Assembly (NCBI GenBank): GCA_017532885.1
Contig: JAFXIS010000075.1
Location: 1 to 64,000, forward strand
Direction of reading: 5' to 3'
From: Alistipes sp.
GTDB lineage: Bacteria; Bacteroidota; Bacteroidia; Bacteroidales; Rikenellaceae
DNA: 64,000 bases
A model generated the notes under the pieces. It worked only from the letters and a program-made list of their open reading frames with translations, did no database searches and was not told the origin of the DNA. Each line of letters starts with the position of its first letter. Position 1 is the first letter of the stretch. Positions 1-64,000 of this stretch are shown here, piece by piece. The position numbers and the translations under genes were made by a program.

Positions 1-2
1 AT

Positions 3-653
3 ATGATACACGCACACGATATACATAAAAGTTTCGGCGAGTTGGAGGTGCTCAAAGGCGTTTCGATTGATGTCGCAGCCGGCGAGGTAGTTTCAATTGT
101 CGGGCAAAGTGGCGCCGGAAAGACCACGCTATTGCAGATTTTAGGCACGCTCTCCCCTATGGATAGCGGCTCACTACGCATCGACGGTGAGGATATATCC
201 ACTCTGAACGATGACCGTTTGTCGGATTTCCGCAACCGCCGCATTGGGTTTGTTTTTCAGTTTCATCACCTACTGCCCGAATTTACGGCTTTGGAGAATG
301 TGATGATGCCGGCTCTTATCGCCCGCCGCAACCATCGCGAAGCGGAGCAGGAGGCGCTAAAGCTACTCGAGATGATGAACTTACGCGAGCGTACACAGCA
401 TAAGCCGAGCCAGCTTTCCGGCGGAGAGCAGCAGCGCGTTGCCATTGCGCGTGCGCTGATAAATCGCCCGGCACTGCTTTTGGCCGACGAACCTTCGGGC
501 AACCTCGATTCACAAAATCGCGACGAGATACATGCACTCTTTTTCCGTCTGCGCGAGGAGCTGGGGCAGACAACCATAATTGTCACACACGACGAAGGAT
601 TGGCGTCGATGGCCGATAGAAAGATTACGATGCGTGACGGAATGATTTTATAG
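3..653 (+). CDS. lolD: ABC transporter ATP-binding protein, LolD-like
   Basis: ATPase subunit of a LolD/MacB-type ABC transporter; family members power lipoprotein release from the inner membrane or mechanotransmission by MacB-like permeases. Of its 216 residues, Walker [10 protein letters not shown] is at 34-42, the Q-loop Gln near 86, signature LSGGEQQ at 138-144, Walker B with ADEP near 158-164, and an H-loop THDE near the C-terminus. All ATPase motifs are intact. The ATG lies two bases inside the window edge, so the upstream neighbour is unseen and no permease partner is visible; the next gene, 28 bp downstream, is not a permease. FtsE is an alternative assignment, but the length and the GNLDS after Walker B fit LolD well. 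Confidence 0.85.
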
Positions 654-681
654 CCACAACAGAGTTACAGCCGCAAACATA

Positions 682-1455
682 ATGGAGAGAGAAGAGTTAA
701 AGGAGCTGCTGGAGCACCTTCACGACAAATATAACCGTCCCGAATTTATTGAGCCCGACCCTATCAGTGTGCCGCACTCATTTGCGGACAAGGCAGATAG
801 GGAGATTGCCGGATTCTTCGCCTCAACAATCGCTTGGGGCAATCGTAAAGCCATTGTCAAGAGTGCGCACCGCATGATGATGTACATGGACAACGCTCCT
901 GCCGACTTTGTGCGCAACGCTTCAGCGAGCGAATTGGCACGACTGCAAAGCTATGTACACCGCACATTCAATGGTCAGGATTTTACAGATTTCGTACTCG
1001 CCACACGAGGCATAATGGAGCGTCACGGAGGTATTGGCGACTATTTCGAGAGCGAGTATGAACGCACGGGCAATTTAGCTGCGGTACTGTCATCATTCCG
1101 CCGCGAATTTTTCTCATGCGAGCATAATACACACTGCGAGAAGCACCTTTCAAGCATCGACAAGGGTGCCGCCTGCAAACGACTGAATATGTATTTGCGA
1201 TGGTTTGTGCGCCACGACGACCGAGGCGTTGATTTCGGGCTTTGGCGCAAGATACCGATGTCGGCACTCTACCTGCCTTTGGATGTTCATACGGGCAATA
1301 TGGGGCGCGCATTGGGGCTGCTCAACCGCCGACAGAGCGATTGGAAAGCGACAGTGGAGATAACCAATAATTTGCGAGAATTTGACGCTGCAGACCCCGT
1401 ACGATACGACTACTCGTTATTCGGAGCGGGCATTGACGGCTTCCTTAAAGAGTAG
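682..1455 (+). CDS. TIGR02757 (DUF2400) family protein
   Basis: A 257-residue soluble protein that I place in the TIGR02757/DUF2400 family, common in Bacteroidetes and without an established function. The N-terminal half carries the typical FFASTIAWGNRK segment and the C-terminal half the PLDVHTGNMGRALGLL segment; the latter resembles the helix-hairpin region of HhH base-excision glycosylases, a relation I only infer. It is five bases upstream of the methyltransferase gene and 28 bp downstream of the LolD-like gene, so the three probably share a transcript. No signal peptide or membrane segment is visible. Confidence 0.75.
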   Translation: MEREELKELLEHLHDKYNRPEFIEPDPISVPHSFADKADREIAGFFASTIAWGNRKAIVKSAHRMMMYMDNAPADFVRNASASELARLQSYVHRTFNGQDFTDFVLATRGIMERHGGIGDYFESEYERTGNLAAVLSSFRREFFSCEHNTHCEKHLSSIDKGAACKRLNMYLRWFVRHDDRGVDFGLWRKIPMSALYLPLDVHTGNMGRALGLLNRRQSDWKATVEITNNLREFDAADPVRYDYSLFGAGIDGFLKE

Positions 1456-1460
1456 ATATT

Positions 1461-2177
1461 ATGCGAGGTAAGGGTTTTACTTTCAAGCAGTTTCACATCG
1501 ACCACAGCCGCTGTGCAATGAAGGTCGGAACGGATGGCACACTGCTCGGTGCGTGGGCAGCGCTACCCGAAGGCGAAGGCTCGATACTCGACATCGGCAC
1601 AGGCACGGGCCTCATAGCCATCATGGCGGCACAGCGCTCGGCAAAAAGCAAAATCACCGCCATAGATATCGACACCGACTGCGTAATTCAGGCGCGCGAA
1701 AATGCCGAAGCATCGCCCTGGAACGACAGAATCCGCATCGAAGAGTCCGCCTTGCAAGAGTTTTTTCCCACCACGCATTTCGATGTGATAATCTCAAATC
1801 CTCCATATTTTATCGACTCGCTATTATCGCCCGATGCGGCACGCACCACGGCACGCCACACCTCATCGCTATCGTTCGAGGATTTAGTGGCAGGAGTTTT
1901 GCGATTACTCTCTCCGAGTGGTCGTTTTTCGCTTATACTTCCACCCTCAGAGTTTGCGCGTTTTTGTTCCGCCGCTCGAGGGCAGCTATTCCTAACGCGC
2001 CAATGTGAGGTGTGGAGCACTCCCGAAAGTGGAGTAAAACGCATTATGGCGGAGTTTTCGGCAACACCACCCGCCGAAGTCCCCTCGACAGATAAAATCA
2101 TCATCGAGGACAAAGGCCCGCAGGGTTACAGCGAAGAGTACAAAGCTCTGACGCGCGATTTCTACCTGAAATTTTAG
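1461..2177 (+). CDS. trmN6: tRNA1(Val) (adenine-N6)-methyltransferase-like protein
   Basis: SAM-dependent methyltransferase of the TrmN6/YfiC type, which modifies adenosine 37 of tRNA1(Val). The 238-residue protein has the SAM-binding glycine motif DIGTGTG at 44-50, an acidic AIDID segment after the next strand, and the catalytic NPPY at 113-116, diagnostic of N6-adenine or glutamine methyltransferases. The N-terminal FKQFHIDHSRCAMKVGTDG segment is typical of YfiC. It starts five bases after the preceding gene and is probably cotranscribed. Substrate is inferred from the family; an N5-glutamine methyltransferase is less likely because that family has a different N-terminal domain. Confidence 0.85.
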   Translation: MRGKGFTFKQFHIDHSRCAMKVGTDGTLLGAWAALPEGEGSILDIGTGTGLIAIMAAQRSAKSKITAIDIDTDCVIQARENAEASPWNDRIRIEESALQEFFPTTHFDVIISNPPYFIDSLLSPDAARTTARHTSSLSFEDLVAGVLRLLSPSGRFSLILPPSEFARFCSAARGQLFLTRQCEVWSTPESGVKRIMAEFSATPPAEVPSTDKIIIEDKGPQGYSEEYKALTRDFYLKF

Positions 2178-2215
2178 CAATTTTTAATAATCTTCGTATT
2201 TTGAACCATCTCAAC

Positions 2216-2614
2216 ATGAAACAACACATCCTAATTATGGCTTTACTATCACTCTTTACATTGGGTTGCGTGGCAGGTTGCCAATCACAACCAGAGTTCA
2301 AATCGGTCGGCGTCGATGAGTTTTCCGCGCTCATCGAGAATGAAAATATCGTTGTCGTTGATGTCAGGCGTGCCGACGAATGGGCAGAAGGTCATATTCC
2401 ACAAGCGCAATACAACATCGACGCTCTGCAAGAGAATTTTTCCGCAAAAGCCTCGGAGATGTTGCCCCAAGATAAGACTATCGCCATCTATTGCCGCAGC
2501 GGTCGTCGCAGCAAAGCAGCTGCCACACAGCTCGCCAAGCAGGGTTTCGATGTCATAGAACTTGACGGCGGCATACTCTCTTGGCAAGAGAAGGAGTTGC
2601 CGGTGGTAAAGTAA
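2216..2614 (+). CDS. Rhodanese-like domain lipoprotein
   Basis: A 132-residue exported single-domain rhodanese. The ATG at 2216 is preferred over an upstream TTG at 2201 because it directly gives a signal peptide ending in the lipobox VAGC, so the protein is probably lipid-anchored. The rhodanese fold follows: the VVVDVRRADEWAEGHIP segment early and the active-site loop AIYCRSGRRS, with its catalytic cysteine, then the C-terminal GGILSW segment. Rhodaneses move sulfane sulfur or handle persulfides; envelope versions may serve thiol homeostasis, but the acceptor is unknown. It lies 38 bp after the methyltransferase and before a promoter at 2627-2657, so it probably ends the first transcription unit. 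Confidence 0.85.
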   Translation: MKQHILIMALLSLFTLGCVAGCQSQPEFKSVGVDEFSALIENENIVVVDVRRADEWAEGHIPQAQYNIDALQENFSAKASEMLPQDKTIAIYCRSGRRSKAAATQLAKQGFDVIELDGGILSWQEKELPVVK

Positions 2615-2626
2615 TTTGACCATTAT

Positions 2627-2657
2627 TTTGTTATATCGCTCAAAAAAGCTACTTTTG
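2627..2657 (+). promoter_or_regulatory. Bacteroidetes sigma-ABfr-type promoter for the DUF4831 gene
   Basis: TTTG at 2627-2630 is followed after exactly 19 bp by TACTTTTG at 2650-2657, an exact match to the TTTG/TAnnTTTG consensus of the Bacteroidetes housekeeping sigma factor. It sits 34 bp upstream of the ATG at 2692. Confidence 0.75.
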
Positions 2658-2691
2658 TAGAAGTGATAATCCATTAAAACTTCAACAATAT

Positions 2692-3591
2692 ATGAAAAAG
2701 GTATTTTTTATCGCAGCTCTTATATTAGGTTTTGCAACCACAACAATAGCACAAAATAACGCTTACCAATCGGTAGTCGGAGTTGTGACTGATGCGTCGG
2801 GTGCCACATCATTTATATCGCCCACAACCGCCATTGTCGTTGATGTCACCATCCAAAAGGAGCAGACCATCGTCGGCCCTTATGCTCGCTATGCACAAAA
2901 ATATCTCGACACAAGAGGCTCTTTGGTTGAGAAGACTTCATACACCCTGTTAGAGGCGAATCTCGCACTTACCTCAGCCGAGGATATGCTTTACAATATC
3001 ACATCTGAGGCGGCAAGCGAGGAGGTGTACTCTCACAATGGCAGCACTACGGAGTTCGCAAAGATACTCCCCGACCGCACATCGAGTGCAGTGCAGAGCC
3101 TTAGTGCTTCGGCCATGGAGGCGGCACAAGCAATTTTCGATATCCGCAAGCACCGCATGGAACTTATTACGGGCGAGGCCGGCGAGAATGTCTTTGGTGC
3201 AGGTCTAAAAGATGCCCTCGCAGCACTTGACAAGCAGGAGCAGGCTCTCTTGGAGCTCTTTTTTGGTAAGACTATTGTTTCTACCTACACCAAGCGATTC
3301 TATATCGCTGTGGATGCTGAGCATAAGACATATACGCTCGCTCGTTTCTCTAAAAACAGCGGACTTCAAGAGGCATCGGCAAATGCGGGTGATGCCATAA
3401 CCCTTAACATCACCCCTTCGGGTAAGGTTATGACTCAAGGTATTACCCCCGCTGACGCTAAAGCAAAATCTGTTATGCAGATTCGCTGCGCCGACTTGAG
3501 CGATTGCGCAGTGAAGTTGGGCGACGAGGTTATCAACAACCGCACACTCCCCGTTTTTGAGTTCGGCAAGACTACCACAATTGTAAAATAG
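2692..3591 (+). CDS. DUF4831 family exported protein
   Basis: A 299-residue protein with a Sec signal peptide (KK, hydrophobic stretch, cleavage probably after TTIAQ near residue 21). I recognise the DUF4831 pattern: an early SPTTAIVVDVTIQKEQTIVGPYARYAQKYL-type segment, given here in outline, with PYARYAQKYL as the most characteristic part, and a conserved C-terminal half with a LFFGKT segment. DUF4831 proteins are Bacteroidetes-specific, probably periplasmic or outer-membrane-associated, and of unknown function. It has its own strong promoter at 2627-2657, and the AlkD-like gene starts nine bases after its stop. Confidence 0.8.
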   Translation: MKKVFFIAALILGFATTTIAQNNAYQSVVGVVTDASGATSFISPTTAIVVDVTIQKEQTIVGPYARYAQKYLDTRGSLVEKTSYTLLEANLALTSAEDMLYNITSEAASEEVYSHNGSTTEFAKILPDRTSSAVQSLSASAMEAAQAIFDIRKHRMELITGEAGENVFGAGLKDALAALDKQEQALLELFFGKTIVSTYTKRFYIAVDAEHKTYTLARFSKNSGLQEASANAGDAITLNITPSGKVMTQGITPADAKAKSVMQIRCADLSDCAVKLGDEVINNRTLPVFEFGKTTTIVK

Positions 3592-3600
3592 CAGATAATC

Positions 3601-4236
3601 ATGGCTGCGGACCTTACATCGCGAATGATATATCTGCTGGGCGAGTTGCGACGCGAGATGAATGGCGCCGTAGCAGATGCGATGCGCTATTATGGCTCGC
3701 GTTACGGACTAAACTACGGAGTTAGTCTACCCACAATTCGCTCTATCGCTGCCACCGAACCTCAGAACAACGATTTAGCGCTATACCTATATAAACAAGA
3801 TGTGCGCGAACTACGCCTTACGGCTCTGCATATTGCCGAGCCAAGCAAGTTCTACGACTCGCAGGAGGCATGGCGCGATGGTCTAACCACCTCGGAGATT
3901 GCCGAAGAGATGGCATTTGCCCTGCTGAGCAAAGCGGAGCCATTTGCGCAGATATATGACAGTTGGAGATGCTCGGAGCAGGAGTTTGTTGTCTATGCAG
4001 CCCTTATGGCAGCAGCGCGTAAAGGCGGTGACGCATGCACTCACGCACTCGCCTCGTTGGCTGATGTCGTACAGCACTACCCTTCGTCACGCCTTGCAGG
4101 GCAAGGTGTGGTGGCTGTAATGTCGGCAGCCCTTGCACAAAATCTTGCGCAAGAGGTGCGTAACACGCTGCAATCACTCCCCGACAGCCCCACCCAAGAG
4201 TATATCTTAGACGAAATGTCATGGCGCATGGAGTAA
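3601..4236 (+). CDS. AlkD-like DNA alkylation repair family protein
   Basis: A 211-residue all-helical protein that looks like the HEAT-repeat DNA alkylation repair (AlkD) family: the N-terminal YGVSLPTIRSIAA segment, then repeats such as DVRELRLTALHIAEPS and EPFAQIYDSWRCSEQEFVVYAALM. AlkD enzymes excise N3- or N7-alkyl purines without base flipping. Bacteroidetes versions are diverged, so glycosylase activity is inferred only from the fold, and I did not verify a catalytic Asp/Trp pair. No signal peptide. Its ATG follows the DUF4831 stop by nine bases, so it is probably cotranscribed from 2627-2657. Confidence 0.6.
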   Translation: MAADLTSRMIYLLGELRREMNGAVADAMRYYGSRYGLNYGVSLPTIRSIAATEPQNNDLALYLYKQDVRELRLTALHIAEPSKFYDSQEAWRDGLTTSEIAEEMAFALLSKAEPFAQIYDSWRCSEQEFVVYAALMAAARKGGDACTHALASLADVVQHYPSSRLAGQGVVAVMSAALAQNLAQEVRNTLQSLPDSPTQEYILDEMSWRME

Positions 4237-4253
4237 AATACATCCTTACACAT

Positions 4254-4284
4254 ATTGCTCGTTTAGAAAAAGTTTTTACCTTTG
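4254..4284 (+). promoter_or_regulatory. Promoter for the small lipoprotein unit
   Basis: TTG at 4254-4256 and TACCTTTG at 4277-4284 are spaced 20 bp, matching the Bacteroidetes -33/-7 consensus. It lies just after the AlkD-like stop and predicts a transcript start near 4290, about 125 bases before the small ORF at 4418. Confidence 0.65.
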
Positions 4285-4333
4285 TAGCATTGATATACAA
4301 CAAAATAATGAATTACATTTAACATTAGGATAC

Positions 4334-4368
4334 GAAATACCCTCCCCGAATTTCGGGGAGGGTATTTC
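4334..4368 (+). repeat. Near-perfect palindrome in the 5' leader
   Basis: Two 17-bp arms, 4334-4350 and 4352-4368, are exact reverse complements around one base. The GC-rich core ccctccccgaa pairs with ttcggggaggg. No T-run follows, so it is a poor intrinsic terminator on the plus strand; a leader hairpin, attenuator or end-protecting stem is more likely. A second small stem, 4387-4393 with 4397-4403, lies directly before the ORF. Confidence 0.75.
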
Positions 4369-4417
4369 ATTGAGTACCAATAATTTAAGATTGCAACAAT
4401 CTTTAATATTACATATC

Positions 4418-4513
4418 ATGAAAAAGCTATTCTATTTGTTAGCCATGCCATTGCTATTGCTGGGTGCATGCAGCGAGTATGCCGATGCAATCGAAGGCTA
4501 CGATTTCGAATAA
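4418..4513 (+). CDS. 31-residue predicted lipoprotein
   Basis: A very short ORF of 31 codons: a basic MKK start, a hydrophobic stretch and a lipobox LGAC with the cysteine at residue 18, then an acidic 14-residue tail ending in GYDFE. After processing only about 14 residues would remain on the lipid anchor. It has its own promoter (4254-4284), a structured leader and a terminator hairpin (4533-4567), so it forms a self-contained unit of about 290 bases. I know no family for it. Entericidin-like small lipoproteins are a functional analogy only. The signal peptide pattern, own promoter and own terminator argue for a real gene. Confidence 0.6.
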   Translation: MKKLFYLLAMPLLLLGACSEYADAIEGYDFE

Positions 4514-4532
4514 TAGTTTTGGTATATATTTT

Positions 4533-4567
4533 CGAGGCTGTCACAACACTCTGGTTGGACAGCCTCG
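4533..4567 (+). terminator. Terminator of the small lipoprotein unit
   Basis: Arms cgaggctgtc (4533-4542) and gacagcctcg (4558-4567) are perfectly complementary, with a 15-base loop, and are followed by a short T-run. It lies 19 bases after the small ORF stop. Confidence 0.65.
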
Positions 4568-4589
4568 TTTGTAATTAATCTATAAACAA

Positions 4590-4913
4590 CTAATACACCT
4601 CTACCCGTTCGTAGCGGCGGATGATTTCGGTAAGGCTCTCGACTGTCAGCACACCACTCTCGCGCCAGAGTTTACGACCTCGGCGAAATAGCATAAGCGT
4701 AGGTACTGCCATAATGCGGAAATGCTCGACAAGGGCGCTATTTACAGGGTGGTCGATATCTATGCGCAGAACATCCACCTCGCCACCAAGCTGCTCCTCA
4801 AGCCTATCTAAAGTGTGATGCGTAGCCCTGCAAGGTCCGCACCACGAAGCATAGAAATCCACAAGTGTCAATTTATTATGTGCCGTAATGGCATTAAACT
4901 CCTGTACCGTCAT
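4590..4913 (-). CDS. Thioredoxin
   Basis: A 107-residue single-domain thioredoxin with the classical redox site WCGPC after the VDFYAS strand, and the cis-proline in VPTLMLF. The ATG at 4913 is preferred to a TTG six bases upstream. No signal peptide, so it should be cytoplasmic and reduce disulfides using thioredoxin reductase. It is slightly diverged from TrxA: RAT instead of the usual K(M/L) after the second cysteine, and a short C-terminal helix. It faces the small lipoprotein unit tail to tail and is separated from radA by the terminator at 4931-4963, so it probably has its own promoter or read-through expression. Confidence 0.85.
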   Translation of the reverse strand: MTVQEFNAITAHNKLTLVDFYASWCGPCRATHHTLDRLEEQLGGEVDVLRIDIDHPVNSALVEHFRIMAVPTLMLFRRGRKLWRESGVLTVESLTEIIRRYERVEVY

Positions 4914-4930
4914 ACTCAAAGCCCATTAAA

Positions 4931-4963
4931 GAAAAACTCCCCTCGAATAATATCGAAGGGAGT
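4931..4963 (-). terminator. Intrinsic terminator downstream of radA
   Basis: Arms 4936-4946 and 4953-4963 pair over 11 bases with one wobble position. On the minus strand the stem is followed by a T-run (A-run at 4932-4936 on the plus strand), as expected for the end of the M23-dxr-rseP-radA operon. Confidence 0.7.
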
Positions 4964-4999
4964 ATCTCAAATTTTATACCATTTTGCGGCTCACGCGTT

Positions 5000-6376
5000 T
5001 TATATCTGCTCGCAAAATAGAGCCGGAGGAAGTTCACCGATATTGTTAATATATACCACCTCGATACCTTTGGGTGTTTTAAGCGTTTTACGCAGAAAAC
5101 CCGACACAATAATACGCCTAAAGCCGAGTCGTGCAGCCTCGCTGATGCGCTGCTCGGTACGCGGAGCAGGACGCACCTCGCCCGAAAGTCCTATCTCACC
5201 TGCACAGCAGACGCCCTCGGCAACCGCCCTATCGTAATACGACGACACAACCGCCGCCACCACAGCCAAATCCAAACCCGGGTCTGCAACCTTAAAACCT
5301 CCGGCGAAGTTCAAGAACACATCCTTCTGGAACATCTTCATGCCAACTCTCTTCTCCAACACCGCCAATAACATGCCCATACGGCGTGTATCGAAGCCCG
5401 TAGCATTGCGTTGCGGCGTACCATAGGCAGCATTGCTGACCAACGCCTGCACCTCGATAAGATAGGGGCGCACGCCATCGACCGAAGCTCCCACAGCGAT
5501 ACCGCTCAATGGTTCATCGTAGTGCGAGAGCAGAATCTCCGAAGGATTTTCCACCGCACGCAAGCCCTTGTCGTACATCTCAAAGACACCTATCTCGAAA
5601 GTTGCTCCAAAGCGATTTTTTATACCTCGCAAAATGCGATTTACATTATTCCCATCGCCCTCGAACTGCAACACAACATCGACAATATGCTCCAGAATCT
5701 TGGGGCCCGCAATAGCTCCATCCTTAGTAATATGTCCGATAATAAATATCGAAGTGCCCGTTGTCTTGGCATACTTCAAAAGCGATGTGGCGCACTCTCT
5801 GATTTGCGACACACTACCTGCCGAGGACTCGATTGTTTCGGTATAAATCGTCTGAATAGAGTCAATTACCACAATATCGGGCTGATATTGCTTAATCTGC
5901 ATCAAAATATTCTCAAGCAGCGTTTCAGAGTATATGTAACACTCCTCGTTGCCAATGCCCAGACGCTCGGCACGCATCTTAATCTGCTCGGCAGACTCCT
6001 CGCCCGATACATACAGCGTCTTTAAGCCATGTGCAGTCAAAGCGAGTTGCAGGCTCAAAGTCGATTTTCCGATACCCGGCTCACCACCCAGCAACACCAA
6101 AGAGCCCGGCACAAGTCCTCCACCCAAAACTCGATTTACCTCGCTATTGTGCAAATCCAAGCGACGGAGATTCGAGCGCTCAATTTCGCTAACCCTCTGG
6201 GGTGGCGTATGTGGCATATCACCCACAGCAACCGACACCGCCGACGAGGTGGATGCCTTAGCTATCACCTCCTCGGTGAAGGTATCCCACTGCCCACACG
6301 AAGGGCATTTACCCAACCACTTGGGCGCCTCAAATCCGCACTCGCGGCAGAAATATGCCTTTTTAACCTTTGCCAT
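5000..6376 (-). CDS. radA: DNA repair protein RadA
   Basis: RecA-family branch-migration ATPase acting in homologous recombination. All RadA modules are visible in 458 residues: the N-terminal C4 zinc finger (CRECG ... CPSCG, residues 10-28), the RecA-like core with Walker A GEPGIGKST near residues 93-101, a Walker B ending in VVIDSIQT, the RadA-specific KNRFG motif (KNRFGATFEIGVFEM), and a C-terminal Lon-like domain containing GGFKVADPGLDLA and GEIGLSGEVRP. Length is normal. The ATG at 6376 is 20 bp downstream of rseP, and the gene closes the four-gene minus operon. Confidence 0.97.
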   Translation of the reverse strand: MAKVKKAYFCRECGFEAPKWLGKCPSCGQWDTFTEEVIAKASTSSAVSVAVGDMPHTPPQRVSEIERSNLRRLDLHNSEVNRVLGGGLVPGSLVLLGGEPGIGKSTLSLQLALTAHGLKTLYVSGEESAEQIKMRAERLGIGNEECYIYSETLLENILMQIKQYQPDIVVIDSIQTIYTETIESSAGSVSQIRECATSLLKYAKTTGTSIFIIGHITKDGAIAGPKILEHIVDVVLQFEGDGNNVNRILRGIKNRFGATFEIGVFEMYDKGLRAVENPSEILLSHYDEPLSGIAVGASVDGVRPYLIEVQALVSNAAYGTPQRNATGFDTRRMGMLLAVLEKRVGMKMFQKDVFLNFAGGFKVADPGLDLAVVAAVVSSYYDRAVAEGVCCAGEIGLSGEVRPAPRTEQRISEAARLGFRRIIVSGFLRKTLKTPKGIEVVYINNIGELPPALFCEQI

Positions 6377-6396
6377 AAAACTCTTAATTTAGCTGC

Positions 6397-7722
6397 CTAC
6401 CCTACAAATAGGCGATATATATCGTTTCCGTTAGCATAGATAACGAGTGCCATTAGGATAAGGAATCCGATATATTGCATTATCTCCAAGAACTTATCGC
6501 TCGGCTTGCGACCCGTAATAAGCTCCCACAGAGTAAACAGCGCGTGACCGCCATCCAAACCCGGAATAGGCAGAATATTCAACACCGCAAGCATAATCGA
6601 CAACATTGCAGTCATCGACCAGAAGCGCAACCAATCCCACTCCGAAGGGAAAATCTTGCCGATAGCAATAAAACCGCCCAACTCCTCATACATCTTGGTT
6701 TTGGGCTGGAAGATAAGCTTCAACTGCTGCCAATACTCGGCAATACTCTCGCCGGCGAGTTTCACACCCGCAGGAATAGCCTCTAAGAATGTAAACTCGC
6801 GAGTACGGGGCTGGAAAATATCGGTTTTGAGCATAACGCCAATCTTACCCTCCTCGTTTACAGCTACCTTAAAATCACATATCTCGCCACCGCGCAAAAC
6901 AGACATTTTTACGCTATCGCCTTTATATTCATCCTTCAGCAATGATGTCGCCTCAACAACGCCCGCAAAACGACGGTCATTGAACGCAATAACCTCGTCA
7001 CCGGCCTGCACACCAGCTGCCGCAACAGCCTCATTAGCAACAGAATCGATAATAAACGGCACACAAAGCGAATATAAATCGACATATGCCTTCTCTCTAC
7101 GCATCGAGAGCAACTCCTCAAATGGAATGGTAAAAGTGACCTCTTCACCTCCGCGCTCCACAACAATATCGCGAGCACCTTCGGTGAGGAGCAACTTCGC
7201 GCGAATCTCATTCACATCGTCTATTGCCTCGCCATCTATCGAGATGATTTTATCACCATCGCGGAAGCCCATCGCCTTACCCGCATCGTTGAAGACATAT
7301 CCCCAACGAACATCCTCGTTTGCCATATACGACTCGCCATGCGTATAACGGATGCCCGTATAAATCATCATCGCCAGCAAAACATTCATCACAACACCCG
7401 CAATCATCACCAAAAGGCGTTGCCATGCCGGCTTGGCGCGGAACTCCCACGGCTGCTCGGGTTGCTTCATCTGCTCGGTATCCATCGACTCATCAATCAT
7501 ACCGGCAATCTTCACATAACCGCCCAACGGCAGCCAACCCAAGCCATATTCGGTGTCGCCTCGCTTAAACTTAAAGAGCGAAAACCACGGGTCGAAGAAT
7601 ATGTAAAACTTCTCGACACGAATCTTAAAAATTCGCGCCATGATAAAGTGTCCAAACTCATGTATCGCCACCAAGAGCGACAAGCTCATAAAAAACTGAA
7701 TTACTCTAATTAAAATATCCAT
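6397..7722 (-). CDS. rseP: RIP site-2 metalloprotease RseP
   Basis: Inner-membrane zinc protease that cleaves membrane-embedded regulators or signal-peptide remnants. In 441 residues: the catalytic HEFGH in the first transmembrane segment (about residues 21-25), tandem periplasmic PDZ domains in the middle (around GYVFNDAGKAMGFRDGDKI and NEAVAAAGVQAGDEVIAFN), and a C-terminal membrane half with the LDGGH motif that supplies the third zinc ligand. It sits 17 bp downstream of dxr, a pairing common in Bacteroidetes and elsewhere. The substrate is unknown; anti-sigma factors of the many ECF sigma factors of this phylum are the usual inference. Confidence 0.95.
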   Translation of the reverse strand: MDILIRVIQFFMSLSLLVAIHEFGHFIMARIFKIRVEKFYIFFDPWFSLFKFKRGDTEYGLGWLPLGGYVKIAGMIDESMDTEQMKQPEQPWEFRAKPAWQRLLVMIAGVVMNVLLAMMIYTGIRYTHGESYMANEDVRWGYVFNDAGKAMGFRDGDKIISIDGEAIDDVNEIRAKLLLTEGARDIVVERGGEEVTFTIPFEELLSMRREKAYVDLYSLCVPFIIDSVANEAVAAAGVQAGDEVIAFNDRRFAGVVEATSLLKDEYKGDSVKMSVLRGGEICDFKVAVNEEGKIGVMLKTDIFQPRTREFTFLEAIPAGVKLAGESIAEYWQQLKLIFQPKTKMYEELGGFIAIGKIFPSEWDWLRFWSMTAMLSIMLAVLNILPIPGLDGGHALFTLWELITGRKPSDKFLEIMQYIGFLILMALVIYANGNDIYRLFVG

Positions 7723-7739
7723 TTTATTACCCTAAAAAA

Positions 7740-8891
7740 TTACAATTTCAAATACTCCGCAGCCAATGCTCGTGCCTCGACATTCGACGCAGCATAATCC
7801 TCCAGCGATGGAGTTGCAACAAAATCGGCCCTCTGTAAAGCATACTCTATCGAGCCTACAATATCGTTAAATCCACATTTTTCGCTCAAGAATGCCGCCA
7901 CAGCAACCTCATTCGCACCATTCATCACGCACGCAGCCGTACCTCCTCGGCGTAGGCAGTCGTAAGCGATATCCAGCGCCGGATATTTCTTTCTATCGGG
8001 CTCGGCAAACGAGAGTGTAGGATGCGCCAGAAAATCGAAGCGCTCAGCCTCGCGACGAGCACGACAAGGGAACATCAATGCGTAGCTGATTGGCATATGC
8101 ATATCGGGAGTACCCAACTGCGCCTTAATAGCTCCATCCTCGAACTCAACCATCGAATGAACGATAGATTGAGGATGAATAAGCACCGAAATCTTATCGG
8201 CAGGCATACCAAACAACCAATGCGCCTCGATAACCTCGAAACCCTTATTTACGAGAGTAGCCGAGTCGATTGTAATCTTTGCGCCCATCTGCCACTGGGG
8301 GTGCTTTAACGCTCGCGCGGGTGTCACCGTAGCCAACTCCTCCGCAGGCACATCGCGCAACGCTCCACCGCTGCAAGTTATAATCAAGCGGCGCACCGGA
8401 GAATGTTCACCCACAAGGCACTGAAATATAGCCGAATGCTCGGAATCAATAGGTAAGATAGGTACATTATTCTCTGCCGCCAGACGCATAACCAAATCGC
8501 CGCCTACGACCAAAGTCTCCTTATTGGCAAGGGCAATTTTCTTTCCTGCCCGAATAGCGGCAACCGTAGGTCGCAGACCTGCATAGCCGACAAGTGCATT
8601 CACTACAACATCGACCTCTGAACTTGCGACAATTTGTTCCATGGCATCTTCGCCCGTATAGACCTTCACGGGATAATCCGCCAATGCCTGACGCAGCGCC
8701 TCATACTTCGACTCATCGGCAATTACCACGCAATCGGCATCGAAGCGTATGGCCTGCTGAGCCAACAACTCCCAATTAGAGCCTGCCGCCAAAGAATTAA
8801 CCTCAAACAAATCGGGATTTTCAGCCACTATATCGAGTGTCTGCACACCTATCGAGCCCGTAGAGCCAAGTATCGACAATCGTTGTTTCAT
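7740..8891 (-). CDS. dxr: 1-deoxy-D-xylulose-5-phosphate reductoisomerase
   Basis: Second enzyme of the MEP isoprenoid pathway; it converts DXP to MEP with NADPH and a divalent metal. The 383-residue protein has the NADPH-binding GSTGSIG near the N-terminus, the LANKE segment, the metal-binding PIDSEHSAIFQ (Asp and Glu ligands), the catalytic CSGGALRD region and the WQMGAKITIDSATLVNKGFEVIEAH region, described here by its parts KITIDSATL and NKGFEVIEA. The ATG at 8891 is preferred to the GTG six bases upstream. It lies 12 bp after the M23-like gene and 17 bp before rseP. The window also encodes ispE of the same pathway. Confidence 0.97.
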   Translation of the reverse strand: MKQRLSILGSTGSIGVQTLDIVAENPDLFEVNSLAAGSNWELLAQQAIRFDADCVVIADESKYEALRQALADYPVKVYTGEDAMEQIVASSEVDVVVNALVGYAGLRPTVAAIRAGKKIALANKETLVVGGDLVMRLAAENNVPILPIDSEHSAIFQCLVGEHSPVRRLIITCSGGALRDVPAEELATVTPARALKHPQWQMGAKITIDSATLVNKGFEVIEAHWLFGMPADKISVLIHPQSIVHSMVEFEDGAIKAQLGTPDMHMPISYALMFPCRARREAERFDFLAHPTLSFAEPDRKKYPALDIAYDCLRRGGTAACVMNGANEVAVAAFLSEKCGFNDIVGSIEYALQRADFVATPSLEDYAASNVEARALAAEYLKL

Positions 8892-8903
8892 CCTCACAAA
8901 GCA

Positions 8904-9770
8904 CTAAAATACAATATAAATTTCGGGGTCCACAGCTTTACCCTCATGCCAAATTTCCAACTCGAAGATAGGGTTATCCATATCACCGACCTGCGGCATG
9001 GAGTTATAGCCAATAACCTGACGAGCCTTGAGTGTTTGCCCCTTATCGACCAAGACTTGGGTAAGATTACGATACACCGAAATATAGCCATCGAAATGTT
9101 GCACCGTAACGGTTGTGCCCATATCATTATTCGATGCGACATCGACAACCACGCCCTCGTCAATGCTTGTAACCGGCGCATTTGGTGCAGCCTGAATACC
9201 GACGCCCAAATAGCTATCCTCGCGCGAGAAGTGGCGGGTTATGATACCCTCGACGGGCGCCGCAAAGACCTTGCTGCGACCCTCAGCACCTTGTGATGCC
9301 AAAGTTTTTGCCAACGAATATTCACCCTCGCCCTCCATTTGAGAGCGCAACAGTGAGTCTAAAGTCGAAGGTTTCACCAAAGTCTTATCCAATTTTATGG
9401 TGTCGTTTTCGAGCATTTGAGAACGCACGACAGGGGTGCGGCCATCCATTATCATCGCGACATTCTCGCTATAAACCAACATATCGTTCATGCGGCGCTC
9501 CAACGAATCAATCCTCATAACCTCCTCGACCAGAGCATCATGCGAGCGCTCGGCTGCGGTACGATAGCCCGGAAAAATATCCAATATCGGAGTATATGCC
9601 ACCAAAATCAGTACAAGCAAGAATAGGAATATGCCAAATGCGACCATACTGCCCAGCAGACCTGCCGGTGAGATATGCACGCTCCAATTATCGCGTCCCT
9701 CGGCAGGGTCACTCATCGAAAAACGCTTCTTGCGAAACCAGCCCTTTATATTTTCAAACAATCGTTTCAT
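8904..9770 (-). CDS. Membrane-anchored M23-like (LytM) protein, probably catalytically inactive
   Basis: A 288-residue protein with a cytoplasmic basic start, one transmembrane segment at about 30-55, a coiled linker (about 60-120) and a C-terminal LytM/M23 fold. The fold is recognisable from GIITRHFS, the AAPNAPVTSIDEGVVVD strand pair, TVTVQHFDGY and the DNPIFELEIW ending. The zinc ligands are missing: the expected HxGxD is LGVGIQ, the HxH-type site is YRNL, and the final HFE is FELE without the histidine. It therefore looks like a non-enzymatic LytM domain, as in EnvC or NlpD, which recruit or activate amidases. It leads the M23-dxr-rseP-radA operon; the ATG is clear. Confidence 0.85.
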   Translation of the reverse strand: MKRLFENIKGWFRKKRFSMSDPAEGRDNWSVHISPAGLLGSMVAFGIFLFLLVLILVAYTPILDIFPGYRTAAERSHDALVEEVMRIDSLERRMNDMLVYSENVAMIMDGRTPVVRSQMLENDTIKLDKTLVKPSTLDSLLRSQMEGEGEYSLAKTLASQGAEGRSKVFAAPVEGIITRHFSREDSYLGVGIQAAPNAPVTSIDEGVVVDVASNNDMGTTVTVQHFDGYISVYRNLTQVLVDKGQTLKARQVIGYNSMPQVGDMDNPIFELEIWHEGKAVDPEIYIVF

Positions 9771-9790
9771 ATTTCAATCTCTACATTATG

Positions 9791-9798
9791 CAAATATA
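9791..9798 (-). promoter_or_regulatory. -7 element upstream of the M23-dxr-rseP-radA operon
   Basis: TATATTTG on the minus strand matches TAnnTTTG and lies 20 bases before the ATG at 9770. No good TTTG is seen at the right distance, so this is a partial match. Confidence 0.35.
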
Positions 9799-9927
9799 CT
9801 AATTTTTTGGATATTCCACCCGACATAATCCATCCTTTTTATCTTTACCATTCAAAAGGACCAATATTACTAAAAAACGCACTTCAAAACGCCTTATTAT
9901 TTCTAAAATGATTTTTAGAGTTAATTA

Positions 9928-9958
9928 TTTGACAATAAACATATTTTTATTAACTTTG
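9928..9958 (+). promoter_or_regulatory. Promoter for the nucleotidyltransferase gene
   Basis: TTTG at 9928-9931, then exactly 19 bp, then TAACTTTG at 9951-9958: a full consensus match 41 bp upstream of the ATG at 10000. Confidence 0.75.
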
Positions 9959-9999
9959 TGTGATTAAAACTAACACAATCTAAACTAATTCATAAAATT

Positions 10000-10920
10000 A
10001 TGGTAAAACCTACATTACTTGTATTGGCTGCCGGCATGGGTTCTCGTTATGGAGCGCTCAAGCAGATGGATGGCGTAGGCCCCAACAATGAGGCTATTAT
10101 TGACTACTCTATTTATGATGCTATTCGCGCCGGCTTCGGCAAGGTGGTATTTGTTATTCGTCACTCTTTCGCAGATGCCTTCACTCAGGTATTCAACAAG
10201 GAGCGTTTCGGTGGTAAGATTGAGGTCGAGGTTGTATATCAGGAGCTCGACTATCTTCCCGAGGGATTCACCGTTCCTGAGGGTCGCGAGAAGCCATGGG
10301 GAACAAACCACGCTCTTATCATGGCAAAGGATGCCATCAAGGAGCCTTTCGCTGTTATCAACGCTGACGATTTCTATGGCGCAGATGCTTACAAGGTTAT
10401 CGGTGACTATTTGAGCCAGCTTGGCGAGGAGAGCAACCACTATTGCATGGTAGGCTACGAGGTAAACAAGACTTTGTCGGAGAATGGTACCGTATCACGC
10501 GGTGTTTGCGAGGTAGACGAGAACCGTTTCCTCACATCTATCGTTGAGCGCACAAAGATTGAGCGCAATGCAGAGGGTACAATCGTATTCCACGACTTGG
10601 GCGACGATGTAGCTTTGGAGGAGAATACTCCCGTATCAATGAACCTCTTCGGTTTCACACCCGACTATTTCGCTCATTCAGAGGAGTACTTCAAGGGCTT
10701 CCTCGCAGATCCTGCAAATCAGGCAAACCTCAAGGCTGAGTTCTTCATTCCTTTGATGGTTAATGAGTTGGTAGGTAAGGGCGCAGCTAAGTTGAAGGTA
10801 TTGAGCACCACAGCAAACTGGTTTGGTGTGACATATCAGGCCGACAAACCTCAGCTTGTAGCTAAGATTGAGGAGCTTATCGAGGCTGGCGTATATCCTC
10901 GCAACCTTTGGGGCAAGTAA
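10000..10920 (+). CDS. Sugar-phosphate nucleotidyltransferase
   Basis: A 306-residue protein of the NTP_transferase family, which makes NDP-sugars from NTP and sugar 1-phosphate. The N-terminal nucleotide-binding loop LVLAAGMGSRYGALKQMD is a variant of GxGxRxxxxxxPK, here with KQ in place of PK, and the metal/nucleotide site appears as VINADDFYG. The NDP-sugar product cannot be read from sequence; this Bacteroidetes clade is usually annotated only as nucleotidyltransferase, and a role in envelope glycan supply is inference. It stands alone between a consensus promoter and a terminator, and its codon use is rich in favoured codons, suggesting good expression. Confidence 0.85.
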   Translation: MVKPTLLVLAAGMGSRYGALKQMDGVGPNNEAIIDYSIYDAIRAGFGKVVFVIRHSFADAFTQVFNKERFGGKIEVEVVYQELDYLPEGFTVPEGREKPWGTNHALIMAKDAIKEPFAVINADDFYGADAYKVIGDYLSQLGEESNHYCMVGYEVNKTLSENGTVSRGVCEVDENRFLTSIVERTKIERNAEGTIVFHDLGDDVALEENTPVSMNLFGFTPDYFAHSEEYFKGFLADPANQANLKAEFFIPLMVNELVGKGAAKLKVLSTTANWFGVTYQADKPQLVAKIEELIEAGVYPRNLWGK

Positions 10921-10943
10921 TCACACCTCTAAACATATAAGAG

Positions 10944-10976
10944 AAATGGGCGATGCTAATGCTACGCCCATTTTTT
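10944..10976 (+). terminator. Intrinsic terminator of the nucleotidyltransferase gene
   Basis: Arms aaatgggcg (10944-10952) and cgcccattt (10965-10973) pair perfectly and run into six T residues. The right arm lies inside the last codons of the convergent folP gene. Confidence 0.75.
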
Positions 10977-11792
10977 GTATTGTTCGAATAGTTTTATCAC
11001 CTCACAAGCCTCCTTCACATCGTGTACTCGTAAGATTGTTGCACCTTGCCGCAGAGCCTCCCAATTGAGCGCTGTTGTACCATTTAACGCCTCCTCGGGC
11101 GATAAATCCAACACTTTATATATCATAGACTTTCGAGATAGACCTGCCAAAACGGGATAGCCCATGTCGCATAGTCGGTGCATACCTGCCAGAAGTTCAT
11201 AATTCTGCTCCACACTCTTGGCAAAACCGAATCCGGGGTCTAAAATCACCTGCTCGACACCCTGCTCCTGCAATGCCCTAATCTTCTGTTCGAAATATCG
11301 GCACACATCCTCGACAACACCCTCCGGATAGTCGGTCATTTGCTGCATCGTCGCAGGCGTACCACGCATGTGCATCGCCACATATGGGACACCATATTTT
11401 GCAACGACATCCACCATCTGCACATCAGCCTCACCTGCCGAGATGTCATTTATAATCACAGCACCAAAGCTATCCAATGCCCTACGCGCAACCTCGGCTC
11501 GAAAAGTATCAACCGACACAGCGATACTCTCCGACACAGTGCGAACAACGCGTAAACCTCGTTCCACGCGCCTCCACTCCTCCTCCAACGGTACATCCGC
11601 AGCCGAAGGGCGCGACGAATATCCTCCAATATCGACGATTGAAGCCCCCTCATTAATGGCGCGCGACACACGCTCTGCAATCTGCGCCTCACTATCGTTG
11701 TGACTACCCCGATAAAACGAATCATCGGTGATATTAACGATAGCCATTACTTGGGGTTGTGACAAATCCAATTCTCTATCTCCGAGCCTCAT
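10962..11792 (-). CDS. folP: Dihydropteroate synthase
   Basis: Condenses 6-hydroxymethyl-dihydropterin diphosphate with p-aminobenzoate in folate synthesis; the target of sulfonamides. The 276-residue form carries the TIM-barrel signatures MAIVNITDDSFY (normally N-x-T-P-D-SF; here TDDSF lacks the Pro), DIGGYSSRPSA, the VAMHMRGTP loop, DPGFGFAKS and LAGLSRKSM. I start it at the ATG at 11792, which leaves 17 bases of overlap with coaE; an ATG at 11822 is also possible and would add a cysteine-rich leader. It is the last gene of the ybbR-like, coaE, folP run. thyA and folA at 61-62.5 kb belong to the same folate network. Confidence 0.95.
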   Translation of the reverse strand: MRLGDRELDLSQPQVMAIVNITDDSFYRGSHNDSEAQIAERVSRAINEGASIVDIGGYSSRPSAADVPLEEEWRRVERGLRVVRTVSESIAVSVDTFRAEVARRALDSFGAVIINDISAGEADVQMVDVVAKYGVPYVAMHMRGTPATMQQMTDYPEGVVEDVCRYFEQKIRALQEQGVEQVILDPGFGFAKSVEQNYELLAGMHRLCDMGYPVLAGLSRKSMIYKVLDLSPEEALNGTTALNWEALRQGATILRVHDVKEACEVIKLFEQYKKWA

Positions 11793-12366
11793 ACAATAAC
11801 ATTTTATGCAGCTGCTCAACATCACTCTCAAGGTAATCCATGCGTAGATTCACAAGGCATTTCTCCGCCTTGGCATGCAACTCCTCGTCACCCATTTGAT
11901 GCTCCATGCGTCGTTCTATCGCCTCACGCTCCGCCCCGTCGCGTTGCATGGCTCGGCGTATGCGCTCCTCCTTTGGAGCCAACACTGCCAAAGTAGTATC
12001 TACCTCGGTTTCAAATCCAGCTTCGAATAATATTGCACTCTCCAAGACAACATATTCACCACGCTGCAACTCCGCCCATGCGCGAAAATCTGCCCTAACA
12101 GCAGGATGAACAATGGCATTCAATCGCGCCAAAGCCTCCTCCGAACCAAACACCTGCGATGCAAGGTATGCGCGATTCAACCCTTCGGCATTGTAACACG
12201 CCTCACCAAAGGCTTCACACAACGCCCTACGCAGCGCCTCATTTTCATTCATCAGGGTCTTAGCTCGAGCGTCGGAGTCATACACAGCAACGCCATAAGC
12301 CGCCAAGAGCGCGCAAACACTACTCTTACCGCTTCCGATACCACCCGTGATACCAACTTTATACAT
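11776..12366 (-). CDS. coaE: Dephospho-CoA kinase
   Basis: Last enzyme of coenzyme A synthesis; it phosphorylates the 3'-hydroxyl of dephospho-CoA with ATP. The 196-residue P-loop kinase has Walker A GGIGSGKSS at 8-16, the YDSDARAK segment after the next strand, and the lid region with ERIRRAMQRDGAEREAIERR, outlined here by its RIRRAMQRD core. Length is typical. Its stop overlaps the chosen folP start by 17 bases, and its ATG is six bases after the YbbR-like stop, so the three are translationally linked. Confidence 0.95.
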   Translation of the reverse strand: MYKVGITGGIGSGKSSVCALLAAYGVAVYDSDARAKTLMNENEALRRALCEAFGEACYNAEGLNRAYLASQVFGSEEALARLNAIVHPAVRADFRAWAELQRGEYVVLESAILFEAGFETEVDTTLAVLAPKEERIRRAMQRDGAEREAIERRMEHQMGDEELHAKAEKCLVNLRMDYLESDVEQLHKMLLYEARR

Positions 12367-12372
12367 GGGGAA

Positions 12373-12831
12373 TTATTTTTGAGATTTCGACTTCGATGCG
12401 ACATCCTCCGAAACGGGGAGCGTCGGGATATCGCCGACCGACACTACTTTAATATCGCTAAAGCGCACCGAGATAGCACTCTGCATAGATTGGTGGTCAA
12501 AGACATAAACCTTACCTAACGGTTCTCCACTCTCCTCGTCATAGACCTTTTCAATCTTATACTTTAAGTCCGACATTGGAATCTTCAACTCCTTATGCAT
12601 ATATACACGATATCCGAAAAGATTGGTTCCCACGCCCTCCACGACGCAAGGCACGCGAAGCGTCTGTCCGTCGATATTGACAAATACCGAATAATCCGTC
12701 GTATAGACATTACCTAACTTGAGGATATACCACAAAATAAACGATGCACAGAATAGTGCAATGAATGCAGGCGACACATATCGCTGCATCCAACGCTTGA
12801 AAACCCTTATTCTTTCTGCTATCTTGCCCAT
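12373..12831 (-). CDS. YbbR/CdaR-like single-pass membrane protein
   Basis: A 152-residue protein with one transmembrane helix near residues 22-42 (around IALFCASFILWYI) and a short extracytoplasmic beta-rich domain. Placement before coaE and after secDF, and the YTTDYSVFVNIDG segment, suggest a short YbbR-domain protein; in Firmicutes the YbbR protein CdaR regulates diadenylate cyclase. A cdaA gene is present at 24.5 kb, but a link is inference. I prefer the ATG at 12831 to the upstream one at 12882 because the secDF terminator hairpin (12856-12884) covers that extension. Confidence 0.55.
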   Translation of the reverse strand: MGKIAERIRVFKRWMQRYVSPAFIALFCASFILWYILKLGNVYTTDYSVFVNIDGQTLRVPCVVEGVGTNLFGYRVYMHKELKIPMSDLKYKIEKVYDEESGEPLGKVYVFDHQSMQSAISVRFSDIKVVSVGDIPTLPVSEDVASKSKSQK

Positions 12832-12848
12832 AACGCCCACAAAGGTAT

Positions 12849-12884
12849 AAAAAAAGATTGCGACATCCAAAACATGCCGCAATC
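12849..12884 (-). terminator. Terminator-like hairpin between secDF and the YbbR-like gene
   Basis: Arms 12856-12866 and 12874-12884 pair with one mismatch (core gattgcg/cgcaatc). On the minus strand the stem is followed by a T-run (A-run 12849-12855 on plus). It would end or attenuate secDF transcripts before the YbbR-like gene. Confidence 0.65.
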
Positions 12885-12908
12885 CTTTTACCTTAATATT
12901 ATATAAGA

Positions 12909-15869
12909 CTACTTATTCTCCTTCTTACGCAAGATATCGTATGCGATAGGAGTTGCGATAAATACTGAAGAGTAAGTACCAACAACAACACCCAAGAGCA
13001 ATGCGAAGATGAAACCACGCAAGTTCTCACCACCCAAGATAAACATCGCAAGCAATGTCACGATTGTAGTACCTGAGGTATTCATCGTACGCGACAATGT
13101 CGAGCAGATAGCCTTGTTGATATTATCAGCCATAGCACGCTTAGGATAGAGCGTGATGAACTCACGAATACGGTCGAAGATAACCACTGTATCGTTGATA
13201 GAGTAACCGATAATGGTCAAAATAGCAGCGATAAATGCCTGATTAACCTCCAAAGCGAAAGGCATTACATGGTAGAGCATAGAGAACACGCCGATAACCA
13301 CGAATACATTGTGAGCCAAAGCAGCTGTCGCACCCAAAGCCCACTGCCAACGCTTGAATCGTATGGTGATATACAAACCTATTGCGATAAGCGAGAACAA
13401 TACAGCATAGAATGCACTGTAAAGCATATCCTTAGCAATAGTCGGACCAATCTTCTCTGAAGATATAATACCATTGGCATCATCCTGAGTGCTGGTGAAA
13501 CCATCCAAAGAAATCTCGTAAGAATAGAAGCCCTTCAACGCCTCATACAGCATAGCATCTACCTGTGCCGTGGTCTCCTCCGATGTATCGTCATACTTAT
13601 ACTGAGTGATGATACGCACCTGATTCTCGCCACCGAACTGCTTAACCTCCAAAGAAGACATTGTAGCATCGTCGCTAACCAAAGCCTGCTCCACAGCTGT
13701 ACGAACATTCTCCACCGATACATTCTGGTCGAAGCGTACTACATATGTACGACCACCGGTAAACTCAACACCTGTGTTCAAGCCAAGAACTGCCAACGAG
13801 ATAATTGACAACAAGATAATTGAACCTGAAAGCATGTAAGAAACCTTACGCTTTGCAATGAAGTCGAACTTAACATTTGCCAACCAATTCTCTGACCAAG
13901 AGCGAGAGAATGAGATTGTACCCCACTTCTCAACAACCCACTCAATCAACATGCGAGTGATGAAGATTGCGCAGAAGAGTGATGTGATGATACCGATAAC
14001 CAAGGTAGTAGCAAAGCCCTGAACAGGACCGTTACCGAATACGAACAATACGATACCTGTGATGATTGTAGTGAGCTGACCGTCGATAATTGCAGAGTAA
14101 GCATTCGAGAAACCATCTTTGATTGCCAATGCGATACCCTTACCGGCACGCAACTCCTCCTTGATACGCTCGTAGATAATCACATTCGCATCCACTGCCA
14201 TACCCATTGTCAAGACGATACCGGCGATACCGGGCAATGTCAATACAGCACCGAATGATACCAAGACACCCATCAACAAGAAGATGTTGAGCAAGAGTGC
14301 CAAGTCAGCCATCCAACCTGCGGTCTTGTAGAACAAGCCCATATAGATAAGTACAAGGCAGAAAGCCAATACGAATGATAACAGACCGGCATTGATAGAC
14401 TCTGCACCGAGAGACGGACCAACCACCTGATCCTGAATGATGCGAGCAGGCGCGGGAACCTTACCAGACTTCAAGACATTTGCCAAGTCCTGAGCCTCCT
14501 GAATAGTAAAGTTACCTGTAATTACAGAGCTACCACCCTCAATCTTATTCTGAACGGTAGGAGCTGAATATACCAAGCCATCCAACACGATAGCTACGGG
14601 CTTACCGATATTCTGACCTGTAAGCTGAGCCCACTGTGATGCTCCATTAGAGTTCATCATAAGATTAACCTCTGCTGCAGAGCCATTCTGTGAATAGTTC
14701 TCCTGTGCAGTAGATACTGCAGAACCATCCATTGCGGGCTTGCCGTCGATTGAGCGAAGCGCATACAAAGCGAATCGACCATCAGCATAAGCCTCACCCT
14801 TAACGCCCCAATTAAGGCTCAAATCTGTTGGCAACAAGTTCTTAATCTCAGGACGAGACAAGTACTCGTTAATGATAGGCATATCAGCTGCAGTAGCTGT
14901 ACCTACGATGCAACCACCTGCATATGAGGGATCCAACAACGCAAACAAAGGATTTGACTCGCGAGAGAAACGAGAAGCAACCTCGTCCTCCTCACCCTCA
15001 GCAGCAGCAACCTCTGCTACAAGGTCGTTAGCCTCAGCCTTAGCCTCCTCCGCTACCTCCTCGGCAGGAGCAGCCTCCTCGGCAGTCTGCTTCAAGAGAG
15101 CATCAGCTTCAGCCAAAACGGGAAGAATCTCCTGTGCAGTATAAACCTCCCAGAACTCCAACGAAGCAGAACCCTGCAAGAGCTTACGAACACGCTCAGG
15201 CTCCTTAACACCCGGCAACTCAACCATGATACGGTTAGAGTTAGGCAAACGCTGGATATTGGGCTGTGTAACACCGAAGTGGTCGATACGGCTACGCAAG
15301 ATATTGAAAGATGCAGCGATAGCGGCATCAGTCTCAGCCTTCAACACCTTAATAACCTCATCGTCTGTTGAGTTAGGAGTGATATCCTGACGATCGGGGC
15401 TAACGAAAATTGCAGCCAAAGGAGCACCATCCGTAACCTCGGCATAAGCCTTTGCAAACTCACCGATGTAGTCGTTTGTACCCTCAGCCAAAGCGGTATT
15501 GGCACGAGTAATAGCCTCAACGAAAGCGGGATCGTTCTGGCTGTCACCTGCAAGTGACTTCACCAAATCCTGAACCTCGATTTCGAGCATTACATTCATA
15601 CCACCCTTGAGGTCAAGACCGAGGTTTACCTCCTTCTCCTTACACTCCTTGTAAGTGAACTTCTTACCCAAGAAATTGAAAACGGGCTTATTCTGGATTG
15701 AATCCAAATAGTAAGCCTCACGCGATGCCTGCTCTGCCTCGTCGAATGCAGCAGCATACTCCACTGCATCCTTCTCTACGCTACGCGTAATAAACGAGAA
15801 TGAGAGCTGATAAACGCACGCAATTACCAAAAGAACTGCGATTAATTTAACTAAGCCTTTACTTTGCAT
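12909..15869 (-). CDS. secDF: Fused protein translocase subunit SecDF
   Basis: Inner-membrane proton-driven factor that helps the SecYEG channel release exported proteins. At 986 residues it is a natural SecD-SecF fusion, usual in Bacteroidetes. The SecD part has an N-terminal membrane anchor, the GLDLKGGMNVMLEI motif, the LPGVKEPERV region and the TMGMAVDANVIIYERIKEEL motif region (core VDANVIIYERI); the SecF part has NTGVEFTGGR and the GYSINDTVVIFDRIRE-type motif (core INDTVVIFDRI). The P1 head contains an Ala/Glu-rich insertion at about residues 250-301. Upstream lies a 600-bp gap with a promoter at 15984-16014. Confidence 0.97.
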   Translation of the reverse strand: MQSKGLVKLIAVLLVIACVYQLSFSFITRSVEKDAVEYAAAFDEAEQASREAYYLDSIQNKPVFNFLGKKFTYKECKEKEVNLGLDLKGGMNVMLEIEVQDLVKSLAGDSQNDPAFVEAITRANTALAEGTNDYIGEFAKAYAEVTDGAPLAAIFVSPDRQDITPNSTDDEVIKVLKAETDAAIAASFNILRSRIDHFGVTQPNIQRLPNSNRIMVELPGVKEPERVRKLLQGSASLEFWEVYTAQEILPVLAEADALLKQTAEEAAPAEEVAEEAKAEANDLVAEVAAAEGEEDEVASRFSRESNPLFALLDPSYAGGCIVGTATAADMPIINEYLSRPEIKNLLPTDLSLNWGVKGEAYADGRFALYALRSIDGKPAMDGSAVSTAQENYSQNGSAAEVNLMMNSNGASQWAQLTGQNIGKPVAIVLDGLVYSAPTVQNKIEGGSSVITGNFTIQEAQDLANVLKSGKVPAPARIIQDQVVGPSLGAESINAGLLSFVLAFCLVLIYMGLFYKTAGWMADLALLLNIFLLMGVLVSFGAVLTLPGIAGIVLTMGMAVDANVIIYERIKEELRAGKGIALAIKDGFSNAYSAIIDGQLTTIITGIVLFVFGNGPVQGFATTLVIGIITSLFCAIFITRMLIEWVVEKWGTISFSRSWSENWLANVKFDFIAKRKVSYMLSGSIILLSIISLAVLGLNTGVEFTGGRTYVVRFDQNVSVENVRTAVEQALVSDDATMSSLEVKQFGGENQVRIITQYKYDDTSEETTAQVDAMLYEALKGFYSYEISLDGFTSTQDDANGIISSEKIGPTIAKDMLYSAFYAVLFSLIAIGLYITIRFKRWQWALGATAALAHNVFVVIGVFSMLYHVMPFALEVNQAFIAAILTIIGYSINDTVVIFDRIREFITLYPKRAMADNINKAICSTLSRTMNTSGTTIVTLLAMFILGGENLRGFIFALLLGVVVGTYSSVFIATPIAYDILRKKENK

Positions 15870-15983
15870 TTTTGTTAATTTTTTTGTTTGTATTTAATTT
15901 AATCGTTATTTGTTCCAAGTTAATCCGCTACGGTCACACCTATCGGCATAACCATCTCCGAGGACAATCCGATTTTTAGCGTA

Positions 15984-16014
15984 CAAAGATAATAAAAAAT
16001 GTCTGAAAATCGAA
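15984..16014 (-). promoter_or_regulatory. Probable secDF promoter
   Basis: On the minus strand, TATCTTTG (15991-15984) matches TAnnTTTG, with TTCG 19 bp further upstream as a near match to TTTG. It is about 115 bases before the secDF ATG, so a long leader is predicted. Confidence 0.55.
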
Positions 16015-16152
16015 TCATTGCGCCCGTTTTTCAACCTTTTATGAAAATATTTTGCAGTTTTCGGCTTTTACACCCCCTAAAATAGTAGAAATCACACCTT
16101 CACGCACAAGAAACAAGAGCAAAGAGCAACCGACGCTGCGGAGCGAGAGCAG

Positions 16153-16211
16153 AGAGTAAGATTTTCGAGATTCTCACGCTTCGCTCAGAATGACAACGAA
16201 AATCTTACTCT
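16153..16211. repeat. Inverted repeat with dispersed-repeat core
   Basis: Perfect 15-bp arms (16153-16167 and 16197-16211) enclose 29 bases that read on the minus strand as ttgtcattctgagcgaagcg plus a gagaatct end. Elements of this shape are scattered between genes in many Bacteroidetes and may be miniature mobile or REP-like repeats. A degenerate relative lies at 48494-48565. Confidence 0.5.
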
Positions 16212-16356
16212 TTGCCGAGGTGCGAAGGAGGAAAAGACCGCGTAGCGGGATGAAAGATGAAAAGCAATAAGTAGAGGATTTAAGGAATTTGGGAATTGCA
16301 CTTTAGACTTTCATTGCGTCTGCGCTAATTTCATTAAAATCACTAAGAACTACAAC

Positions 16357-16397
16357 AAAAAATAGTGTGTTCCACAAATTTGGAACACACTATTTTT
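16357..16397 (-). terminator. dnaK terminator
   Basis: Arms 16358-16374 and 16381-16397 form a perfect 17-bp stem with a 6-base loop; the A/T flanks give a T-run on either strand, so it works for the minus-strand dnaK transcript. Confidence 0.75.
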
Positions 16398-16477
16398 CGG
16401 AAACAAGGCAGATGCCGAAAGAGCCTTGTTAGCACCTCCTTGTCAGACGCCCCATATTAGACGCCCCCTATCTTCGA

Positions 16478-18388
16478 TTACTTAACCTCCTCAAACTCTA
16501 CATCCTCGGGCTGCTGCTGTGCACCGCCCTGCTGCTGATTAGCACCGGCATTCTGCTGTGCGCCGCCCTGTGCCTGCTGCTCGGCCTGCTGGGCTGCGTA
16601 TAGATCCTGCGATGCAGCCTGCCAAGCATTGTTAAGCTCTGCAATAGCAGTATCGATAGCCGCAACATCCTGATTCTTATGAGCCTCCTTGAGTTTTGCC
16701 AAAGCAACCTCGATTGCAGACTTCTTGTCAGCAGAAATCTTATCGCCATACTCCTTCAACTGCTTCTCGGTAGCGAAGATATTAGAATCGGCAGCGTTAA
16801 TCTTGTCGATACGCTCCTTCTCCTGCTTATCCTTCTCCTCGTTAGCCTTAGCCTCATCGCGCATGCGCTGAATCTCCTGCTCTGTTAAGCCTGAAGATGC
16901 CTCAATGCGAATCTTCTGCTCCTTACCTGTACCCTTATCCTTTGCCGATACATTCAAGATACCGTTTGCGTCGATATCGAATGTAACCTCAATCTGTGGC
17001 ACACCACGCGGAGCGGCAGGGATACCATCGAGGTGGAAGCGACCGATAGACTTATTGTCGCGCGCCATAGGACGCTCACCCTGGCATACATTAATCTCAA
17101 CCGAAGGCTGGTTGTCGGCAGCCGTAGAGAATACCTCACTCTTGCGGGTAGGAATTGTAGTATTTGCCTCAATGAGCTTTGTGAACACTCCACCCAAAGT
17201 CTCGATACCGAGTGACAAAGGAGTAACATCCAACAAAAGCACATCCTTAACCTCACCTGTAAGGACACCTCCCTGAATAGCAGCACCGATAGCCACAACC
17301 TCATCGGGGTTCACCGACTTGTTGGGAGCCTTACCGAAGAACTGCTCCACGATAGCCTGAATAGCAGGAATACGGGTAGAACCACCTACCAAGATAACCT
17401 CGTCAATATCGCTCGCCGAAAGACCTGCGTCACGCAATGCAATCTTACAAGGCTCGATAGTCTTGCGGATGAGGTGGTCTGCCAACTGCTCGAACTTCGC
17501 ACGAGTCAAAGGCATAACCAAGTGCTGAGGAATACCATTTACAGGCATAATGTAAGGCAAGTTAATCTCGGTAGTTGTTGTAGATGACAACTCAATCTTT
17601 GCCTTCTCGGCAGCCTCCTTCAAGCGCTGCAACGCCATAGGGTCCTGACGAAGGTCTATACCGTGCTCAGCCTTGAATGCCTCTGCCATATAGTCAATCA
17701 ACACATGGTCGAAGTCGTCACCACCGAGGTGAGTATCACCGTTTGTAGACTTAACCTCGAACACGCCGTCACCCAACTCCAAGATAGAGATATCGAAAGT
17801 ACCTCCACCAAGGTCATAAACGGCAACCTTCATATCGGAATCCTTCTTATCCAAGCCGTAAGCCAAAGCCGCTGCGGTAGGCTCGTTGATGATACGACGC
17901 ACCTTCAAGCCGGCAATCTCGCCCGCCTCCTTTGTAGCCTGACGCTGTGAGTCAGAGAAGTATGCTGGAACGGTAATAACTGCCTCCGAAACCTCCTGGC
18001 CGAGGTAATCCTCTGCGGTCTTCTTCATCTTCTGAAGGATGATAGCCGAAATCTCCTGTGGAGTATACTGACGACCGTCGATATCCACGCGAGGAGTATT
18101 GTTATCGCCCTTTACGATTGAATAAGGAGCGCGCTGAATATCGTTTGTAACCTTATCGTACTGCTCACCCATGAAACGCTTGATAGAGAATACCGTACGC
18201 TTAGGGTTAGTAATAGCCTGACGCTTTGCAGGGTCACCAACCTTGCGCTCCGAAGAGTCGGTAAATGCAACGATTGAAGGAGTGGTACGATGACCCTCCG
18301 AGTTTGGAATTACAACGGGCTCGTTACCCTCCATTACAGATACACACGAGTTAGTTGTTCCCAAATCAATACCAATAATCTTTCCCAT
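16478..18388 (-). CDS. dnaK: Molecular chaperone DnaK (Hsp70)
   Basis: Cytoplasmic Hsp70 that binds exposed hydrophobic segments in an ATP-controlled cycle with DnaJ and GrpE. The 636 residues hold the N-terminal ATPase domain ([16 protein letters not shown] at 4-19, [17 protein letters not shown], and [13 protein letters not shown]), the substrate-binding beta domain from about 390, and the helical lid, ending in a Gln/Ala/Gly-rich tail with EFEEVK, the usual C-terminal type. Neither dnaJ nor grpE is adjacent. Its upstream region has clustered TGTCA half-sites at 18573-18617 that may be a heat-shock control element. Confidence 0.98.
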
Positions 18389-18572
18389 AATTCTTAATGT
18401 TTTATTTGTTTGTACTTATTTTCTTTTTTCCATTTTTCCTCGCAAACCTATCAGTTCCCAAAAGCACTATTATTTGCGGTTGCATAATAACAAACAAACG
18501 CTATACCAAAAAGAAAATATGCCAAAAATATCTATTTATGACACAAAAGCGTGCCAAAGCCCCCATTGTATC

Positions 18573-18617
18573 TGTCATTTTGACTGACATTTTGTCACTT
18601 TGCACTCCGATTTGTCA
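18573..18617 (-). promoter_or_regulatory. Cluster of TGTCA half-sites upstream of dnaK
   Basis: TGTCA occurs at 18573-18577, 18593-18597 and 18613-18617, and tgactgaca at 18581-18589, so facing half-sites form short inverted repeats with 20-bp periodicity. Location about 185-230 bases upstream of dnaK suggests an operator, but the binding protein is unknown. Confidence 0.4.
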
Positions 18618-18655
18618 GCCAACAATGAATGCCAAATAAACTCTCGCCACCCAAT

Positions 18656-18691
18656 AAAAAAAAGCATCGAAGCCTCAAACGGCTTCGATGC
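18656..18691 (-). terminator. Terminator of the small HTH gene
   Basis: Arms gcatcgaagcc (18664-18674) and ggcttcgatgc (18681-18691) are perfectly complementary; the minus strand then runs into eight T residues. Confidence 0.8.
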
Positions 18692-18724
18692 AAAATTTTC
18701 TGCGATTGGATTTATGCCAATCAA

Positions 18725-18970
18725 CTATTTATTCTCATTGAGAATACGCATTGCTGCATCAAGGATAGCTGTATCATCCAAAGTTACAACACCACCATCG
18801 GGGCCCTGCTCAATATGGATACCGGCACCCTCCTTAGCATCCAAATGTCTTCCACCAAAGTAGTTACGAACTGTCTCTACATCAATTCCCAACTCATCAG
18901 CAATGCGCTGTGAGCTTCCGCTGGGCAACTTGTCCTTAATACGACGCAATTCATTAAATGTAATAATCAT
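18725..18970 (-). CDS. Small HTH DNA-binding protein
   Basis: An 81-residue protein known as a conserved small DNA-binding protein in Bacteroidales. The N-terminal half reads as a helix-turn-helix (SSQRIADELGIDVETVRNYF, about residues 19-38), followed by a Gly/acid-rich middle and a C-terminal helix with LDAAMRIL. It would bind DNA, but no target is known. It is a single-gene unit with its own terminator at 18656-18691; its position next to dnaK suggests neither regulation nor independence by itself. Confidence 0.7.
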   Translation of the reverse strand: MIITFNELRRIKDKLPSGSSQRIADELGIDVETVRNYFGGRHLDAKEGAGIHIEQGPDGGVVTLDDTAILDAAMRILNENK

Positions 18971-19092
18971 AATGACTCTATTTTTAGGTTTGTTATTGTT
19001 TTAGCGAAGACGAAAAAAATCATTCCGTTTCATTTTCCACATAAAATTACAACCAATTTTTCTTTTTACCAAATTTCCGAACAAAAAAAACT

Positions 19093-19125
19093 AAAAAAAG
19101 AGGATTATATCGAAATATAACCCTC
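19093..19125 (-). terminator. Terminator of the FKBP-like lipoprotein operon
   Basis: Arms gaggattatat (19100-19110) and atataaccctc (19115-19125) pair with one mismatch, and the minus strand continues into a seven-base T-run (19099-19093). Confidence 0.75.
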
Positions 19126-19160
19126 TCATTCGTCATTTTCCTTAAATAAAAGCCCTAATA

Positions 19161-20783
19161 CTACTTATCGTCCTCCTCGATATAAACCTGCCACAAAAGC
19201 GGAGAATACGGCTGAATCTCGGTCGTAACAGTCGTTGTGGTTGTAGTATTGGTGTAATATGAGTTATTATACAAGTTGTTATAGTAATAACTATTGTAGT
19301 AATTATTGTAATAATTGCCATAATAACCTCCATAACCACCGTAGCTCGGGTAACCACCATAACCACCATAACCGTAATAGTTGTTATAGTAGTTATTGTA
19401 ATAACCATTGCCGTAATAGCTATTATAGTAATTATAATAGTTATAATAGTCGGCATAGTTGCTCGCCGAAGAACTGCTCGAGGTACCCGAAACACCCGTC
19501 GCGCCATAAGCATTTGACGAGGTTGTAAGAATCAGGTTCCATGCACCGAGTTTCAATTGCGGCACAGCGTAAATCCACGCATCTACATACTTATTTGCAT
19601 CCGAATCCTTATCGGTATAGAAATCCAACGCTTCGCCCTCCTCGTCATCCTCAACATCGTCATAAACGATGCGCTTAACCTCGGGGATATTGGTATCCAC
19701 GATAAATCCGTCCAACAAACGAGTCACATACCACACCTTGGCAACATTTGTAGAGTCCAAAGGCTCCGCATCGGCAGGATGAATGCCCTCACCGAATCTC
19801 TTCAAAAGCACCTCATCGACTCTGCGATTAATCTCGGCAAGTCCCGCCTCAAAGATTTCACCCTTCTTATACTCTGTCTGTCCGGCATAGAGCAATGTAT
19901 CGGCACGCAGGCAATCGTAATTCAGGCTCTGCTTGGGAGTATACAGATAATTGATATACAGGCCGGCAATCGAGTCCACCGCCAAGTGCCATTTATCATC
20001 GTATACAACCTCCTCCTCTTTGCTTTCGTCCTCGTCAGCTCGGCTGTTGCGCATATATGAGCGACGCAATGCAGCCTCAGCCTTCTCCTCTTCCTTATCC
20101 TTCTTAGGGGCTACGCCGCCATTCGCCTCGGCGAAAGAGTTTAGCCACGAATCCTCATACGCCAAAGGATTTGCCACATGACCCCATACCTGCATATCGA
20201 CAATCATAGGACGGTGAGCATCAAGCACATACTGACCGCCATAACCGCCATCACCACCCAAAGATTGGTCATCGGCGGCTACCGAAGATGGCAAATAGAG
20301 GCGCAACTTGGTACCATAGCGCACCTTAAACTCCAAATCATCGCCTATCTTCAACTTGTTGCGCAAAGCCATATATGTACCCTCGGGCATAGAGGTATTT
20401 TCGTCAGCTCCACAATACAAGAAATATGGAACATAGTGAGTATGAGTCGTATAGCTATCCTGCTGCTTTGCCTGACCATAGTCGCGCGTAAGTACCACAT
20501 TACCCTTCAAATCGCGGCATGTAACATCAAACCACACCCATGGATTTCCCTCGGCATCACGCACAGCAACGCTATCCTGCACGCCCTCGTCCAATACTTC
20601 GACATAAAAGCCTCCGCGCTCCTGATAATTCTTCAGCAACTCGGGCTTATTTATCTTCATCCAAGCATCCAACGCAATCTTCTCAACCTCCTGAAACGAC
20701 ATATCATTACTCTCCACGCACGATGACAGAGCGAGAGTAACCAATGCCGCCAACATCAAAAATAATCGATTTACAAATCTCAT
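19161..20783 (-). CDS. FKBP-like lipoprotein with tyrosine-rich insertion
   Basis: A 540-residue lipoprotein (ATG at 20783; the upstream TTG is rejected) with lipobox LSSC, Cys22. Two FKBP-like stretches are inferred: one near residues 40-210 (GDDLEFKVRYGTKLRLYLPS to RPMIVDMQVWGHV) and one near 355-540. In the second, AYGATG (about 424) and IQPYSPLLWQVYI (about 520), which in FKBP12 are separated by a few residues, are split by about 85 residues, of which about 70 (440-512) hold roughly 30 tyrosines with Asn and Gly in YYN and GGYGG steps. An acidic/Lys linker lies between the domains. It follows the other FKBP gene by 43 bp. Confidence 0.75.
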   Translation of the reverse strand: MRFVNRLFLMLAALVTLALSSCVESNDMSFQEVEKIALDAWMKINKPELLKNYQERGGFYVEVLDEGVQDSVAVRDAEGNPWVWFDVTCRDLKGNVVLTRDYGQAKQQDSYTTHTHYVPYFLYCGADENTSMPEGTYMALRNKLKIGDDLEFKVRYGTKLRLYLPSSVAADDQSLGGDGGYGGQYVLDAHRPMIVDMQVWGHVANPLAYEDSWLNSFAEANGGVAPKKDKEEEKAEAALRRSYMRNSRADEDESKEEEVVYDDKWHLAVDSIAGLYINYLYTPKQSLNYDCLRADTLLYAGQTEYKKGEIFEAGLAEINRRVDEVLLKRFGEGIHPADAEPLDSTNVAKVWYVTRLLDGFIVDTNIPEVKRIVYDDVEDDEEGEALDFYTDKDSDANKYVDAWIYAVPQLKLGAWNLILTTSSNAYGATGVSGTSSSSSASNYADYYNYYNYYNSYYGNGYYNNYYNNYYGYGGYGGYPSYGGYGGYYGNYYNNYYNSYYYNNLYNNSYYTNTTTTTTVTTEIQPYSPLLWQVYIEEDDK

Positions 20784-20826
20784 ATATCTCAACAAATACT
20801 ATTCAGCGCACTATAAAAATGCCATA

Positions 20827-21432
20827 TTATCTTTTATTTACAGCGGTAATCGTAAACCACCACGCAATTGACGCATCCTTCGGCACGATGCCAACGGCAT
20901 GCTTACCATAAGCCGATTCTTTGGTCATATAGACCTCGACCGCATCGCCTTCGTGGCAACCAATTAACGCCTTCTCTACACCTTTTATTATATCACCGCT
21001 GCCCAATCTTAACTTCATAGGCTCGGCACTCCAAAATTCGGTATTCAAGCCCAATCCCACCAAACGGTCAATCTGCGCCTGTTCATTAGTAAAATAGATA
21101 GCCTCGGCACGCGGCTGACCGCCCGAAAAGACATATGCCGTAAGCGAGAGTTCCACATCATCGCCCATCTCTACAACGGGTTTTTCGTCACGCCCCTCGG
21201 CATACATTGTCGAGATATAACGATAGGTATTCAACCCCCACACATCGTAAAACTCGGTATCGCCCGATTGCTCGGCAACCTGACGAGATACCAATCGCGG
21301 TTGATGATTCTGCTGCAAATAGCGTTCGATGGCTTGGCGCTGCGAATTTGTGACAGTATCCTCATCCTCGCATCCAACAAGCCAGCACATACACATTGCG
21401 GCAATCATAAATATCGCAAACCTCAACTTCAT
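20827..21432 (-). CDS. FKBP-type peptidyl-prolyl isomerase-like lipoprotein
   Basis: A 201-residue lipoprotein with lipobox LVGC (Cys21) followed by the acidic run EDED, which resembles Bacteroidetes lipoprotein export signals, so surface exposure is possible. The C-terminal half is an FKBP domain: GDDVELSLTAYVF, GSGDIIKGVEKALIGCHEGD, the SAYGKHAVGIVPKDASI loop and the closing ITAV strand. FKBP domains catalyse X-Pro isomerisation or act as chaperones; several active-site aromatics are replaced, so activity is uncertain. I start at the ATG at 21432; 21438 is equally possible. It lies upstream of, and probably cotranscribed with, the tyrosine-rich FKBP-like gene. Confidence 0.8.
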   Translation of the reverse strand: MKLRFAIFMIAAMCMCWLVGCEDEDTVTNSQRQAIERYLQQNHQPRLVSRQVAEQSGDTEFYDVWGLNTYRYISTMYAEGRDEKPVVEMGDDVELSLTAYVFSGGQPRAEAIYFTNEQAQIDRLVGLGLNTEFWSAEPMKLRLGSGDIIKGVEKALIGCHEGDAVEVYMTKESAYGKHAVGIVPKDASIAWWFTITAVNKR

Positions 21433-21527
21433 AAGCATATAATCGTGCAAAAATAATAAAAATTACCAATACCACCAATTTCTCTGCCAATAAAACGGGA
21501 ATACTGCTATTTTATTATCACTTTGCA

Positions 21528-22118
21528 CTACAATCGGCGCAGCGCCTGACGCACAGCATCCTCAACAGATACCGTTGGCGACTCTGCCAGAATAGCCTTC
21601 ACCGCCTTCTCCGATGCAGCCTTTTGGAATCCCAACATCACAAGAGCCGAAACCGCCTCCGTTAGCACCTCATTATCCTGCGCAACTACGGGCTTTGCAA
21701 TATCGATATCGGCACCAACTTCCAACATCTTACCACTCAGTTCAACGATAATCTTCTGAGCCGTTTTCAAGCCTAAACCCTTGACATTCTTCAACAAAAC
21801 AGCATTCTCCGTAGCTATGATATTTCGCAACTCCGCAGTCGAATAGGTCGAAAGTATCATGCGGGCCGTATTACCGCCCACGCCCGAAACGCTTATAAGC
21901 ATACGGAACAATTCGCGCTCCAATTTCGTAGCAAACCCATAAAACACCTGCGCATCCTCGCGCACAGCAAAATGGACATACAAACGCGCCGCGTCATTAC
22001 CCTCGATAGCCGAAAAGGTTTGTAACGAGATATTTAAGCAATAACCCACTCCCGAAGCATCTATTACGGCATAAGTTGGGGCAAGTTCTGCTATTTTTCC
22101 GGAAATATATTCGTACAT
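21528..22118 (-). CDS. ruvA: Holliday junction DNA helicase subunit RuvA
   Basis: RuvA binds four-way junctions and loads the RuvB motor. The 196-residue protein begins MYEYISGKIAEL, which fixes the start at 22118 rather than at the longer upstream start; the N-terminal OB domain (to about 65), the tandem HhH domain (LFRMLISVSGVGGNTARMIL, then VLLKNVKGLGLKTAQKII) and the C-terminal RuvB-binding domain (ALVMLGFQKAASEKAV) are all present. ruvB and ruvC are not adjacent. The two FKBP-like genes follow 95 bp downstream on the same strand. Confidence 0.96.
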   Translation of the reverse strand: MYEYISGKIAELAPTYAVIDASGVGYCLNISLQTFSAIEGNDAARLYVHFAVREDAQVFYGFATKLERELFRMLISVSGVGGNTARMILSTYSTAELRNIIATENAVLLKNVKGLGLKTAQKIIVELSGKMLEVGADIDIAKPVVAQDNEVLTEAVSALVMLGFQKAASEKAVKAILAESPTVSVEDAVRQALRRL

Positions 22119-22164
22119 AAATTTAATTTTAACAGTCAATATGGCAAAAATAAATATTTTTTTC

Positions 22165-22172
22165 TACCTTTG
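22165..22172 (+). promoter_or_regulatory. -7 element upstream of the OmpH-like gene
   Basis: TACCTTTG is an exact TAnnTTTG match 54 bp before the ATG at 22227. The expected upstream TTTG is only weakly represented by atgg near 22141. Confidence 0.5.
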
Positions 22173-22226
22173 TCAATTATTCGGCATTTAATTAAAAAAA
22201 ATTATAGAATATAATAAACAAAACCT

Positions 22227-22820
22227 ATGAAGAAAGTTTTTTTGACATTGTTCGTTGCTGCTTTTGCATTTGTAGCATGTGAGAACAAGACAGCTGCTAC
22301 TACCGAGGAGAATGTAGCAGAGGCTACTACCGAAGTTGCAGGTGGCGATATCGCTTATGTGCAGGTTGAGTATGTATTGGCAGAGAGTGACATTTACAAG
22401 ACTGAGGGCGTAGCACTTCAGGAGAAGACCACTAAGGCTCAGAATGCTTGGGCTCAGAAGGAGAAGAATCTTCAGTATGAGGCTACACAGTTGCAGGAGA
22501 AGTACCAAAAGGGTCTTATGACTACAATTGATTTCCAGCAGAAGGGTCAGGCTTTGGAGAAGCGTATCGCAAACTTCCAGACTAACACTCAGAAGGAGGC
22601 TCAGACTCTCGACGAGGAGAACTATGTATTCAACAACCGCATGAACGACCTTTTGATGCGTGCAATTCAGGAGGTAAATGCCGACAAGAAGTACAAGTTG
22701 GTTATCAACGCAACATCTTTGCTCGATGCAGACGAGTCGCTCAACATCAGCGCCACAGTTTTGGCTAAGGTAAACGAGCTCTACGCTGCCGAGAAGAAGG
22801 AGAAGGCTCAGAGCAAATAA
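22227..22820 (+). CDS. OmpH/Skp-like lipoprotein
   Basis: A 197-residue protein with lipobox FVAC (Cys18), a Thr/Glu/Ala-rich linker to about residue 38, then the OmpH/Skp pattern: a short strand (DIAYVQVEYVLAES) and a long charged coiled coil (about 55-150) rich in Gln, Glu and Lys, ending with KKYKLVINATSLLDAD. Skp-family trimers hold unfolded outer-membrane proteins in the periplasm; a lipid-anchored form is unusual outside Bacteroidetes. Favoured codons suggest high expression. It has a -7 promoter element and is followed by a long hairpin at 22850-22898. Confidence 0.8.
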   Translation: MKKVFLTLFVAAFAFVACENKTAATTEENVAEATTEVAGGDIAYVQVEYVLAESDIYKTEGVALQEKTTKAQNAWAQKEKNLQYEATQLQEKYQKGLMTTIDFQQKGQALEKRIANFQTNTQKEAQTLDEENYVFNNRMNDLLMRAIQEVNADKKYKLVINATSLLDADESLNISATVLAKVNELYAAEKKEKAQSK

Positions 22821-22849
22821 TCGCTCTCGGTTAGAGTTGTTAAGATTAT

Positions 22850-22898
22850 AAATTTCGCGGATTCCCGTTTGTTTTTTACAAGGGAATTCGCGAAATTT
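22850..22898 (+). terminator. Long hairpin after the OmpH-like gene
   Basis: Arms 22850-22866 and 22882-22898 pair over 17 bases with one wobble. There is an internal T-run in the loop but none after the stem, so it is an atypical terminator or an mRNA-stabilising stem. Confidence 0.5.
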
Positions 22899-22926
22899 GC
22901 ATTATAAACCAAACGGCAACAGACAA

Positions 22927-23520
22927 ATGAGTAACATACATCCCAGAATCCTGCTTTTGATTGCCCTACCCGCAGAACTTGGCGAGGAGGCCGTAGCGGC
23001 ACTTGGAAAGCTGTGCGACATATGCTATGTTGGCATCGGCAAGCTCTCGGCATTCGAAGCGACCGCGACCGCTTTACAGCAAGCCGACTACGACATCGTA
23101 ATCAATGCCGGCACCACAGGCTCTTTCCGCCATCCGTTCGCATCGGTTTTGCTCCCTTCTCGCGTGGCTCAAGGCGATGCCTTCATTGGCAGCGATTTTG
23201 CAACCGACGAAATCTCACTCGGAACAGGCAATCACGACACAGCCATTCTTTCGGGCGACAACTTCATTGGCGAGGATACACCCGAAGCGTATCGCAAGTT
23301 AATTGCCGACTACGACTGCATGGACATGGAGAGCTACGCCATAGTGCGAGCCGTAAGATATCTCGCCCAAACAACAGGCAGCGCAATGCCGCAAATTCAC
23401 CTCATTAAGGTCGTCAGCGATGGTGCCGATGGTTCAATCGGCGATTGGGCAGCACGCCTACGACATTTACGCCCCACGCTGCGAGGCGCTATCGAGGATT
23501 TAATCGCGACTCTCAAATAA
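22927..23520 (+). CDS. Nucleosidase of the MTA/SAH-futalosine hydrolase family
   Basis: A 197-residue purine nucleosidase-like protein of the Pfs/MqnB superfamily, which cleaves adenine or hypoxanthine from methylthioadenosine, S-adenosylhomocysteine or futalosine. Visible motifs are the N-terminal LIALPAELGEE, the VINAGTTGSF loop, MDMESYAIV with the substrate-binding Glu, and VVSDGAD with the catalytic Asp. Short length and the absence of other mqn genes leave Pfs and MqnB both possible. The ATG at 22927 is preferred to an upstream in-frame start at 22897. It lies nine bases before ispE and is probably cotranscribed with it. Confidence 0.75.
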   Translation: MSNIHPRILLLIALPAELGEEAVAALGKLCDICYVGIGKLSAFEATATALQQADYDIVINAGTTGSFRHPFASVLLPSRVAQGDAFIGSDFATDEISLGTGNHDTAILSGDNFIGEDTPEAYRKLIADYDCMDMESYAIVRAVRYLAQTTGSAMPQIHLIKVVSDGADGSIGDWAARLRHLRPTLRGAIEDLIATLK

Positions 23521-23529
23521 TATCAGCAT

Positions 23530-24342
23530 ATGACTATCAACGCCAACTGCAAAATCAACATAGGCATAGACATTTTGCGTCGCCGCCAGGATGGTTATCA
23601 CGAAATTGCAACCATAATGTATCCCGTCAAAGGTCTTTACGACATTATCGAGGTTGAGAAAAACGACTCCGACGCCGTTCAATTCATCCAGCTCGGTTTG
23701 CGGGTAGATTGTAGCGACAAGGACAACATCTGCCTTAAGGCATATAACCTGATGCGGGAGCGTTACGGCATTGGTGGCGCCACCATTTCATTAGACAAGC
23801 GAGTACCTTTTGGTGCAGGCTTGGGAGGCGGTTCATCGGATGGTACGGTGGTAATCCTCGCCTTAAACGAAATTTTCGCGCTGCACCTCTCCACTCAAGA
23901 GCTTAGAGCTTTGGCTGCAGAGTTAGGTAGTGATACACCATTTTTCGTCAGCAACACACCCCAACTATGCGAGGGCCGCGGAGAGATTCTCTCTTCCATA
24001 GAGCTATGTTTAGAGGGACTATGGATTGCGATTATCAAACCCGATGTAAGCATCTCCACGCGCGAGGCTTATGCGGGCGTAACCCCCGAAATACCCTCCA
24101 CACCACTTATCGAACGCATAAAAGCGCCCATTAACGAGTGGCAGCAGAGGATAAAGAATGATTTTGAGAGGAGCATTTTCCCGTCGCATCCCTCATTGGA
24201 GGCAACGAAGCAGCAATTACTTGATGCCGGTGCCGTATATGCCGCAATGTCGGGGAGCGGCTCGGCAATATTTGGTCTTTTCGAGCGAAAGGAGGATGCC
24301 GAAAAGATGCGAACAGCTACACCTTATATATATAAGATATAG
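23530..24342 (+). CDS. ispE: 4-diphosphocytidyl-2-C-methyl-D-erythritol kinase
   Basis: GHMP kinase of the MEP isoprenoid pathway that phosphorylates CDP-ME. The 270-residue protein has the N-terminal KINIGIDILRRRQDGYHEI region (KxNLxL-type motif 1), the ATP-binding glycine loop VPFGAGLGGGSSDG with its GLGGGSSD core near residues 95-108, the GSDTPFF motif and the C-terminal MSGSGSAIFGLF motif 3. All GHMP motifs are intact. It is convergent with cdaA across a repeat-rich 113-bp gap. Together with dxr it shows this organism uses the MEP route. Confidence 0.95.
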   Translation: MTINANCKINIGIDILRRRQDGYHEIATIMYPVKGLYDIIEVEKNDSDAVQFIQLGLRVDCSDKDNICLKAYNLMRERYGIGGATISLDKRVPFGAGLGGGSSDGTVVILALNEIFALHLSTQELRALAAELGSDTPFFVSNTPQLCEGRGEILSSIELCLEGLWIAIIKPDVSISTREAYAGVTPEIPSTPLIERIKAPINEWQQRIKNDFERSIFPSHPSLEATKQQLLDAGAVYAAMSGSGSAIFGLFERKEDAEKMRTATPYIYKI

Positions 24343-24455
24343 TTTAGGGAATTTAGGGAGTTTAAGGAAAGCGTCTTAACTTTTTTGCGTCAGCGCTAAA
24401 TTCACTAAACTCCTTAAACTCACTAAAAAACAGCGCGACTGATACCCAAAGAGCC
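24343..24455. repeat. Convergent gap with short direct and inverted repeats
   Basis: Between ispE and cdaA lie about three steps of a 9-base theme (tttagggaa, tttagggag, tttaaggaa) and, inverted further on, ccttaaactcactaaa. The middle (tgcgtcagcgctaaattca) closely resembles 16313-16334. The palindromic AT-rich arms may terminate transcription from both sides. Confidence 0.5.
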
Positions 24456-25271
24456 TTATTGTGCAGATTCACCCTTCTTACGGCGCTGGCGCTTTGTACG
24501 CTCCGCCTCGCGTGCGGTAAAGTGTGATGAGATAACAGCAGCCAAATTTGTGGGAGCAATATTTCGCTCAATCTTTCCACCAAACGCAACAGACAGACCT
24601 CCCGTCTCTTCCGACACCACAACAACTATGGCATCCGAAGTCTCGGTAATACCTATTGCAGCACGATGGCGCGTACCATACGACTTAGGGACATTAGACT
24701 GCGTAACGGGCAAGATACATTTCGCTGCCACAACTCTATTGTCGGCAATTATCGCAGCTCCGTCATGCAGAGGAGCGTTTTTGAAGAATATATTTCCAAG
24801 CAAAGGCACCGACACCTGCGCATCAATCTTGATACCGTTATCTATAATATCGCGCAAATCACTCTCCTGCGCCAAGACTATCAACGCTCCGGTTTTCGTT
24901 AATGACATCTCTGTACATGCCGTAACAATAGGTTCCAACACCAGCTCCGACTTGGGACCATTGTTGAAAATATGGTTTATAAACCGAAATCCCTGCTGGC
25001 GCATGCCCACAACTTGCAGGAAGCTGCGTATCTCGGGCTGGAAGATAATTATCAGAGCAATCACACCGACACTTACCAATTGTCCCAAGATAGTCTGCAA
25101 AAGTGTCATGTTTAGCGCACGCACAACGACCCACACCACATAAATCACGATAATACCCGTAAAAATATATGGTGCATTGGTACCTCTGGTCATGCGGTAG
25201 ATTCCGAACATCAGAAGCGCCACAAGCAGAATATCGACAAAATCAAGAATTGTAAAGGGTATAAAATCCAT
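24456..25271 (-). CDS. cdaA: Diadenylate cyclase CdaA
   Basis: Makes the second messenger cyclic di-AMP from two ATP. The 271-residue protein has three N-terminal transmembrane helices (about 8-85) and a DisA_N catalytic domain with the PLHDGAAII and GTRHRAAIG motifs (DGA and RHR) that bind metal and ATP. Length and topology match CdaA/DacA. In Firmicutes CdaA is controlled by CdaR (YbbR domains); here a short YbbR-like gene lies apart at 12.4 kb. A -7-type element (TATATTTG, 25299-25292) lies just upstream. c-di-AMP controls osmotic and potassium balance in known systems. Confidence 0.95.
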   Translation of the reverse strand: MDFIPFTILDFVDILLVALLMFGIYRMTRGTNAPYIFTGIIVIYVVWVVVRALNMTLLQTILGQLVSVGVIALIIIFQPEIRSFLQVVGMRQQGFRFINHIFNNGPKSELVLEPIVTACTEMSLTKTGALIVLAQESDLRDIIDNGIKIDAQVSVPLLGNIFFKNAPLHDGAAIIADNRVVAAKCILPVTQSNVPKSYGTRHRAAIGITETSDAIVVVVSEETGGLSVAFGGKIERNIAPTNLAAVISSHFTAREAERTKRQRRKKGESAQ

Positions 25272-25327
25272 CGTTGTAGTTTTTTGCTCTGCAAATATAG
25301 TAATATTATAGAGTAAAATAAAAAATA

Positions 25328-25744
25328 TTACTCTATTTCAAATATGCGAGAATCATCATCGGCTACCGTAATCCTAACCTCCATAACATCCTCGGGAATC
25401 AGAGGCTCAATTTTCTCGGGCCACTCCACAAGGCACAGGTCGCCCGAATAGAAATACTCCTCATATCCTAAGTCAAACACCTCGTCGATAGAGTCAATGC
25501 GATAAAAATCAAAGTGATATATGCGACAATCGCCCTCGCCCTCATACTGATTTACAAGCGCAAATGTAGGGCTTGTCACATTATCCTCCGAGCCCAACGC
25601 TGCGGCAATACGGCTGATAAGCGTGGTCTTGCCTGCGCCCATTCCTCCACGGAACAGCACCACACTACGACCATTCAACTCATTTATAACCTCCTCGGCA
25701 ACCATATCGAGCTGCGAGAGTGAATCTATCTCTATTCTCTTCAT
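25328..25744 (-). CDS. tsaE: tRNA threonylcarbamoyladenosine synthesis ATPase TsaE
   Basis: P-loop ATPase that supports the TsaBD complex in making t6A on ANN-decoding tRNAs. The 138-residue protein has Walker A GGMGAGKTT near 35-43, the SPTFALVNQYEG switch, HFDFYRID and the VEWPEKIEP motif, all diagnostic. The ATG at 25744 is preferred over a TTG six bases upstream. It begins seven bases after the porX stop, so the two are probably cotranscribed, although their functions are unrelated as far as known. Confidence 0.95.
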   Translation of the reverse strand: MKRIEIDSLSQLDMVAEEVINELNGRSVVLFRGGMGAGKTTLISRIAAALGSEDNVTSPTFALVNQYEGEGDCRIYHFDFYRIDSIDEVFDLGYEEYFYSGDLCLVEWPEKIEPLIPEDVMEVRITVADDDSRIFEIE

Positions 25745-25750
25745 TTTCAA

Positions 25751-27307
25751 CTATCTTTTGGGATTCAAAACAATATACGGCACAATCATCTCCTCCATCG
25801 AGATGCCACCATGCTGGAAGGTATTTTTATAGTAGCGTATAAATCGGTTTGCATCGTTGTTATAGACCAGGAAATCCGAATTATATGCAAAGATATAGCT
25901 CGACGAGAGGTTTATGCGCGGCAACTGGATATCCTCGGGGCGCGTAACCTCATAGACCTCGCGGGCATTATACTGCAAGTTACGGCCCGTCTTATAACGC
26001 AAATTCGCCGAAGTCTCTCTATCGCCCGTAACCTTCACAGGATTATCCACGCGAATAGTTCCGTGGTCCGAAGTGATAATTACGGTATGACCCTGCTCGG
26101 AGAGCATCTTCAAAATCTCAAACAAATCCGAATGTTCGAACCAAGAGCGTGTAAGCGAGCGGAACGAAGCTTCATCCTCGGTGAGTTCTCGGATTATATC
26201 GGTTTCGGTGCGGGCATGCGACAGGATGTCAAGGAAATTATAGACTATAACCGAAAAATCGGCATCATATACGCGACGAATATTGTCGATAAGTTTACGC
26301 CCCGCCTCAGGGCGCACCAATTTGTCGAAAGTCCACTTATAACTCTTGCCACACGACGACAATTGACGACGCAAGAACTCCTCCTCGTATTGATTCTTAC
26401 CACCCTCCTCGTTATCGTTAAGCCACTTGTCGGGCATCATCTTATCAATAGCCAAAGGCATCAAACCCGCAAAAATCGAATTTCGGGCATATTGCGTAGC
26501 CGTAGGCAGAATGGCGCAATAGAAATCATCTACCGCCACATCGTAATAGTTATGCAACAGAGGATTTATCGCACGCCACTGGTCGTAGCGGAAGTTATCT
26601 ATCAGCAGCAGTGTAACCTTCTCACGCTTATCCGCCTCAGGAAAAATCTTTTTACGCATCAGCGTATGTGACATGACGGGAATCTCCTCATCCTCCACCC
26701 TGCGGTTAATCCAATTATAATAGTTGCGACGCACAAATTTACAAAACTCCTGATTCGCCTCGCTCTTCTGGTATGCCAGCACCTCACGAATACTCTGATC
26801 CGACGACTCCGACAACTCTATCTCCCAATTTGTCAATTTGCGATAAATGGCGCACCATGCCTGAAACGACGAGGCCATCTGGCACATCGAGGTAATGCGT
26901 CCGAACTCGGCACGATAATCTGCCGTAGTCTGCTCGGTGACGAGTTGTTGCTGATGTACATTCTTTTTTATCGACAGCAGCACCTGATTGGGATTAACCG
27001 GTTTGATGATATAGTCGGCAATCTTCGAGCCTATTGCCTTATCCATAATATTCTCCTCCTCCGACTTTGTAACCATAATCACCGGTGTCGTAGGTCGAAT
27101 ATCCTTTATCAGCGGCAAGGTTTCGAGGCCCGTCATTCCGGGCATCATCTCATCAAGGATAATAAGGTCATATGCCGTAGCACGCACCATATCAATGGCA
27201 TCATAACCATTATTGCATGTCTCGACATCGTAGCCCTTACCCTTAAGGAACAGCACATGAGGCTTCAAAAGTTCCACCTCGTCATCTACCCATAATATCT
27301 TTACCAT
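25751..27307 (-). CDS. porX: PorX-type response regulator with PglZ domain
   Basis: Response regulator that, in Porphyromonas and Flavobacterium, controls the type IX secretion system. The 518-residue protein has an intact receiver domain (acidic pair D8-D9, phospho-acceptor D52 in LDEMMPG, T80, K102), a helical linker to about 205, and a PglZ domain of the alkaline-phosphatase superfamily; PorX is a zinc phosphodiesterase acting on nucleotides. Metal-site segments LLIDNFRYDQW and TSDHGTIRV are visible. It is cotranscribed with tsaE and follows the Nudix gene by 14 bp. No por/gld genes are in the window, so presence of T9SS is inferred only from this gene. Confidence 0.93.
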   Translation of the reverse strand: MVKILWVDDEVELLKPHVLFLKGKGYDVETCNNGYDAIDMVRATAYDLIILDEMMPGMTGLETLPLIKDIRPTTPVIMVTKSEEENIMDKAIGSKIADYIIKPVNPNQVLLSIKKNVHQQQLVTEQTTADYRAEFGRITSMCQMASSFQAWCAIYRKLTNWEIELSESSDQSIREVLAYQKSEANQEFCKFVRRNYYNWINRRVEDEEIPVMSHTLMRKKIFPEADKREKVTLLLIDNFRYDQWRAINPLLHNYYDVAVDDFYCAILPTATQYARNSIFAGLMPLAIDKMMPDKWLNDNEEGGKNQYEEEFLRRQLSSCGKSYKWTFDKLVRPEAGRKLIDNIRRVYDADFSVIVYNFLDILSHARTETDIIRELTEDEASFRSLTRSWFEHSDLFEILKMLSEQGHTVIITSDHGTIRVDNPVKVTGDRETSANLRYKTGRNLQYNAREVYEVTRPEDIQLPRINLSSSYIFAYNSDFLVYNNDANRFIRYYKNTFQHGGISMEEMIVPYIVLNPKR

Positions 27308-27321
27308 AAAAATCTGTTTTT

Positions 27322-28017
27322 CTAATCACAAAACGCGGCAAATACCCTTTTAATTGTAGGGAATGAGGATTTTATGCCCTCCTCGATATTCGACAGAGGC
27401 ACCAACTCCACAGCCGCAATACCCTCCTCATGCTGGGGCTTAAGCTCATAATCCGCCACAGCCCGCATCGCATACCACTCGGTATATTTCATCTCCCACT
27501 TGCCGTATATATTATAACAGTGTACCGTTGCACATAAAAACCTACCGACCTCGGCAATTTTCACGCCAGTCTCCTCCTCCGCCTCGCGCGCAGCGCACTC
27601 CTCGAAAGTTTCACCCTCCTCACGATGACCCTTTGGAAGGTCGCGACGACCATTTCTTACAATCATCACCGCCTCATCATTATCATTGCAGACAACACCG
27701 CCCGCAGCCTCAATCCAGACGAACTGCGCGGCCAAAGAGTCAAAAGTTTGCTGAATATCTTGGCACTCAACAGCGACTTTATTGTATTTCTCAAGAAAAG
27801 TAACTATCTTCGCTCGTGAAATAGGGTTGCAATCCGATGGCTCCACGATATAATATTCGTCGGGGGCATTGGATGAGGTAAACAGCAACTCTCTATCGGC
27901 AAAATATACCCTCACTTCGCCCGAGTCTTCTCGCGTGGGTAAAGTATATTCTCCCGAAGAAGAGGCTGCAACACCTCTCTTATTCTCAAAAAAATCGCTC
28001 CGTTCGGTCATCTTCAT
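27322..28017 (-). CDS. Nudix hydrolase
   Basis: A 231-residue protein with an N-terminal extension of about 95 residues and a C-terminal Nudix domain. The Nudix box is complete: G(5x)E(7x)REAEEETGV, starting GHREEGE at about residue 135. Nudix enzymes cleave nucleoside diphosphates linked to another moiety; the substrate cannot be told. The extension (YFADRELLFTS segment) looks like a small separate domain found in Bacteroidetes members. It precedes porX by 14 bp on the same strand and is divergent from the S9 peptidase gene, with a -7-like TAAATTTG at 28048-28041. Confidence 0.88.
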   Translation of the reverse strand: MKMTERSDFFENKRGVAASSSGEYTLPTREDSGEVRVYFADRELLFTSSNAPDEYYIVEPSDCNPISRAKIVTFLEKYNKVAVECQDIQQTFDSLAAQFVWIEAAGGVVCNDNDEAVMIVRNGRRDLPKGHREEGETFEECAAREAEEETGVKIAEVGRFLCATVHCYNIYGKWEMKYTEWYAMRAVADYELKPQHEEGIAAVELVPLSNIEEGIKSSFPTIKRVFAAFCD

Positions 28018-28080
28018 CGTTCTGTTCGGTTTTCTTTGGGCAAATTTACTAAAATTGAAGTTAAACCGCTATAAAATTGT

Positions 28081-30207
28081 ATGAAAAAATTAACCTTTAT
28101 TATGGCTATTGCAGCTATGGCTCTCGCGGCTTGCACTAAAACCGAGCAACCGCAAAAACTTGAAATCGACAACACTCTCACTCAGGAGGAGATTGCCGAA
28201 GGTCGTCTAACCCCCTCGGTGATGTGGAAAATGGGACGCTTGGGTGGCGCAACAATCTCACCCGATGGTACCACAGCACTCTACACCATTACCCGCTATA
28301 ACATGGCAGAGAATCGTGGTCTTACCCAGATTTATCGTCGCGACATCGCTTCAGGCGAGGAGGTGGAGCTAACCGACAACACCTCGAACTCCGCTGACGC
28401 CAAGTGGAGCGCCGATGGTAAGAAGATTTTCTTCCTCTCGAATCGCAGTGGCTCGATGCAGCTATGGCAGATGTCGGCACAGGGCGACAACCTTAAGCAG
28501 CTTACCGATATTGACGGCGGCATTGAGGCTTATGGCGTAACGGCTGCTGAAGATAAGATATTCTATGTCAAGAGTGTACATGTTGCCGATTTCAAATCTT
28601 CGGATGTGCATAAGGATATGGACAAGTCGAAGGCTCGCATCTATGACGACTTGATGTCACGCCACTGGGATTATTGGGATGAGGGCGATTACCGCCACAT
28701 CTTCATCGCCGACCTTGGCAACGACAAGGTAACCGAGGGTAAGGATATCCTTGGTGCTGAGGCTGCATGGGATGCGCCATTGGCACCCTATTTCGATGCC
28801 GGCGAGATTGCATGGAGCAATAATGGTAAATTCTTGGCCTACACCTGCAAGCCCCTCACAGGCGCAGCTTATGCCGTATCGACCGACTCCGACATCTTCA
28901 TCTACAATACCGAGGATGGCTCAACGCTCAACATCAACAAGATTAAGACCAATGCCGGCATGCGCCTTATGGAGTTTGTAGGTTACGACCGCTACCCCGT
29001 ATGGTCACCCGACGATACGAAGTTGGCATTCTGCTCGATGGCAACACCCGGTTATGAGTCGGACAAAGACCGCCTCTTTGTTTACGATATTGCCTCACAG
29101 CAGCATCAAGACCTGTCGCTCGACTTCGACCACAGCGCACAGAATGTCGTATGGAGTGGCAACAACACATTATACTTTATTTCAGCACTTTACGGCACAC
29201 AGCAGGTATGCCGCGCATCGCTTGCCGAGAATAAAATCGAGGTTATCACCGAGGGCGACCACGACATCGCTTCAATCTCACTTGCCGGCGAGAAGTGCTT
29301 GGCTACGCTTATGACTATCAGCCGCGACAAGGAACTTTACGATGTAAATCTCGCAGACGGCTCACTCGCGCAGCTCTCAAACATCAATGCCCATGTCTAC
29401 GACAATGTAAAGATGGGCGAGGTCGAGAAGCGCTGGATTAAGACCACCGACGGCAAGGAGATGCTCACATGGGTTATCCTTCCGCCCGATTTCGACCCCG
29501 CGAAGAAGTACCCCACACTGCTCTATTGCGAGGGAGGTCCTCAAAGCACCGTCGGACAAGGCTGGAGCTACCGTTGGAACTTCCAACTTATGGCTGCGCA
29601 GGGCTATGTTGTCGTAGCTCCTAACCGCCGCGGTTGTCCTTCGTTCGGTTCGGAGTGGCGTGAGCAGATTTCAGGCGACTATTCGGGTCAGAACATCAAG
29701 GATTACCTCGCCGCTATTGATGAGGTAGCAAAGGAGCCATGGTGCGACACCGACCACATGGGTTGCGTAGGTGCATCGTATGGAGGTTACTCGGTATACT
29801 ACTTGGCAGGTCACCATGAGGGTCGTTTCAAGGCCTTTATCTCGCACTGCGGTATCTTCAACTTTGAGTCTATGTATGGTGAGACCGAGGAGCTGTTCTT
29901 CATCAACCACGACTACGGCGGCAACTATTGGGATAAGTCAAATAAGGTAGCGCAGCGCTCTTATGCCTATTCTCCACACAAGTTTGTCGATAAGTGGGAT
30001 ACACCTATACTTATTATTACGGGCGAGTTCGATTTCCGCATCCCCTTCACTCAGTCGTTGCAGGCATTCACTGCAGCACGCCTCAAGGGTGTTGATGCCC
30101 GCTTGGTTGAGTTCGAGAATGAGGCACATCAGGTATTCAAGCCACAGAACTCTATGGTTTGGAATCGCGAGTTCTTCGGCTGGTTAGATAAGTATCTGAA
30201 GGAGTAA
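28081..30207 (+). CDS. S9 family (prolyl oligopeptidase-like) serine peptidase lipoprotein
   Basis: A 708-residue exported peptidase. The signal peptide ends in lipobox LAAC (Cys18). Residues about 45-440 form a beta-propeller of WD40/DPP-type repeats (for example DAKWSADGKKIFFLSNRSG, ISPDGTTALYT), and the rest an alpha/beta-hydrolase domain with catalytic Ser566 in GASYGG, Asp651 in GEFDF and His683 in EAHQVF. Such enzymes remove di- or tripeptides or acylaminoacyl residues in the periplasm, helping use dietary or host protein. It stands alone, ends with a strong terminator at 30249-30276, and is of normal length. Confidence 0.93.
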   Translation: MKKLTFIMAIAAMALAACTKTEQPQKLEIDNTLTQEEIAEGRLTPSVMWKMGRLGGATISPDGTTALYTITRYNMAENRGLTQIYRRDIASGEEVELTDNTSNSADAKWSADGKKIFFLSNRSGSMQLWQMSAQGDNLKQLTDIDGGIEAYGVTAAEDKIFYVKSVHVADFKSSDVHKDMDKSKARIYDDLMSRHWDYWDEGDYRHIFIADLGNDKVTEGKDILGAEAAWDAPLAPYFDAGEIAWSNNGKFLAYTCKPLTGAAYAVSTDSDIFIYNTEDGSTLNINKIKTNAGMRLMEFVGYDRYPVWSPDDTKLAFCSMATPGYESDKDRLFVYDIASQQHQDLSLDFDHSAQNVVWSGNNTLYFISALYGTQQVCRASLAENKIEVITEGDHDIASISLAGEKCLATLMTISRDKELYDVNLADGSLAQLSNINAHVYDNVKMGEVEKRWIKTTDGKEMLTWVILPPDFDPAKKYPTLLYCEGGPQSTVGQGWSYRWNFQLMAAQGYVVVAPNRRGCPSFGSEWREQISGDYSGQNIKDYLAAIDEVAKEPWCDTDHMGCVGASYGGYSVYYLAGHHEGRFKAFISHCGIFNFESMYGETEELFFINHDYGGNYWDKSNKVAQRSYAYSPHKFVDKWDTPILIITGEFDFRIPFTQSLQAFTAARLKGVDARLVEFENEAHQVFKPQNSMVWNREFFGWLDKYLKE

Positions 30208-30248
30208 TCGTCGGCTAAATATCAGACTATCAATAGTCTTTCATATAG

Positions 30249-30276
30249 GAGGTATTCTGCGGAATACCTCTTTTTT
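30249..30276 (+). terminator. Terminator of the S9 peptidase gene
   Basis: gaggtattc (30249-30257) and gaatacctc (30262-30270) form a perfect 9-bp stem with a tetraloop, followed by six T residues. Confidence 0.85.
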
Positions 30277-30375
30277 ATGCAATATACGCTTCGCTTTCGT
30301 TGATAAAAACCTGCATTTCATTGACAAAACCAACATATTCGTTGAATTTTTTTTCAGAAAAAATTGGCTTTATAT

Positions 30376-30383
30376 ACTTTTGT
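30376..30383 (+). promoter_or_regulatory. -7 element upstream of the fimbrillin-like gene
   Basis: TACTTTTG matches TAnnTTTG 73 bp before the ATG at 30457; a TTG-containing gttg at 30341-30344 is too distant, so only the -7 box is convincing. Confidence 0.45.
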
Positions 30384-30456
30384 GTCGTATCATGTGAAGT
30401 AGGCATTTACGCCATGATACCTATAAGTATAAATAGATAAGAATATAACCTCATAT

Positions 30457-32349
30457 ATGAAGTTAAAATTATACATTATCCTGACAATCTCGCTACTCTT
30501 TGCAGGTTGCATCAAAGAGTGGGGAGAGGTCGCAACCGACAAGGGTCCGGTTACCGTGGGTTTCTTTGCCGGTGGGGGGCCGACACGCACCACTATCAAT
30601 AGTGATGGCGTCAGCACCTCATGGAGCAAGGATGACAAGGTTGCTCTTTGGGCAATCAACTCCGAGGGTACAGCTACGCTCTCTGCACAGCCGTTCAAAA
30701 TCTACTATCGCGATGGCCAAAAAGCCTTATTTACAGCGACTTTGACGGCACCCATGGCAGCAGGCAGCTATAATTACTATGCCACATATCCCGTTCCCAA
30801 GTCGGTGAGTGGCACGCAGGCAAGCTTCACACTACCCGCCTCGCAGGACGGTCAAATTTCAAAAGGCGCAGCTATTATGATTGCCACCCCCGCTACGGGC
30901 TCACAGCTCGGCATTGTAACGGGCGAGCCTGGCGCAGATGACGCTTACGAAATTGATGATAACCACCTCTCTTTGAGGATGAAACACACGATGCACGCCC
31001 TTCGTTTCTTCGTTATGCAGAATCAATGGGGTTTTGCCGAGGGCGAAACAATTGAGCGTATTGTATTCACTATGCCTCAAACCGTTGCGGGCGATGTAAC
31101 TTTGGATTACACCAATCCGAGCAGTGCCCCCGCAGTTACTAATGGCGTGAATACCATGTCGTTAGACTTAGCGAGAAATATAGGTGCAACCACTTCGGCA
31201 GCCAACCCCGACTTCGCCGCCGCATCTATTATCCCCACCGCCGCATTCAACGACGGCGATGAACTCAAGATGAAGGTTTACTCTCAAAAACAGCTCGTTG
31301 AGCAGACTATTTTACTCGCAGGTCGTGAGGCTATGCTGGCAGGACATATTACCCCCGTAGCGATAGATTGCTCTTCGCCAAGAGATTTGCCCAAGATGTC
31401 ATTCCGCATCACTACCAACAATTTGGGTGAGCAGCCATATCGTATTACACTCACTTCGTCAGACTCGTCTACAAAGTGGAAAGAGAACGATGACCATATT
31501 TATGAGTATTATACAGGCTCTGAAAGTTCAACAATCGCAACGGGCAATGGTTTCGACATCTATTATGACGAATCTACAATTTCGAGCATTTCGGGCAAGA
31601 GCGTAACCGTAACCTACGAATCAAAGAGCGCAATTGTAACCAATTCAATTACAATGCCTTCGATGACCGCAGGCAACGACTACACAATTAACCTTACTGT
31701 ACCATATTTGTTCTTCGAGGATTTCAGCACTATTAACACTTATGGTTTTGATGTAGTGACAAACGCGCAAGGTACAGCAGTCACAGGTTACGACCTAAGT
31801 ATCGCCAATAGTGATAAAGATAATGTAAATCCCGGATTACGGTCTGGTTGGACAGGAGCACGAACAGGAGGAAGTGCAGGTAGTGCAATCCGCGTTGGCT
31901 CTCGCGTAGACCAAGTTTATGGATTCACACATACATTTGGTCGTTTAGATTCTCCAGCATTAAGTGGTCTAAAAAATGGAGCAAATGTAAAAATCAGTGT
32001 TTCTTTCAACTATAGTGGCGGTCGTGATGGTAGAAGCGAGTTTTCTCCGCGTGCTGTATTCGGATACACGACTACATCAGGACCTATAGATGGAACTACG
32101 GGATCATTTTCTTCAGACTCAGACAATTGGAAAGATATTAATGGATATACCTTAATTCCCTCTATATCCACCTCTGGCTCATTTACTAATATCACGCAAA
32201 GCATGACACATACGATTAGTAATTGCAATAACACATATCGACTTTCATGGCAGATTCGTGGAACAGGTAAAATAACAGGCTTTATTCAAGTAGGTAATGG
32301 TAATCAATGGATGTTTATAGACAACATCAAGGTTCAGATTGTGCAATAG
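30457..32349 (+). CDS. Fimbrillin-like surface lipoprotein
   Basis: A 630-residue lipoprotein (lipobox FAGC, Cys18). The N-terminal half, about 35-310, resembles the fimbrillin/Mfa-like family: TRTTINSDGVSTSWSKDDKV-type opening, the FTATLTAP and YYATYP segments, and a repeat-like second sandwich. In Mfa/Fim pili these domains polymerise by strand exchange after protease cleavage of a lipidated precursor. The C-terminal part, from about residue 420 (YLFFEDFSTINTYGFD), looks like a jelly-roll/carbohydrate-binding-like domain and is clearly more AT-rich than the first part. First gene of the 30.4-39.8 kb cluster, 65 bp ahead of the next. Confidence 0.65.
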   Translation: MKLKLYIILTISLLFAGCIKEWGEVATDKGPVTVGFFAGGGPTRTTINSDGVSTSWSKDDKVALWAINSEGTATLSAQPFKIYYRDGQKALFTATLTAPMAAGSYNYYATYPVPKSVSGTQASFTLPASQDGQISKGAAIMIATPATGSQLGIVTGEPGADDAYEIDDNHLSLRMKHTMHALRFFVMQNQWGFAEGETIERIVFTMPQTVAGDVTLDYTNPSSAPAVTNGVNTMSLDLARNIGATTSAANPDFAAASIIPTAAFNDGDELKMKVYSQKQLVEQTILLAGREAMLAGHITPVAIDCSSPRDLPKMSFRITTNNLGEQPYRITLTSSDSSTKWKENDDHIYEYYTGSESSTIATGNGFDIYYDESTISSISGKSVTVTYESKSAIVTNSITMPSMTAGNDYTINLTVPYLFFEDFSTINTYGFDVVTNAQGTAVTGYDLSIANSDKDNVNPGLRSGWTGARTGGSAGSAIRVGSRVDQVYGFTHTFGRLDSPALSGLKNGANVKISVSFNYSGGRDGRSEFSPRAVFGYTTTSGPIDGTTGSFSSDSDNWKDINGYTLIPSISTSGSFTNITQSMTHTISNCNNTYRLSWQIRGTGKITGFIQVGNGNQWMFIDNIKVQIVQ

Positions 32350-32414
32350 GATAATTAAAACGAAAACAAGATATTAATAAAAACACACTTTTTTTAACTA
32401 AAATTTTATAGGAC

Positions 32415-33191
32415 ATGAAACTTAGAAGTTTAACTCTGTGTGCCTTAGCCCTGGTAGGTTTAATGGCATGCAACGACAGCGACAACGCTGCCGACAAGGG
32501 TGCTGAGTCGGGTTATCTTACATTTTCGGTCGCAACCACCGACAATGTAGATAACATCACGACTCGCGCCGACAAAATTTTAATCAGCACGGCTGCGGGC
32601 TCAGGCTACACAGCTCCCGCTGATGCGGATTTCACAATCACCATCACCAACGAGGATGAGGAGCAGATTTACTCTGGCACCGTAGGCGCTTGGGATGCTG
32701 CAACCAAACTCGAAGAGGGCGCGTACAGCGTTTCTGCCGTTTACAACAACGGTGCCGTAGGCTTCAACTGCCCCGTATTCGAGGGTAAGGCGGATTTCAT
32801 TATCAAGGGTGGCGAAACTACCCCCGTTCAGATTCCCGTAAAGTTGATGAATGCCATTGTTCGTATGGAGTTCACTAACATGTTCAAGAACTACTATTCA
32901 TTCGAGAAGATTACGGTAACTTCACAGGGTACTGCCGTAGATTTCGCTGCTGACGAGACTCGCGGTGCGTTCATCCAGGCAACTACTTTCAAGGTTGAGG
33001 GAACTCTCACCTCGCAGGCGCAGGGCTCTTCAACAACCAAAACTTTCTCGAAGGAGTACACCGCAAAGCCTACTCAGTGTTACAGCCTCAAGTTCGATGC
33101 TTCGAACATTGGTGGCAACTCGTTCGACATCACATTCGGAGATGAGCCTACTGAGACTATCGATTGGGGAAATATCGACATCAACGAATAA
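32415..33191 (+). CDS. DUF4493-type lipoprotein
   Basis: A 258-residue lipoprotein, lipobox LMAC (Cys19). The mature part follows the DUF4493 pattern that I recognise from Bacteroidales: a beta-rich segment with DFTITITNEDEEQIYSG, WDAATKLEEGAYSVSAVYN, GFNCPVFEGKADFII and VKLMNAIVRMEF. DUF4493 proteins are predicted cell-surface beta-sandwich proteins of unknown function, often encoded in runs like this one. It is 65 bp after the fimbrillin-like gene and 29 bp before the next DUF4493 gene, all one strand, consistent with a single operon. Confidence 0.7.
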   Translation: MKLRSLTLCALALVGLMACNDSDNAADKGAESGYLTFSVATTDNVDNITTRADKILISTAAGSGYTAPADADFTITITNEDEEQIYSGTVGAWDAATKLEEGAYSVSAVYNNGAVGFNCPVFEGKADFIIKGGETTPVQIPVKLMNAIVRMEFTNMFKNYYSFEKITVTSQGTAVDFAADETRGAFIQATTFKVEGTLTSQAQGSSTTKTFSKEYTAKPTQCYSLKFDASNIGGNSFDITFGDEPTETIDWGNIDINE

Positions 33192-33220
33192 TTGTACACG
33201 AAAATAAAAACAAGAAAAAT

Positions 33221-34564
33221 ATGAAAAAATTATTTGCATTTGCATTCCTCGCATCGGCTTTGATGACATCATGTGCCGACGACTTTAAGTACAAGAGCGA
33301 GGAGCCTGGTTTCGGTACACTTTCGTTTGCCGATCTTCAGATTTCAGTAGATGATTCAGAGAATATCGTGCGTGCTACCGAGGCATCTGGTACATACCTT
33401 ATCACTGTTAAGAATGCGGAGGGTGCTGTATATGGCACATATACTTACAGCAACATCAAGGCTGAGGGTATTTCATTGCCCGCAGGAGTATACTCTTTGG
33501 AGGTTCTTTCAGCAGAGAGTGTTCCCGCAGCAGAGTTCGAGGAGCCCGTATATGGTGCGCAGGTTGAGAATATCACTATCACAGCCGGTCAGAAAACTCC
33601 TGTTGGTACAATCACTTGTACACTTCAGCAGTGTAAGGTAACCGTAGGTTATAACGACGACTTCTTGGCTATGGTTAAGGGTAACTGTACCACAACTGTA
33701 TCGATCGGTGAGTCTTTGGATTATAACATCGTATGGGATTCTACTAACTCAAAAATCTCAAAGTACGAGCAGTCAGCAGGTTACTTCAATGTAAACAATG
33801 GCGAGAACACCACAATGACAGTTAAGTTCAGCGGAGCTATCTACGACGAGGAGAGCGAGACTACAAAGGTTATGCGTATGACCAAGACTTTCACTGACAT
33901 CGCGGCAAAGCAGTGGCGTCAGGTTAAGTTCATCAAGAAGATTAACCAGGAGGGTAACGCAACTTTCGATATCGTACTTGACGAGTATGTTGAGGACAAC
34001 CCATTGAACGAGGACTTGACAGGCTCAGAGGAGTCTATCGGTACAGACCCCAACGCACCTAAGGGTGACGGTGGCATTAAGCTTATTTGCACCGAGGGTC
34101 CCGCAGCTGAGGTTATTACATCATGGAACGAGGCAGCTCAGACCGAGAAGCCTGTGATTGACTTGTCTGTAGACCAGAATATCTCTACATTAAAGTTCAC
34201 TGCCGAGATTCCTAATGGCGTTTATGAGTTCTATGTAGACATTACTTCTACAAATTCCGATTTCAACACAGCAGTTAAAGGTATTACAGTAAACAAAGAT
34301 GGTCGTATCTATCTTACAAAAACAGAGGAGGAGCACCGTAAGGTTATTGATGGCTTAAATTTATTGGGTATCGCATTCCCTTACCCTGAAAATGTTATCA
34401 ATAAGGCCGAAATTTTGTTTGATTTGACAAAAGCAATTCCTGCATTGCAGATGTATAGTGGTACTCATACTTTCGCAATGTATGTAACCGACACAACAGG
34501 CTGCAAGCATCAGGACGAAAGCGGTAAGACTAAGCCTATTAATCTTACTGTTGTTATCGAATAG
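33221..34564 (+). CDS. DUF4493-type lipoprotein
   Basis: A 447-residue lipoprotein. The ATG at 33221 gives a textbook signal peptide with lipobox MTSC (Cys18) and replaces a longer in-frame start at 33164 that overlaps the previous gene. Mature residues 25-270 show the DUF4493 plan: GTLSFADLQISVD, ISLPAGVYSLEV, EEPVYGAQVENITITAG, TLQQCKVTVGYND and a long WRQVKFIKKINQEG segment; residues about 300-447 form a second beta domain beginning GGIKLICTEGP. After the Cys comes ADDF, acidic as in surface-exported lipoproteins. It is 26 bp upstream of the PCMD gene. Confidence 0.65.
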   Translation: MKKLFAFAFLASALMTSCADDFKYKSEEPGFGTLSFADLQISVDDSENIVRATEASGTYLITVKNAEGAVYGTYTYSNIKAEGISLPAGVYSLEVLSAESVPAAEFEEPVYGAQVENITITAGQKTPVGTITCTLQQCKVTVGYNDDFLAMVKGNCTTTVSIGESLDYNIVWDSTNSKISKYEQSAGYFNVNNGENTTMTVKFSGAIYDEESETTKVMRMTKTFTDIAAKQWRQVKFIKKINQEGNATFDIVLDEYVEDNPLNEDLTGSEESIGTDPNAPKGDGGIKLICTEGPAAEVITSWNEAAQTEKPVIDLSVDQNISTLKFTAEIPNGVYEFYVDITSTNSDFNTAVKGITVNKDGRIYLTKTEEEHRKVIDGLNLLGIAFPYPENVINKAEILFDLTKAIPALQMYSGTHTFAMYVTDTTGCKHQDESGKTKPINLTVVIE

Positions 34565-34590
34565 TAAATAACCTACAACTGCCAAAAATT

Positions 34591-36552
34591 ATGAAAAAAT
34601 TAATATATACAGCACTCTGTGCAGGATTGATGTTTAGCATCAGTTCATGCCAGAAGGATTACACCGAAGGCACTGAAGCCGAAGGCGGTGTATCAATCTC
34701 AGCAAATGTTGAGGATGTTTTGGCTTCGCGTGCAATTGATGCCACAACATTGAAAAATACTGCACAAGTTAAGATTTATAAGCCGGCGTATGCAGGTTTG
34801 GCTCGTGAATATACCTATTCAGATATGCCCTCTGTGGTTTATTTGCCCGCAGGAAATGGCTATCGCGTAGATGTTGTTGCAGGTGAGCGCGTAAACGCTG
34901 CTCCCGCTATCGCATCATTCGAGAATAAGAGCTATAAGGGCTCAGCAACATTCGATGTAACAGCAGGTGTGGTAAACTCATCTCCTATCACTGTAAATGC
35001 TCAGATTTGCAATGCTATTACCAATGTAACTTTGGACGAGAGTATCGCAGAGGCTTTCAACGATGGTTATAAGGTTACTATCGGTCTTGACGGCAATAAC
35101 TTGGAGTATACCGCAGCAAACTCTGGTACAGATGGTTATTTTATCATCGACGATAACGCTTTGGATCCTAAACTCGCATGGACTTTCTCTGGTACCAAAA
35201 CAAATGGCGATGCCTTGACTAAGAGTGGTGAATTTGAGGTTGCTCAGGGCAAAAAGTACAAGATGAATCTTATCTATGTTGAGAAGAATGGTACTTTGAC
35301 CGTAACTATTATGGTTGATAAGAGCACTGATGACATCGACAATACGATTACATTCGATCCTACATCGGTAGGTATCAGCGCATCGAAGAAGTACGAGTTC
35401 TGGGCTACACATGCTACCGTACATGCAGATGTTGATTTGACTACTTATGATGAGAATGAGGTTTACTTCCAGTATAGAAAGCAGGGTACAGACGCATGGA
35501 CAAAATCTGCAGCTGCCACTAAGGTATCTGAGGATGGTGCGTTTGACGCTGTTTTGAGTGGTCTTACACCCGAAACCACTTACGAGTATCAGCTCGTCGT
35601 ATACAACAATGAGACCCAGGCAGAGGAGGAAGTTGACGGTGTAAGCACATTTACCACAGCTGCCGCATCTACACTGCCTAACTCAAGCTTTGAGGAGAAT
35701 TTTGTTGATGGCGATGGCTGTTCAAGATTCTACCCACAAGGTGGCTCAGAATGGTGGGATTGTGGTAACCAGAAAGCAATGGGAGTTGTTGTTAATATCA
35801 CAACCTCTACCACAGATGTTCCTAACCCCGATGCTATTACAGGTTCTTATCCTATCCCTGGCAACAGTGTAGCAGTTCAGATGGCATCACAGATGCAAGG
35901 TATTTCAGGACTTTTTGAGTTGCTTGGTGCCGGAAACTTGTATAGTGGAGATTATGGTGGTACTGACACTTCAGACCTTAGCAATCCTTCTGGTAAGGTG
36001 AAGTTCGGTCGTCCATTTACAGGTCGTCCTACTGCAATCCGCATGTATATGAAATACAATACAGGCACAATTGACATGGTTAAGAATAAGCCCGCAGGAG
36101 TAACAATTACTCAAGGCGTGACAATGGATAGAGCCCAGATTAAAGTTGCTTTAGGTGACTGGGATTACAATATCTATAAGGGTGATGATATCAGCCCCGT
36201 ACTTGCAAATACTGCCGATATGTCTACTATGGTAGATTACGCAGCAGATGGCGCTGCTCGTAAGGCGGGTGATGATACTAAGGGTACTATCGCATATGGT
36301 ACAGTTATTATCGACGGTGCAGGTCCTGTAACTATTAACGGCACTACATCTGAAAAGACATATTCTGACTATAACAGCTGGAATGTTTTGACTATACCTA
36401 TCGAGTACTACGATACAAAGAGCACTCCTACCCATATTATCGTATCATTTACAGCGAGCGCATGGGGTGACTACTTCACAGGTAGTACAAGCAGTAAGCT
36501 CTGTGTAGATGCCGTAGAGTTGGTATACGACCAGAATGTAATCGTAAAATAA
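34591..36552 (+). CDS. DUF4493 plus PCMD-domain lipoprotein
   Basis: A 653-residue lipoprotein, lipobox ISSC (Cys20). Three parts are visible: a DUF4493-like domain (about 30-255, with YLPAGNGYRVDVVAGE and FENKSYKGSATFDV), a fibronectin-III-like domain (about 275-360, ending TYEYQLVVYNNETQ) and a C-terminal PCMD (putative carbohydrate metabolism) domain beginning PNSSFEENF and ending GDYFTGSTSSKLCVDAVEL. The PCMD half matches the gene at 38194 (GDYFTGSSKSK). It probably binds glycans or peptidoglycan-like ligands at the surface, but this is inference. Ends 16 bp before a hairpin at 36564-36589. Confidence 0.75.
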   Translation: MKKLIYTALCAGLMFSISSCQKDYTEGTEAEGGVSISANVEDVLASRAIDATTLKNTAQVKIYKPAYAGLAREYTYSDMPSVVYLPAGNGYRVDVVAGERVNAAPAIASFENKSYKGSATFDVTAGVVNSSPITVNAQICNAITNVTLDESIAEAFNDGYKVTIGLDGNNLEYTAANSGTDGYFIIDDNALDPKLAWTFSGTKTNGDALTKSGEFEVAQGKKYKMNLIYVEKNGTLTVTIMVDKSTDDIDNTITFDPTSVGISASKKYEFWATHATVHADVDLTTYDENEVYFQYRKQGTDAWTKSAAATKVSEDGAFDAVLSGLTPETTYEYQLVVYNNETQAEEEVDGVSTFTTAAASTLPNSSFEENFVDGDGCSRFYPQGGSEWWDCGNQKAMGVVVNITTSTTDVPNPDAITGSYPIPGNSVAVQMASQMQGISGLFELLGAGNLYSGDYGGTDTSDLSNPSGKVKFGRPFTGRPTAIRMYMKYNTGTIDMVKNKPAGVTITQGVTMDRAQIKVALGDWDYNIYKGDDISPVLANTADMSTMVDYAADGAARKAGDDTKGTIAYGTVIIDGAGPVTINGTTSEKTYSDYNSWNVLTIPIEYYDTKSTPTHIIVSFTASAWGDYFTGSTSSKLCVDAVELVYDQNVIVK

Positions 36553-36563
36553 TTTGAACTACA

Positions 36564-36589
36564 CATGCCTCCCTGCATGGGGAGGCGTG
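36564..36589 (+). terminator. Hairpin between the PCMD gene and the barrel genes
   Basis: The core gcctccc (36567-36573) pairs with gggaggc (36580-36586), and flanking bases extend the stem with a wobble. It lacks a strong T-run, so it may be a weak attenuator inside the operon rather than its end. Confidence 0.45.
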
Positions 36590-36605
36590 CTTTAGCGTTT
36601 CTAAA

Positions 36606-37343
36606 ATGCGAAAATTGATTTTAACTATTGTAATGTTGTGCATTGCGGGCGTCTCGGGCGTCCGCGCACAGCGTTATGATCGAGGTTTCGACCTCAACTC
36701 CACAACTTTCATCGAAAAGGGAACATGGATGGTTGGTGGGCAAGTGGCCTACTCTACCCATTCAAACGACAACTACCGTTTCTTAATAATTGAAGGAATA
36801 AACTCCAATGGCTACCGTTTCTCGGTAAGTCCGTTGGCGTGCTATGCCATTCGCGACAATATGAGCATAGGTATGCGCTTCGCTTATGGACGAAACATGT
36901 TGCTTGTGAACTCGGCTCACATGAATATCATGGATACCGAAATCGATATTCGTGATTATTACAGCCTAAGCCACGACTTTACGGGCATGGTGGTATATCG
37001 TAACTATATACCCATCGGAAATTCGAAGCGTTTTGCTCTTTTCAACGAAACACAGTTTGCGCTGGGTTTTGGGGAGGCCAAGTTAATCAATGGACGCGAC
37101 ATAAACAGTGTCAAAGGCACTTACGAAGAGTCTATGAGCCTGAAATTGGGGTTAAACCCCGGGCTCATCGCCTTCGTTAATGACCACCTCGCCGTAGAGG
37201 TGAATGTGGGCATGTTGGGACTGCAATACAACACCGTAGACCAGATTCACAATCAGGTTTACAAAGGCAGTCGTGACGCCACACAACTCAACTTCAAAGT
37301 AAATATTTTTTCTATCGGCTTCGGGCTGGCTTACTACCTCTAA
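36606..37343 (+). CDS. Predicted outer-membrane beta-barrel protein, first paralog
   Basis: A 245-residue exported protein (Sec signal peptide cut after GVRAQ). The mature sequence alternates polar and hydrophobic residues in short strands with aromatic girdles (TWMVGGQVAYS, MSIGMRFAYGR, TGMVVYRNYIPI, FALFNETQFALGFG) and ends IFSIGFGLAYYL, a typical terminal strand with aromatic C-terminus. This supports an outer-membrane barrel of about 8-10 strands. It is a paralog of the next gene. Placement between two PCMD lipoproteins suggests it is part of the same surface assembly. Confidence 0.7.
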   Translation: MRKLILTIVMLCIAGVSGVRAQRYDRGFDLNSTTFIEKGTWMVGGQVAYSTHSNDNYRFLIIEGINSNGYRFSVSPLACYAIRDNMSIGMRFAYGRNMLLVNSAHMNIMDTEIDIRDYYSLSHDFTGMVVYRNYIPIGNSKRFALFNETQFALGFGEAKLINGRDINSVKGTYEESMSLKLGLNPGLIAFVNDHLAVEVNVGMLGLQYNTVDQIHNQVYKGSRDATQLNFKVNIFSIGFGLAYYL

Positions 37344-37352
37344 ACAACGGAT

Positions 37353-38174
37353 ATGATGAAGACTATACTAAAGACGATATTTCTCGGCATAGCCGTTTTC
37401 TTGATGACAGCAGTCTCGGCACAGGAGCAAGCAACCGAGCCCAAGCTAAAGAGAAAGGAGCAACCCACAATAGCTCTCGGAGCAGAGATTCCGCAAAATT
37501 CCGCGGGTAAGAAGCATCATCGTGGGCTGAAACAGCACCTCATCATTCCCAAAGGGGAATGGCAACTTGGTGCGCAGCTATCGCATGTGAGCCTTTCGAG
37601 TGACAACAGCGAATTTATGCTTCTGATCAACGGACTTGATGCCAACGCTTCGATTACAAAAATTGCCCCCTTCTTCGCATACTCTTATCACAACAATCGT
37701 TCGATAGGTATGCGCATTCAATACACCGCAGCATCGGGATATATCAACCAGGCAGAGTATGACTTGCTGGGCAATCTCGATGGCTCAATCGAGGATATAG
37801 GAGCCGAGCTTACAGCAATTCAAGCCTCGGTGTACCATCGCTCATATTTAGGTTTGGACAATAAGGGTCGCATAGGTGTTTTTGCCGACATCGCATTGAG
37901 CTATGCTAATCGCAAGAATGTATTTGCGTATAACGCCACTACCGAGAACTGTCACGCTCGCACGCATCAAGTGAAGCTGAGCCTGCATCCGGGTATTGTC
38001 GTCTTTGCGATGAACAATATCAGTACACATGTTTCGATGGGTATTGGAGGTGTGTCGTACAACCACACCAATCTACGCGAGAATGGCAAGACCATAGGTA
38101 CTCGCGACTACTCTCAAGCTAAATTCAAACTCGATATCATGGATATCAGTGTAGGACTTTCAATACATCTCTAA
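37353..38174 (+). CDS. Predicted outer-membrane beta-barrel protein, second paralog
   Basis: A 273-residue exported protein with a signal peptide cut near AVSAQ, then a basic linker of about 40 residues (KLKRKEQP, KKHHRG) absent from its paralog. The remainder aligns along its length with the previous gene: LIIPKGEWQLGAQLS against FIEKGTWMVGGQVA, NRSIGMRIQY against NMSIGMRFAY, HPGIVVFAMNN against NPGLIAFVNDH, and GTRDYSQAKFKLDI against GSRDATQLNFKVNI. It ends SVGLSIHL. A tandem duplication followed by divergence explains the pair; the basic linker may contact DNA, LPS or peptidoglycan, which is speculation. Confidence 0.7.
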   Translation: MMKTILKTIFLGIAVFLMTAVSAQEQATEPKLKRKEQPTIALGAEIPQNSAGKKHHRGLKQHLIIPKGEWQLGAQLSHVSLSSDNSEFMLLINGLDANASITKIAPFFAYSYHNNRSIGMRIQYTAASGYINQAEYDLLGNLDGSIEDIGAELTAIQASVYHRSYLGLDNKGRIGVFADIALSYANRKNVFAYNATTENCHARTHQVKLSLHPGIVVFAMNNISTHVSMGIGGVSYNHTNLRENGKTIGTRDYSQAKFKLDIMDISVGLSIHL

Positions 38175-38193
38175 ACCTTAAAAGTAACGCATC

Positions 38194-39798
38194 ATGAAAA
38201 GAATTTTACTTTTTACACTCCTTGCCGCACTCGTTTCGGGATGTATCGATAACGATTTGCCTCTCCCCGTTATTAAGCCTCGTATCGTATCGATGCAGGT
38301 GGAGGGCGCATCGGAGGTATACATCAACTCCGAGAAGCAGACCGTCGAAATTACACTCGAGGAGCAGACCGACATCCGCAATGTAAATATTAAGGAGGTG
38401 GTATTTTCGGATGACCAGACGCGTTCATCGTGGGAACTCACCGGCGAGCATGACCTCTCAAATAAATTGGCTGTCACGCTCAGCACCTATCAAGATTATG
38501 TGTGGACCATAACCACAAAGCAGCCTATTGAGCGCTATTTTACCGTTGCCGGACAGGTTGGAGCAAGTGAAATTGATGATGTGAACCTTCGTGCCATAAC
38601 ATATGTCACCGAAAATCAGAGCATCAGCAACATCACAATCACATCGCTAAAGTTGGGCCCTGCCGACATCACGACATACTCTCCTGCCATTGAGGATATC
38701 AGAAACTTCACACATGGCGCCGAGATTACCGTAACAGCACATGGTCGCAAAGAGCACTGGACACTCTATGTCGAGCAGACCTCTACCGTAGTAGAGATGA
38801 AATCCATTGACGCATGGACCGCTGTGGCATGGTTGCGTGCTTCGGGTATAGCCGAGCGTACCAATGGCTTCAAGTATCGCCAAAAGGGTGAGACAGAGTG
38901 GATTGACATCAGTGGAGATAAGCTCTCTATCGATGGAGGTGCATTCTCATGCTGTATTGAGAATTTGAAGCCCATGACCTCTTATGAGTGCTTGGCATAT
39001 AGTGGTGAAGATAGCACCGATATACACACCTTCACAACCGAGGAGGCTCGCCAGATGCCAAACTCAAGTTTCGATTTCATCAGCCACGATGAGGATAGTG
39101 ATTTCTATTCATTCTACGACCCTGCAGCGGCAATATTGGAGAATCAGTCAAAGTGGTGGGATTCAGGAAATAAGGGTTCTACTATCGGAGGCGCAAAATA
39201 TACCATCACAAACCCCGACGCCGAGGATAAGCAGGATGGTCGCTACTCGGTACGCCTTGAGTCAAAGAATGTTGTCGGCATAAAATTCGCTGCCGGAAAT
39301 ATCTTTGTCGGAGAGTTCGCCGGAGTTATCGGCACAAGTGGCGGTAAGGTTAATTTCGGACGCCCCTTCACGCTCCGTCCACGCAAACTTTCGGTATGGG
39401 TGAAGTACGAAAGCGGAGCTATTGATTGTTTGGACCAAACACCCGATAACGACCCCGTAAAGGTGGGAGATAATGACCGCGGACAGATATTTATCGCATT
39501 GGGAGATTGGGATTACCGCATATATGGAGGTACGCCCGAAAGCCCCGTATGTATCAATACCACCGACCGTAGCACTTTCTTCGACACTAAGAGCGAGGCT
39601 GTCATCGGTTATGGAAGCATCACTTTCGATAAGGACACCGATGGATGGATTCATGTTGAAATACCTGTCGAGTATACCTCAACATCGCGTCGTCCGACAC
39701 ACATCATCGTATCATGCGCATCAAGTATGCTGGGTGACTACTTTACAGGAAGCTCGAAGAGTAAGATGTGGCTCGACAAGATGGAGTTGGTGTACTAA
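38194..39798 (+). CDS. PCMD-domain lipoprotein
   Basis: A 534-residue lipoprotein, lipobox VSGC (Cys17), followed by IDND, acidic as in surface lipoproteins. An N-terminal DUF5018-like or Ig-like part (about 25-110, with MQVEGASEVYINSEKQTVEI-type strands) precedes a second small beta domain, a fibronectin-III-like segment (about 190-280) and a C-terminal PCMD domain from PNSSFDFI to GDYFTGSSKSKMWLDKMELVY. The last three parts parallel the gene at 34591. It starts 19 bp after the second barrel gene and is followed by the terminator at 39820-39860, which closes the cluster. Confidence 0.75.
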   Translation: MKRILLFTLLAALVSGCIDNDLPLPVIKPRIVSMQVEGASEVYINSEKQTVEITLEEQTDIRNVNIKEVVFSDDQTRSSWELTGEHDLSNKLAVTLSTYQDYVWTITTKQPIERYFTVAGQVGASEIDDVNLRAITYVTENQSISNITITSLKLGPADITTYSPAIEDIRNFTHGAEITVTAHGRKEHWTLYVEQTSTVVEMKSIDAWTAVAWLRASGIAERTNGFKYRQKGETEWIDISGDKLSIDGGAFSCCIENLKPMTSYECLAYSGEDSTDIHTFTTEEARQMPNSSFDFISHDEDSDFYSFYDPAAAILENQSKWWDSGNKGSTIGGAKYTITNPDAEDKQDGRYSVRLESKNVVGIKFAAGNIFVGEFAGVIGTSGGKVNFGRPFTLRPRKLSVWVKYESGAIDCLDQTPDNDPVKVGDNDRGQIFIALGDWDYRIYGGTPESPVCINTTDRSTFFDTKSEAVIGYGSITFDKDTDGWIHVEIPVEYTSTSRRPTHIIVSCASSMLGDYFTGSSKSKMWLDKMELVY

Positions 39799-39819
39799 TT
39801 CCGCATAAACTTAAACAAC

Positions 39820-39860
39820 AATAACCGCTGAAATCCGAGGATTTCGACGGTTATTTTTTT
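39820..39860 (+). terminator. Terminator closing the surface-protein cluster
   Basis: Arms 39820-39834 and 39841-39855 pair over 15 bases with a two-base mismatch, and end in a T-run (39854-39860). Confidence 0.75.
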
Positions 39861-39941
39861 ACGGGATATCTTCGCATGAAATTTCTAATTCGGCATAACC
39901 CTGACATCGTAATCCTCACGAGTAATAATCATGCTGTAAAC

Positions 39942-40571
39942 CTACCCTAACGAACAGAATAGCGGGACAAGGAATGGAACCGAGAAATCCACCACAATAC
40001 CATGCAATATTGCGACAAATACCCAATCACGCCCCGAGAAGCGGGTAATTACGGGCAGTGTCACATCCATAGAGGTTGCTCCTCCGGCACAAATCGGGGC
40101 AAGTGGCGAAAACCACTTCACCATAAGCGGAGCAAAGAGCAGCGTCATGAGCTCGCGAAAAACATTTGCCATAAGTGCTATGGTACCAAGCTCCGCAGCG
40201 GCCTGAACTCCGATTGTTGCCTCCTTGAGTGAAGTTATGAGAATTGACGAGAGCGAGTAATAACCAAAGCCGCTGCCCACGGCCAAAATCTCCGCCACCG
40301 ACCAGCGTGAGAAACCAAACGAGATAATCAACACCGATAGCAGCGTGCCGAATATGGTAGCGAATGGCACCAATAGCAACTTTGGCGATAGCGAGCGAAA
40401 AATCTCTTTCAAGCGTTCATCGCTACCGATGCCTATACCGACCTGCAACATCAAGGCATACAGCACCCAGAGTGTGGCATTATCGCCCAAGAAGTCCTCA
40501 GGCAGGAGCTCATATCCACCCACCAAACAGCCCAAGACAAAAGCAAGGATTATAAATATACTACTGCGCAT
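39942..40571 (-). CDS. LysO family transporter, C-terminal part
   Basis: A 209-residue membrane protein with about five or six helices, matching the C-terminal half of LysO (DUF340), the lysine exporter of E. coli: LQVGIGIGSDERL, GSGFGYYSLSSILI, AELGTIALMANVFRELMTLL and the CAGGATSMDVTLPVI motif. In this organism LysO is split over two overlapping genes; the upstream one supplies the N-terminal part. The ATG at 40571 is chosen over a GTG at 40577, giving an 11-base overlap and likely translational coupling. Substrate in Bacteroidetes is inferred from E. coli. Confidence 0.85.
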   Translation of the reverse strand: MRSSIFIILAFVLGCLVGGYELLPEDFLGDNATLWVLYALMLQVGIGIGSDERLKEIFRSLSPKLLLVPFATIFGTLLSVLIISFGFSRWSVAEILAVGSGFGYYSLSSILITSLKEATIGVQAAAELGTIALMANVFRELMTLLFAPLMVKWFSPLAPICAGGATSMDVTLPVITRFSGRDWVFVAILHGIVVDFSVPFLVPLFCSLG

Positions 40572-40848
40572 TGCCACCTTGTTTTACCGAAAACCACCTC
40601 TTATAAAGATATCGCGCGGCAAGCACACTACCCAATGTCGCAGCGCAGGCTATCGCAAGGGCTTCACCTCCGAGCGAGAGCAGATTGCGCACAACATCTT
40701 GATTGCTGCCTATTTCAATGCCCATGATAAATAGTAACAACACAATTGTAAGCATCGTCGTCACACTCACCATGCCAATACCCCGCATACGGCGCAGCAA
40801 ATAGCCGATTGCCACACCGAGGAACATTATTGCTATAATTCGGAACAT
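40561..40848 (-). CDS. LysO family transporter, N-terminal part
   Basis: A 95-residue membrane protein with three predicted helices (about 1-20, 28-48, 60-82) containing the MGIEIGSNQDVVRNL segment, which in full-length LysO lies in the N-terminal half and mirrors LQVGIGIGSDERL of the partner. Its stop overlaps the partner start by 11 bases. The two chains must associate to make the exporter. The pattern of a separate small N-terminal subunit is seen in other Bacteroidetes, so it is probably a true split and not a sequencing frameshift. Confidence 0.8.
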   Translation of the reverse strand: MFRIIAIMFLGVAIGYLLRRMRGIGMVSVTTMLTIVLLLFIMGIEIGSNQDVVRNLLSLGGEALAIACAATLGSVLAARYLYKRWFSVKQGGNAQ

Positions 40849-40880
40849 ATATCCCTGATGTTAAATTTCAAAATCCACTA

Positions 40881-40888
40881 CAAAGTTA
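40881..40888 (-). promoter_or_regulatory. -7 element for the split lysO genes
   Basis: TAACTTTG on the minus strand matches TAnnTTTG, 33 bases before the ATG at 40848. The upstream -33 box is not clear. Confidence 0.45.
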
Positions 40889-41039
40889 AGGTTTATTTAG
40901 ATTTCACCACACCCCGACCACGACTTATATTACAATAGCAGTGCCACGACTTTGTGCCGAACGATTTATCTACCCGAAAATCCCTACACGCCATATCGGC
41001 GCCATATGCAGCGAATAAAAGACCACATTTTACCACTTT

Positions 41040-41072
41040 TTTGCACAATCAGAGATATTTTATGTATCTTTG
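41040..41072 (+). promoter_or_regulatory. Promoter for the 792-residue lipoprotein gene
   Basis: TTTG at 41040-41043 and TATCTTTG at 41065-41072 are spaced 21 bp; the -7 box is an exact match and the ATG is 36 bp downstream. Confidence 0.7.
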
Positions 41073-41108
41073 TGGAAATCTTACGCAAAACCATAAAACA
41101 AATATATT

Positions 41109-43487
41109 ATGAAATTACACTATTTAGTTGTGGCATTTTCACTATTTGCCGTAACAGCTTGCGTTGATGAAGGATTCCGACTCGACGAAGTATCTAAAGA
41201 GGTAATGGTGGGCGGAGGAACCACCACCCTGCCGTTAGGTCACCTCGACAAGCAGAAATTGGGAGAATTTATCACAGTTGAAGATATCGAAGGCCTTACA
41301 ATTGATGCCAACGGAAACTACTCACTCTCGTTCGAGGGCGAAGGTGACAAGATTTCGATTGATGGCATCGACAACACATTCGATATTGAGAAGACGGTGA
41401 CAACATTCTCGACCAAGTATCCGGCCTTTAATATTACGGGCGATGCTCACATTATCAATCGTCCATTCTATATCACACCCAATTTCAAGGGTCTTGATAT
41501 CCCGTATGATACGCCAATTCCCATTCCTGCAGGCTATAGCGTTACGGCCGAGGAGGAGGGCAATATCAGCGAGCATTTGGAGTATACCGTACCCCACTAT
41601 CTCTCTGCTATCAAGCGTATCTATCTTAAGCCTCAAAAGGCTGGCGACAAGGGCGCCTGCATCGATATGAAATTCAAGTTCCTCGACCTCGCTGCAATCA
41701 ATGGCGGCGGCCACATCACTATGGAGTTGATGGCAAACGACGGCTACGAGCTCTATGGCAAGGATGGTCAAGCGTTGGAAGTTGTAGACCATCAGGGTCA
41801 CACCACCACATACCAAATTGCGAAGAATCAGGAGTTTGCTGCCGGCACCGAGGAGATTGAGTTTGTGGTATATGTTGCCAGCATCGCCAACGAGTCGGTA
41901 GTTGAGAACAATATTCTCTCTATCCCCGTTGAACTTGGCTATCATGTATCATTCGACATTACCACACGCGCCAATACGCTCAAACTGAAGGATACTCCCG
42001 AGCTTCATATGGATGCTGCACTTCAATACGAGGATGCCGACATCGTACTCAACGAGGTAGTACTTCTCGAGCATGGCTCATTCGATGGTGAGGCTACTAC
42101 AATCTCGTTCGATGACCTTCCCGAAGAGGTAAAGAGCATCAATCGAGTAAACTTCTCTGACCACTCGCCTATGCACCTGATGGCAGAGGGACTTGATTGG
42201 ATTGAGGACACTACCGCCGAGCATATCATCATCGAGGCACAGCTACCCGATTACCTCACGCTGCACGACGACCAACACCACGGTTACGATGCTGCGACAC
42301 ATACACTGCGCACAAACCTCAGTGATTTGCGTCACAAGATTGACATCAACCTCGATGCTCTCACATTCTCGGGCAATGGCTTGGAGCCGAAGAATGGCGT
42401 TTTGACATTGGATTTCACACCCGACATCGCTGCTTATATCGAAGCCGGCACCGAGGCGAAGCTCTCGACAATCCTACATGACGAGGAGATTGAGTTCTCG
42501 GCAGGTATTGATGCTACAACTCTCGAGTTGGTTAGCTTAGAGGGTAAAATCGCCTACCAGCACGAGGAGACGACCACTATCGAGATGGGTGGTATAGAAG
42601 AGGATATCGACCTTGCGATTAACCACCCGGGACTCTCGCCCATTATTACTATTAATGTTGAGAATCCGCTAACTTTGGATGCCCAGGTTTCTGCGTCACT
42701 TATTCCCGTTATCGATGGCGTTGAAATGGTTGAGAACATGGTCGAGATTAACAATATCGTTATTCCGGCAGCAACAATCGTAGGTGGCGAGGTTCTAAAC
42801 AATAACGCCACAATCCGCATCGTGGATGAGTCATTCGCGGGCGTACTCCCCGACGACGGAAGCCAAAAGATTAAATGCAACTTAGCAAATATACTCAAGG
42901 GAGATTTGCCCGACGAGGTTAAGCTCAACATGACCCTTTCGACCGATGGGAATACCGTTCACACTATTTACATCGCCGACAGCTACACAGCGAAATACAA
43001 CTACGATGTAAAGATTCCTTTGGAGTTCAACGATAAACTCGACATAGCAATCGAGGGTACGGTTGAAGACCTTGCCGACACTTTCGAGGAGCTGGAGGAG
43101 CAGGATATCTCGGTTGGAGATATCACTCTTATTGCCGAGGTATTTAACACTATTCCTTTGGATTTCTGCTTCGATGCCGAACTGCTGAATGCTCAGGGAG
43201 AGCCTACGGCTGTTAAGTTGGATATTCCGGAGTCAAACAATAAGATTGCCGGCTCTACCGACGGCTCAAGTGAGGCAAAATCTACACTGCGCATAGGTCT
43301 TAAATTAGGCAAGGACGGAAATCTTAACCAACTCGCCGATGTAGATGCCATCAGATTCAACCTCAAAGCTATGCGCTCGGCCGATGGTAGCGTAGCGCTC
43401 AACGCCGAGCAATATATCTATGCAAATGCAAAGATAGAGATTAAGGGCGGCATTAAGGTCGATTTAGATAAATTTCTCGAAGAATAG
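41109..43487 (+). CDS. Large lipoprotein of unknown function
   Basis: A 792-residue lipoprotein, lipobox VTAC (Cys18), then VDEG. I recognise no family. The protein is acidic, almost wholly beta-strand in character, and seems built of several similar sandwich modules with strands such as IELPLxFND and NNKI; short phrases recur (TLxLDF, IEFSAGIDATTL, EIDLAINHPGLSPIITINVENPL, the last given in outline). It ends with KIEIKGGIKVDLDKFLEE. Promoter 41040-41072 and the DUF5723 barrel-like gene 35 bp downstream suggest a two-gene unit: a large surface or periplasmic lipoprotein with its outer-membrane partner. Confidence 0.6.
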   Translation: MKLHYLVVAFSLFAVTACVDEGFRLDEVSKEVMVGGGTTTLPLGHLDKQKLGEFITVEDIEGLTIDANGNYSLSFEGEGDKISIDGIDNTFDIEKTVTTFSTKYPAFNITGDAHIINRPFYITPNFKGLDIPYDTPIPIPAGYSVTAEEEGNISEHLEYTVPHYLSAIKRIYLKPQKAGDKGACIDMKFKFLDLAAINGGGHITMELMANDGYELYGKDGQALEVVDHQGHTTTYQIAKNQEFAAGTEEIEFVVYVASIANESVVENNILSIPVELGYHVSFDITTRANTLKLKDTPELHMDAALQYEDADIVLNEVVLLEHGSFDGEATTISFDDLPEEVKSINRVNFSDHSPMHLMAEGLDWIEDTTAEHIIIEAQLPDYLTLHDDQHHGYDAATHTLRTNLSDLRHKIDINLDALTFSGNGLEPKNGVLTLDFTPDIAAYIEAGTEAKLSTILHDEEIEFSAGIDATTLELVSLEGKIAYQHEETTTIEMGGIEEDIDLAINHPGLSPIITINVENPLTLDAQVSASLIPVIDGVEMVENMVEINNIVIPAATIVGGEVLNNNATIRIVDESFAGVLPDDGSQKIKCNLANILKGDLPDEVKLNMTLSTDGNTVHTIYIADSYTAKYNYDVKIPLEFNDKLDIAIEGTVEDLADTFEELEEQDISVGDITLIAEVFNTIPLDFCFDAELLNAQGEPTAVKLDIPESNNKIAGSTDGSSEAKSTLRIGLKLGKDGNLNQLADVDAIRFNLKAMRSADGSVALNAEQYIYANAKIEIKGGIKVDLDKFLEE

Positions 43488-43522
43488 AATCATCGAATAA
43501 CAGTAACTTAAGGACTTAGATT

Positions 43523-44905
43523 ATGAAAAGATTAATTTTTATTGCAATGTGTGTTGCTGCGTCGATGATTGGATTCTCAGCCTCGGCACAGATGCGTTCA
43601 TCATACTTCATGGAAGGTTCGTATTTCCGTACTGACCTCAACCCTGCACTCGCCCCCACACGCGGCTATGTCGCATTGCCGGGCTTGGGTGGTTTCGGCA
43701 TGAACATCAACAACAATTTCCTATCGGTCGATAACTTCTTCTACAAGAACGGCGATGAAGTAGTGACTGCACTCCACGAGTCGGTGTCGGCGGATAAGTT
43801 CCTCGGCAAGCTTCCCAACACAGGACGCCTATCGGCAAACCTCAACACAAACCTTTTGGGTGTAGGTTTCCATACCAAGAAGCATTTCTGGAATTTCGGT
43901 ATAAACTTGCGCTCAAACAATGAGATAACCCTATCGAAGGATATTTTCAAGGCGCTTAAGACTCTCGGAAACGGATATTACGACCTCAACAAGACCTCGC
44001 TTAGCTCGACATCGTTTGCCGAGATATATGTTGGTCACTCGCGTAAAGTCGTAGACCTTAAATTCGGACGACTCACAGCAGGTGCGCGCGTAAAATTCCT
44101 TGTCGGCTTAATGAATGCCTCTACGGAGATTGACCAGATGTATGCCAACATATCATCGGAGAGCGTTACGGCTCATCTTGAGGGTAAGATTCGCGCCAAT
44201 GGTCCTATCTTCGACCCTTCAAAGGTTATTGCCGGTAAGGAGTTCTCGGATGATGTAATCACCGACGATATCGAAATGATTCTCAACAATGTCAGCAACT
44301 TCGGTGCTGCTATCGACTTGGGAGCCGAGATGTCACTTCTGAATGACCGTTTGCGCGTTTCTGCAGCCGTTACCGACCTGGGATTCATCAAATGGTCACC
44401 CAAGACCCATATCGAGGCAGATGCTCGCGCCGACTTCTACTTCAACGGAGTCAATCTTGACACCGAGGAGGCAGATAGCGACGGTGATGCTAATGTATTG
44501 ATGACAAAGGTCAAGGATGCCGGCTACGCCACTCGTCTGAACTGCGCACTAAATTTGGGTGCCGAGTATAATGTTTTAGGCGACCGTATCGGATTCGGTT
44601 TGTTGTCACACACCGAGTTCTGCCAGATGATGACCTTCTCGGAGCTTACCGCTTCGGTGAACTTCCGCCCCTTGAATTGGATTTCGGCATCATTGAGCCA
44701 CACGCTCCTCAGCCACAATAAACTCGGAGTTTTCGGATTTGCGCTAAACATCCATCCTACGGGTGTGAACATATATTTAGGCGCCGACTACATCCCTACA
44801 AAGATGGTGAAGTACGAGAGTGCCTCTATCCCTTACAGCATGAAATCATTCAACATGTATATGGGTATCGGATTCAACCTCGGTAGAGCGAAGTCTCTGA
44901 AATAA
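43523..44905 (+). CDS. DUF5723 family predicted outer-membrane protein
   Basis: A 460-residue exported protein with signal peptide cut near ASAQ, then RSSYFMEGSYFRTDLNPALAPTRGYVALPG, summarised here as the conserved SYFMEGS and NPALAPTRGYV start of DUF5723. Following strands (FGINLRSNNEI, FAEIYVGHSRKV, LTAGARVKFLVG, LNLGAEYNVLGDRIGFGLLS) suggest an FadL/OMPP1-like barrel. Family function is unknown. It is 35 bp after the large lipoprotein and is followed by the strongest terminator in the window. Confidence 0.8.
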   Translation: MKRLIFIAMCVAASMIGFSASAQMRSSYFMEGSYFRTDLNPALAPTRGYVALPGLGGFGMNINNNFLSVDNFFYKNGDEVVTALHESVSADKFLGKLPNTGRLSANLNTNLLGVGFHTKKHFWNFGINLRSNNEITLSKDIFKALKTLGNGYYDLNKTSLSSTSFAEIYVGHSRKVVDLKFGRLTAGARVKFLVGLMNASTEIDQMYANISSESVTAHLEGKIRANGPIFDPSKVIAGKEFSDDVITDDIEMILNNVSNFGAAIDLGAEMSLLNDRLRVSAAVTDLGFIKWSPKTHIEADARADFYFNGVNLDTEEADSDGDANVLMTKVKDAGYATRLNCALNLGAEYNVLGDRIGFGLLSHTEFCQMMTFSELTASVNFRPLNWISASLSHTLLSHNKLGVFGFALNIHPTGVNIYLGADYIPTKMVKYESASIPYSMKSFNMYMGIGFNLGRAKSLK

Positions 44906-44929
44906 TAACCCGCATTTAAGCATACGAAT

Positions 44930-44968
44930 GGGGCTGCCCGACAAATCGTGTCGGGCAGCCCCTCTTAT
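44930..44968 (+). terminator. Terminator of the lipoprotein-DUF5723 operon
   Basis: Perfect 14-bp GC-rich arms ggggctgcccgaca (44930-44943) and tgtcgggcagcccc (44949-44962) with a 5-base loop, followed by tcttatt. Confidence 0.85.
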
Positions 44969-45129
44969 TTGAGAGTTGTGTGGTCCAAAGTCTTTACTTC
45001 TCTCCGATTATCACTTCAGCCATAATATAGAGCAAAACAAAGAGTTTTTTCGTGCAGAAACACTTGCGCATCTCGCAAAAAATCACCAAATTTGTTCATT
45101 CAAGGTTTTCACGACTAAAAACTACCTCT

Positions 45130-47433
45130 ATGAAGATAAGAATCGCACTACTACTTATCGCCGCATGTTTGTGTGGCGCGACAACTACCGAAGCCAAATC
45201 GAAGAAGAAATCGCCGGTAGATTATGTTGATATGTTTATCGGCACATCCAATTCGCGTTGGATGTTGGGGCCTTATGCGCAGGAGCCTTTCGGAATGATA
45301 CAGTTGGGCCCTGACAATCAAGGTAATGTTTGGATGGGCGGCTACGAATACGCCATAGGCAGTGTTTCGGGCTTCAGTCACCTGCACGCTTGGACTATGG
45401 GAGGTCTGATGATTATGCCCACTACGGCCGACCTTGCACTTACCAACAACTCGGTCGATTCTCCATATAAGGGTGCTAATTCGGGCTATCACTCGCGCAT
45501 CTTGAAGGAGAGCGAGGTTGCTTCGCCGGGTTATTATTCGGTATACCTCTACGACCATGAGGTTAAGGCAGAGCTTTCGGCAACCACGCGTTGCGGTATT
45601 CATCGCTACACCTTCCCCGAGCGCAAAGAGTCGCGCATATTGATTGACCTGCTGTTCCCAACGGAGTGGGACTACGGTTTTCATATTAAAGATGCTTGCA
45701 TCACAAAGGTAAGTGACACCGAGCTGGAGGGCTATGCCGATTGCAATTCGGGAAATTGGAGCAGCTGGAACGACTATCGCCTGCACTTTGTCATCCGCTT
45801 TAGCAAGCCTTTCCGCCAGATAAACGGCTGGAACGAGGGCAAGGAGCATACCAATATCGACAAGATTTCGGGCAAGGGCGATACGGGAGCATATGTACTC
45901 TACACCACAACCGCGGGCGAGGAGATTACCGTCAGCACTGCCCTATCGCTGGTGAGTATCAAGCAGGCCCGCCTGAACATGGAAGCGGAGTTGGCACCAC
46001 TTGACTACGACTTCGACCGCGTAGCCGCAGCTACACGCGCAAAGTGGGAGGATTTGCTGGGTCGCATCGAGATTAAGGGCGGAAGCGAAGAGGATAAAGT
46101 GAAGTTTTATACGAACCTCTACCGCTCATATGCCGGCAAGCAGACATGGAGCGATGCCAACGGAAAATATGTAGATGCTTGCGAGCAGGTGCAGCAGCTC
46201 ACCTCGGGTAAGATGTATGGCGGTGACGCCTTTTGGAACAGCTTCTGGAATTTGAATGGTCTTTGGTCGATTATCTCGCCCCGATATATGGATGATTGGG
46301 TAACCACCCAGCTCGAACTCTTCCGCCACAATGGTTGGACCGGAAAGGGCCCCGCAGGATTGGAGTATTCGGGCATTATGGAGGGCTCACACGAAACGGC
46401 ACTTATGGTTTCGGCCTATCAGAAGGGTATACGCACCGATGGCGAGGCGATTTACAATGCTGTGAAGAAAAATGTAACGCAGTCGGGAAGTTGGCATCCA
46501 TGTCGAGGTTGGATGGGTAATCCGCAACTCGACAGCTACATACGCTACGGCTATATGCCACGCGAGGATGGTGTGGTATCGAAGACTTTGGACTATGCCT
46601 ACGACGATTGGTGCGTGGCGCAGTTGGCTTTGGCTTTGGGTAAAACCGCCGAGGGCGAGGCTCTGGAAGAGCGCTCGATGAACTATAAAAATGTCTTCCA
46701 CCCCGAGAAAAAGTTTGTCATGCAGCGCAACAAGCAGGGCGAGTGGGACCCTAACTTCGATGTATTCTCGAATCAGGGTTTTATCGAGGGTAACAGCTGG
46801 CAATATTCGTGGTATGTACCGCACGATATCGACGGATTGATTGACCTTATCGGCAAGGAGACCTTCAACTCTCGCCTTGAGGAGGGTTTTGCAAAGTCAG
46901 AGAAGCATCGCTTCGCCGCGCATGTATTTGACCGCACGATGGGGCAATCGGCAGAGTTCTACATCAACCACGGCAACGAGGTTAATATGTGTACTCCGTT
47001 CCTGTTCAACTATTCGGGAAAACCTTGGTTGGCGCAGAAGTGGTCGCGCGCAATCCTTAACTCTTACTACGGCTCGACACCCTACCACGGCTGGGAGGGT
47101 GACGAGGATGAAGGTCAAATGTCGGCTTGGTATGTTATGAGCGCAATGGGTCTGTTCGAGATGGATGGCGGCGTGGCGGCAACTCCCGAATTGGATATCA
47201 CTTCGCCTCTGTTCCGCGAGATTACAATCCACCTCGACAACGACTATTACCGCGGTAAGACATTCACTATCAAGGCAAAGGGCAATTCGGATAAGAATCT
47301 ATACATTCAGAAGATGTGGCTCAACGGTCGCGAGTGGCACTCAACACGCATACCATTCTCGGCGATTGTCAATGGCGGAGAACTCACCTACCAAATGGGC
47401 GCAACACCAAATTACGAGTGGTTCGAGGAGTAG
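45130..47433 (+). CDS. GH92 family glycoside hydrolase (alpha-mannosidase type)
   Basis: A 767-residue exported glycosidase of family GH92, calcium-dependent exo-alpha-mannosidases that trim host and yeast mannans and N-glycans. The ATG at 45130 gives a signal peptide (cut near TEAKS), so the longer start at 45052 is rejected. Family hallmarks: the N-terminal VDYVDMFIGT and GPYAQEPFGMIQLGPD region (core PFGMIQLGP), YEYAIGSVSGFSHLH, the central GDAFWNSFWN, and the catalytic stretch GWEGDEDEGQMSAWYVMSA with its acid residues. No Sus genes are nearby. It ends at a bidirectional terminator shared with the convergent transglutaminase gene. Confidence 0.95.
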   Translation: MKIRIALLLIAACLCGATTTEAKSKKKSPVDYVDMFIGTSNSRWMLGPYAQEPFGMIQLGPDNQGNVWMGGYEYAIGSVSGFSHLHAWTMGGLMIMPTTADLALTNNSVDSPYKGANSGYHSRILKESEVASPGYYSVYLYDHEVKAELSATTRCGIHRYTFPERKESRILIDLLFPTEWDYGFHIKDACITKVSDTELEGYADCNSGNWSSWNDYRLHFVIRFSKPFRQINGWNEGKEHTNIDKISGKGDTGAYVLYTTTAGEEITVSTALSLVSIKQARLNMEAELAPLDYDFDRVAAATRAKWEDLLGRIEIKGGSEEDKVKFYTNLYRSYAGKQTWSDANGKYVDACEQVQQLTSGKMYGGDAFWNSFWNLNGLWSIISPRYMDDWVTTQLELFRHNGWTGKGPAGLEYSGIMEGSHETALMVSAYQKGIRTDGEAIYNAVKKNVTQSGSWHPCRGWMGNPQLDSYIRYGYMPREDGVVSKTLDYAYDDWCVAQLALALGKTAEGEALEERSMNYKNVFHPEKKFVMQRNKQGEWDPNFDVFSNQGFIEGNSWQYSWYVPHDIDGLIDLIGKETFNSRLEEGFAKSEKHRFAAHVFDRTMGQSAEFYINHGNEVNMCTPFLFNYSGKPWLAQKWSRAILNSYYGSTPYHGWEGDEDEGQMSAWYVMSAMGLFEMDGGVAATPELDITSPLFREITIHLDNDYYRGKTFTIKAKGNSDKNLYIQKMWLNGREWHSTRIPFSAIVNGGELTYQMGATPNYEWFEE

Positions 47434-47466
47434 GAGAAAAAAAACAAAATTCAAAATTAATAGTAC

Positions 47467-47504
47467 AAAAATGGAGTGTTCTTTGCTTTGAACACTCCAT
47501 TTTT
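47467..47504. terminator. Bidirectional terminator between GH92 and the transglutaminase-like gene
   Basis: Arms 47467-47481 and 47490-47504 pair perfectly over 15 bp and end in A-run and T-run on the two sides, so it can serve both convergent genes. Confidence 0.85.
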
Positions 47505-47530
47505 AATTACTATCTACGCCCATAGCACGC

Positions 47531-48451
47531 CTACTTCCAGAACTGCTCCACATCATTTGTGGCAATAGCAGTGCGTTTGTTGTGCTTTTTGGTAAATGGA
47601 TTAAATCCACTCGGCACCAATCCGTAATATTTATCTCGCAACTCCTGATTCGGGTGATTCTCGTAATCCTCCTGATAAAATCCGAGATTATTCCATAGGG
47701 CAAACCAATAGGTATTCTTTGCCATATACTTATAGTAGTAAGTTTTCTTGGCGCTGCCATTCCTGAATCCCGGATAGAATATCATCTCCTTGTCGGCAAT
47801 ATAATGCTCGCGCATCTCTCGCAACGATAGCAAGCGACCCGAGCCATCGGTCACATAATGTCCGCCCATATCGGTATCGAGCATCACCCATTTATTCATC
47901 TCGGGCAGCCACACTTCGTTTACAACATGACAATCCCTATCATTTTCATCTTTAGGCAGACAAGTGATATACCTCGCTTTGATTCCTACCGACGAAAGCA
48001 ACTCAAAAGTCATAATGCTATGCAGACGGCAATTAAAAGCAGGTTCTACGCTCTTGGTATATTCCCAAAGACCGATTGCATCTACCGACTTGGGATACTC
48101 CTTTTGGTTGGCATGCGGGATATTGGTCGCAACAAACTCCCCTATTGCCAAGGCCCTGCTCCAAGTATCTGCATCGGCTGAATACAAGGTATCTAATTGA
48201 AAATACTCCTTTATCTGGGCTGCGCGCAACTGATCGATGGTTATTTTCATGTCAAGATTAGCTGCATCCGCCTTATATGGACCAGAATTGCGAAGCAAAT
48301 CCACATACTCCTCATATTGCTCATTGGCAATATTTAACTCTATGCTATATCCAACCTTGTTTACCGCAATCAAGAAAAACACCGTAAGTGCGCCAATCGC
48401 AGCCAACAGATAAACTATCAGCTTAAGAAATATTTTCAGAAAGCGTTTCAT
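47531..48451 (-). CDS. Membrane-anchored transglutaminase-like protein
   Basis: A 306-residue protein with one N-terminal transmembrane segment (about 8-30) and a transglutaminase-like (papain-fold) domain. The Cys-His-Asp triad is visible: Cys in FNCRLHSIMTF, His in DCHVVNEVWL and Asp in KWVMLDTDMG. Such domains crosslink, deamidate or hydrolyse peptides; many bacterial ones are peptidases acting on the cell surface. The C-terminal 90 residues (from KEMIFYPGF) are rich in Tyr and Asn and have no recognised domain. It is convergent with GH92 and followed upstream by a repeat-rich gap. Confidence 0.8.
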   Translation of the reverse strand: MKRFLKIFLKLIVYLLAAIGALTVFFLIAVNKVGYSIELNIANEQYEEYVDLLRNSGPYKADAANLDMKITIDQLRAAQIKEYFQLDTLYSADADTWSRALAIGEFVATNIPHANQKEYPKSVDAIGLWEYTKSVEPAFNCRLHSIMTFELLSSVGIKARYITCLPKDENDRDCHVVNEVWLPEMNKWVMLDTDMGGHYVTDGSGRLLSLREMREHYIADKEMIFYPGFRNGSAKKTYYYKYMAKNTYWFALWNNLGFYQEDYENHPNQELRDKYYGLVPSGFNPFTKKHNKRTAIATNDVEQFWK

Positions 48452-48493
48452 TATTATTTATCCGTATTATATAGTTTAATTATCGTAAAGGAA

Positions 48494-48565
48494 TTGTCAT
48501 TCCACCGAGCCAAAGGCGAGGATTGGAATCTCTACAGGCAAATTATTTCGGTAGAGATGCCAATC
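48494..48565. repeat. Degenerate dispersed repeat with inverted arms
   Basis: The segment begins with ttgtcattcc and later has gattggaatctctac (48521-48535) against gtagagatgccaatc (48551-48565), arms of 15 bp with one mismatch. It is a diverged copy of the element type at 16153-16211. Confidence 0.45.
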
Positions 48566-48654
48566 ATTTTGTCATTTCATTCCAAAATGTGGCATGACAT
48601 TTTCCGACGATTATTCTCTCGCGCAGTCTAACAATTTTGAATTAAAAACAATTC

Positions 48655-48693
48655 CTTTCATCTTTGCTCTTTCATCTTTGCTCTTTCATCTTG
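48655..48693. repeat. 14-bp tandem repeat
   Basis: The unit ctttcatctttgct occurs at 48655-48668 and 48669-48682, with a partial third at 48683-48693. It lies directly after the stop of the long PspC gene on the minus strand and has no coding function I can see. Confidence 0.8.
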
Positions 48694-48703
48694 TTTCTCG
48701 CCA

Positions 48704-50506
48704 CTAATCCAGCTTCTTGAACAGCCTGCACAACGATTCAGCGCTCTTACGATACATATCGGCATTCGGTCCTATCTCGTAATAGACCAACACATCAGCA
48801 TCATCAACAAAGAACTCACCATATCGTGTATCGGCATCAATTTTGTCAAATACCTTATTACGGAGTTTTGCAAATCCGTTATCGACCTCGCCCGAGCGAT
48901 TTATCCTAATACAATACTTCTTATCGGCTACAAATGTCACCTCCGTATTGGTAAAATTCAATCTCTCCTTGCACTCCCTGACATCGTCTGCCTCGCCGCA
49001 AAATATTATTACACGATCTGATTTCTGGTGTCGCTCTACGGCAATGTCATCCACCACGCGATAATCGTGTCCCTCTTTAACGCCATTCGATGCAGCTGTA
49101 ACACTACCACCCTCATCATTTACCTTAATTTTAACGCCACCAATCTCCATCGTAAAGCCGTTCTCGTCCTCCTTGAATGACACAACCTTCTCATCTTCGA
49201 CCGTGATGCCGTCGGTTGCGATTTTCACCAACGATTTTCCATTCTCCATAATAGAGATGCCCTCTTTGCTAAATTTTATATTCGCCTCGATATTCTCGAC
49301 CGCTTCGGTGCTACCCGATAGAACTACCGTTTGGTCGCCCAAGACATGAGTGCTGGTCGTTGTGCTATCAACCGAGGTCGGAACTTCAACTCCGAGTTTA
49401 CGGCGAAACTCCTCAACCTCTTCGGTGCTGAACTCCTCGTAGAGAATATCCTCGTCGTGCTCAAATACCGACTCAAAGGCATTCTCGATAGAGTTTTCAA
49501 AGCGCACAGGCGACTTAATTGCCGATACGGTCATTGCCACAAGCGACAGAATCCACAAAATAAGCATCCATAGCATAACTTTCCCGCTCGGTTTACGCGA
49601 GCCTATAAACGCAATAGCCAAATATATAAGCGCCACAATAGGTACCAACACCACGAAGAAGAATGCCAGCAGAGCCACGCCCGTAGCTGCATCAAAGGCT
49701 ATCATCGGAATGGCATTCAACGCCACAAGTCCCAAAACACTACCTCCGACAATCAAGCCCACAAGCATCAATGCCGCAAAGACCTTTAGCGCAATCAGCA
49801 TTATACTACCTACCGTCACAACTATTTTAGCAACTAAAGTTCGCTCGCGCTCATCCGGGGCAGACTGTGTATTTGCCTTAATGCCCTGCGCCGTGATGCG
49901 CTCACCCTGCTGCTCCAACTTCTGGCGTGCGGTTGAGGCTGCCGGCACGGCAAACCACATAATGATGTAGCCAAGAATCAACAAGCCGAACATATTACCC
50001 ATCAAAGCAGACAGTTTATAGAGGAAGTGCCAACCAAATATATTCGACGAACCCAACACCGACAAAAGCAACGGAGCAAACATCGCCAAACGCACCCATG
50101 TAGGGTCAATATCGAAGTACTTAGCCATGCCGGCACAAACACCACCCAACTTGCTATTCTCCAAGTCGCGATACAAGCGGCGCGGGATACGGGGATTACC
50201 ATGTATATCGGTATGCTCGGCACTACGGGTTGCGTTGGCAGCCTTCTCGTCGTCGATTTCGTGCGGCGTACCCAACTGCTTGATGATATTATCAATCAAA
50301 GGACGCGCAACCACACCCTCAGCTGACTGCGTTGATAGAATCAATTCGGCTATACGGGCCTCGATATCGGCTAAAATCTCCTCGCCATCGGGGTCATCCT
50401 TATATGCAGCCGTCAAAGTGTCGATATATGTACTCAAAGCATCGTAAGCACTCTGCTCTAAGGTGAACGATATGCCACCGATGCTACATTTCTTAATCTC
50501 GTTCAT
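48704..50506 (-). CDS. Long PspC-domain membrane protein
   Basis: A 600-residue inner-membrane protein. Residues 1-90 form an N-terminal cytoplasmic domain (GISFTLEQSAYDALSTYID, ADIEARIAELIL) shared with the short PspC gene at 51903; residues about 105-190 are the PspC domain (RRLYRDLENSKLGGVCAGMA with YFDIDPTWVRL and hydrophobic segment); three more transmembrane helices lie at about 230-335. The C-terminal 260 residues, probably exposed, carry strands with charged repeats (STEAVENIEANIKFSKEG). PspC proteins sense or relay envelope stress. It is the last gene of the PadR-linked cluster. Confidence 0.85.
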   Translation of the reverse strand: MNEIKKCSIGGISFTLEQSAYDALSTYIDTLTAAYKDDPDGEEILADIEARIAELILSTQSAEGVVARPLIDNIIKQLGTPHEIDDEKAANATRSAEHTDIHGNPRIPRRLYRDLENSKLGGVCAGMAKYFDIDPTWVRLAMFAPLLLSVLGSSNIFGWHFLYKLSALMGNMFGLLILGYIIMWFAVPAASTARQKLEQQGERITAQGIKANTQSAPDERERTLVAKIVVTVGSIMLIALKVFAALMLVGLIVGGSVLGLVALNAIPMIAFDAATGVALLAFFFVVLVPIVALIYLAIAFIGSRKPSGKVMLWMLILWILSLVAMTVSAIKSPVRFENSIENAFESVFEHDEDILYEEFSTEEVEEFRRKLGVEVPTSVDSTTTSTHVLGDQTVVLSGSTEAVENIEANIKFSKEGISIMENGKSLVKIATDGITVEDEKVVSFKEDENGFTMEIGGVKIKVNDEGGSVTAASNGVKEGHDYRVVDDIAVERHQKSDRVIIFCGEADDVRECKERLNFTNTEVTFVADKKYCIRINRSGEVDNGFAKLRNKVFDKIDADTRYGEFFVDDADVLVYYEIGPNADMYRKSAESLCRLFKKLD

Positions 50507-50567
50507 ATCTCATAAAATTTTGAGTCCAAACTTACTTTTCTGTTTTGAATCAAACAACTAAACAATA

Positions 50568-51431
50568 CTACATTCGCTTAATGCTACCTCCCGACGACAC
50601 ATCAGGCACTACGCTACCCTCGCCCTTATAGCGAATTGAACCGCCTGATGAAGCCTTGGCAATGAGTTTCTTTGCCGAATTCACCTTAATCGAAGCTCCT
50701 GATGAAGCCTTAGCGTTTGCCATCTCCAAAACCAGGCATCCGTCAGCAACAACATCGCCCGCCGACGAGGCCTCGGCATAGAGTGTTCCGACCTCACCCG
50801 CGAGTATGATTTCAGCTCCCGATGAAGCCTTTGCCGTACAGCGCATCGCAAGAATCGTCATATCCACATCCGCGGCCGAGGTAGCCTCCAGATAGCCATT
50901 ATCAGCCTTTATAACACCCTTAATCGCTCCGCTTGAAGAGCCATCTATCGCGAAAGATTCAACATTGGCACGCGCAAAGTTAATCTCCGCAGCTGACGAA
51001 GCATCCGCCTTGAAGGTCTTGACATTCAGTTCGGGTTTCACCTGCACCTTCGCTGCCGACGAAGCCTCGATTTTTGTGATATTATTGTTATTGGGCAGGC
51101 TCACAATCACCGTCACATTGCTTAGCGAATTTACATCGTCGTCGATTGTAATCTCCAACTCGCCATCCTCGATTTCAAACTCCACATAAGGCATAACATT
51201 GTCGTTAGCCCATATAATCACTTCGTTGCCCGGGCGCTCCTCGATTTCAACCTTTACACCGCGCGAAGCATCAATTTCGGTATATTCCCCGGTAAGTTGA
51301 ATTGTTTTTTGCACAACATTATCACTGCCCTTCAGGCGGTGAACCTTCTTGCCATCCATATTCTCTGCCGCCAAAATCGTCATAGGCATTGCAAGCAAAA
51401 TCGCCACAGAGAGAGCTATAATCTTTTTCAT
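50568..51431 (-). CDS. DUF2807/auto-transporter adhesin head-like exported protein
   Basis: A 287-residue protein with a signal peptide (cut near ILAAE) and a mature body of beta-strand repeats. From about residue 120 to the end the phrase ASSA/ASSG recurs about nine times at near-regular spacing of 17-22 residues (IEASSAAKVQV, ADASSAAEINF, KASSGAEIIL, EASSAGDVV, KASSGASIKV, KASSGGSIRY), a pattern of the DUF2807 head-GIN domain folded as a right-handed beta-helix. In Bacteroidetes this family usually travels with PspC proteins and PadR regulators, exactly as here. The function is unknown. Confidence 0.85.
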   Translation of the reverse strand: MKKIIALSVAILLAMPMTILAAENMDGKKVHRLKGSDNVVQKTIQLTGEYTEIDASRGVKVEIEERPGNEVIIWANDNVMPYVEFEIEDGELEITIDDDVNSLSNVTVIVSLPNNNNITKIEASSAAKVQVKPELNVKTFKADASSAAEINFARANVESFAIDGSSSGAIKGVIKADNGYLEATSAADVDMTILAMRCTAKASSGAEIILAGEVGTLYAEASSAGDVVADGCLVLEMANAKASSGASIKVNSAKKLIAKASSGGSIRYKGEGSVVPDVSSGGSIKRM

Positions 51432-51488
51432 ATTCGTTTCCTATTTTTCAGGTTAAAACTATTTTAATTTGCATGGGTTACGAAAAAT

Positions 51489-51815
51489 TTACTTTCCGCG
51501 AATAACCTTAATCTGCTCGACCAATTCGTCCCACGCCTCATCAAGCATTGCCAACTGCTGACGACCCGCCTCGGTAAGCATATAATATTTGCGTGGAGGA
51601 CCCTGCGGTGACTCCTCCCAACGATAGGTCAAAAGACCTGCATTCTTCTGTCGTGTGAGGATTGGGTAGAGCGTACCTTCCACAACAATCATCTGCGCAG
51701 CCTTTAGCTCGGCAATGATTTTCGGCGCATAAGAGTCCTCGCGAGAGAGTATTGCCAAGATGCAATATTCAAGGATTCCTTTACGCATTTGGACCTTTAC
51801 ATTTTCTTCGTTCAT
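51489..51815 (-). CDS. PadR family transcriptional regulator
   Basis: A 108-residue winged-helix repressor. The PadR DNA-binding domain is clear: KGILEYCILAIL, the recognition helix region with SYAPKIIAEL, VVEGTLYPILTRQKNAGLL and the wing with EESPQGPPRKYYMLTEAG. It is short with only a brief C-terminal helix for dimerisation. An aggagg sequence (51828-51823) precedes the ATG by about seven bases, unusual in this window, where most starts lack one. It probably regulates its own PspC/DUF2807 operon; no operator was identified. Confidence 0.93.
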   Translation of the reverse strand: MNEENVKVQMRKGILEYCILAILSREDSYAPKIIAELKAAQMIVVEGTLYPILTRQKNAGLLTYRWEESPQGPPRKYYMLTEAGRQQLAMLDEAWDELVEQIKVIRGK

Positions 51816-51826
51816 ATCTTTTCCTC

Positions 51827-51898
51827 CTATTTATTAATTTTTGTCATTATATATTCGGTCAGCGATACGACCGTCACTACAAGTATTGTAATTATCAT
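51827..51898 (-). CDS. 23-residue predicted membrane micropeptide
   Basis: A short ORF of 23 codons between the short PspC and padR genes. The peptide reads as a single hydrophobic helix (MIITILVVTVVSLTEYIM) with a basic TKINK end. Its ATG is four bases after the PspC stop and its TAG overlaps the aggagg that precedes padR, so all three can be translationally coupled. Such tight packing and a clean transmembrane profile support a real small protein of KdpF or small-regulator type. There is no homology I can name, and a chance ORF remains possible. Confidence 0.4.
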   Translation of the reverse strand: MIITILVVTVVSLTEYIMTKINK

Positions 51899-51902
51899 GT
51901 TG

Positions 51903-52427
51903 CTATTTGTTTTTATTCAAATCAATCTTACGAACAGGCTCTTCGGGTACAATAAGCATAAGAATGATATATAACCACAATGAACCTCCGGCACAAAACA
52001 GCAACAAGATGGCAATCAGTCTTACCATCGACACATCGGCATCCATATAATCGGCAATACCTCCACATACACCACCTATTGTGCGACAACTGCGCGAGCG
52101 ATACAATCTGCGTTTACCACTCTTTGCACCCTCCGTCTCGGCAGCAGACTCAGACGCCGCACCACGCCCTACTCCGCCAAAAGTTTCGGGAGCGCCAATT
52201 TGAAGAATTGTCTGCTCGACAACACCAATGGTTATAACCATCATCGGCACGGGTACTTTTTCACGAAAAATCTCCGCAACACGGGCCTCTATATCGGCAT
52301 AAGTCTCATTATCGCCCTCGGGTAAACGACTTGAAACATCCTCAAGGTAAGCCGTCAATCGACGATAGGCATCAGTGTCCATCGTAAAGGCCTGCTGGGC
52401 AATGTTTACATTAATAGTCTCTTTCAT
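51903..52427 (-). CDS. Short PspC-domain protein
   Basis: A 174-residue inner-membrane protein: N-terminal domain to about 80 (AFTMDTDAYRRLTAYLED, ADIEARVAEIF) matching the start of the long PspC protein, then a PspC domain (RRLYRSRSCRTIGGVCGGIA with DYMDADVSMVRLIAIL) and a C-terminal hydrophobic segment ending in a basic KIDLNKNK tail. First gene of the PspC-micropeptide-PadR-DUF2807-PspC operon. A -7-like TATATTTG is at 52474-52467. Expected role is envelope-stress sensing by analogy with PspC. Confidence 0.88.
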   Translation of the reverse strand: MKETINVNIAQQAFTMDTDAYRRLTAYLEDVSSRLPEGDNETYADIEARVAEIFREKVPVPMMVITIGVVEQTILQIGAPETFGGVGRGAASESAAETEGAKSGKRRLYRSRSCRTIGGVCGGIADYMDADVSMVRLIAILLLFCAGGSLWLYIILMLIVPEEPVRKIDLNKNK

Positions 52428-52466
52428 AATTCGAGTATTTTAGTATGGTTTAATATTTTCGTACTG

Positions 52467-52474
52467 CAAATATA
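52467..52474 (-). promoter_or_regulatory. -7 element of the PspC/PadR operon
   Basis: TATATTTG on the minus strand, 40 bp before the ATG at 52427; a CAAA at 52500-52503 (TTTG on minus) is 25 bp further, longer than the usual spacing. A PadR operator would be expected around here, but I see no convincing palindrome. Confidence 0.4.
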
Positions 52475-52570
52475 TGAAAAGTTTTTATACTTTGTATCGC
52501 AAAGTAGTATATTTTTACAAAAAACCGAACATTTTTTCACATTCTCTATTTTATAGAGAAAAAAAATCGC

Positions 52571-52578
52571 TATTTTTG
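52571..52578 (+). promoter_or_regulatory. -7 element upstream of pfkA
   Basis: TATTTTTG matches TAnnTTTG 26 bases before the ATG at 52605. No clear -33 box. Confidence 0.45.
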
Positions 52579-52604
52579 TAATACAATTCAAAAAAAAGAA
52601 AATT

Positions 52605-53582
52605 ATGGCAATAAAATGTATCGGAATACTCACATCAGGAGGTGATGCTCCGGGTATGAATGCGGCGATTCGCGCCGTAACACGCACCGCTATATATAAT
52701 GGATATAAGGTCAAAGGCATCATGCGCGGTTACCACGGCTTGGTAACGGGCGAGATTGTCGATTTCAAGTCACAAAGCGTGAGCAACATCATCCAGAAGG
52801 GTGGCACAATTCTTAAGACAGCCCGCAGCAAGGAGTTCCGAACAGAGGAGGGACGCCGTCAGGCCTACGAGAATATGAAGGCAGCAGGCATCGACGCCTT
52901 GGTTGTAATCGGAGGTGATGGCTCTCTGTCGGGAGCGCAACTCTTCGCCGAGGAGTATGATGTACCCATCGTGGGATTGCCGGGAACAATTGACAACGAT
53001 GTCGATGGCACAGACGAAACTATCGGCTACGACACAGCCCTTAACACCATTGTCGATGCGGTGGATAAGTTGCGCGACACGGCAAGCAGCCACGAGCGCC
53101 TATTCTTCGTCGAGGTAATGGGTAACACAGCAGGTTACCTTGCGCTCAACGGTGCTATAGCTTCGGGAGCCGAGGCAGCTATCATCCCTGAGCGTGAAAC
53201 AGAGGTAGACCAGTTGGCAGACCTTATCCACAACGGTTTCCGCAAGAGCAAGAACTCGGCTATCGTACTCGTAGCGGAGAATAAGGCTACGGGAGGAGCT
53301 TTAGGCCTGGCAGAGCGAATTAAGAAGGAGTTCCCCGAATTTGACGCCCGCGTAACTATCCTCGGACATCTTCAGCGTGGTGGTTCACCCACCGCCAAGG
53401 ACCGAATCCTCGCCTCAAAAATGGGAGCTACGGCTATCGAGGCTCTATCAGAGGGTCAGCGCAATGTTATGATTGGCATTAAGAATGGCGAGTTAGTATA
53501 TGTACCCTTCAAGAAGGCAATCGCGCACTCTCAGGCCATGGATCTCAAAGACCTTGATATTGTGAAGATTCTTTCGATGTAG
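52605..53582 (+). CDS. pfkA: ATP-dependent 6-phosphofructokinase
   Basis: Catalyses the committed step of glycolysis, fructose 6-phosphate to fructose 1,6-bisphosphate. The 325-residue protein has [13 protein letters not shown] at the N-terminus, GGDGSLSGA with the Gly typical of ATP-using (not pyrophosphate-using) enzymes, the catalytic [12 protein letters not shown] and the substrate-binding [15 protein letters not shown] segment (core LGHLQRGG). Length and motifs are normal. It is divergent from the PspC operon and four bases upstream of a membrane-protein gene. Confidence 0.97.
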
Positions 53583-53586
53583 ATGG

Positions 53587-53988
53587 ATGAAGCAGAAACA
53601 TCTGTTTTATATTGCTGCTCTTATTTGGGGTATACCGGGAGTCTTTATCTCAATTAAGGGTATCAAGGCGTATTGTGAGCAACCCTCTTCCGATTTATGG
53701 TGGTTGATTCTCATCTCGCTCGCCGTAATATCGGCATTTTTGACTATATTTCGTCGCATTGTAGCGAAGTACTCCGCGAGAATCATATCTCTCAAAGGCA
53801 ATATAACGCCATGCGACACCTTCTCAAAGAGCGGTTGGGCAATTATCCTCTTTATGATGGGACTCGGTATGGCACTTAAGGTAATTCCCGGTATTCCTTC
53901 GGCATTTACCGCCTCGTTTTATTCGGGACTTGGTCCGGCGCTTGTCTATGCTGCAATTACATTTACTACCAACACCAAGAGATTATAA
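53587..53988 (+). CDS. Small membrane protein downstream of pfkA
   Basis: A 133-residue integral membrane protein with about four hydrophobic segments (residues 7-24, 38-56, 82-98, 104-124), a short basic loop RRIVAKYSAR and the motif GLGMALKVIPGIPSAFTASFY, which I cannot assign to a named family but which recurs as a hypothetical protein in Bacteroidetes. It starts four bases after the pfkA stop and is probably cotranscribed with it; a functional tie to glycolysis is not shown. It ends just before a bidirectional terminator. Confidence 0.7.
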   Translation: MKQKHLFYIAALIWGIPGVFISIKGIKAYCEQPSSDLWWLILISLAVISAFLTIFRRIVAKYSARIISLKGNITPCDTFSKSGWAIILFMMGLGMALKVIPGIPSAFTASFYSGLGPALVYAAITFTTNTKRL

Positions 53989-53989
53989 T

Positions 53990-54019
53990 AAAAATACTCG
54001 CTTGTTAGCGAGTATTTTT
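53990..54019. terminator. Bidirectional terminator after pfkA unit
   Basis: Perfect 12-bp arms (53990-54001, 54008-54019) with a 6-base loop; A-run and T-run flank the stem so it serves the plus pfkA unit and the minus glycosyltransferase gene. Confidence 0.85.
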
Positions 54020-54916
54020 ATTATATATACCTGACGAAATATGATATCTCATCTTAACGATATATTTCGCCTTACCCCACTGCAATGTGACCAAATACCA
54101 CGCCGCAAGCACCAATGTCGCCACCCACTTAAAAATCTCGGCACGGCGCAAATAGCCCTCGCGATGATAATATCTCGCACGGCACATCTGACTCTTACCC
54201 ACATTATGGCATAGGCTCTCGAAATATTCGTCGGTCAATTTACGCTCGGGTATAATGTGATACATCACCGCCTTGGGAACATAATAATATTTCGCATCGG
54301 CAATTTGCAGACGCTCAAAAAGGTCGCACTCCTCACCACCGAGCAAAGATTCGCCCACATAACCCAATGCCGTATCGAACACGCCATAACGGCGCACAGC
54401 CTCACGACGCAGCGCCATATTTCCACCGCCCGGAACACGGCCCTTTGGAAACTCCTTTACCTTATCACCCCAATACATGGTATTGGCGATAGGTCGCTCG
54501 GTAAAACGCGACATCCAACGCGGACGCTTACCCTGATACTCAGCAATGATAGGGCCACCGGCCGCCATAGCATCGGGTGTAGAGTCGAACAATTCGATAT
54601 ATGCTTTGATAAAGTCGGGAGCAATACGCTCGTCATCGTCTATAATAGCGATATATTCGCCACTACTCTCTCTAATTCCTCGATTGCGGGCATACGACAA
54701 GCCTTGATTCATCTCCGTAACAATACGCAAATTAAAATCCTTGTACTGTTGCGCAAACTCATCAAAGCACTCCAAAGTATTATCCGTAGAGTTATTATTC
54801 ACCACTACACACTCCCACTCCTGGCGAGGCGCAGTCTGGACCACTACCGATTTCAACGCTCCGACAAGCAATTCCGAGCGATTATAGGTGGCTATTATAA
54901 GAGATAATCTCAACAT
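54005..54916 (-). CDS. Family 2 glycosyltransferase
   Basis: A 303-residue GT-A fold glycosyltransferase. The ATG at 54916 (MLRLSLIIATYNRSEL) begins directly at the first strand of the fold, so the longer start at 55054 is rejected. Motifs: nucleotide-binding VVNNNSTDNT, the metal-binding DxD as AIIDDDERI, the FPKGRVPGGGNMAL acceptor segment, and GGEECDLFERL as the catalytic ED-type region. Residues after 265 include a hydrophobic segment (WVATLVLAAWYLVTL) that may bind the membrane. It probably builds a surface glycan; no locus partners are adjacent. A -7 box is at 54953-54946. Confidence 0.88.
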   Translation of the reverse strand: MLRLSLIIATYNRSELLVGALKSVVVQTAPRQEWECVVVNNNSTDNTLECFDEFAQQYKDFNLRIVTEMNQGLSYARNRGIRESSGEYIAIIDDDERIAPDFIKAYIELFDSTPDAMAAGGPIIAEYQGKRPRWMSRFTERPIANTMYWGDKVKEFPKGRVPGGGNMALRREAVRRYGVFDTALGYVGESLLGGEECDLFERLQIADAKYYYVPKAVMYHIIPERKLTDEYFESLCHNVGKSQMCRARYYHREGYLRRAEIFKWVATLVLAAWYLVTLQWGKAKYIVKMRYHISSGIYNKNTR

Positions 54917-54945
54917 AAACCGAATATTCTTTATGCAAAGATAAA

Positions 54946-54972
54946 GAATAATTCGAATTATCCCTATCTTTG
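54946..54972. promoter_or_regulatory. Divergent -7 elements for GT2 and nhaC
   Basis: TATCTTTG occurs on the minus strand at 54953-54946 (30 bases before the GT2 ATG) and on the plus strand at 54965-54972 (55 bases before the nhaC ATG). Both -33 boxes are weak. Confidence 0.5.
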
Positions 54973-55027
54973 CCGCCGAAATAATAGAGAAATAATAGAG
55001 AAGTAATAGAAATAGAGTAGAAGATTT

Positions 55028-56491
55028 ATGACACAGACAAATAATAGCAAACAACCCTCTATCGCCATATCACTTATACCTTTGGCGGTTTTGGTTGTAT
55101 TCTTGGCACTTACCATAAAGCTATTCGGCGGCGATGCTATCTTAGGAGGTAGCCAGCTATCGTTGCTTACCGCCTCGGCCGTATGTACAGCGATTGCCAT
55201 AGTAGGTTATGGTTGCAAATGGCAGACTTTGGAGGACTCCATCATAACGAACATGCGTAGCGCCACACCGGCACTTATAATCCTGCTTCTTATTGGAGCC
55301 ATCGCCGGTACATGGATGGCAAGCGGTATAATTCCTACGCTTATATATTACGGACTCGAAATCCTGCACCCCTCGATTTTCCTTCCGGCGTCGTGCATTA
55401 TCTGCGCCCTCATATCCCTGCTCACGGGTTCTTCGTGGACCACTATCGCCACTATCGGCGTAGCATTGATGGGTGTTGGCCGAGCTTTAGGTTTTGAGGA
55501 TGGCTGGATTGCCGGTGCGATAATCTCGGGAGCATATTTCGGCGATAAGATATCACTGATGAGCGATACTACGGTGTTGGCATCCTCGACCTCGGGTGTA
55601 CCTCTGTTCTCTCATATCAAATACATGATAATCACCACAATACCATCAATCATTATCGCTCTTATAGTATTCACCATATCGGGTGTGCTTACCTCGCCGG
55701 CATCTGCTGCCGATACCATGCAGATAGAGACAGCTCTGCAAGCGACATACAACATTTCGCCCTGGTTGCTCTTGGTTCCCGTATTTACCGGAGTGCTTAT
55801 CAGTCGTCGTTTGCCGGCTATCGTAACCCTCTTCTCGTCGGTTTTCATGGCCGCCATCGCTATGGCAATAGCACAACCCGAAATCCTTATGCGTATCGTA
55901 GGCGCGGAGTCGCTCGACTTCTTCTCGTCGCTCAAAGCCATCATTCTCGCCATAACCACTTCGACAGCCGTCGAAACAGGCAGCCCTCTGCTCAACGACC
56001 TTGTCGCAACGAGTGGCATGGGTGGTATGATGGATACCATTTGGCTCATTATCTGCGCCATGTGCTTCGGTGGCGTCATGTGGGGCAGCGGAATGTTGCT
56101 CGCTATCTCGCGCCTCTTCCTGCGCGTGGCACATCGCACAATCGGCGTTGTAAGTTCTACCGTAGCATCAGGTCTCTTTTTCAACCTCACAACGGGTGAC
56201 CAATATATCTCGATTATCCTTACAGGCAACCTCTTTGGACACCTTTACGACAATCGAGGCTTGGAGCGTCGCCTACTCTCACGCAGCGTTGAGGATTCGG
56301 CAACCGTAACCTCGGTACTTATCCCGTGGAATTCATGCGGTATGACGCAATCTACGGTTTTGGGTGTCGCAACACTCACCTACCTACCCTACTGTATATT
56401 CAACCTCGTAAGCCCCATTATGTCAATTATCGTGGCTGCTACGGGATACAAGATTTTCAAAACCACTCCTAAAAATGAACAAAATGACTAA
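55028..56491 (+). CDS. nhaC: NhaC family Na+/H+ antiporter
   Basis: A 487-residue inner-membrane protein with about eleven transmembrane helices. It matches the NhaC branch: LLIGAIAGTWMASGIIPTLIYYG, the GSSWTTIATIGVALMGVG segment (core SSWTTIATIG), SGAYFGDKISLMSDTTVLAS, AVETGSPLLNDL and the late NSCGMTQSTVLGV. NhaC antiporters expel sodium or exchange malate and lactate (MleN); the ion cannot be fixed by sequence. It overlaps the HAD phosphatase start by 17 bases, so the two genes are coupled. Confidence 0.92.
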   Translation: MTQTNNSKQPSIAISLIPLAVLVVFLALTIKLFGGDAILGGSQLSLLTASAVCTAIAIVGYGCKWQTLEDSIITNMRSATPALIILLLIGAIAGTWMASGIIPTLIYYGLEILHPSIFLPASCIICALISLLTGSSWTTIATIGVALMGVGRALGFEDGWIAGAIISGAYFGDKISLMSDTTVLASSTSGVPLFSHIKYMIITTIPSIIIALIVFTISGVLTSPASAADTMQIETALQATYNISPWLLLVPVFTGVLISRRLPAIVTLFSSVFMAAIAMAIAQPEILMRIVGAESLDFFSSLKAIILAITTSTAVETGSPLLNDLVATSGMGGMMDTIWLIICAMCFGGVMWGSGMLLAISRLFLRVAHRTIGVVSSTVASGLFFNLTTGDQYISIILTGNLFGHLYDNRGLERRLLSRSVEDSATVTSVLIPWNSCGMTQSTVLGVATLTYLPYCIFNLVSPIMSIIVAATGYKIFKTTPKNEQND

Positions 56492-57155
56492 TCAGCGACT
56501 TATAATATTCGACCTCGACGGCACACTGCTCAATACAATTGGCGACTTAGCCGTAGCTTGTAACCATATGCTCGGTTTGCGTGCGCTACCGACTCACACC
56601 TACGAGGAGTATTGCTCATTCGTCGGCAATGGCATACGCCGCTTGGTTGAGCGCGCCCTGCCCGAGGAGTTGCAGACCGAGGAGTATGTAAAATCGGCCC
56701 GCGAGGACTTTGTGCAGTACTATATCGAGCATATCGACGAGCACACCCGTCCCTATGACGGCATACCCGCATTGGTTGCCTCGCTTCAGACCAAAGGCTA
56801 TAAATTGGCTGTGGCATCCAACAAATTCCAGGCCGGCACCGAGAAGTTGATTCGCAAATTCTTCCCCGACATCGACTTTGTCGATATCTGCGGCAATCGC
56901 GAGGGAGTACCCCTGAAGCCCGACACAGCACTTATGGATATTATCTTGCGGAAGGCAGGCGTGGAGTTGGAGAACTGCATTATGGTGGGCGACTCGGCAG
57001 TCGATATCGAAACAGCCCGCAACGCCGGCATACACTCCATAGGCGTCAGCTGGGGATTTCGCTCTCGCCAAGAATTGGAGGAGGCCAACGCCGAGCGTAT
57101 AGTCGATACGGTGGAAGAGTTGAATCAAACCATAGAGAGTATTCTTTCCCTCTAA
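56475..57155 (+). CDS. HAD phosphatase, phosphoglycolate phosphatase-like
   Basis: A 226-residue HAD-superfamily phosphatase of subfamily IA. Motif I FDLDGTLLNT (Asp nucleophile 13 and Asp 15), motif II VASNKFQ, motif III with Lys in VPLKPDT, and motif IV VGDSAVDIETARNAG are all present, with a cap domain between motifs I and II. Gph-like function (2-phosphoglycolate clearance) is typical but pyrophosphatase or sugar-phosphate activity is possible. The start overlaps nhaC; an ATG nine bases later is an alternative. Convergent with the AAA+ gene, with stops overlapping by four bases. Confidence 0.88.
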   Translation: MNKMTNQRLIIFDLDGTLLNTIGDLAVACNHMLGLRALPTHTYEEYCSFVGNGIRRLVERALPEELQTEEYVKSAREDFVQYYIEHIDEHTRPYDGIPALVASLQTKGYKLAVASNKFQAGTEKLIRKFFPDIDFVDICGNREGVPLKPDTALMDIILRKAGVELENCIMVGDSAVDIETARNAGIHSIGVSWGFRSRQELEEANAERIVDTVEELNQTIESILSL

Positions 57156-58282
57156 CAATACATCCTCACATCCGAGAGCGTGATGCGTTCGCCGCTGAGA
57201 ATCATCAGGCGTTCGACGACATTTCTCAACTCGCGGATATTTCCGCTCCATGGCATAGCCGAGAGTGCTTCCAAAGCATCCTGTTCGACCGACTTGGGTG
57301 CGACGGAGTGCTCTGCGGCAATCTTCTCGACAAAGTAATGCACCAGCTCGACAATATCGCCCGCACGCTCGCGCAAGGGTGGCACTTTTATCAATATCAC
57401 ACTCAAGCGATGATATAAATCCTCGCGGAAATTGCCCTTGGCTATCTCGGCGCGAATATCCTTGTTCGTAGCCGCCACGACACGCACATCCACCGTCACA
57501 TCCTTATCGCTACCCACGCGACTGATTTTATTCTCCTGCAACGCACGCAAAACCTTAGCCTGCGCCGAAAGCGACATATCGCCTATTTCATCCATAAAGA
57601 GCGTACCGCCGTTGGCCTGCTCAAACTTGCCCTTGCGTTGCTTTATCGCCGAGGTAAACGCTCCGCGTTCATGTCCAAAAAGTTCACTCTCGATTAGCTC
57701 CGAGGGGATAGCGGCACAATTCACCTCGACAAACGGCGCACCCATGCGCGCACTGCGTTCATGCAGGCGGCGAGCGACAAGTTCCTTGCCGGTGCCATTT
57801 TCGCCCGTAATAAGCACTCTCGCATCCGAGGGTGCAACCTTCTCGATGAGCGCCCTAACATGAGCTATTGCCGGCGACGAGCCTATTATCTGTTCCGATT
57901 CGCACGGCGTGCGCTTGCGCATGCGCGAAGGCATCGATGCTTGAGGCGCAGTATCCTCATGCTCAACAATACGCCTTAGCGACGACAGCAGGCGATTCAT
58001 ATCCACGGGAGTGGTAAGGTAATCTTCCGCTCCGCTTTTTACCGCTGCAACAGCCTCATCAATCGAGCCCGAAGAGGTGACCGTAATAAACGGGACACCC
58101 AATTCTGCCACATTATCCAAATCGGGACTTGCCAGAATTGCATCATATCCGCGCTTTAGGCATATGTTCTGTGAAAGTTCATCGCGCTCGGCTATTGTTG
58201 TAGCGAAACCTTCGAATTCAAGTCGCTCACGCAGAATGTTTCGCATGCTTTTTGATTGTTGGAGTATTAAAACTTTTGCCAT
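57152..58282 (-). CDS. Sigma-54-activator-like AAA+ protein with degenerate receiver
   Basis: A 376-residue NtrC-type protein. Residues 1-110 have the receiver fold, but the acidic pair is Q8-Q9, the acceptor position is S52 (YDAILAS) and the Lys is T91 (TTPVD), so it cannot be phosphorylated classically. The AAA+ domain (about 130-365) has Walker A GENGTGKE (160-167), GAFTSA (207-212; the sigma-54 contact loop is normally GAFTGA), Walker B GGTLFMDEIGD and VPPLRERAGDI. No C-terminal Fis-type HTH follows; the protein stops at VRMYC. The ATG at 58282 is preferred to that at 58324. DNA binding must come from a partner, or it acts from solution. Confidence 0.85.
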   Translation of the reverse strand: MAKVLILQQSKSMRNILRERLEFEGFATTIAERDELSQNICLKRGYDAILASPDLDNVAELGVPFITVTSSGSIDEAVAAVKSGAEDYLTTPVDMNRLLSSLRRIVEHEDTAPQASMPSRMRKRTPCESEQIIGSSPAIAHVRALIEKVAPSDARVLITGENGTGKELVARRLHERSARMGAPFVEVNCAAIPSELIESELFGHERGAFTSAIKQRKGKFEQANGGTLFMDEIGDMSLSAQAKVLRALQENKISRVGSDKDVTVDVRVVAATNKDIRAEIAKGNFREDLYHRLSVILIKVPPLRERAGDIVELVHYFVEKIAAEHSVAPKSVEQDALEALSAMPWSGNIRELRNVVERLMILSGERITLSDVRMYC

Positions 58283-58321
58283 ATTTTGATTTTTGATATT
58301 TTTGCACTTACTTTGCACTAC

Positions 58322-58352
58322 CAAAGGTAGGCTCTTTATTCGGTCTTTCCAA
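58322..58352 (-). promoter_or_regulatory. Promoter for the AAA+ activator-like gene
   Basis: TACCTTTG on the minus strand (58329-58322) with TTG 20 bp upstream (58352-58350). Transcription would begin about 30 bases before the chosen ATG at 58282 and right at the rejected start at 58324, which supports the shorter protein. Confidence 0.6.
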
Positions 58353-58497
58353 TCTCGGTGACCGCGAGCCGCGCCACAAAAGTGAGCGCTCTTTTAATTG
58401 TAAAAAGGTTTATTCTCGTTGTCCAAACAAAACATGAAAACAACCTAAAAAGCACGATGCTACCGAGGACAGAGGAGTAGAAAACCGACACGACATT

Positions 58498-59169
58498 ATG
58501 AAGAAAAATTACAACAACACAAGACGCAAATTGTATCTGCCCGAGTATGGTCGTCACATACATCAGATGGTAGATCAGTTGATGATGATTGAAAATCGCG
58601 AGGAGCGTAATCGTCAAGCCCGCGCCGTTATCGCCGTGATGGGCAATCTTCAACCTACGCTGCGCGACACCGCCGATTTTAATCACAAATTGTGGGACCA
58701 TCTGTTTATTATGTCTGATTTTCAATTAGATGTAGACTCGCCATATTCACGACCCACGCGTCAGGATTTGGTAATTAAACCCGCCCCTATGCACTATACG
58801 CAGGGTCGAATAATGTTTAAGCACTATGGCAAATATGTAGCACGCATAATCGAAAAATTATGCAGCGAGGAAGATACCGAGGCGCGCAACGCCGCCATAG
58901 GTTCCGTAGCGCGATATATGCGGGCAAAGAGTTTTGAGTATAATCAGGAACACCCCAATAACGAGGTTATCATAAAAGATATAAAGCAGATGTCCAATAA
59001 CGCAATAGAGTTGGATGAAGTTGCTATAAATAATCTCCGAACAGAGTATAAACAGCACCTTTCGGCGCGTCCTCAAAAGGCTCAACAGCGCACCGCGCAA
59101 AGAAATAACGGCAAAAACACCCAGCAAAAAGGCAAGGCTCGCAATCAAAAAAGCAGTAACTCGAAATAA
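58498..59169 (+). CDS. DUF4290 family protein
   Basis: A 223-residue soluble protein of the Bacteroidetes family DUF4290. The first 180 residues contain the family signatures LYLPEYGRHIHQMVDQLM, the ERNRQARAVIAVM helix and LWDHLFIMSDFQLDVDSPY; the last 35 are a low-complexity basic Gln/Asn/Lys tail (QKAQQRTAQRNNGKN), which suggests RNA or DNA contact. Function is unknown. It is divergent from the AAA+ gene and 83 bp before the TlpA-like gene. No signal peptide. Confidence 0.8.
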   Translation: MKKNYNNTRRKLYLPEYGRHIHQMVDQLMMIENREERNRQARAVIAVMGNLQPTLRDTADFNHKLWDHLFIMSDFQLDVDSPYSRPTRQDLVIKPAPMHYTQGRIMFKHYGKYVARIIEKLCSEEDTEARNAAIGSVARYMRAKSFEYNQEHPNNEVIIKDIKQMSNNAIELDEVAINNLRTEYKQHLSARPQKAQQRTAQRNNGKNTQQKGKARNQKSSNSK

Positions 59170-59193
59170 CTTCACACAATTCCCCGAAGTAAT

Positions 59194-59224
59194 TTTGCGT
59201 TATTCCTAAAAATGCCTATATTTG
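59194..59224 (+). promoter_or_regulatory. Promoter for the TlpA-like lipoprotein gene
   Basis: TTTG at 59194-59197, exactly 19 bp, then TATATTTG at 59217-59224, a full consensus match 28 bp before the ATG at 59253. It probably drives the run to lpxH, thyA and folA. Confidence 0.75.
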
Positions 59225-59252
59225 TAAATTATTTAGAAACCTCATCATTGAT

Positions 59253-60380
59253 ATGAAAAAAATATTTTTTGTTGCGATTGCAGTTTTGATGACTTTGGCA
59301 TCATGTCAATCCTCGAAAGTGAAGATTTCGGGACGATTTGTCGGTTCTCAGGCCGATGTGGTCTATTTGGAGCAAGCCACTGCTTTGGAGCAGATATTAT
59401 TGGACTCTGTTAAGCTCGGCGAGGATGGTCGTTTTGACCTCCGTTTGGATAATGTGAGCAATACACCTTCGCTCTACAACATCATATTCGATAACGAGCG
59501 TATTCCACTCCTTTTGACGGGTGGCGACGATATCGAGGTAAATGCAGCAGGTAAGATTGCTCGCAATTATACCGTTGAAGGCTCGTTGGAGTCGGAACTT
59601 TTGCGCGAATTTAACCAAAACTTCATCGAGGGCGCAATCAAACTCAACGGCATGATTTCGAAATATTCTGACGAATTGAGCGAAGAGGAGCGTAAAGCTC
59701 TAACCAAGGAGTATTCGAAACTATATTTGGATATCAAGCAGCAGCAGTTGCATTTTATCGTCGAGAATAAGAATCGCATTGCAGCGGTATACGCTCTGCA
59801 TCAGCGTCTTATGAACGAGAATTACCTATTCAACGGCGATAGCGATGTAATCTATTATCGCACCGTTGCCGATGCCGTAGCGGAGACCTATCCCGAGAGC
59901 CACTATTTGCCAATCTTGCGTAGCCAGATTGCCCGCATGGATGCTCAAATCAGCCTTCTGTCGAAAGTTAAGGAGATGAATATGCCGGAGATTGAGCTGC
60001 CCGACATGTTTGGAAATAATCGCACCTTGTCGTCATTGAACGGCAAAGTCATCCTCCTGCAGTTCTGGTCAGCCGCGGCAGGTAACAGCAATGCCATGAA
60101 TGCAGACCTCAAGGAGTTGTACGCAAAATACAAGGATAACGGTTTTGAGATTTTCCAGGTATCGTTCGACCGCTCAAAGGCGGTTTGGATTAATGCCGTA
60201 CAGGAGCAGAAGCTCCCCTGGATTTCGGTTTGCGACTTGCGCGGCGAGACATCTCCTACGGTGGGTGAGTACAATGTTCAGAATGTTCCCACCAGCTACC
60301 TTATTGACCGCGATGGTCAAATCGTAGGCAAGGATTTGACTTCCGAGAAGCTTGAGGCTGAAGTTAAGCGTCTTATCTAA
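59253..60380 (+). CDS. TlpA/AhpC-like lipoprotein lacking the redox cysteines
   Basis: A 375-residue lipoprotein, lipobox LASC (Cys18). An N-terminal DUF4369-type beta domain (about 22-110, with ISGRFVGSQADVVYLEQ and LLLTGGDDIEV) is followed by a helical linker and a C-terminal thioredoxin/TlpA fold from about 240: ELPDMFGNNRTLSSLNGKVILLQFW, outlined by its LNGKVILLQFW core, then cis-Pro VPTSYLIDRDGQIV. The CXXC site is replaced by AAAGN after FWSA, and no cysteine is found there, so disulfide chemistry is impossible at that site. It may bind ligands as a non-catalytic chaperone. Confidence 0.85.
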   Translation: MKKIFFVAIAVLMTLASCQSSKVKISGRFVGSQADVVYLEQATALEQILLDSVKLGEDGRFDLRLDNVSNTPSLYNIIFDNERIPLLLTGGDDIEVNAAGKIARNYTVEGSLESELLREFNQNFIEGAIKLNGMISKYSDELSEEERKALTKEYSKLYLDIKQQQLHFIVENKNRIAAVYALHQRLMNENYLFNGDSDVIYYRTVADAVAETYPESHYLPILRSQIARMDAQISLLSKVKEMNMPEIELPDMFGNNRTLSSLNGKVILLQFWSAAAGNSNAMNADLKELYAKYKDNGFEIFQVSFDRSKAVWINAVQEQKLPWISVCDLRGETSPTVGEYNVQNVPTSYLIDRDGQIVGKDLTSEKLEAEVKRLI

Positions 60381-60418
60381 GCATACCTCCCTGAGGATTA
60401 CAGCCAGAAGATTACAGA

Positions 60419-61156
60419 ATGTACTATTTCGTATCGGACATACATCTCGGAGCAGGAAGCAAGGAGCAAGCCCGTTTGACGGAGCAGCGTTTTTTGCGAT
60501 GGATAGATATGGCCGCAAAGGATGCCGATACGATATTTTTGGTAGGTGACATCTTCGATTTCTGGTTTGAATACAGGCATGTTGTACCCAAGGGATTCAC
60601 TCGCGTATTCGGGAAGTTGGCAAATCTCACAGACAACGGAGTTAAGGTCGTATTCTTCACCGGCAATCACGATATGTGGTGTCGGGATTATTTAGAGAAG
60701 GAGTGCGGTGTGGAGATTCATCACAAGCCTCGCACATACAACCTTGCCGGCAAAAAGATATTTATCGCACATGGCGACAATATGAACATTGCAGATAAGC
60801 CGATGTTGCGACTTATGAATACATGCTTCCGTTCAAAGCCTCTGCGCGTAATCTTTTCATGGTTAATACATCCCGACCTGGCAATGCGCTTCGGCAAGTG
60901 GTGGAGCAACAAATCCCGCCAATCGCACCCCAAACCTTCGACTGTGGAGTCGCTTGATTTTTTGGTGGACTACGCTCGCGACTACAAGGCATCGCACCCC
61001 GATATTGATGCCACAATCTTCGGGCATTTGCACTTGGGGCATGAGGTAAAGGAGGATAATCTACATGTTGTATTCTTAAGTGATTGGAGCGACGAGGAGA
61101 TTTCGTATGCCACAATCGACAATAACGGTAAATTGGAACTTAAAACATTCAGATAA
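60419..61156 (+). CDS. lpxH: UDP-2,3-diacylglucosamine diphosphatase
   Basis: Cleaves UDP-2,3-diacylglucosamine to lipid X and UMP in lipid A synthesis. The 245-residue calcineurin-like phosphoesterase has the five metal motifs: [28 protein letters not shown] and GHLHLGH. Membrane association is peripheral. It lies 38 bp after the TlpA-like gene, and its TAA shares one base with the thyA ATG, so translation is coupled. Length and motifs are normal for the LpxH class. Confidence 0.93.
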
Positions 61157-62055
61157 TGCAGCAATATCTTGACCTTCTAACCCGAATCAAAACCGAGGGC
61201 GTTGTAAAGAGCGACCGCACAGGCACAGGCACACGCAGTGTATTTGGTCATCAGATGCGCTTCGACCTCGAGAATGGATTTCCCCTACTTACGACAAAAA
61301 AGGTCTTTCTAAAGGGAATTATCCATGAACTTTTATGGTTCTTGGCAGGAGATACCAACATCAAATACTTGGTCGATAATGGCGTGCATATCTGGGATAA
61401 CGATGCCTACCGATATTACAATGAGCTATGCATTCGTCACGGAGTTCTGCCCGTTGATATGGAGACATTCCTCGCGGCAGCACAGCAACGCATCGAGTCG
61501 CCTATCGAGGGTTACACATTCGGTGATTTGAACCATGTCTATGGCTATCAGTGGCGCAGCTGGCCCAAGCCAAACGGAGAGCATATCGACCAAATCCGTC
61601 AAGTTATCGATACAATAAAGCATAACCCCGATTCGCGTCGTATGATTGTCTCGGCATGGAATGTTGCCGAGGTGGAGGATATGGCACTGCCACCTTGTCA
61701 TGTGCTGTTCCAATTCTATGTAGCCGAGGGGCGTCTTTCATGTCAATTATATCAGCGTAGTGCCGATACATTCCTGGGTGTTCCGTTCAATATCGCATCG
61801 TATGCTCTGCTTACAATGATGATTGCGCAGGAGTGCGGATTGCGCGCCGGAGAGTTTATTCATACGCTGGGCGATACCCACCTCTACCTAAACCATATGG
61901 AGCAGGTCGAGGAGCAATTATCGCGCACACCCCGACAGCTACCCACGATGCATCTGAATCCCGAGGTGAAGTCGGTATTTGATTTCCGTTTCGAGGATTT
62001 CACGCTGGAGGGCTATGACCCCTACCCCACAATCAAGGCTCCGATGTCGTTCTAA
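61156..62055 (+). CDS. thyA: Thymidylate synthase
   Basis: Methylates dUMP to dTMP using methylene-tetrahydrofolate. The 299-residue protein includes [14 protein letters not shown], the active site [12 protein letters not shown] with catalytic Cys181, [11 protein letters not shown], the [10 protein letters not shown] segment and the HLYLNH-type D-T-H-L-Y motif. About 30 residues beyond the E. coli size are accounted for by an insertion near 95-125 ([19 protein letters not shown]), as in long-type enzymes. It overlaps lpxH by one base and precedes folA by 14 bp, giving a complete dTMP cycle with folA. Confidence 0.97.
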
Positions 62056-62069
62056 TATTTTAAGCACAA

Positions 62070-62552
62070 ATGATAAGCGTAATTGTAGCCGTAGCCGAAA
62101 ATGGCACGATAGGAGATAAAAACTCACTTTTATGGCATATCTCGGAGGATTTGCGCAACTTTAAGCGCATAACTTCAGGGCATCCCGTAGTGATGGGTCG
62201 CAAGACTTTTGAGTCGTTGGGTCGTCCGCTTCCCAATCGCCGAAATATAGTCATAAGTCGCACGACAACACATATCGAAGGGTGCGAGGTGGTCGATTCA
62301 TTAGAGAAGGCGATTGCCCTATTTTCCACAGAGGAGGAGGTTTTCATCATAGGCGGCGCACAAATTTATGCTCAGGCTATGCCCATTGCCGACAAATTCT
62401 ACCTTACAAAGGTTGAACACCCTTATGAGGGCGACACATCGTTTCCCGCTTGGGACCCGACGCTGTGGCGTTTGGTCGAGGAGCAGACCTTCCCCTGCGG
62501 AGAGAAATACCCCTACCCTTTCCGATTCTGCATATATGAGAGAATAAGATAA
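62070..62552 (+). CDS. folA: Dihydrofolate reductase
   Basis: Reduces dihydrofolate produced by thyA back to tetrahydrofolate; target of trimethoprim. The 160-residue protein begins MISVIVAVAENGTIGDKNSLLWHIS, here given by its VAVAENGTIG and LLWHISEDLRNFK parts, with the GRKTFESLGRPLPNR NADPH segment (VMGRKTFESLG) and FIIGGAQIYAQAM. The usual Pro after LLW is replaced by His, while the substrate carboxylate position (here Glu in SEDL) is kept. It directly follows thyA and ends the run begun at 59194. Confidence 0.94.
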   Translation: MISVIVAVAENGTIGDKNSLLWHISEDLRNFKRITSGHPVVMGRKTFESLGRPLPNRRNIVISRTTTHIEGCEVVDSLEKAIALFSTEEEVFIIGGAQIYAQAMPIADKFYLTKVEHPYEGDTSFPAWDPTLWRLVEEQTFPCGEKYPYPFRFCIYERIR

Positions 62553-62575
62553 ATCGCAATTCCGCAGAGATATAT

Positions 62576-62606
62576 TTTCACTAAATCATAATTTTTACTA
62601 TCTTTG
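62576..62606 (+). promoter_or_regulatory. Promoter for the GH3 gene
   Basis: TTTC at 62576-62579, exactly 19 bp, then TATCTTTG at 62599-62606, a near-complete consensus match 57 bp before the ATG at 62664. Confidence 0.65.
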
Positions 62607-62607
62607 T

Positions 62608-62632
62608 GAGGCATGCCTATCGGGTATGCCTC
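62608..62632 (+). terminator. Hairpin downstream of folA overlapping the GH3 start site
   Basis: gaggcatgcc (62608-62617) and ggtatgcctc (62623-62632) pair with one mismatch and are followed by ttatt. It can end folA transcripts, and it also covers the transcription start expected from the 62599 -7 box. Confidence 0.5.
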
Positions 62633-62663
62633 TTATTGTACATAATCGTTTTAGCATATAGTT

Positions 62664-64000
62664 ATGAAACTTAGGACTTTGCTCGTTGCAACTGCATTAT
62701 TTGTCGCAGGATGCAGCACCATAAACAAAGAGAGCGAAAACGCAATCTACCTTGACGAAAACCAACCCATAGATGAGCGCGTCGAAGACGCTTTGCGTCG
62801 CATGACGCTGCGTGAGAAGATTCGCATTCTGCATGCGCAATCAAAATTTTCGTCAGCAGGAGTCCCCCGCCTCGGTATTCCCGAATTACAATGCACGGAT
62901 GGTCCTCATGGTGTGCGTGCCGAGTTTTTATGGGATGAGTGGGAGCAAGCAGGTTGGACAAGTGATTCATGTACGGCATTTCCCGCCCTCACATGTTTGG
63001 CTGCAACTTGGAACCCCGAAATGTCGGCAAAATACGGCAAGGCATTAGGCGAGGAGGCTCGCTATCGTGATAAGGATGTGTTGTTAGGCCCCGGTGTAAA
63101 CATATATCGCACGCCTCTGAATGGCCGCAATATCGAGTATATGGGTGAGGACCCATATCTGGCTGCGAAGTTGGTCGTACCCTACATTCAAGGCGTTCAG
63201 GCTAATGGCGTTGCAGCATGCATCAAGCACTTTGCACTGAATAATCAGGAGCATGGCCGCCATCATATAAATGCCATTGTGGATGACCGCGCACTCTACG
63301 AAATCTATCTTCCGGCATTCAAGGCCGCAGTCGAGGAGGGTGGCACTTGGGCTATCATGCCGGCATACAACAAATACAACGGGCAATTCTGCTGCCATAA
63401 CGAGCGCCTGCTCAATACAATCCTAAAGGGTGAGTGGGGCTTCGATGGTGCTGTTATATCGGATTGGGGCGGAGTACACTCCACTCGCGAAGCGGCTCTA
63501 AACGGATTGGATATGGAGTTCGGAACAGGTACAGACGGCTTGAGCATGGGCCTTAAAAACAATTTCGACGCCTATTTCCTCGCAGTACCCTACCAGCGTC
63601 TTATCGAGAAAGGCGAACTTTCGACAAAAGAGCTGGACGACAAAGTGCGTCGCGTATTAAAACTCAATTTCCGCACGGCAATGAATACCCGCAAGCCTTT
63701 TGGTGCGCTCAATAGCGAGGAGCATAAAGCCATAGCCCGAGAGATTGGCGGCGAAGGTATCGTACTATTGAAGAATGAAAACAATGTCTTGCCCCTCTGC
63801 AAAGAGAAGCTGAAGCGCCTGCTTATAGTTGGCGAAAATGCCATAAAGATGATGACCGTAGGCGGTGGCTCGGCATCGCTCAAGGTGCAACGCGAATACT
63901 CTCCATTGGAGGGCATACAGCAATATGTAGGCGACGATGTCGAGGTGATATATGAGCGTGGTTATGTAGGCGATATTACAGGCAGCTACAACGGCGTAAA
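62664..64000 (+). CDS. GH3 family glycoside hydrolase lipoprotein, truncated by window end
   Basis: Partial ORF of 445 codons running off the window; the frame was read directly from the sequence. It begins MKLRTLLVATALFVAGC (lipobox VAGC, Cys17) and continues as GH3: an early RRMTLREKIRIL, TDGPHGVRAE, GPGVNIYRTPLNGRNIEY-type core with NIEYMGEDP, the CIKHFALNNQE loop, and the nucleophile Asp267 in VISDWGG; the second domain starts LLKNENNVLPL. GH3 exo-beta-glycosidases release glucose or xylose from plant or host glycans in the periplasm. Remaining domains and the exact substrate lie outside the window. Confidence 0.93.
   Translation, partial: MKLRTLLVATALFVAGCSTINKESENAIYLDENQPIDERVEDALRRMTLREKIRILHAQSKFSSAGVPRLGIPELQCTDGPHGVRAEFLWDEWEQAGWTSDSCTAFPALTCLAATWNPEMSAKYGKALGEEARYRDKDVLLGPGVNIYRTPLNGRNIEYMGEDPYLAAKLVVPYIQGVQANGVAACIKHFALNNQEHGRHHINAIVDDRALYEIYLPAFKAAVEEGGTWAIMPAYNKYNGQFCCHNERLLNTILKGEWGFDGAVISDWGGVHSTREAALNGLDMEFGTGTDGLSMGLKNNFDAYFLAVPYQRLIEKGELSTKELDDKVRRVLKLNFRTAMNTRKPFGALNSEEHKAIAREIGGEGIVLLKNENNVLPLCKEKLKRLLIVGENAIKMMTVGGGSASLKVQREYSPLEGIQQYVGDDVEVIYERGYVGDITGSYNGV

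Follow-up and report, generated by a model that had tools for sequence, protein, structure and literature searches.

A conserved seven-gene cluster of Alistipes and other gut Bacteroidales that may encode a type V pilus-like surface fiber with a dedicated barrel/PCMD module

Seven consecutive genes of an Alistipes contig, at positions 30457–39798 of the window (the whole 64,000-nt stretch of DNA that was analyzed), very probably form one operon, to judge from their sequences and those of their relatives, and we favor with moderate confidence the view that this operon specifies a type V pilus-like surface fiber with a dedicated barrel/PCMD membrane module. The initial annotation had proposed a novel surface structure; that proposal is retained here and sharpened to a type V pilus-like fiber with an added barrel/PCMD module, because the fold predicted for the DUF4493 domain is type V pilin-like. 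The direct basis for this view consists of gene order, comparative operon signals, family content, two predicted folds, conserved motifs, and a strict pairing of the barrels with gene 7; cleavage, polymerization, and the surface location of the subunits we infer.

The seven ORFs, first annotated as a single-strand fimbrillin/DUF4493/PCMD/barrel cluster, do all lie on the forward strand (Table 1), with intergenic gaps of 9–65 nt. For gene 3 the ORF list of the window gives a TTG start at 33164, whereas the lipoprotein begins with the ATG at 33221; the Pfam query for this gene began at 33218, one residue early. The predicted complement of three DUF4493 proteins and two PCMD proteins, one of them both, is borne out by Pfam, in which DUF4493 (PF14900) matches genes 2, 3, and 4 with E values of 9.9e-32, 5.2e-28, and 5.7e-30 (111, 98.8, and 105.3 bits, above the curated cut-off of 27 bits) and PCMD (PF13201) matches genes 4 and 7 with E values of 7.2e-26 and 3.5e-36 (91.8 and 125.6 bits, above a curated cut-off of 28 bits). 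The C-terminal halves of the proteins from genes 4 and 7 are 34% identical in alignment. Chaperone or usher families were not found by Pfam in the seven cluster proteins, nor were SusC, SusD, sigma factor, or glycosidase families, the absence of which had already been remarked on; SusC and SusD were also not found in the two next forward-strand genes scanned. A GH92 family enzyme is encoded 5.3 kb downstream, though (45130–47433, forward strand; Pfam E 1.1e-143). Also downstream, on the same strand, are a gene whose 792-aa product starts with a lipobox-like sequence and matches no Pfam family (41109–43487), for which a model found 1 of the 81 sequences described below, and after it a gene for a DUF5723 protein (43523–44905; E 1e-84), for which a model found 2 of the 81. 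On the other side of the cluster, two genes upstream of an S9 peptidase gene, lies a reverse-strand gene for a response regulator fused to a PglZ domain (25751–27307), an arrangement that we take to be that of PorX and that recurs near the cassette in some relatives.

Table 1. Positions in the window of the cluster genes and of the signals that flank them
Feature	Position	Strand	Description
TAnnTTTG element	30375..30382	+	Upstream of gene 1
Gene 1	30457..32349	+	Lipoprotein; predicted fimbrillin-type fold at residues about 27–308 and C-terminal jelly-roll domain at about 414–630; tip-subunit candidate
Gene 2	32415..33191	+	DUF4493 lipoprotein, bare pilin-like domain; stalk-subunit candidate
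Gene 3	33221..34564	+	DUF4493 lipoprotein; additional C-terminal domain of no recognized kind
Gene 4	34591..36552	+	DUF4493 + Fn3-like + PCMD lipoprotein; tip-subunit candidate
Gene 5	36606..37343	+	Predicted outer-membrane beta-barrel, about 245 aa
Gene 6	37353..38174	+	Predicted outer-membrane beta-barrel, paralog of gene 5
Gene 7	38194..39798	+	PCMD lipoprotein; CxxND(I/L/V)P right behind the signal peptide; Arg/Lys site not enriched
Intrinsic terminator	39820..39859	+	8+7 bp interrupted stem (39820–39855) and T tract; z −2.34 for a 151-nt stretch

A TAnnTTTG element, which we take to be the Bacteroidota −7 promoter consensus, occurs in the 100 nt preceding gene 1 in 61 of 67 loci, whereas the corresponding counts for genes 2–7 are 0/68, 1/75, 3/77, 1/80, 4/81, and 6/81. 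The element is common across the window (64 matches vs. 40 expected), and it is its concentration ahead of gene 1 that leads us to regard the seven genes as one operon. Median gaps between the cassette genes across loci are 3–28.5 nt. The terminator claimed for the end of the cluster is real, with a T tract behind its stem; a consensus scan had missed it. A terminator-like hairpin (30247–30272) separates the upstream S9 peptidase gene from the cluster. The single transcription unit that had been proposed is therefore upheld on comparative evidence, by a promoter element upstream of gene 1 only and a terminator at the end. The leader of gene 1 also contains a perfect 8-bp inverted repeat with 18-nt spacing (30387–30420, forward strand). 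A role for it as a switch or operator was dropped because it did not recur ahead of gene 1 in the other listed loci, a few of which have different short repeats there.

Gene order was followed in contigs found with 14 query sequences, namely the two barrels of the window and 12 homologs taken from the 120 listed (of 478 in all). The scan yielded 149 relatives, of which the best 80 were kept as loci and, with the window, make up 81 sequences; since barrels served as queries, a barrel is present in all 81 by construction. Among the matches listed, the nearest relatives with a name belong to Alistipes and other Rikenellaceae. Labels were assigned by models built from the window's proteins, and the exact label order fimbrillin, DUF4493, DUF4493+c, DUF4493+PCMD, barrel, barrel, PCMD is found in 57 of the 81 sequences (window included). 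Seven of the other 24 run into a contig end (L005, L041, L045, L047, L064, L066, and L073), and seven differ solely in that the DUF4493 model picks up gene 1 as well (L004, L006, L008, L009, L012, L039, and L053). One locus has an extra gene upstream (L027), another has barrel 2 split across frames (L001), and a third has the normal order by trimmed coordinates (L028). Six loci have a six-gene form (L038, L042, L049, L054, L056, and L057), in which a single protein of 841–843 aa, with DUF4493 and PCMD matches and LRS or LRN at the Arg-site position, takes the place of genes 1 and 2; all seven labels are present in L048, which is counted under neither form. Conserved synteny, on which the initial annotation had staked its proposal, is what these sequences display: among the 74 with room (window included), the seven-gene order is found in 67 and the six-gene order in six, with L048 as the one left over. 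In nine of 11 further regions examined from other genomes the order is likewise pilin-type genes, DUF4493+c, DUF4493+PCMD, barrel(s), PCMD, with a single barrel in eight of the nine and, in some, extra DUF4493 genes on either side. As for the other two regions, in L089 the genes ahead of two barrels and PCMD go unrecognized by the models, and L088, which was cut around DUF4493 genes away from the genome's barrel match, has DUF4493 genes only. One contig, DCHT01000052.1, carries two cassettes in opposite orientation (L044 and L055).

The predicted folds of the gene 2 protein, a DUF4493 protein, and of the N-terminal part of the gene 1 protein resemble type V (FimA/Mfa) pilins, with low TM-scores for gene 2; genes 3 and 4 are assigned as pilin-type by their DUF4493 family match. 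The fold evidence for genes 1 and 2 is purely structural, because sequence searches of the PDB with the two proteins, singly and as alignments, gave no credible relative. The gene 1 protein of the window matches no Pfam family at E 0.01; the alignment of its orthologs includes Mfa_like_1 matches in 20 of 60 members (best 5.4e-15) and weak CopC matches in five of 60 (best 0.00094). The Mfa_like_1 matches and the predicted fold together accord with its original designation as a fimbrillin-like lipoprotein. A profile comparison of DUF4493 with gene 1 gave a probability of 93.5 and an E value of 2.4e-7, and was set aside as proof of homology because the aligned part is the first 137 columns, signal peptide included. 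As regards a C-terminal donor strand, the gene 2 model has strands 236–241 and 244–250 in its low-confidence end (block pLDDT 68, 61, and 51). Type V tip pilins often have an extra C-terminal binding domain, while the anchor keeps its lipid (available text of PMC12632263 and PMC5954841). Extra C-terminal domains of a binding type are similarly found in gene 1, as a predicted jelly roll, and in gene 4, as a PCMD domain matched by Pfam, and because both proteins add jelly-roll domains we regard them as candidate ligand-binding tips. The gene 2 protein is a bare pilin-like domain and is therefore a stalk candidate. From its family and jelly-roll fold, PCMD may be a lectin.

Type V pilins start as surface lipoproteins that are cut near the N terminus, in Bacteroides by a surface clostripain (available text of PMC12632263) and in P. 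gingivalis by Rgp, at Arg49 in the case of Mfa1 (available text of PMC5954841); in the same sources, the freed groove takes the C-terminal strand of the next subunit. A lipobox pattern is present in 63/68, 68/69, 75/75, and 76/77 sequences of genes 1–4 and in 76/81 of gene 7, and the sequences in which none was recognized (5, 1, 0, 1, and 5, respectively) are left out of the motif counts. In genes 1–4 the motif [ST][RK][AST] occurs 8–60 residues past the lipid cysteine in 57/63, 61/68, 58/75, and 60/76 sequences, an enrichment over shuffle means of 12.2, 14.2, 11.8, and 15.0, whereas gene 7, at 10/76 vs. a mean of 11.4, has none; these shuffles are no significance test, because the sequences are related. 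A single aligned Arg/Lys column is present in genes 1–3 (62/63, 63/68, and 74/75), and in gene 4 the best such columns fall elsewhere. Clostripain (PF03415) is encoded in 16/16 cassette genomes and also in 4/14 control genomes, and is widespread; gingipain (PF01364) was dropped as a partner protease, being present in 1/16 cassette genomes. At least two acidic residues just past the cysteine are found in 44/63, 29/68, 43/75, 38/76, and 31/76 sequences of genes 1, 2, 3, 4, and 7, which is too weak to be claimed as a lipoprotein export signal.

The proteins of genes 5 and 6 themselves have no Pfam match. That they are barrels is predicted from OMP_b-brl (PF13505) matches in 5 of the 14 rows of the barrel alignment, one NCBI name, and alternating segments, of which 16 and 17 were counted in the two proteins, too loose a count to fix the strand number. 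At 27% identity to each other, they remain the two paralogous barrel-like proteins of the first description. A search of the PDB with the barrel profile gave no credible relative (two weak CymA rows, E 0.7), and the mature barrels would be small, about 225–250 aa. When 393 sampled genomes from the order of G001 were surveyed, the barrel (E ≤3.2e-52; next 3.1e-30) and the N-terminal half of gene 7 (E ≤8.8e-50; next 5.3e-11) had strong matches in the identical 34 genomes, under limits that were placed after seeing the score gaps; at E 1e-3 the counts are 44 for the barrel and 68 for gene 7. The two genes are at most 76 nt apart in 33 of the 34 and on separate contigs in the other, G343. The pairing count excludes ten genomes in which the barrel matches are weaker, and in three of them (G108, G198, and G351) weak barrel and weak gene 7 matches are also neighbors. 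Two barrel matches are present in 25 of the 34 genomes and one in nine, including G354, which has pieces of a second barrel on contig ends. DUF4493 accompanies the pair in 33 of 34 genomes; at E 1e-3 it is found in 44 genomes, 34 with a barrel match and 10 without (Fisher p 3.7e-31). Gene 7 has no pilin family match in Pfam. Directly at its lipid cysteine it has C-x-x-N-D-[ILV]-P in 80/81 sequences, a motif present in none of genes 1–4, and C17, N20, P23, and P25 are invariant in the 28 sequences aligned of the 81. A relaxed form of this tail motif is found in 7 of 10 gene 7-like proteins of the 11 further regions; its absence from L083, L086, and L091 speaks against a universal tail. The strict pairing with gene 7 fits the view of the barrels as outer-membrane anchors.

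In the mechanism that we propose, the products of genes 1–4 would arrive at the surface as lipoproteins, and an Arg/Lys-specific, clostripain-type surface protease would cut them after the conserved Arg/Lys, removing the lipid and the first strand. The groove exposed in this way would receive the C-terminal strand of the next subunit by donor-strand exchange. Genes 1–4 would thereby supply the fiber subunits, gene 2 being the candidate for the stalk and genes 1 and 4 for the tip, while gene 7, with its lipid retained, would make up with the barrels a constant outer-membrane module that anchors the fiber or aids subunit delivery. The upstream subunits vary between lineages and the barrels and gene 7 are constant, a pattern that diversifying tips on an unchanging base would produce. 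More tentatively, and with the balance of our judgment somewhat against it, the cluster could represent a separate branch of type V pili in which one or more barrels and the tail-bearing PCMD lipoprotein are an obligate module that anchors or assembles a DUF4493 fiber; if so, the type V fiber here would have a dedicated barrel component.

The seven products might instead be non-polymerizing, glycan-binding surface lipoproteins, an explanation that we consider rather unlikely, in which the pilin domains would be spacers, the jelly rolls would bind, and the barrels would pass oligosaccharides in an uptake or sensing system free of SusC and SusD. PCMD and CBM-type jelly rolls are present, as this would require, BT2081 and its paralogs occur in PULs (available text of PMC2954218), and a GH92 gene comes straight after the cassette in L002 and L003 and, with one gene between, in L010 and L011. 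However, the GH92 model matches in just 6 of the 81 sequences, the seven proteins lack SusC/SusD and any glycosidase, and it is the four pilin-type proteins, not gene 7, that are enriched in the Arg/Lys motif. Less probable again is a role of the barrels and gene 7 in export, as a device that flips or passes pilin-type lipoproteins through the outer membrane, the fiber consisting of genes 1–4. The obligate barrel–gene 7 pair, the nearly constant company of DUF4493, and the conserved tail right behind the lipid cysteine would all suit such a device, but 10 of the 44 genomes with DUF4493 have no barrel, so that these proteins appear to be usable without one, and the barrels are small.

We give very little credence to a last explanation, that the neighboring genes code for surface proteins with no shared function and have stayed together through common descent. 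Some flanking genes are indeed shared, with the upstream S9, Nudix, and PglZ-regulator genes common to 19, 14, and 13 sequences, respectively (window included). Yet the flanks differ over most loci while the gene order stays constant, there is one promoter, and barrel and gene 7 have identical genome sets, so that this explanation is already contradicted.

A type V pilus-like fiber, the reading that we prefer, proposes a fold and a role for DUF4493 and ties PCMD domains to fiber tips. It also opens to testing how a type V fiber is fixed in the outer membrane or put together there. Of the 393 genomes sampled from the order, 34 have the barrel–gene 7 module. The cassette is present in records without a MAG mark, those of Alistipes montrealensis (L027) and Alistipes sp. 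An66 (L033), and laboratory testing is therefore possible. The terms DUF4493, PF14900, and “PCMD domain” are not mentioned in the open-licence literature searched, and a DUF4493–pilin link may be in print elsewhere or recorded in Pfam clan data.

Three known systems invite comparison. Chaperone-usher operons encode a tip adhesin and an outer-membrane barrel, and the present cluster is analogous in being a putative fiber operon with both kinds of component; it differs in having no chaperone or usher family and in subunits that would be lipoproteins with a removable N-terminal strand. For the PCMD family, represented by BT2081 (PDB 3hbz) and by 4het, 4jrl, and 3s30, the likeness lies in matches to the C-terminal halves of genes 4 and 7. 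BT2081 is described as a PCMD structure from PULs and a possible carbohydrate binder or hydrolase, and it and several paralogs are in SusC-bearing PULs (available text of PMC2954218), whereas here two PCMD proteins accompany pilins and barrels. The third likeness is to type V pili (the FimA and Mfa1 fimbriae of Porphyromonas and the pilins of Bacteroides), with which the cluster shares lipoprotein precursors, a pilin-like fold in the modeled subunits, an Arg/Lys site after the first strand, and candidate tip subunits with extra C-terminal domains. To our knowledge, classical fim/mfa operons have no barrels. The word “barrel” is absent from the available text of PMC5954841. The cluster looks like one that works as a type V pilus does, as judged from its genes and two predicted folds, but it has DUF4493 in place of the FimA/Mfa1 stalk families, one or two barrels and a PCMD lipoprotein included in the operon, and no identified pilin-fold anchor.
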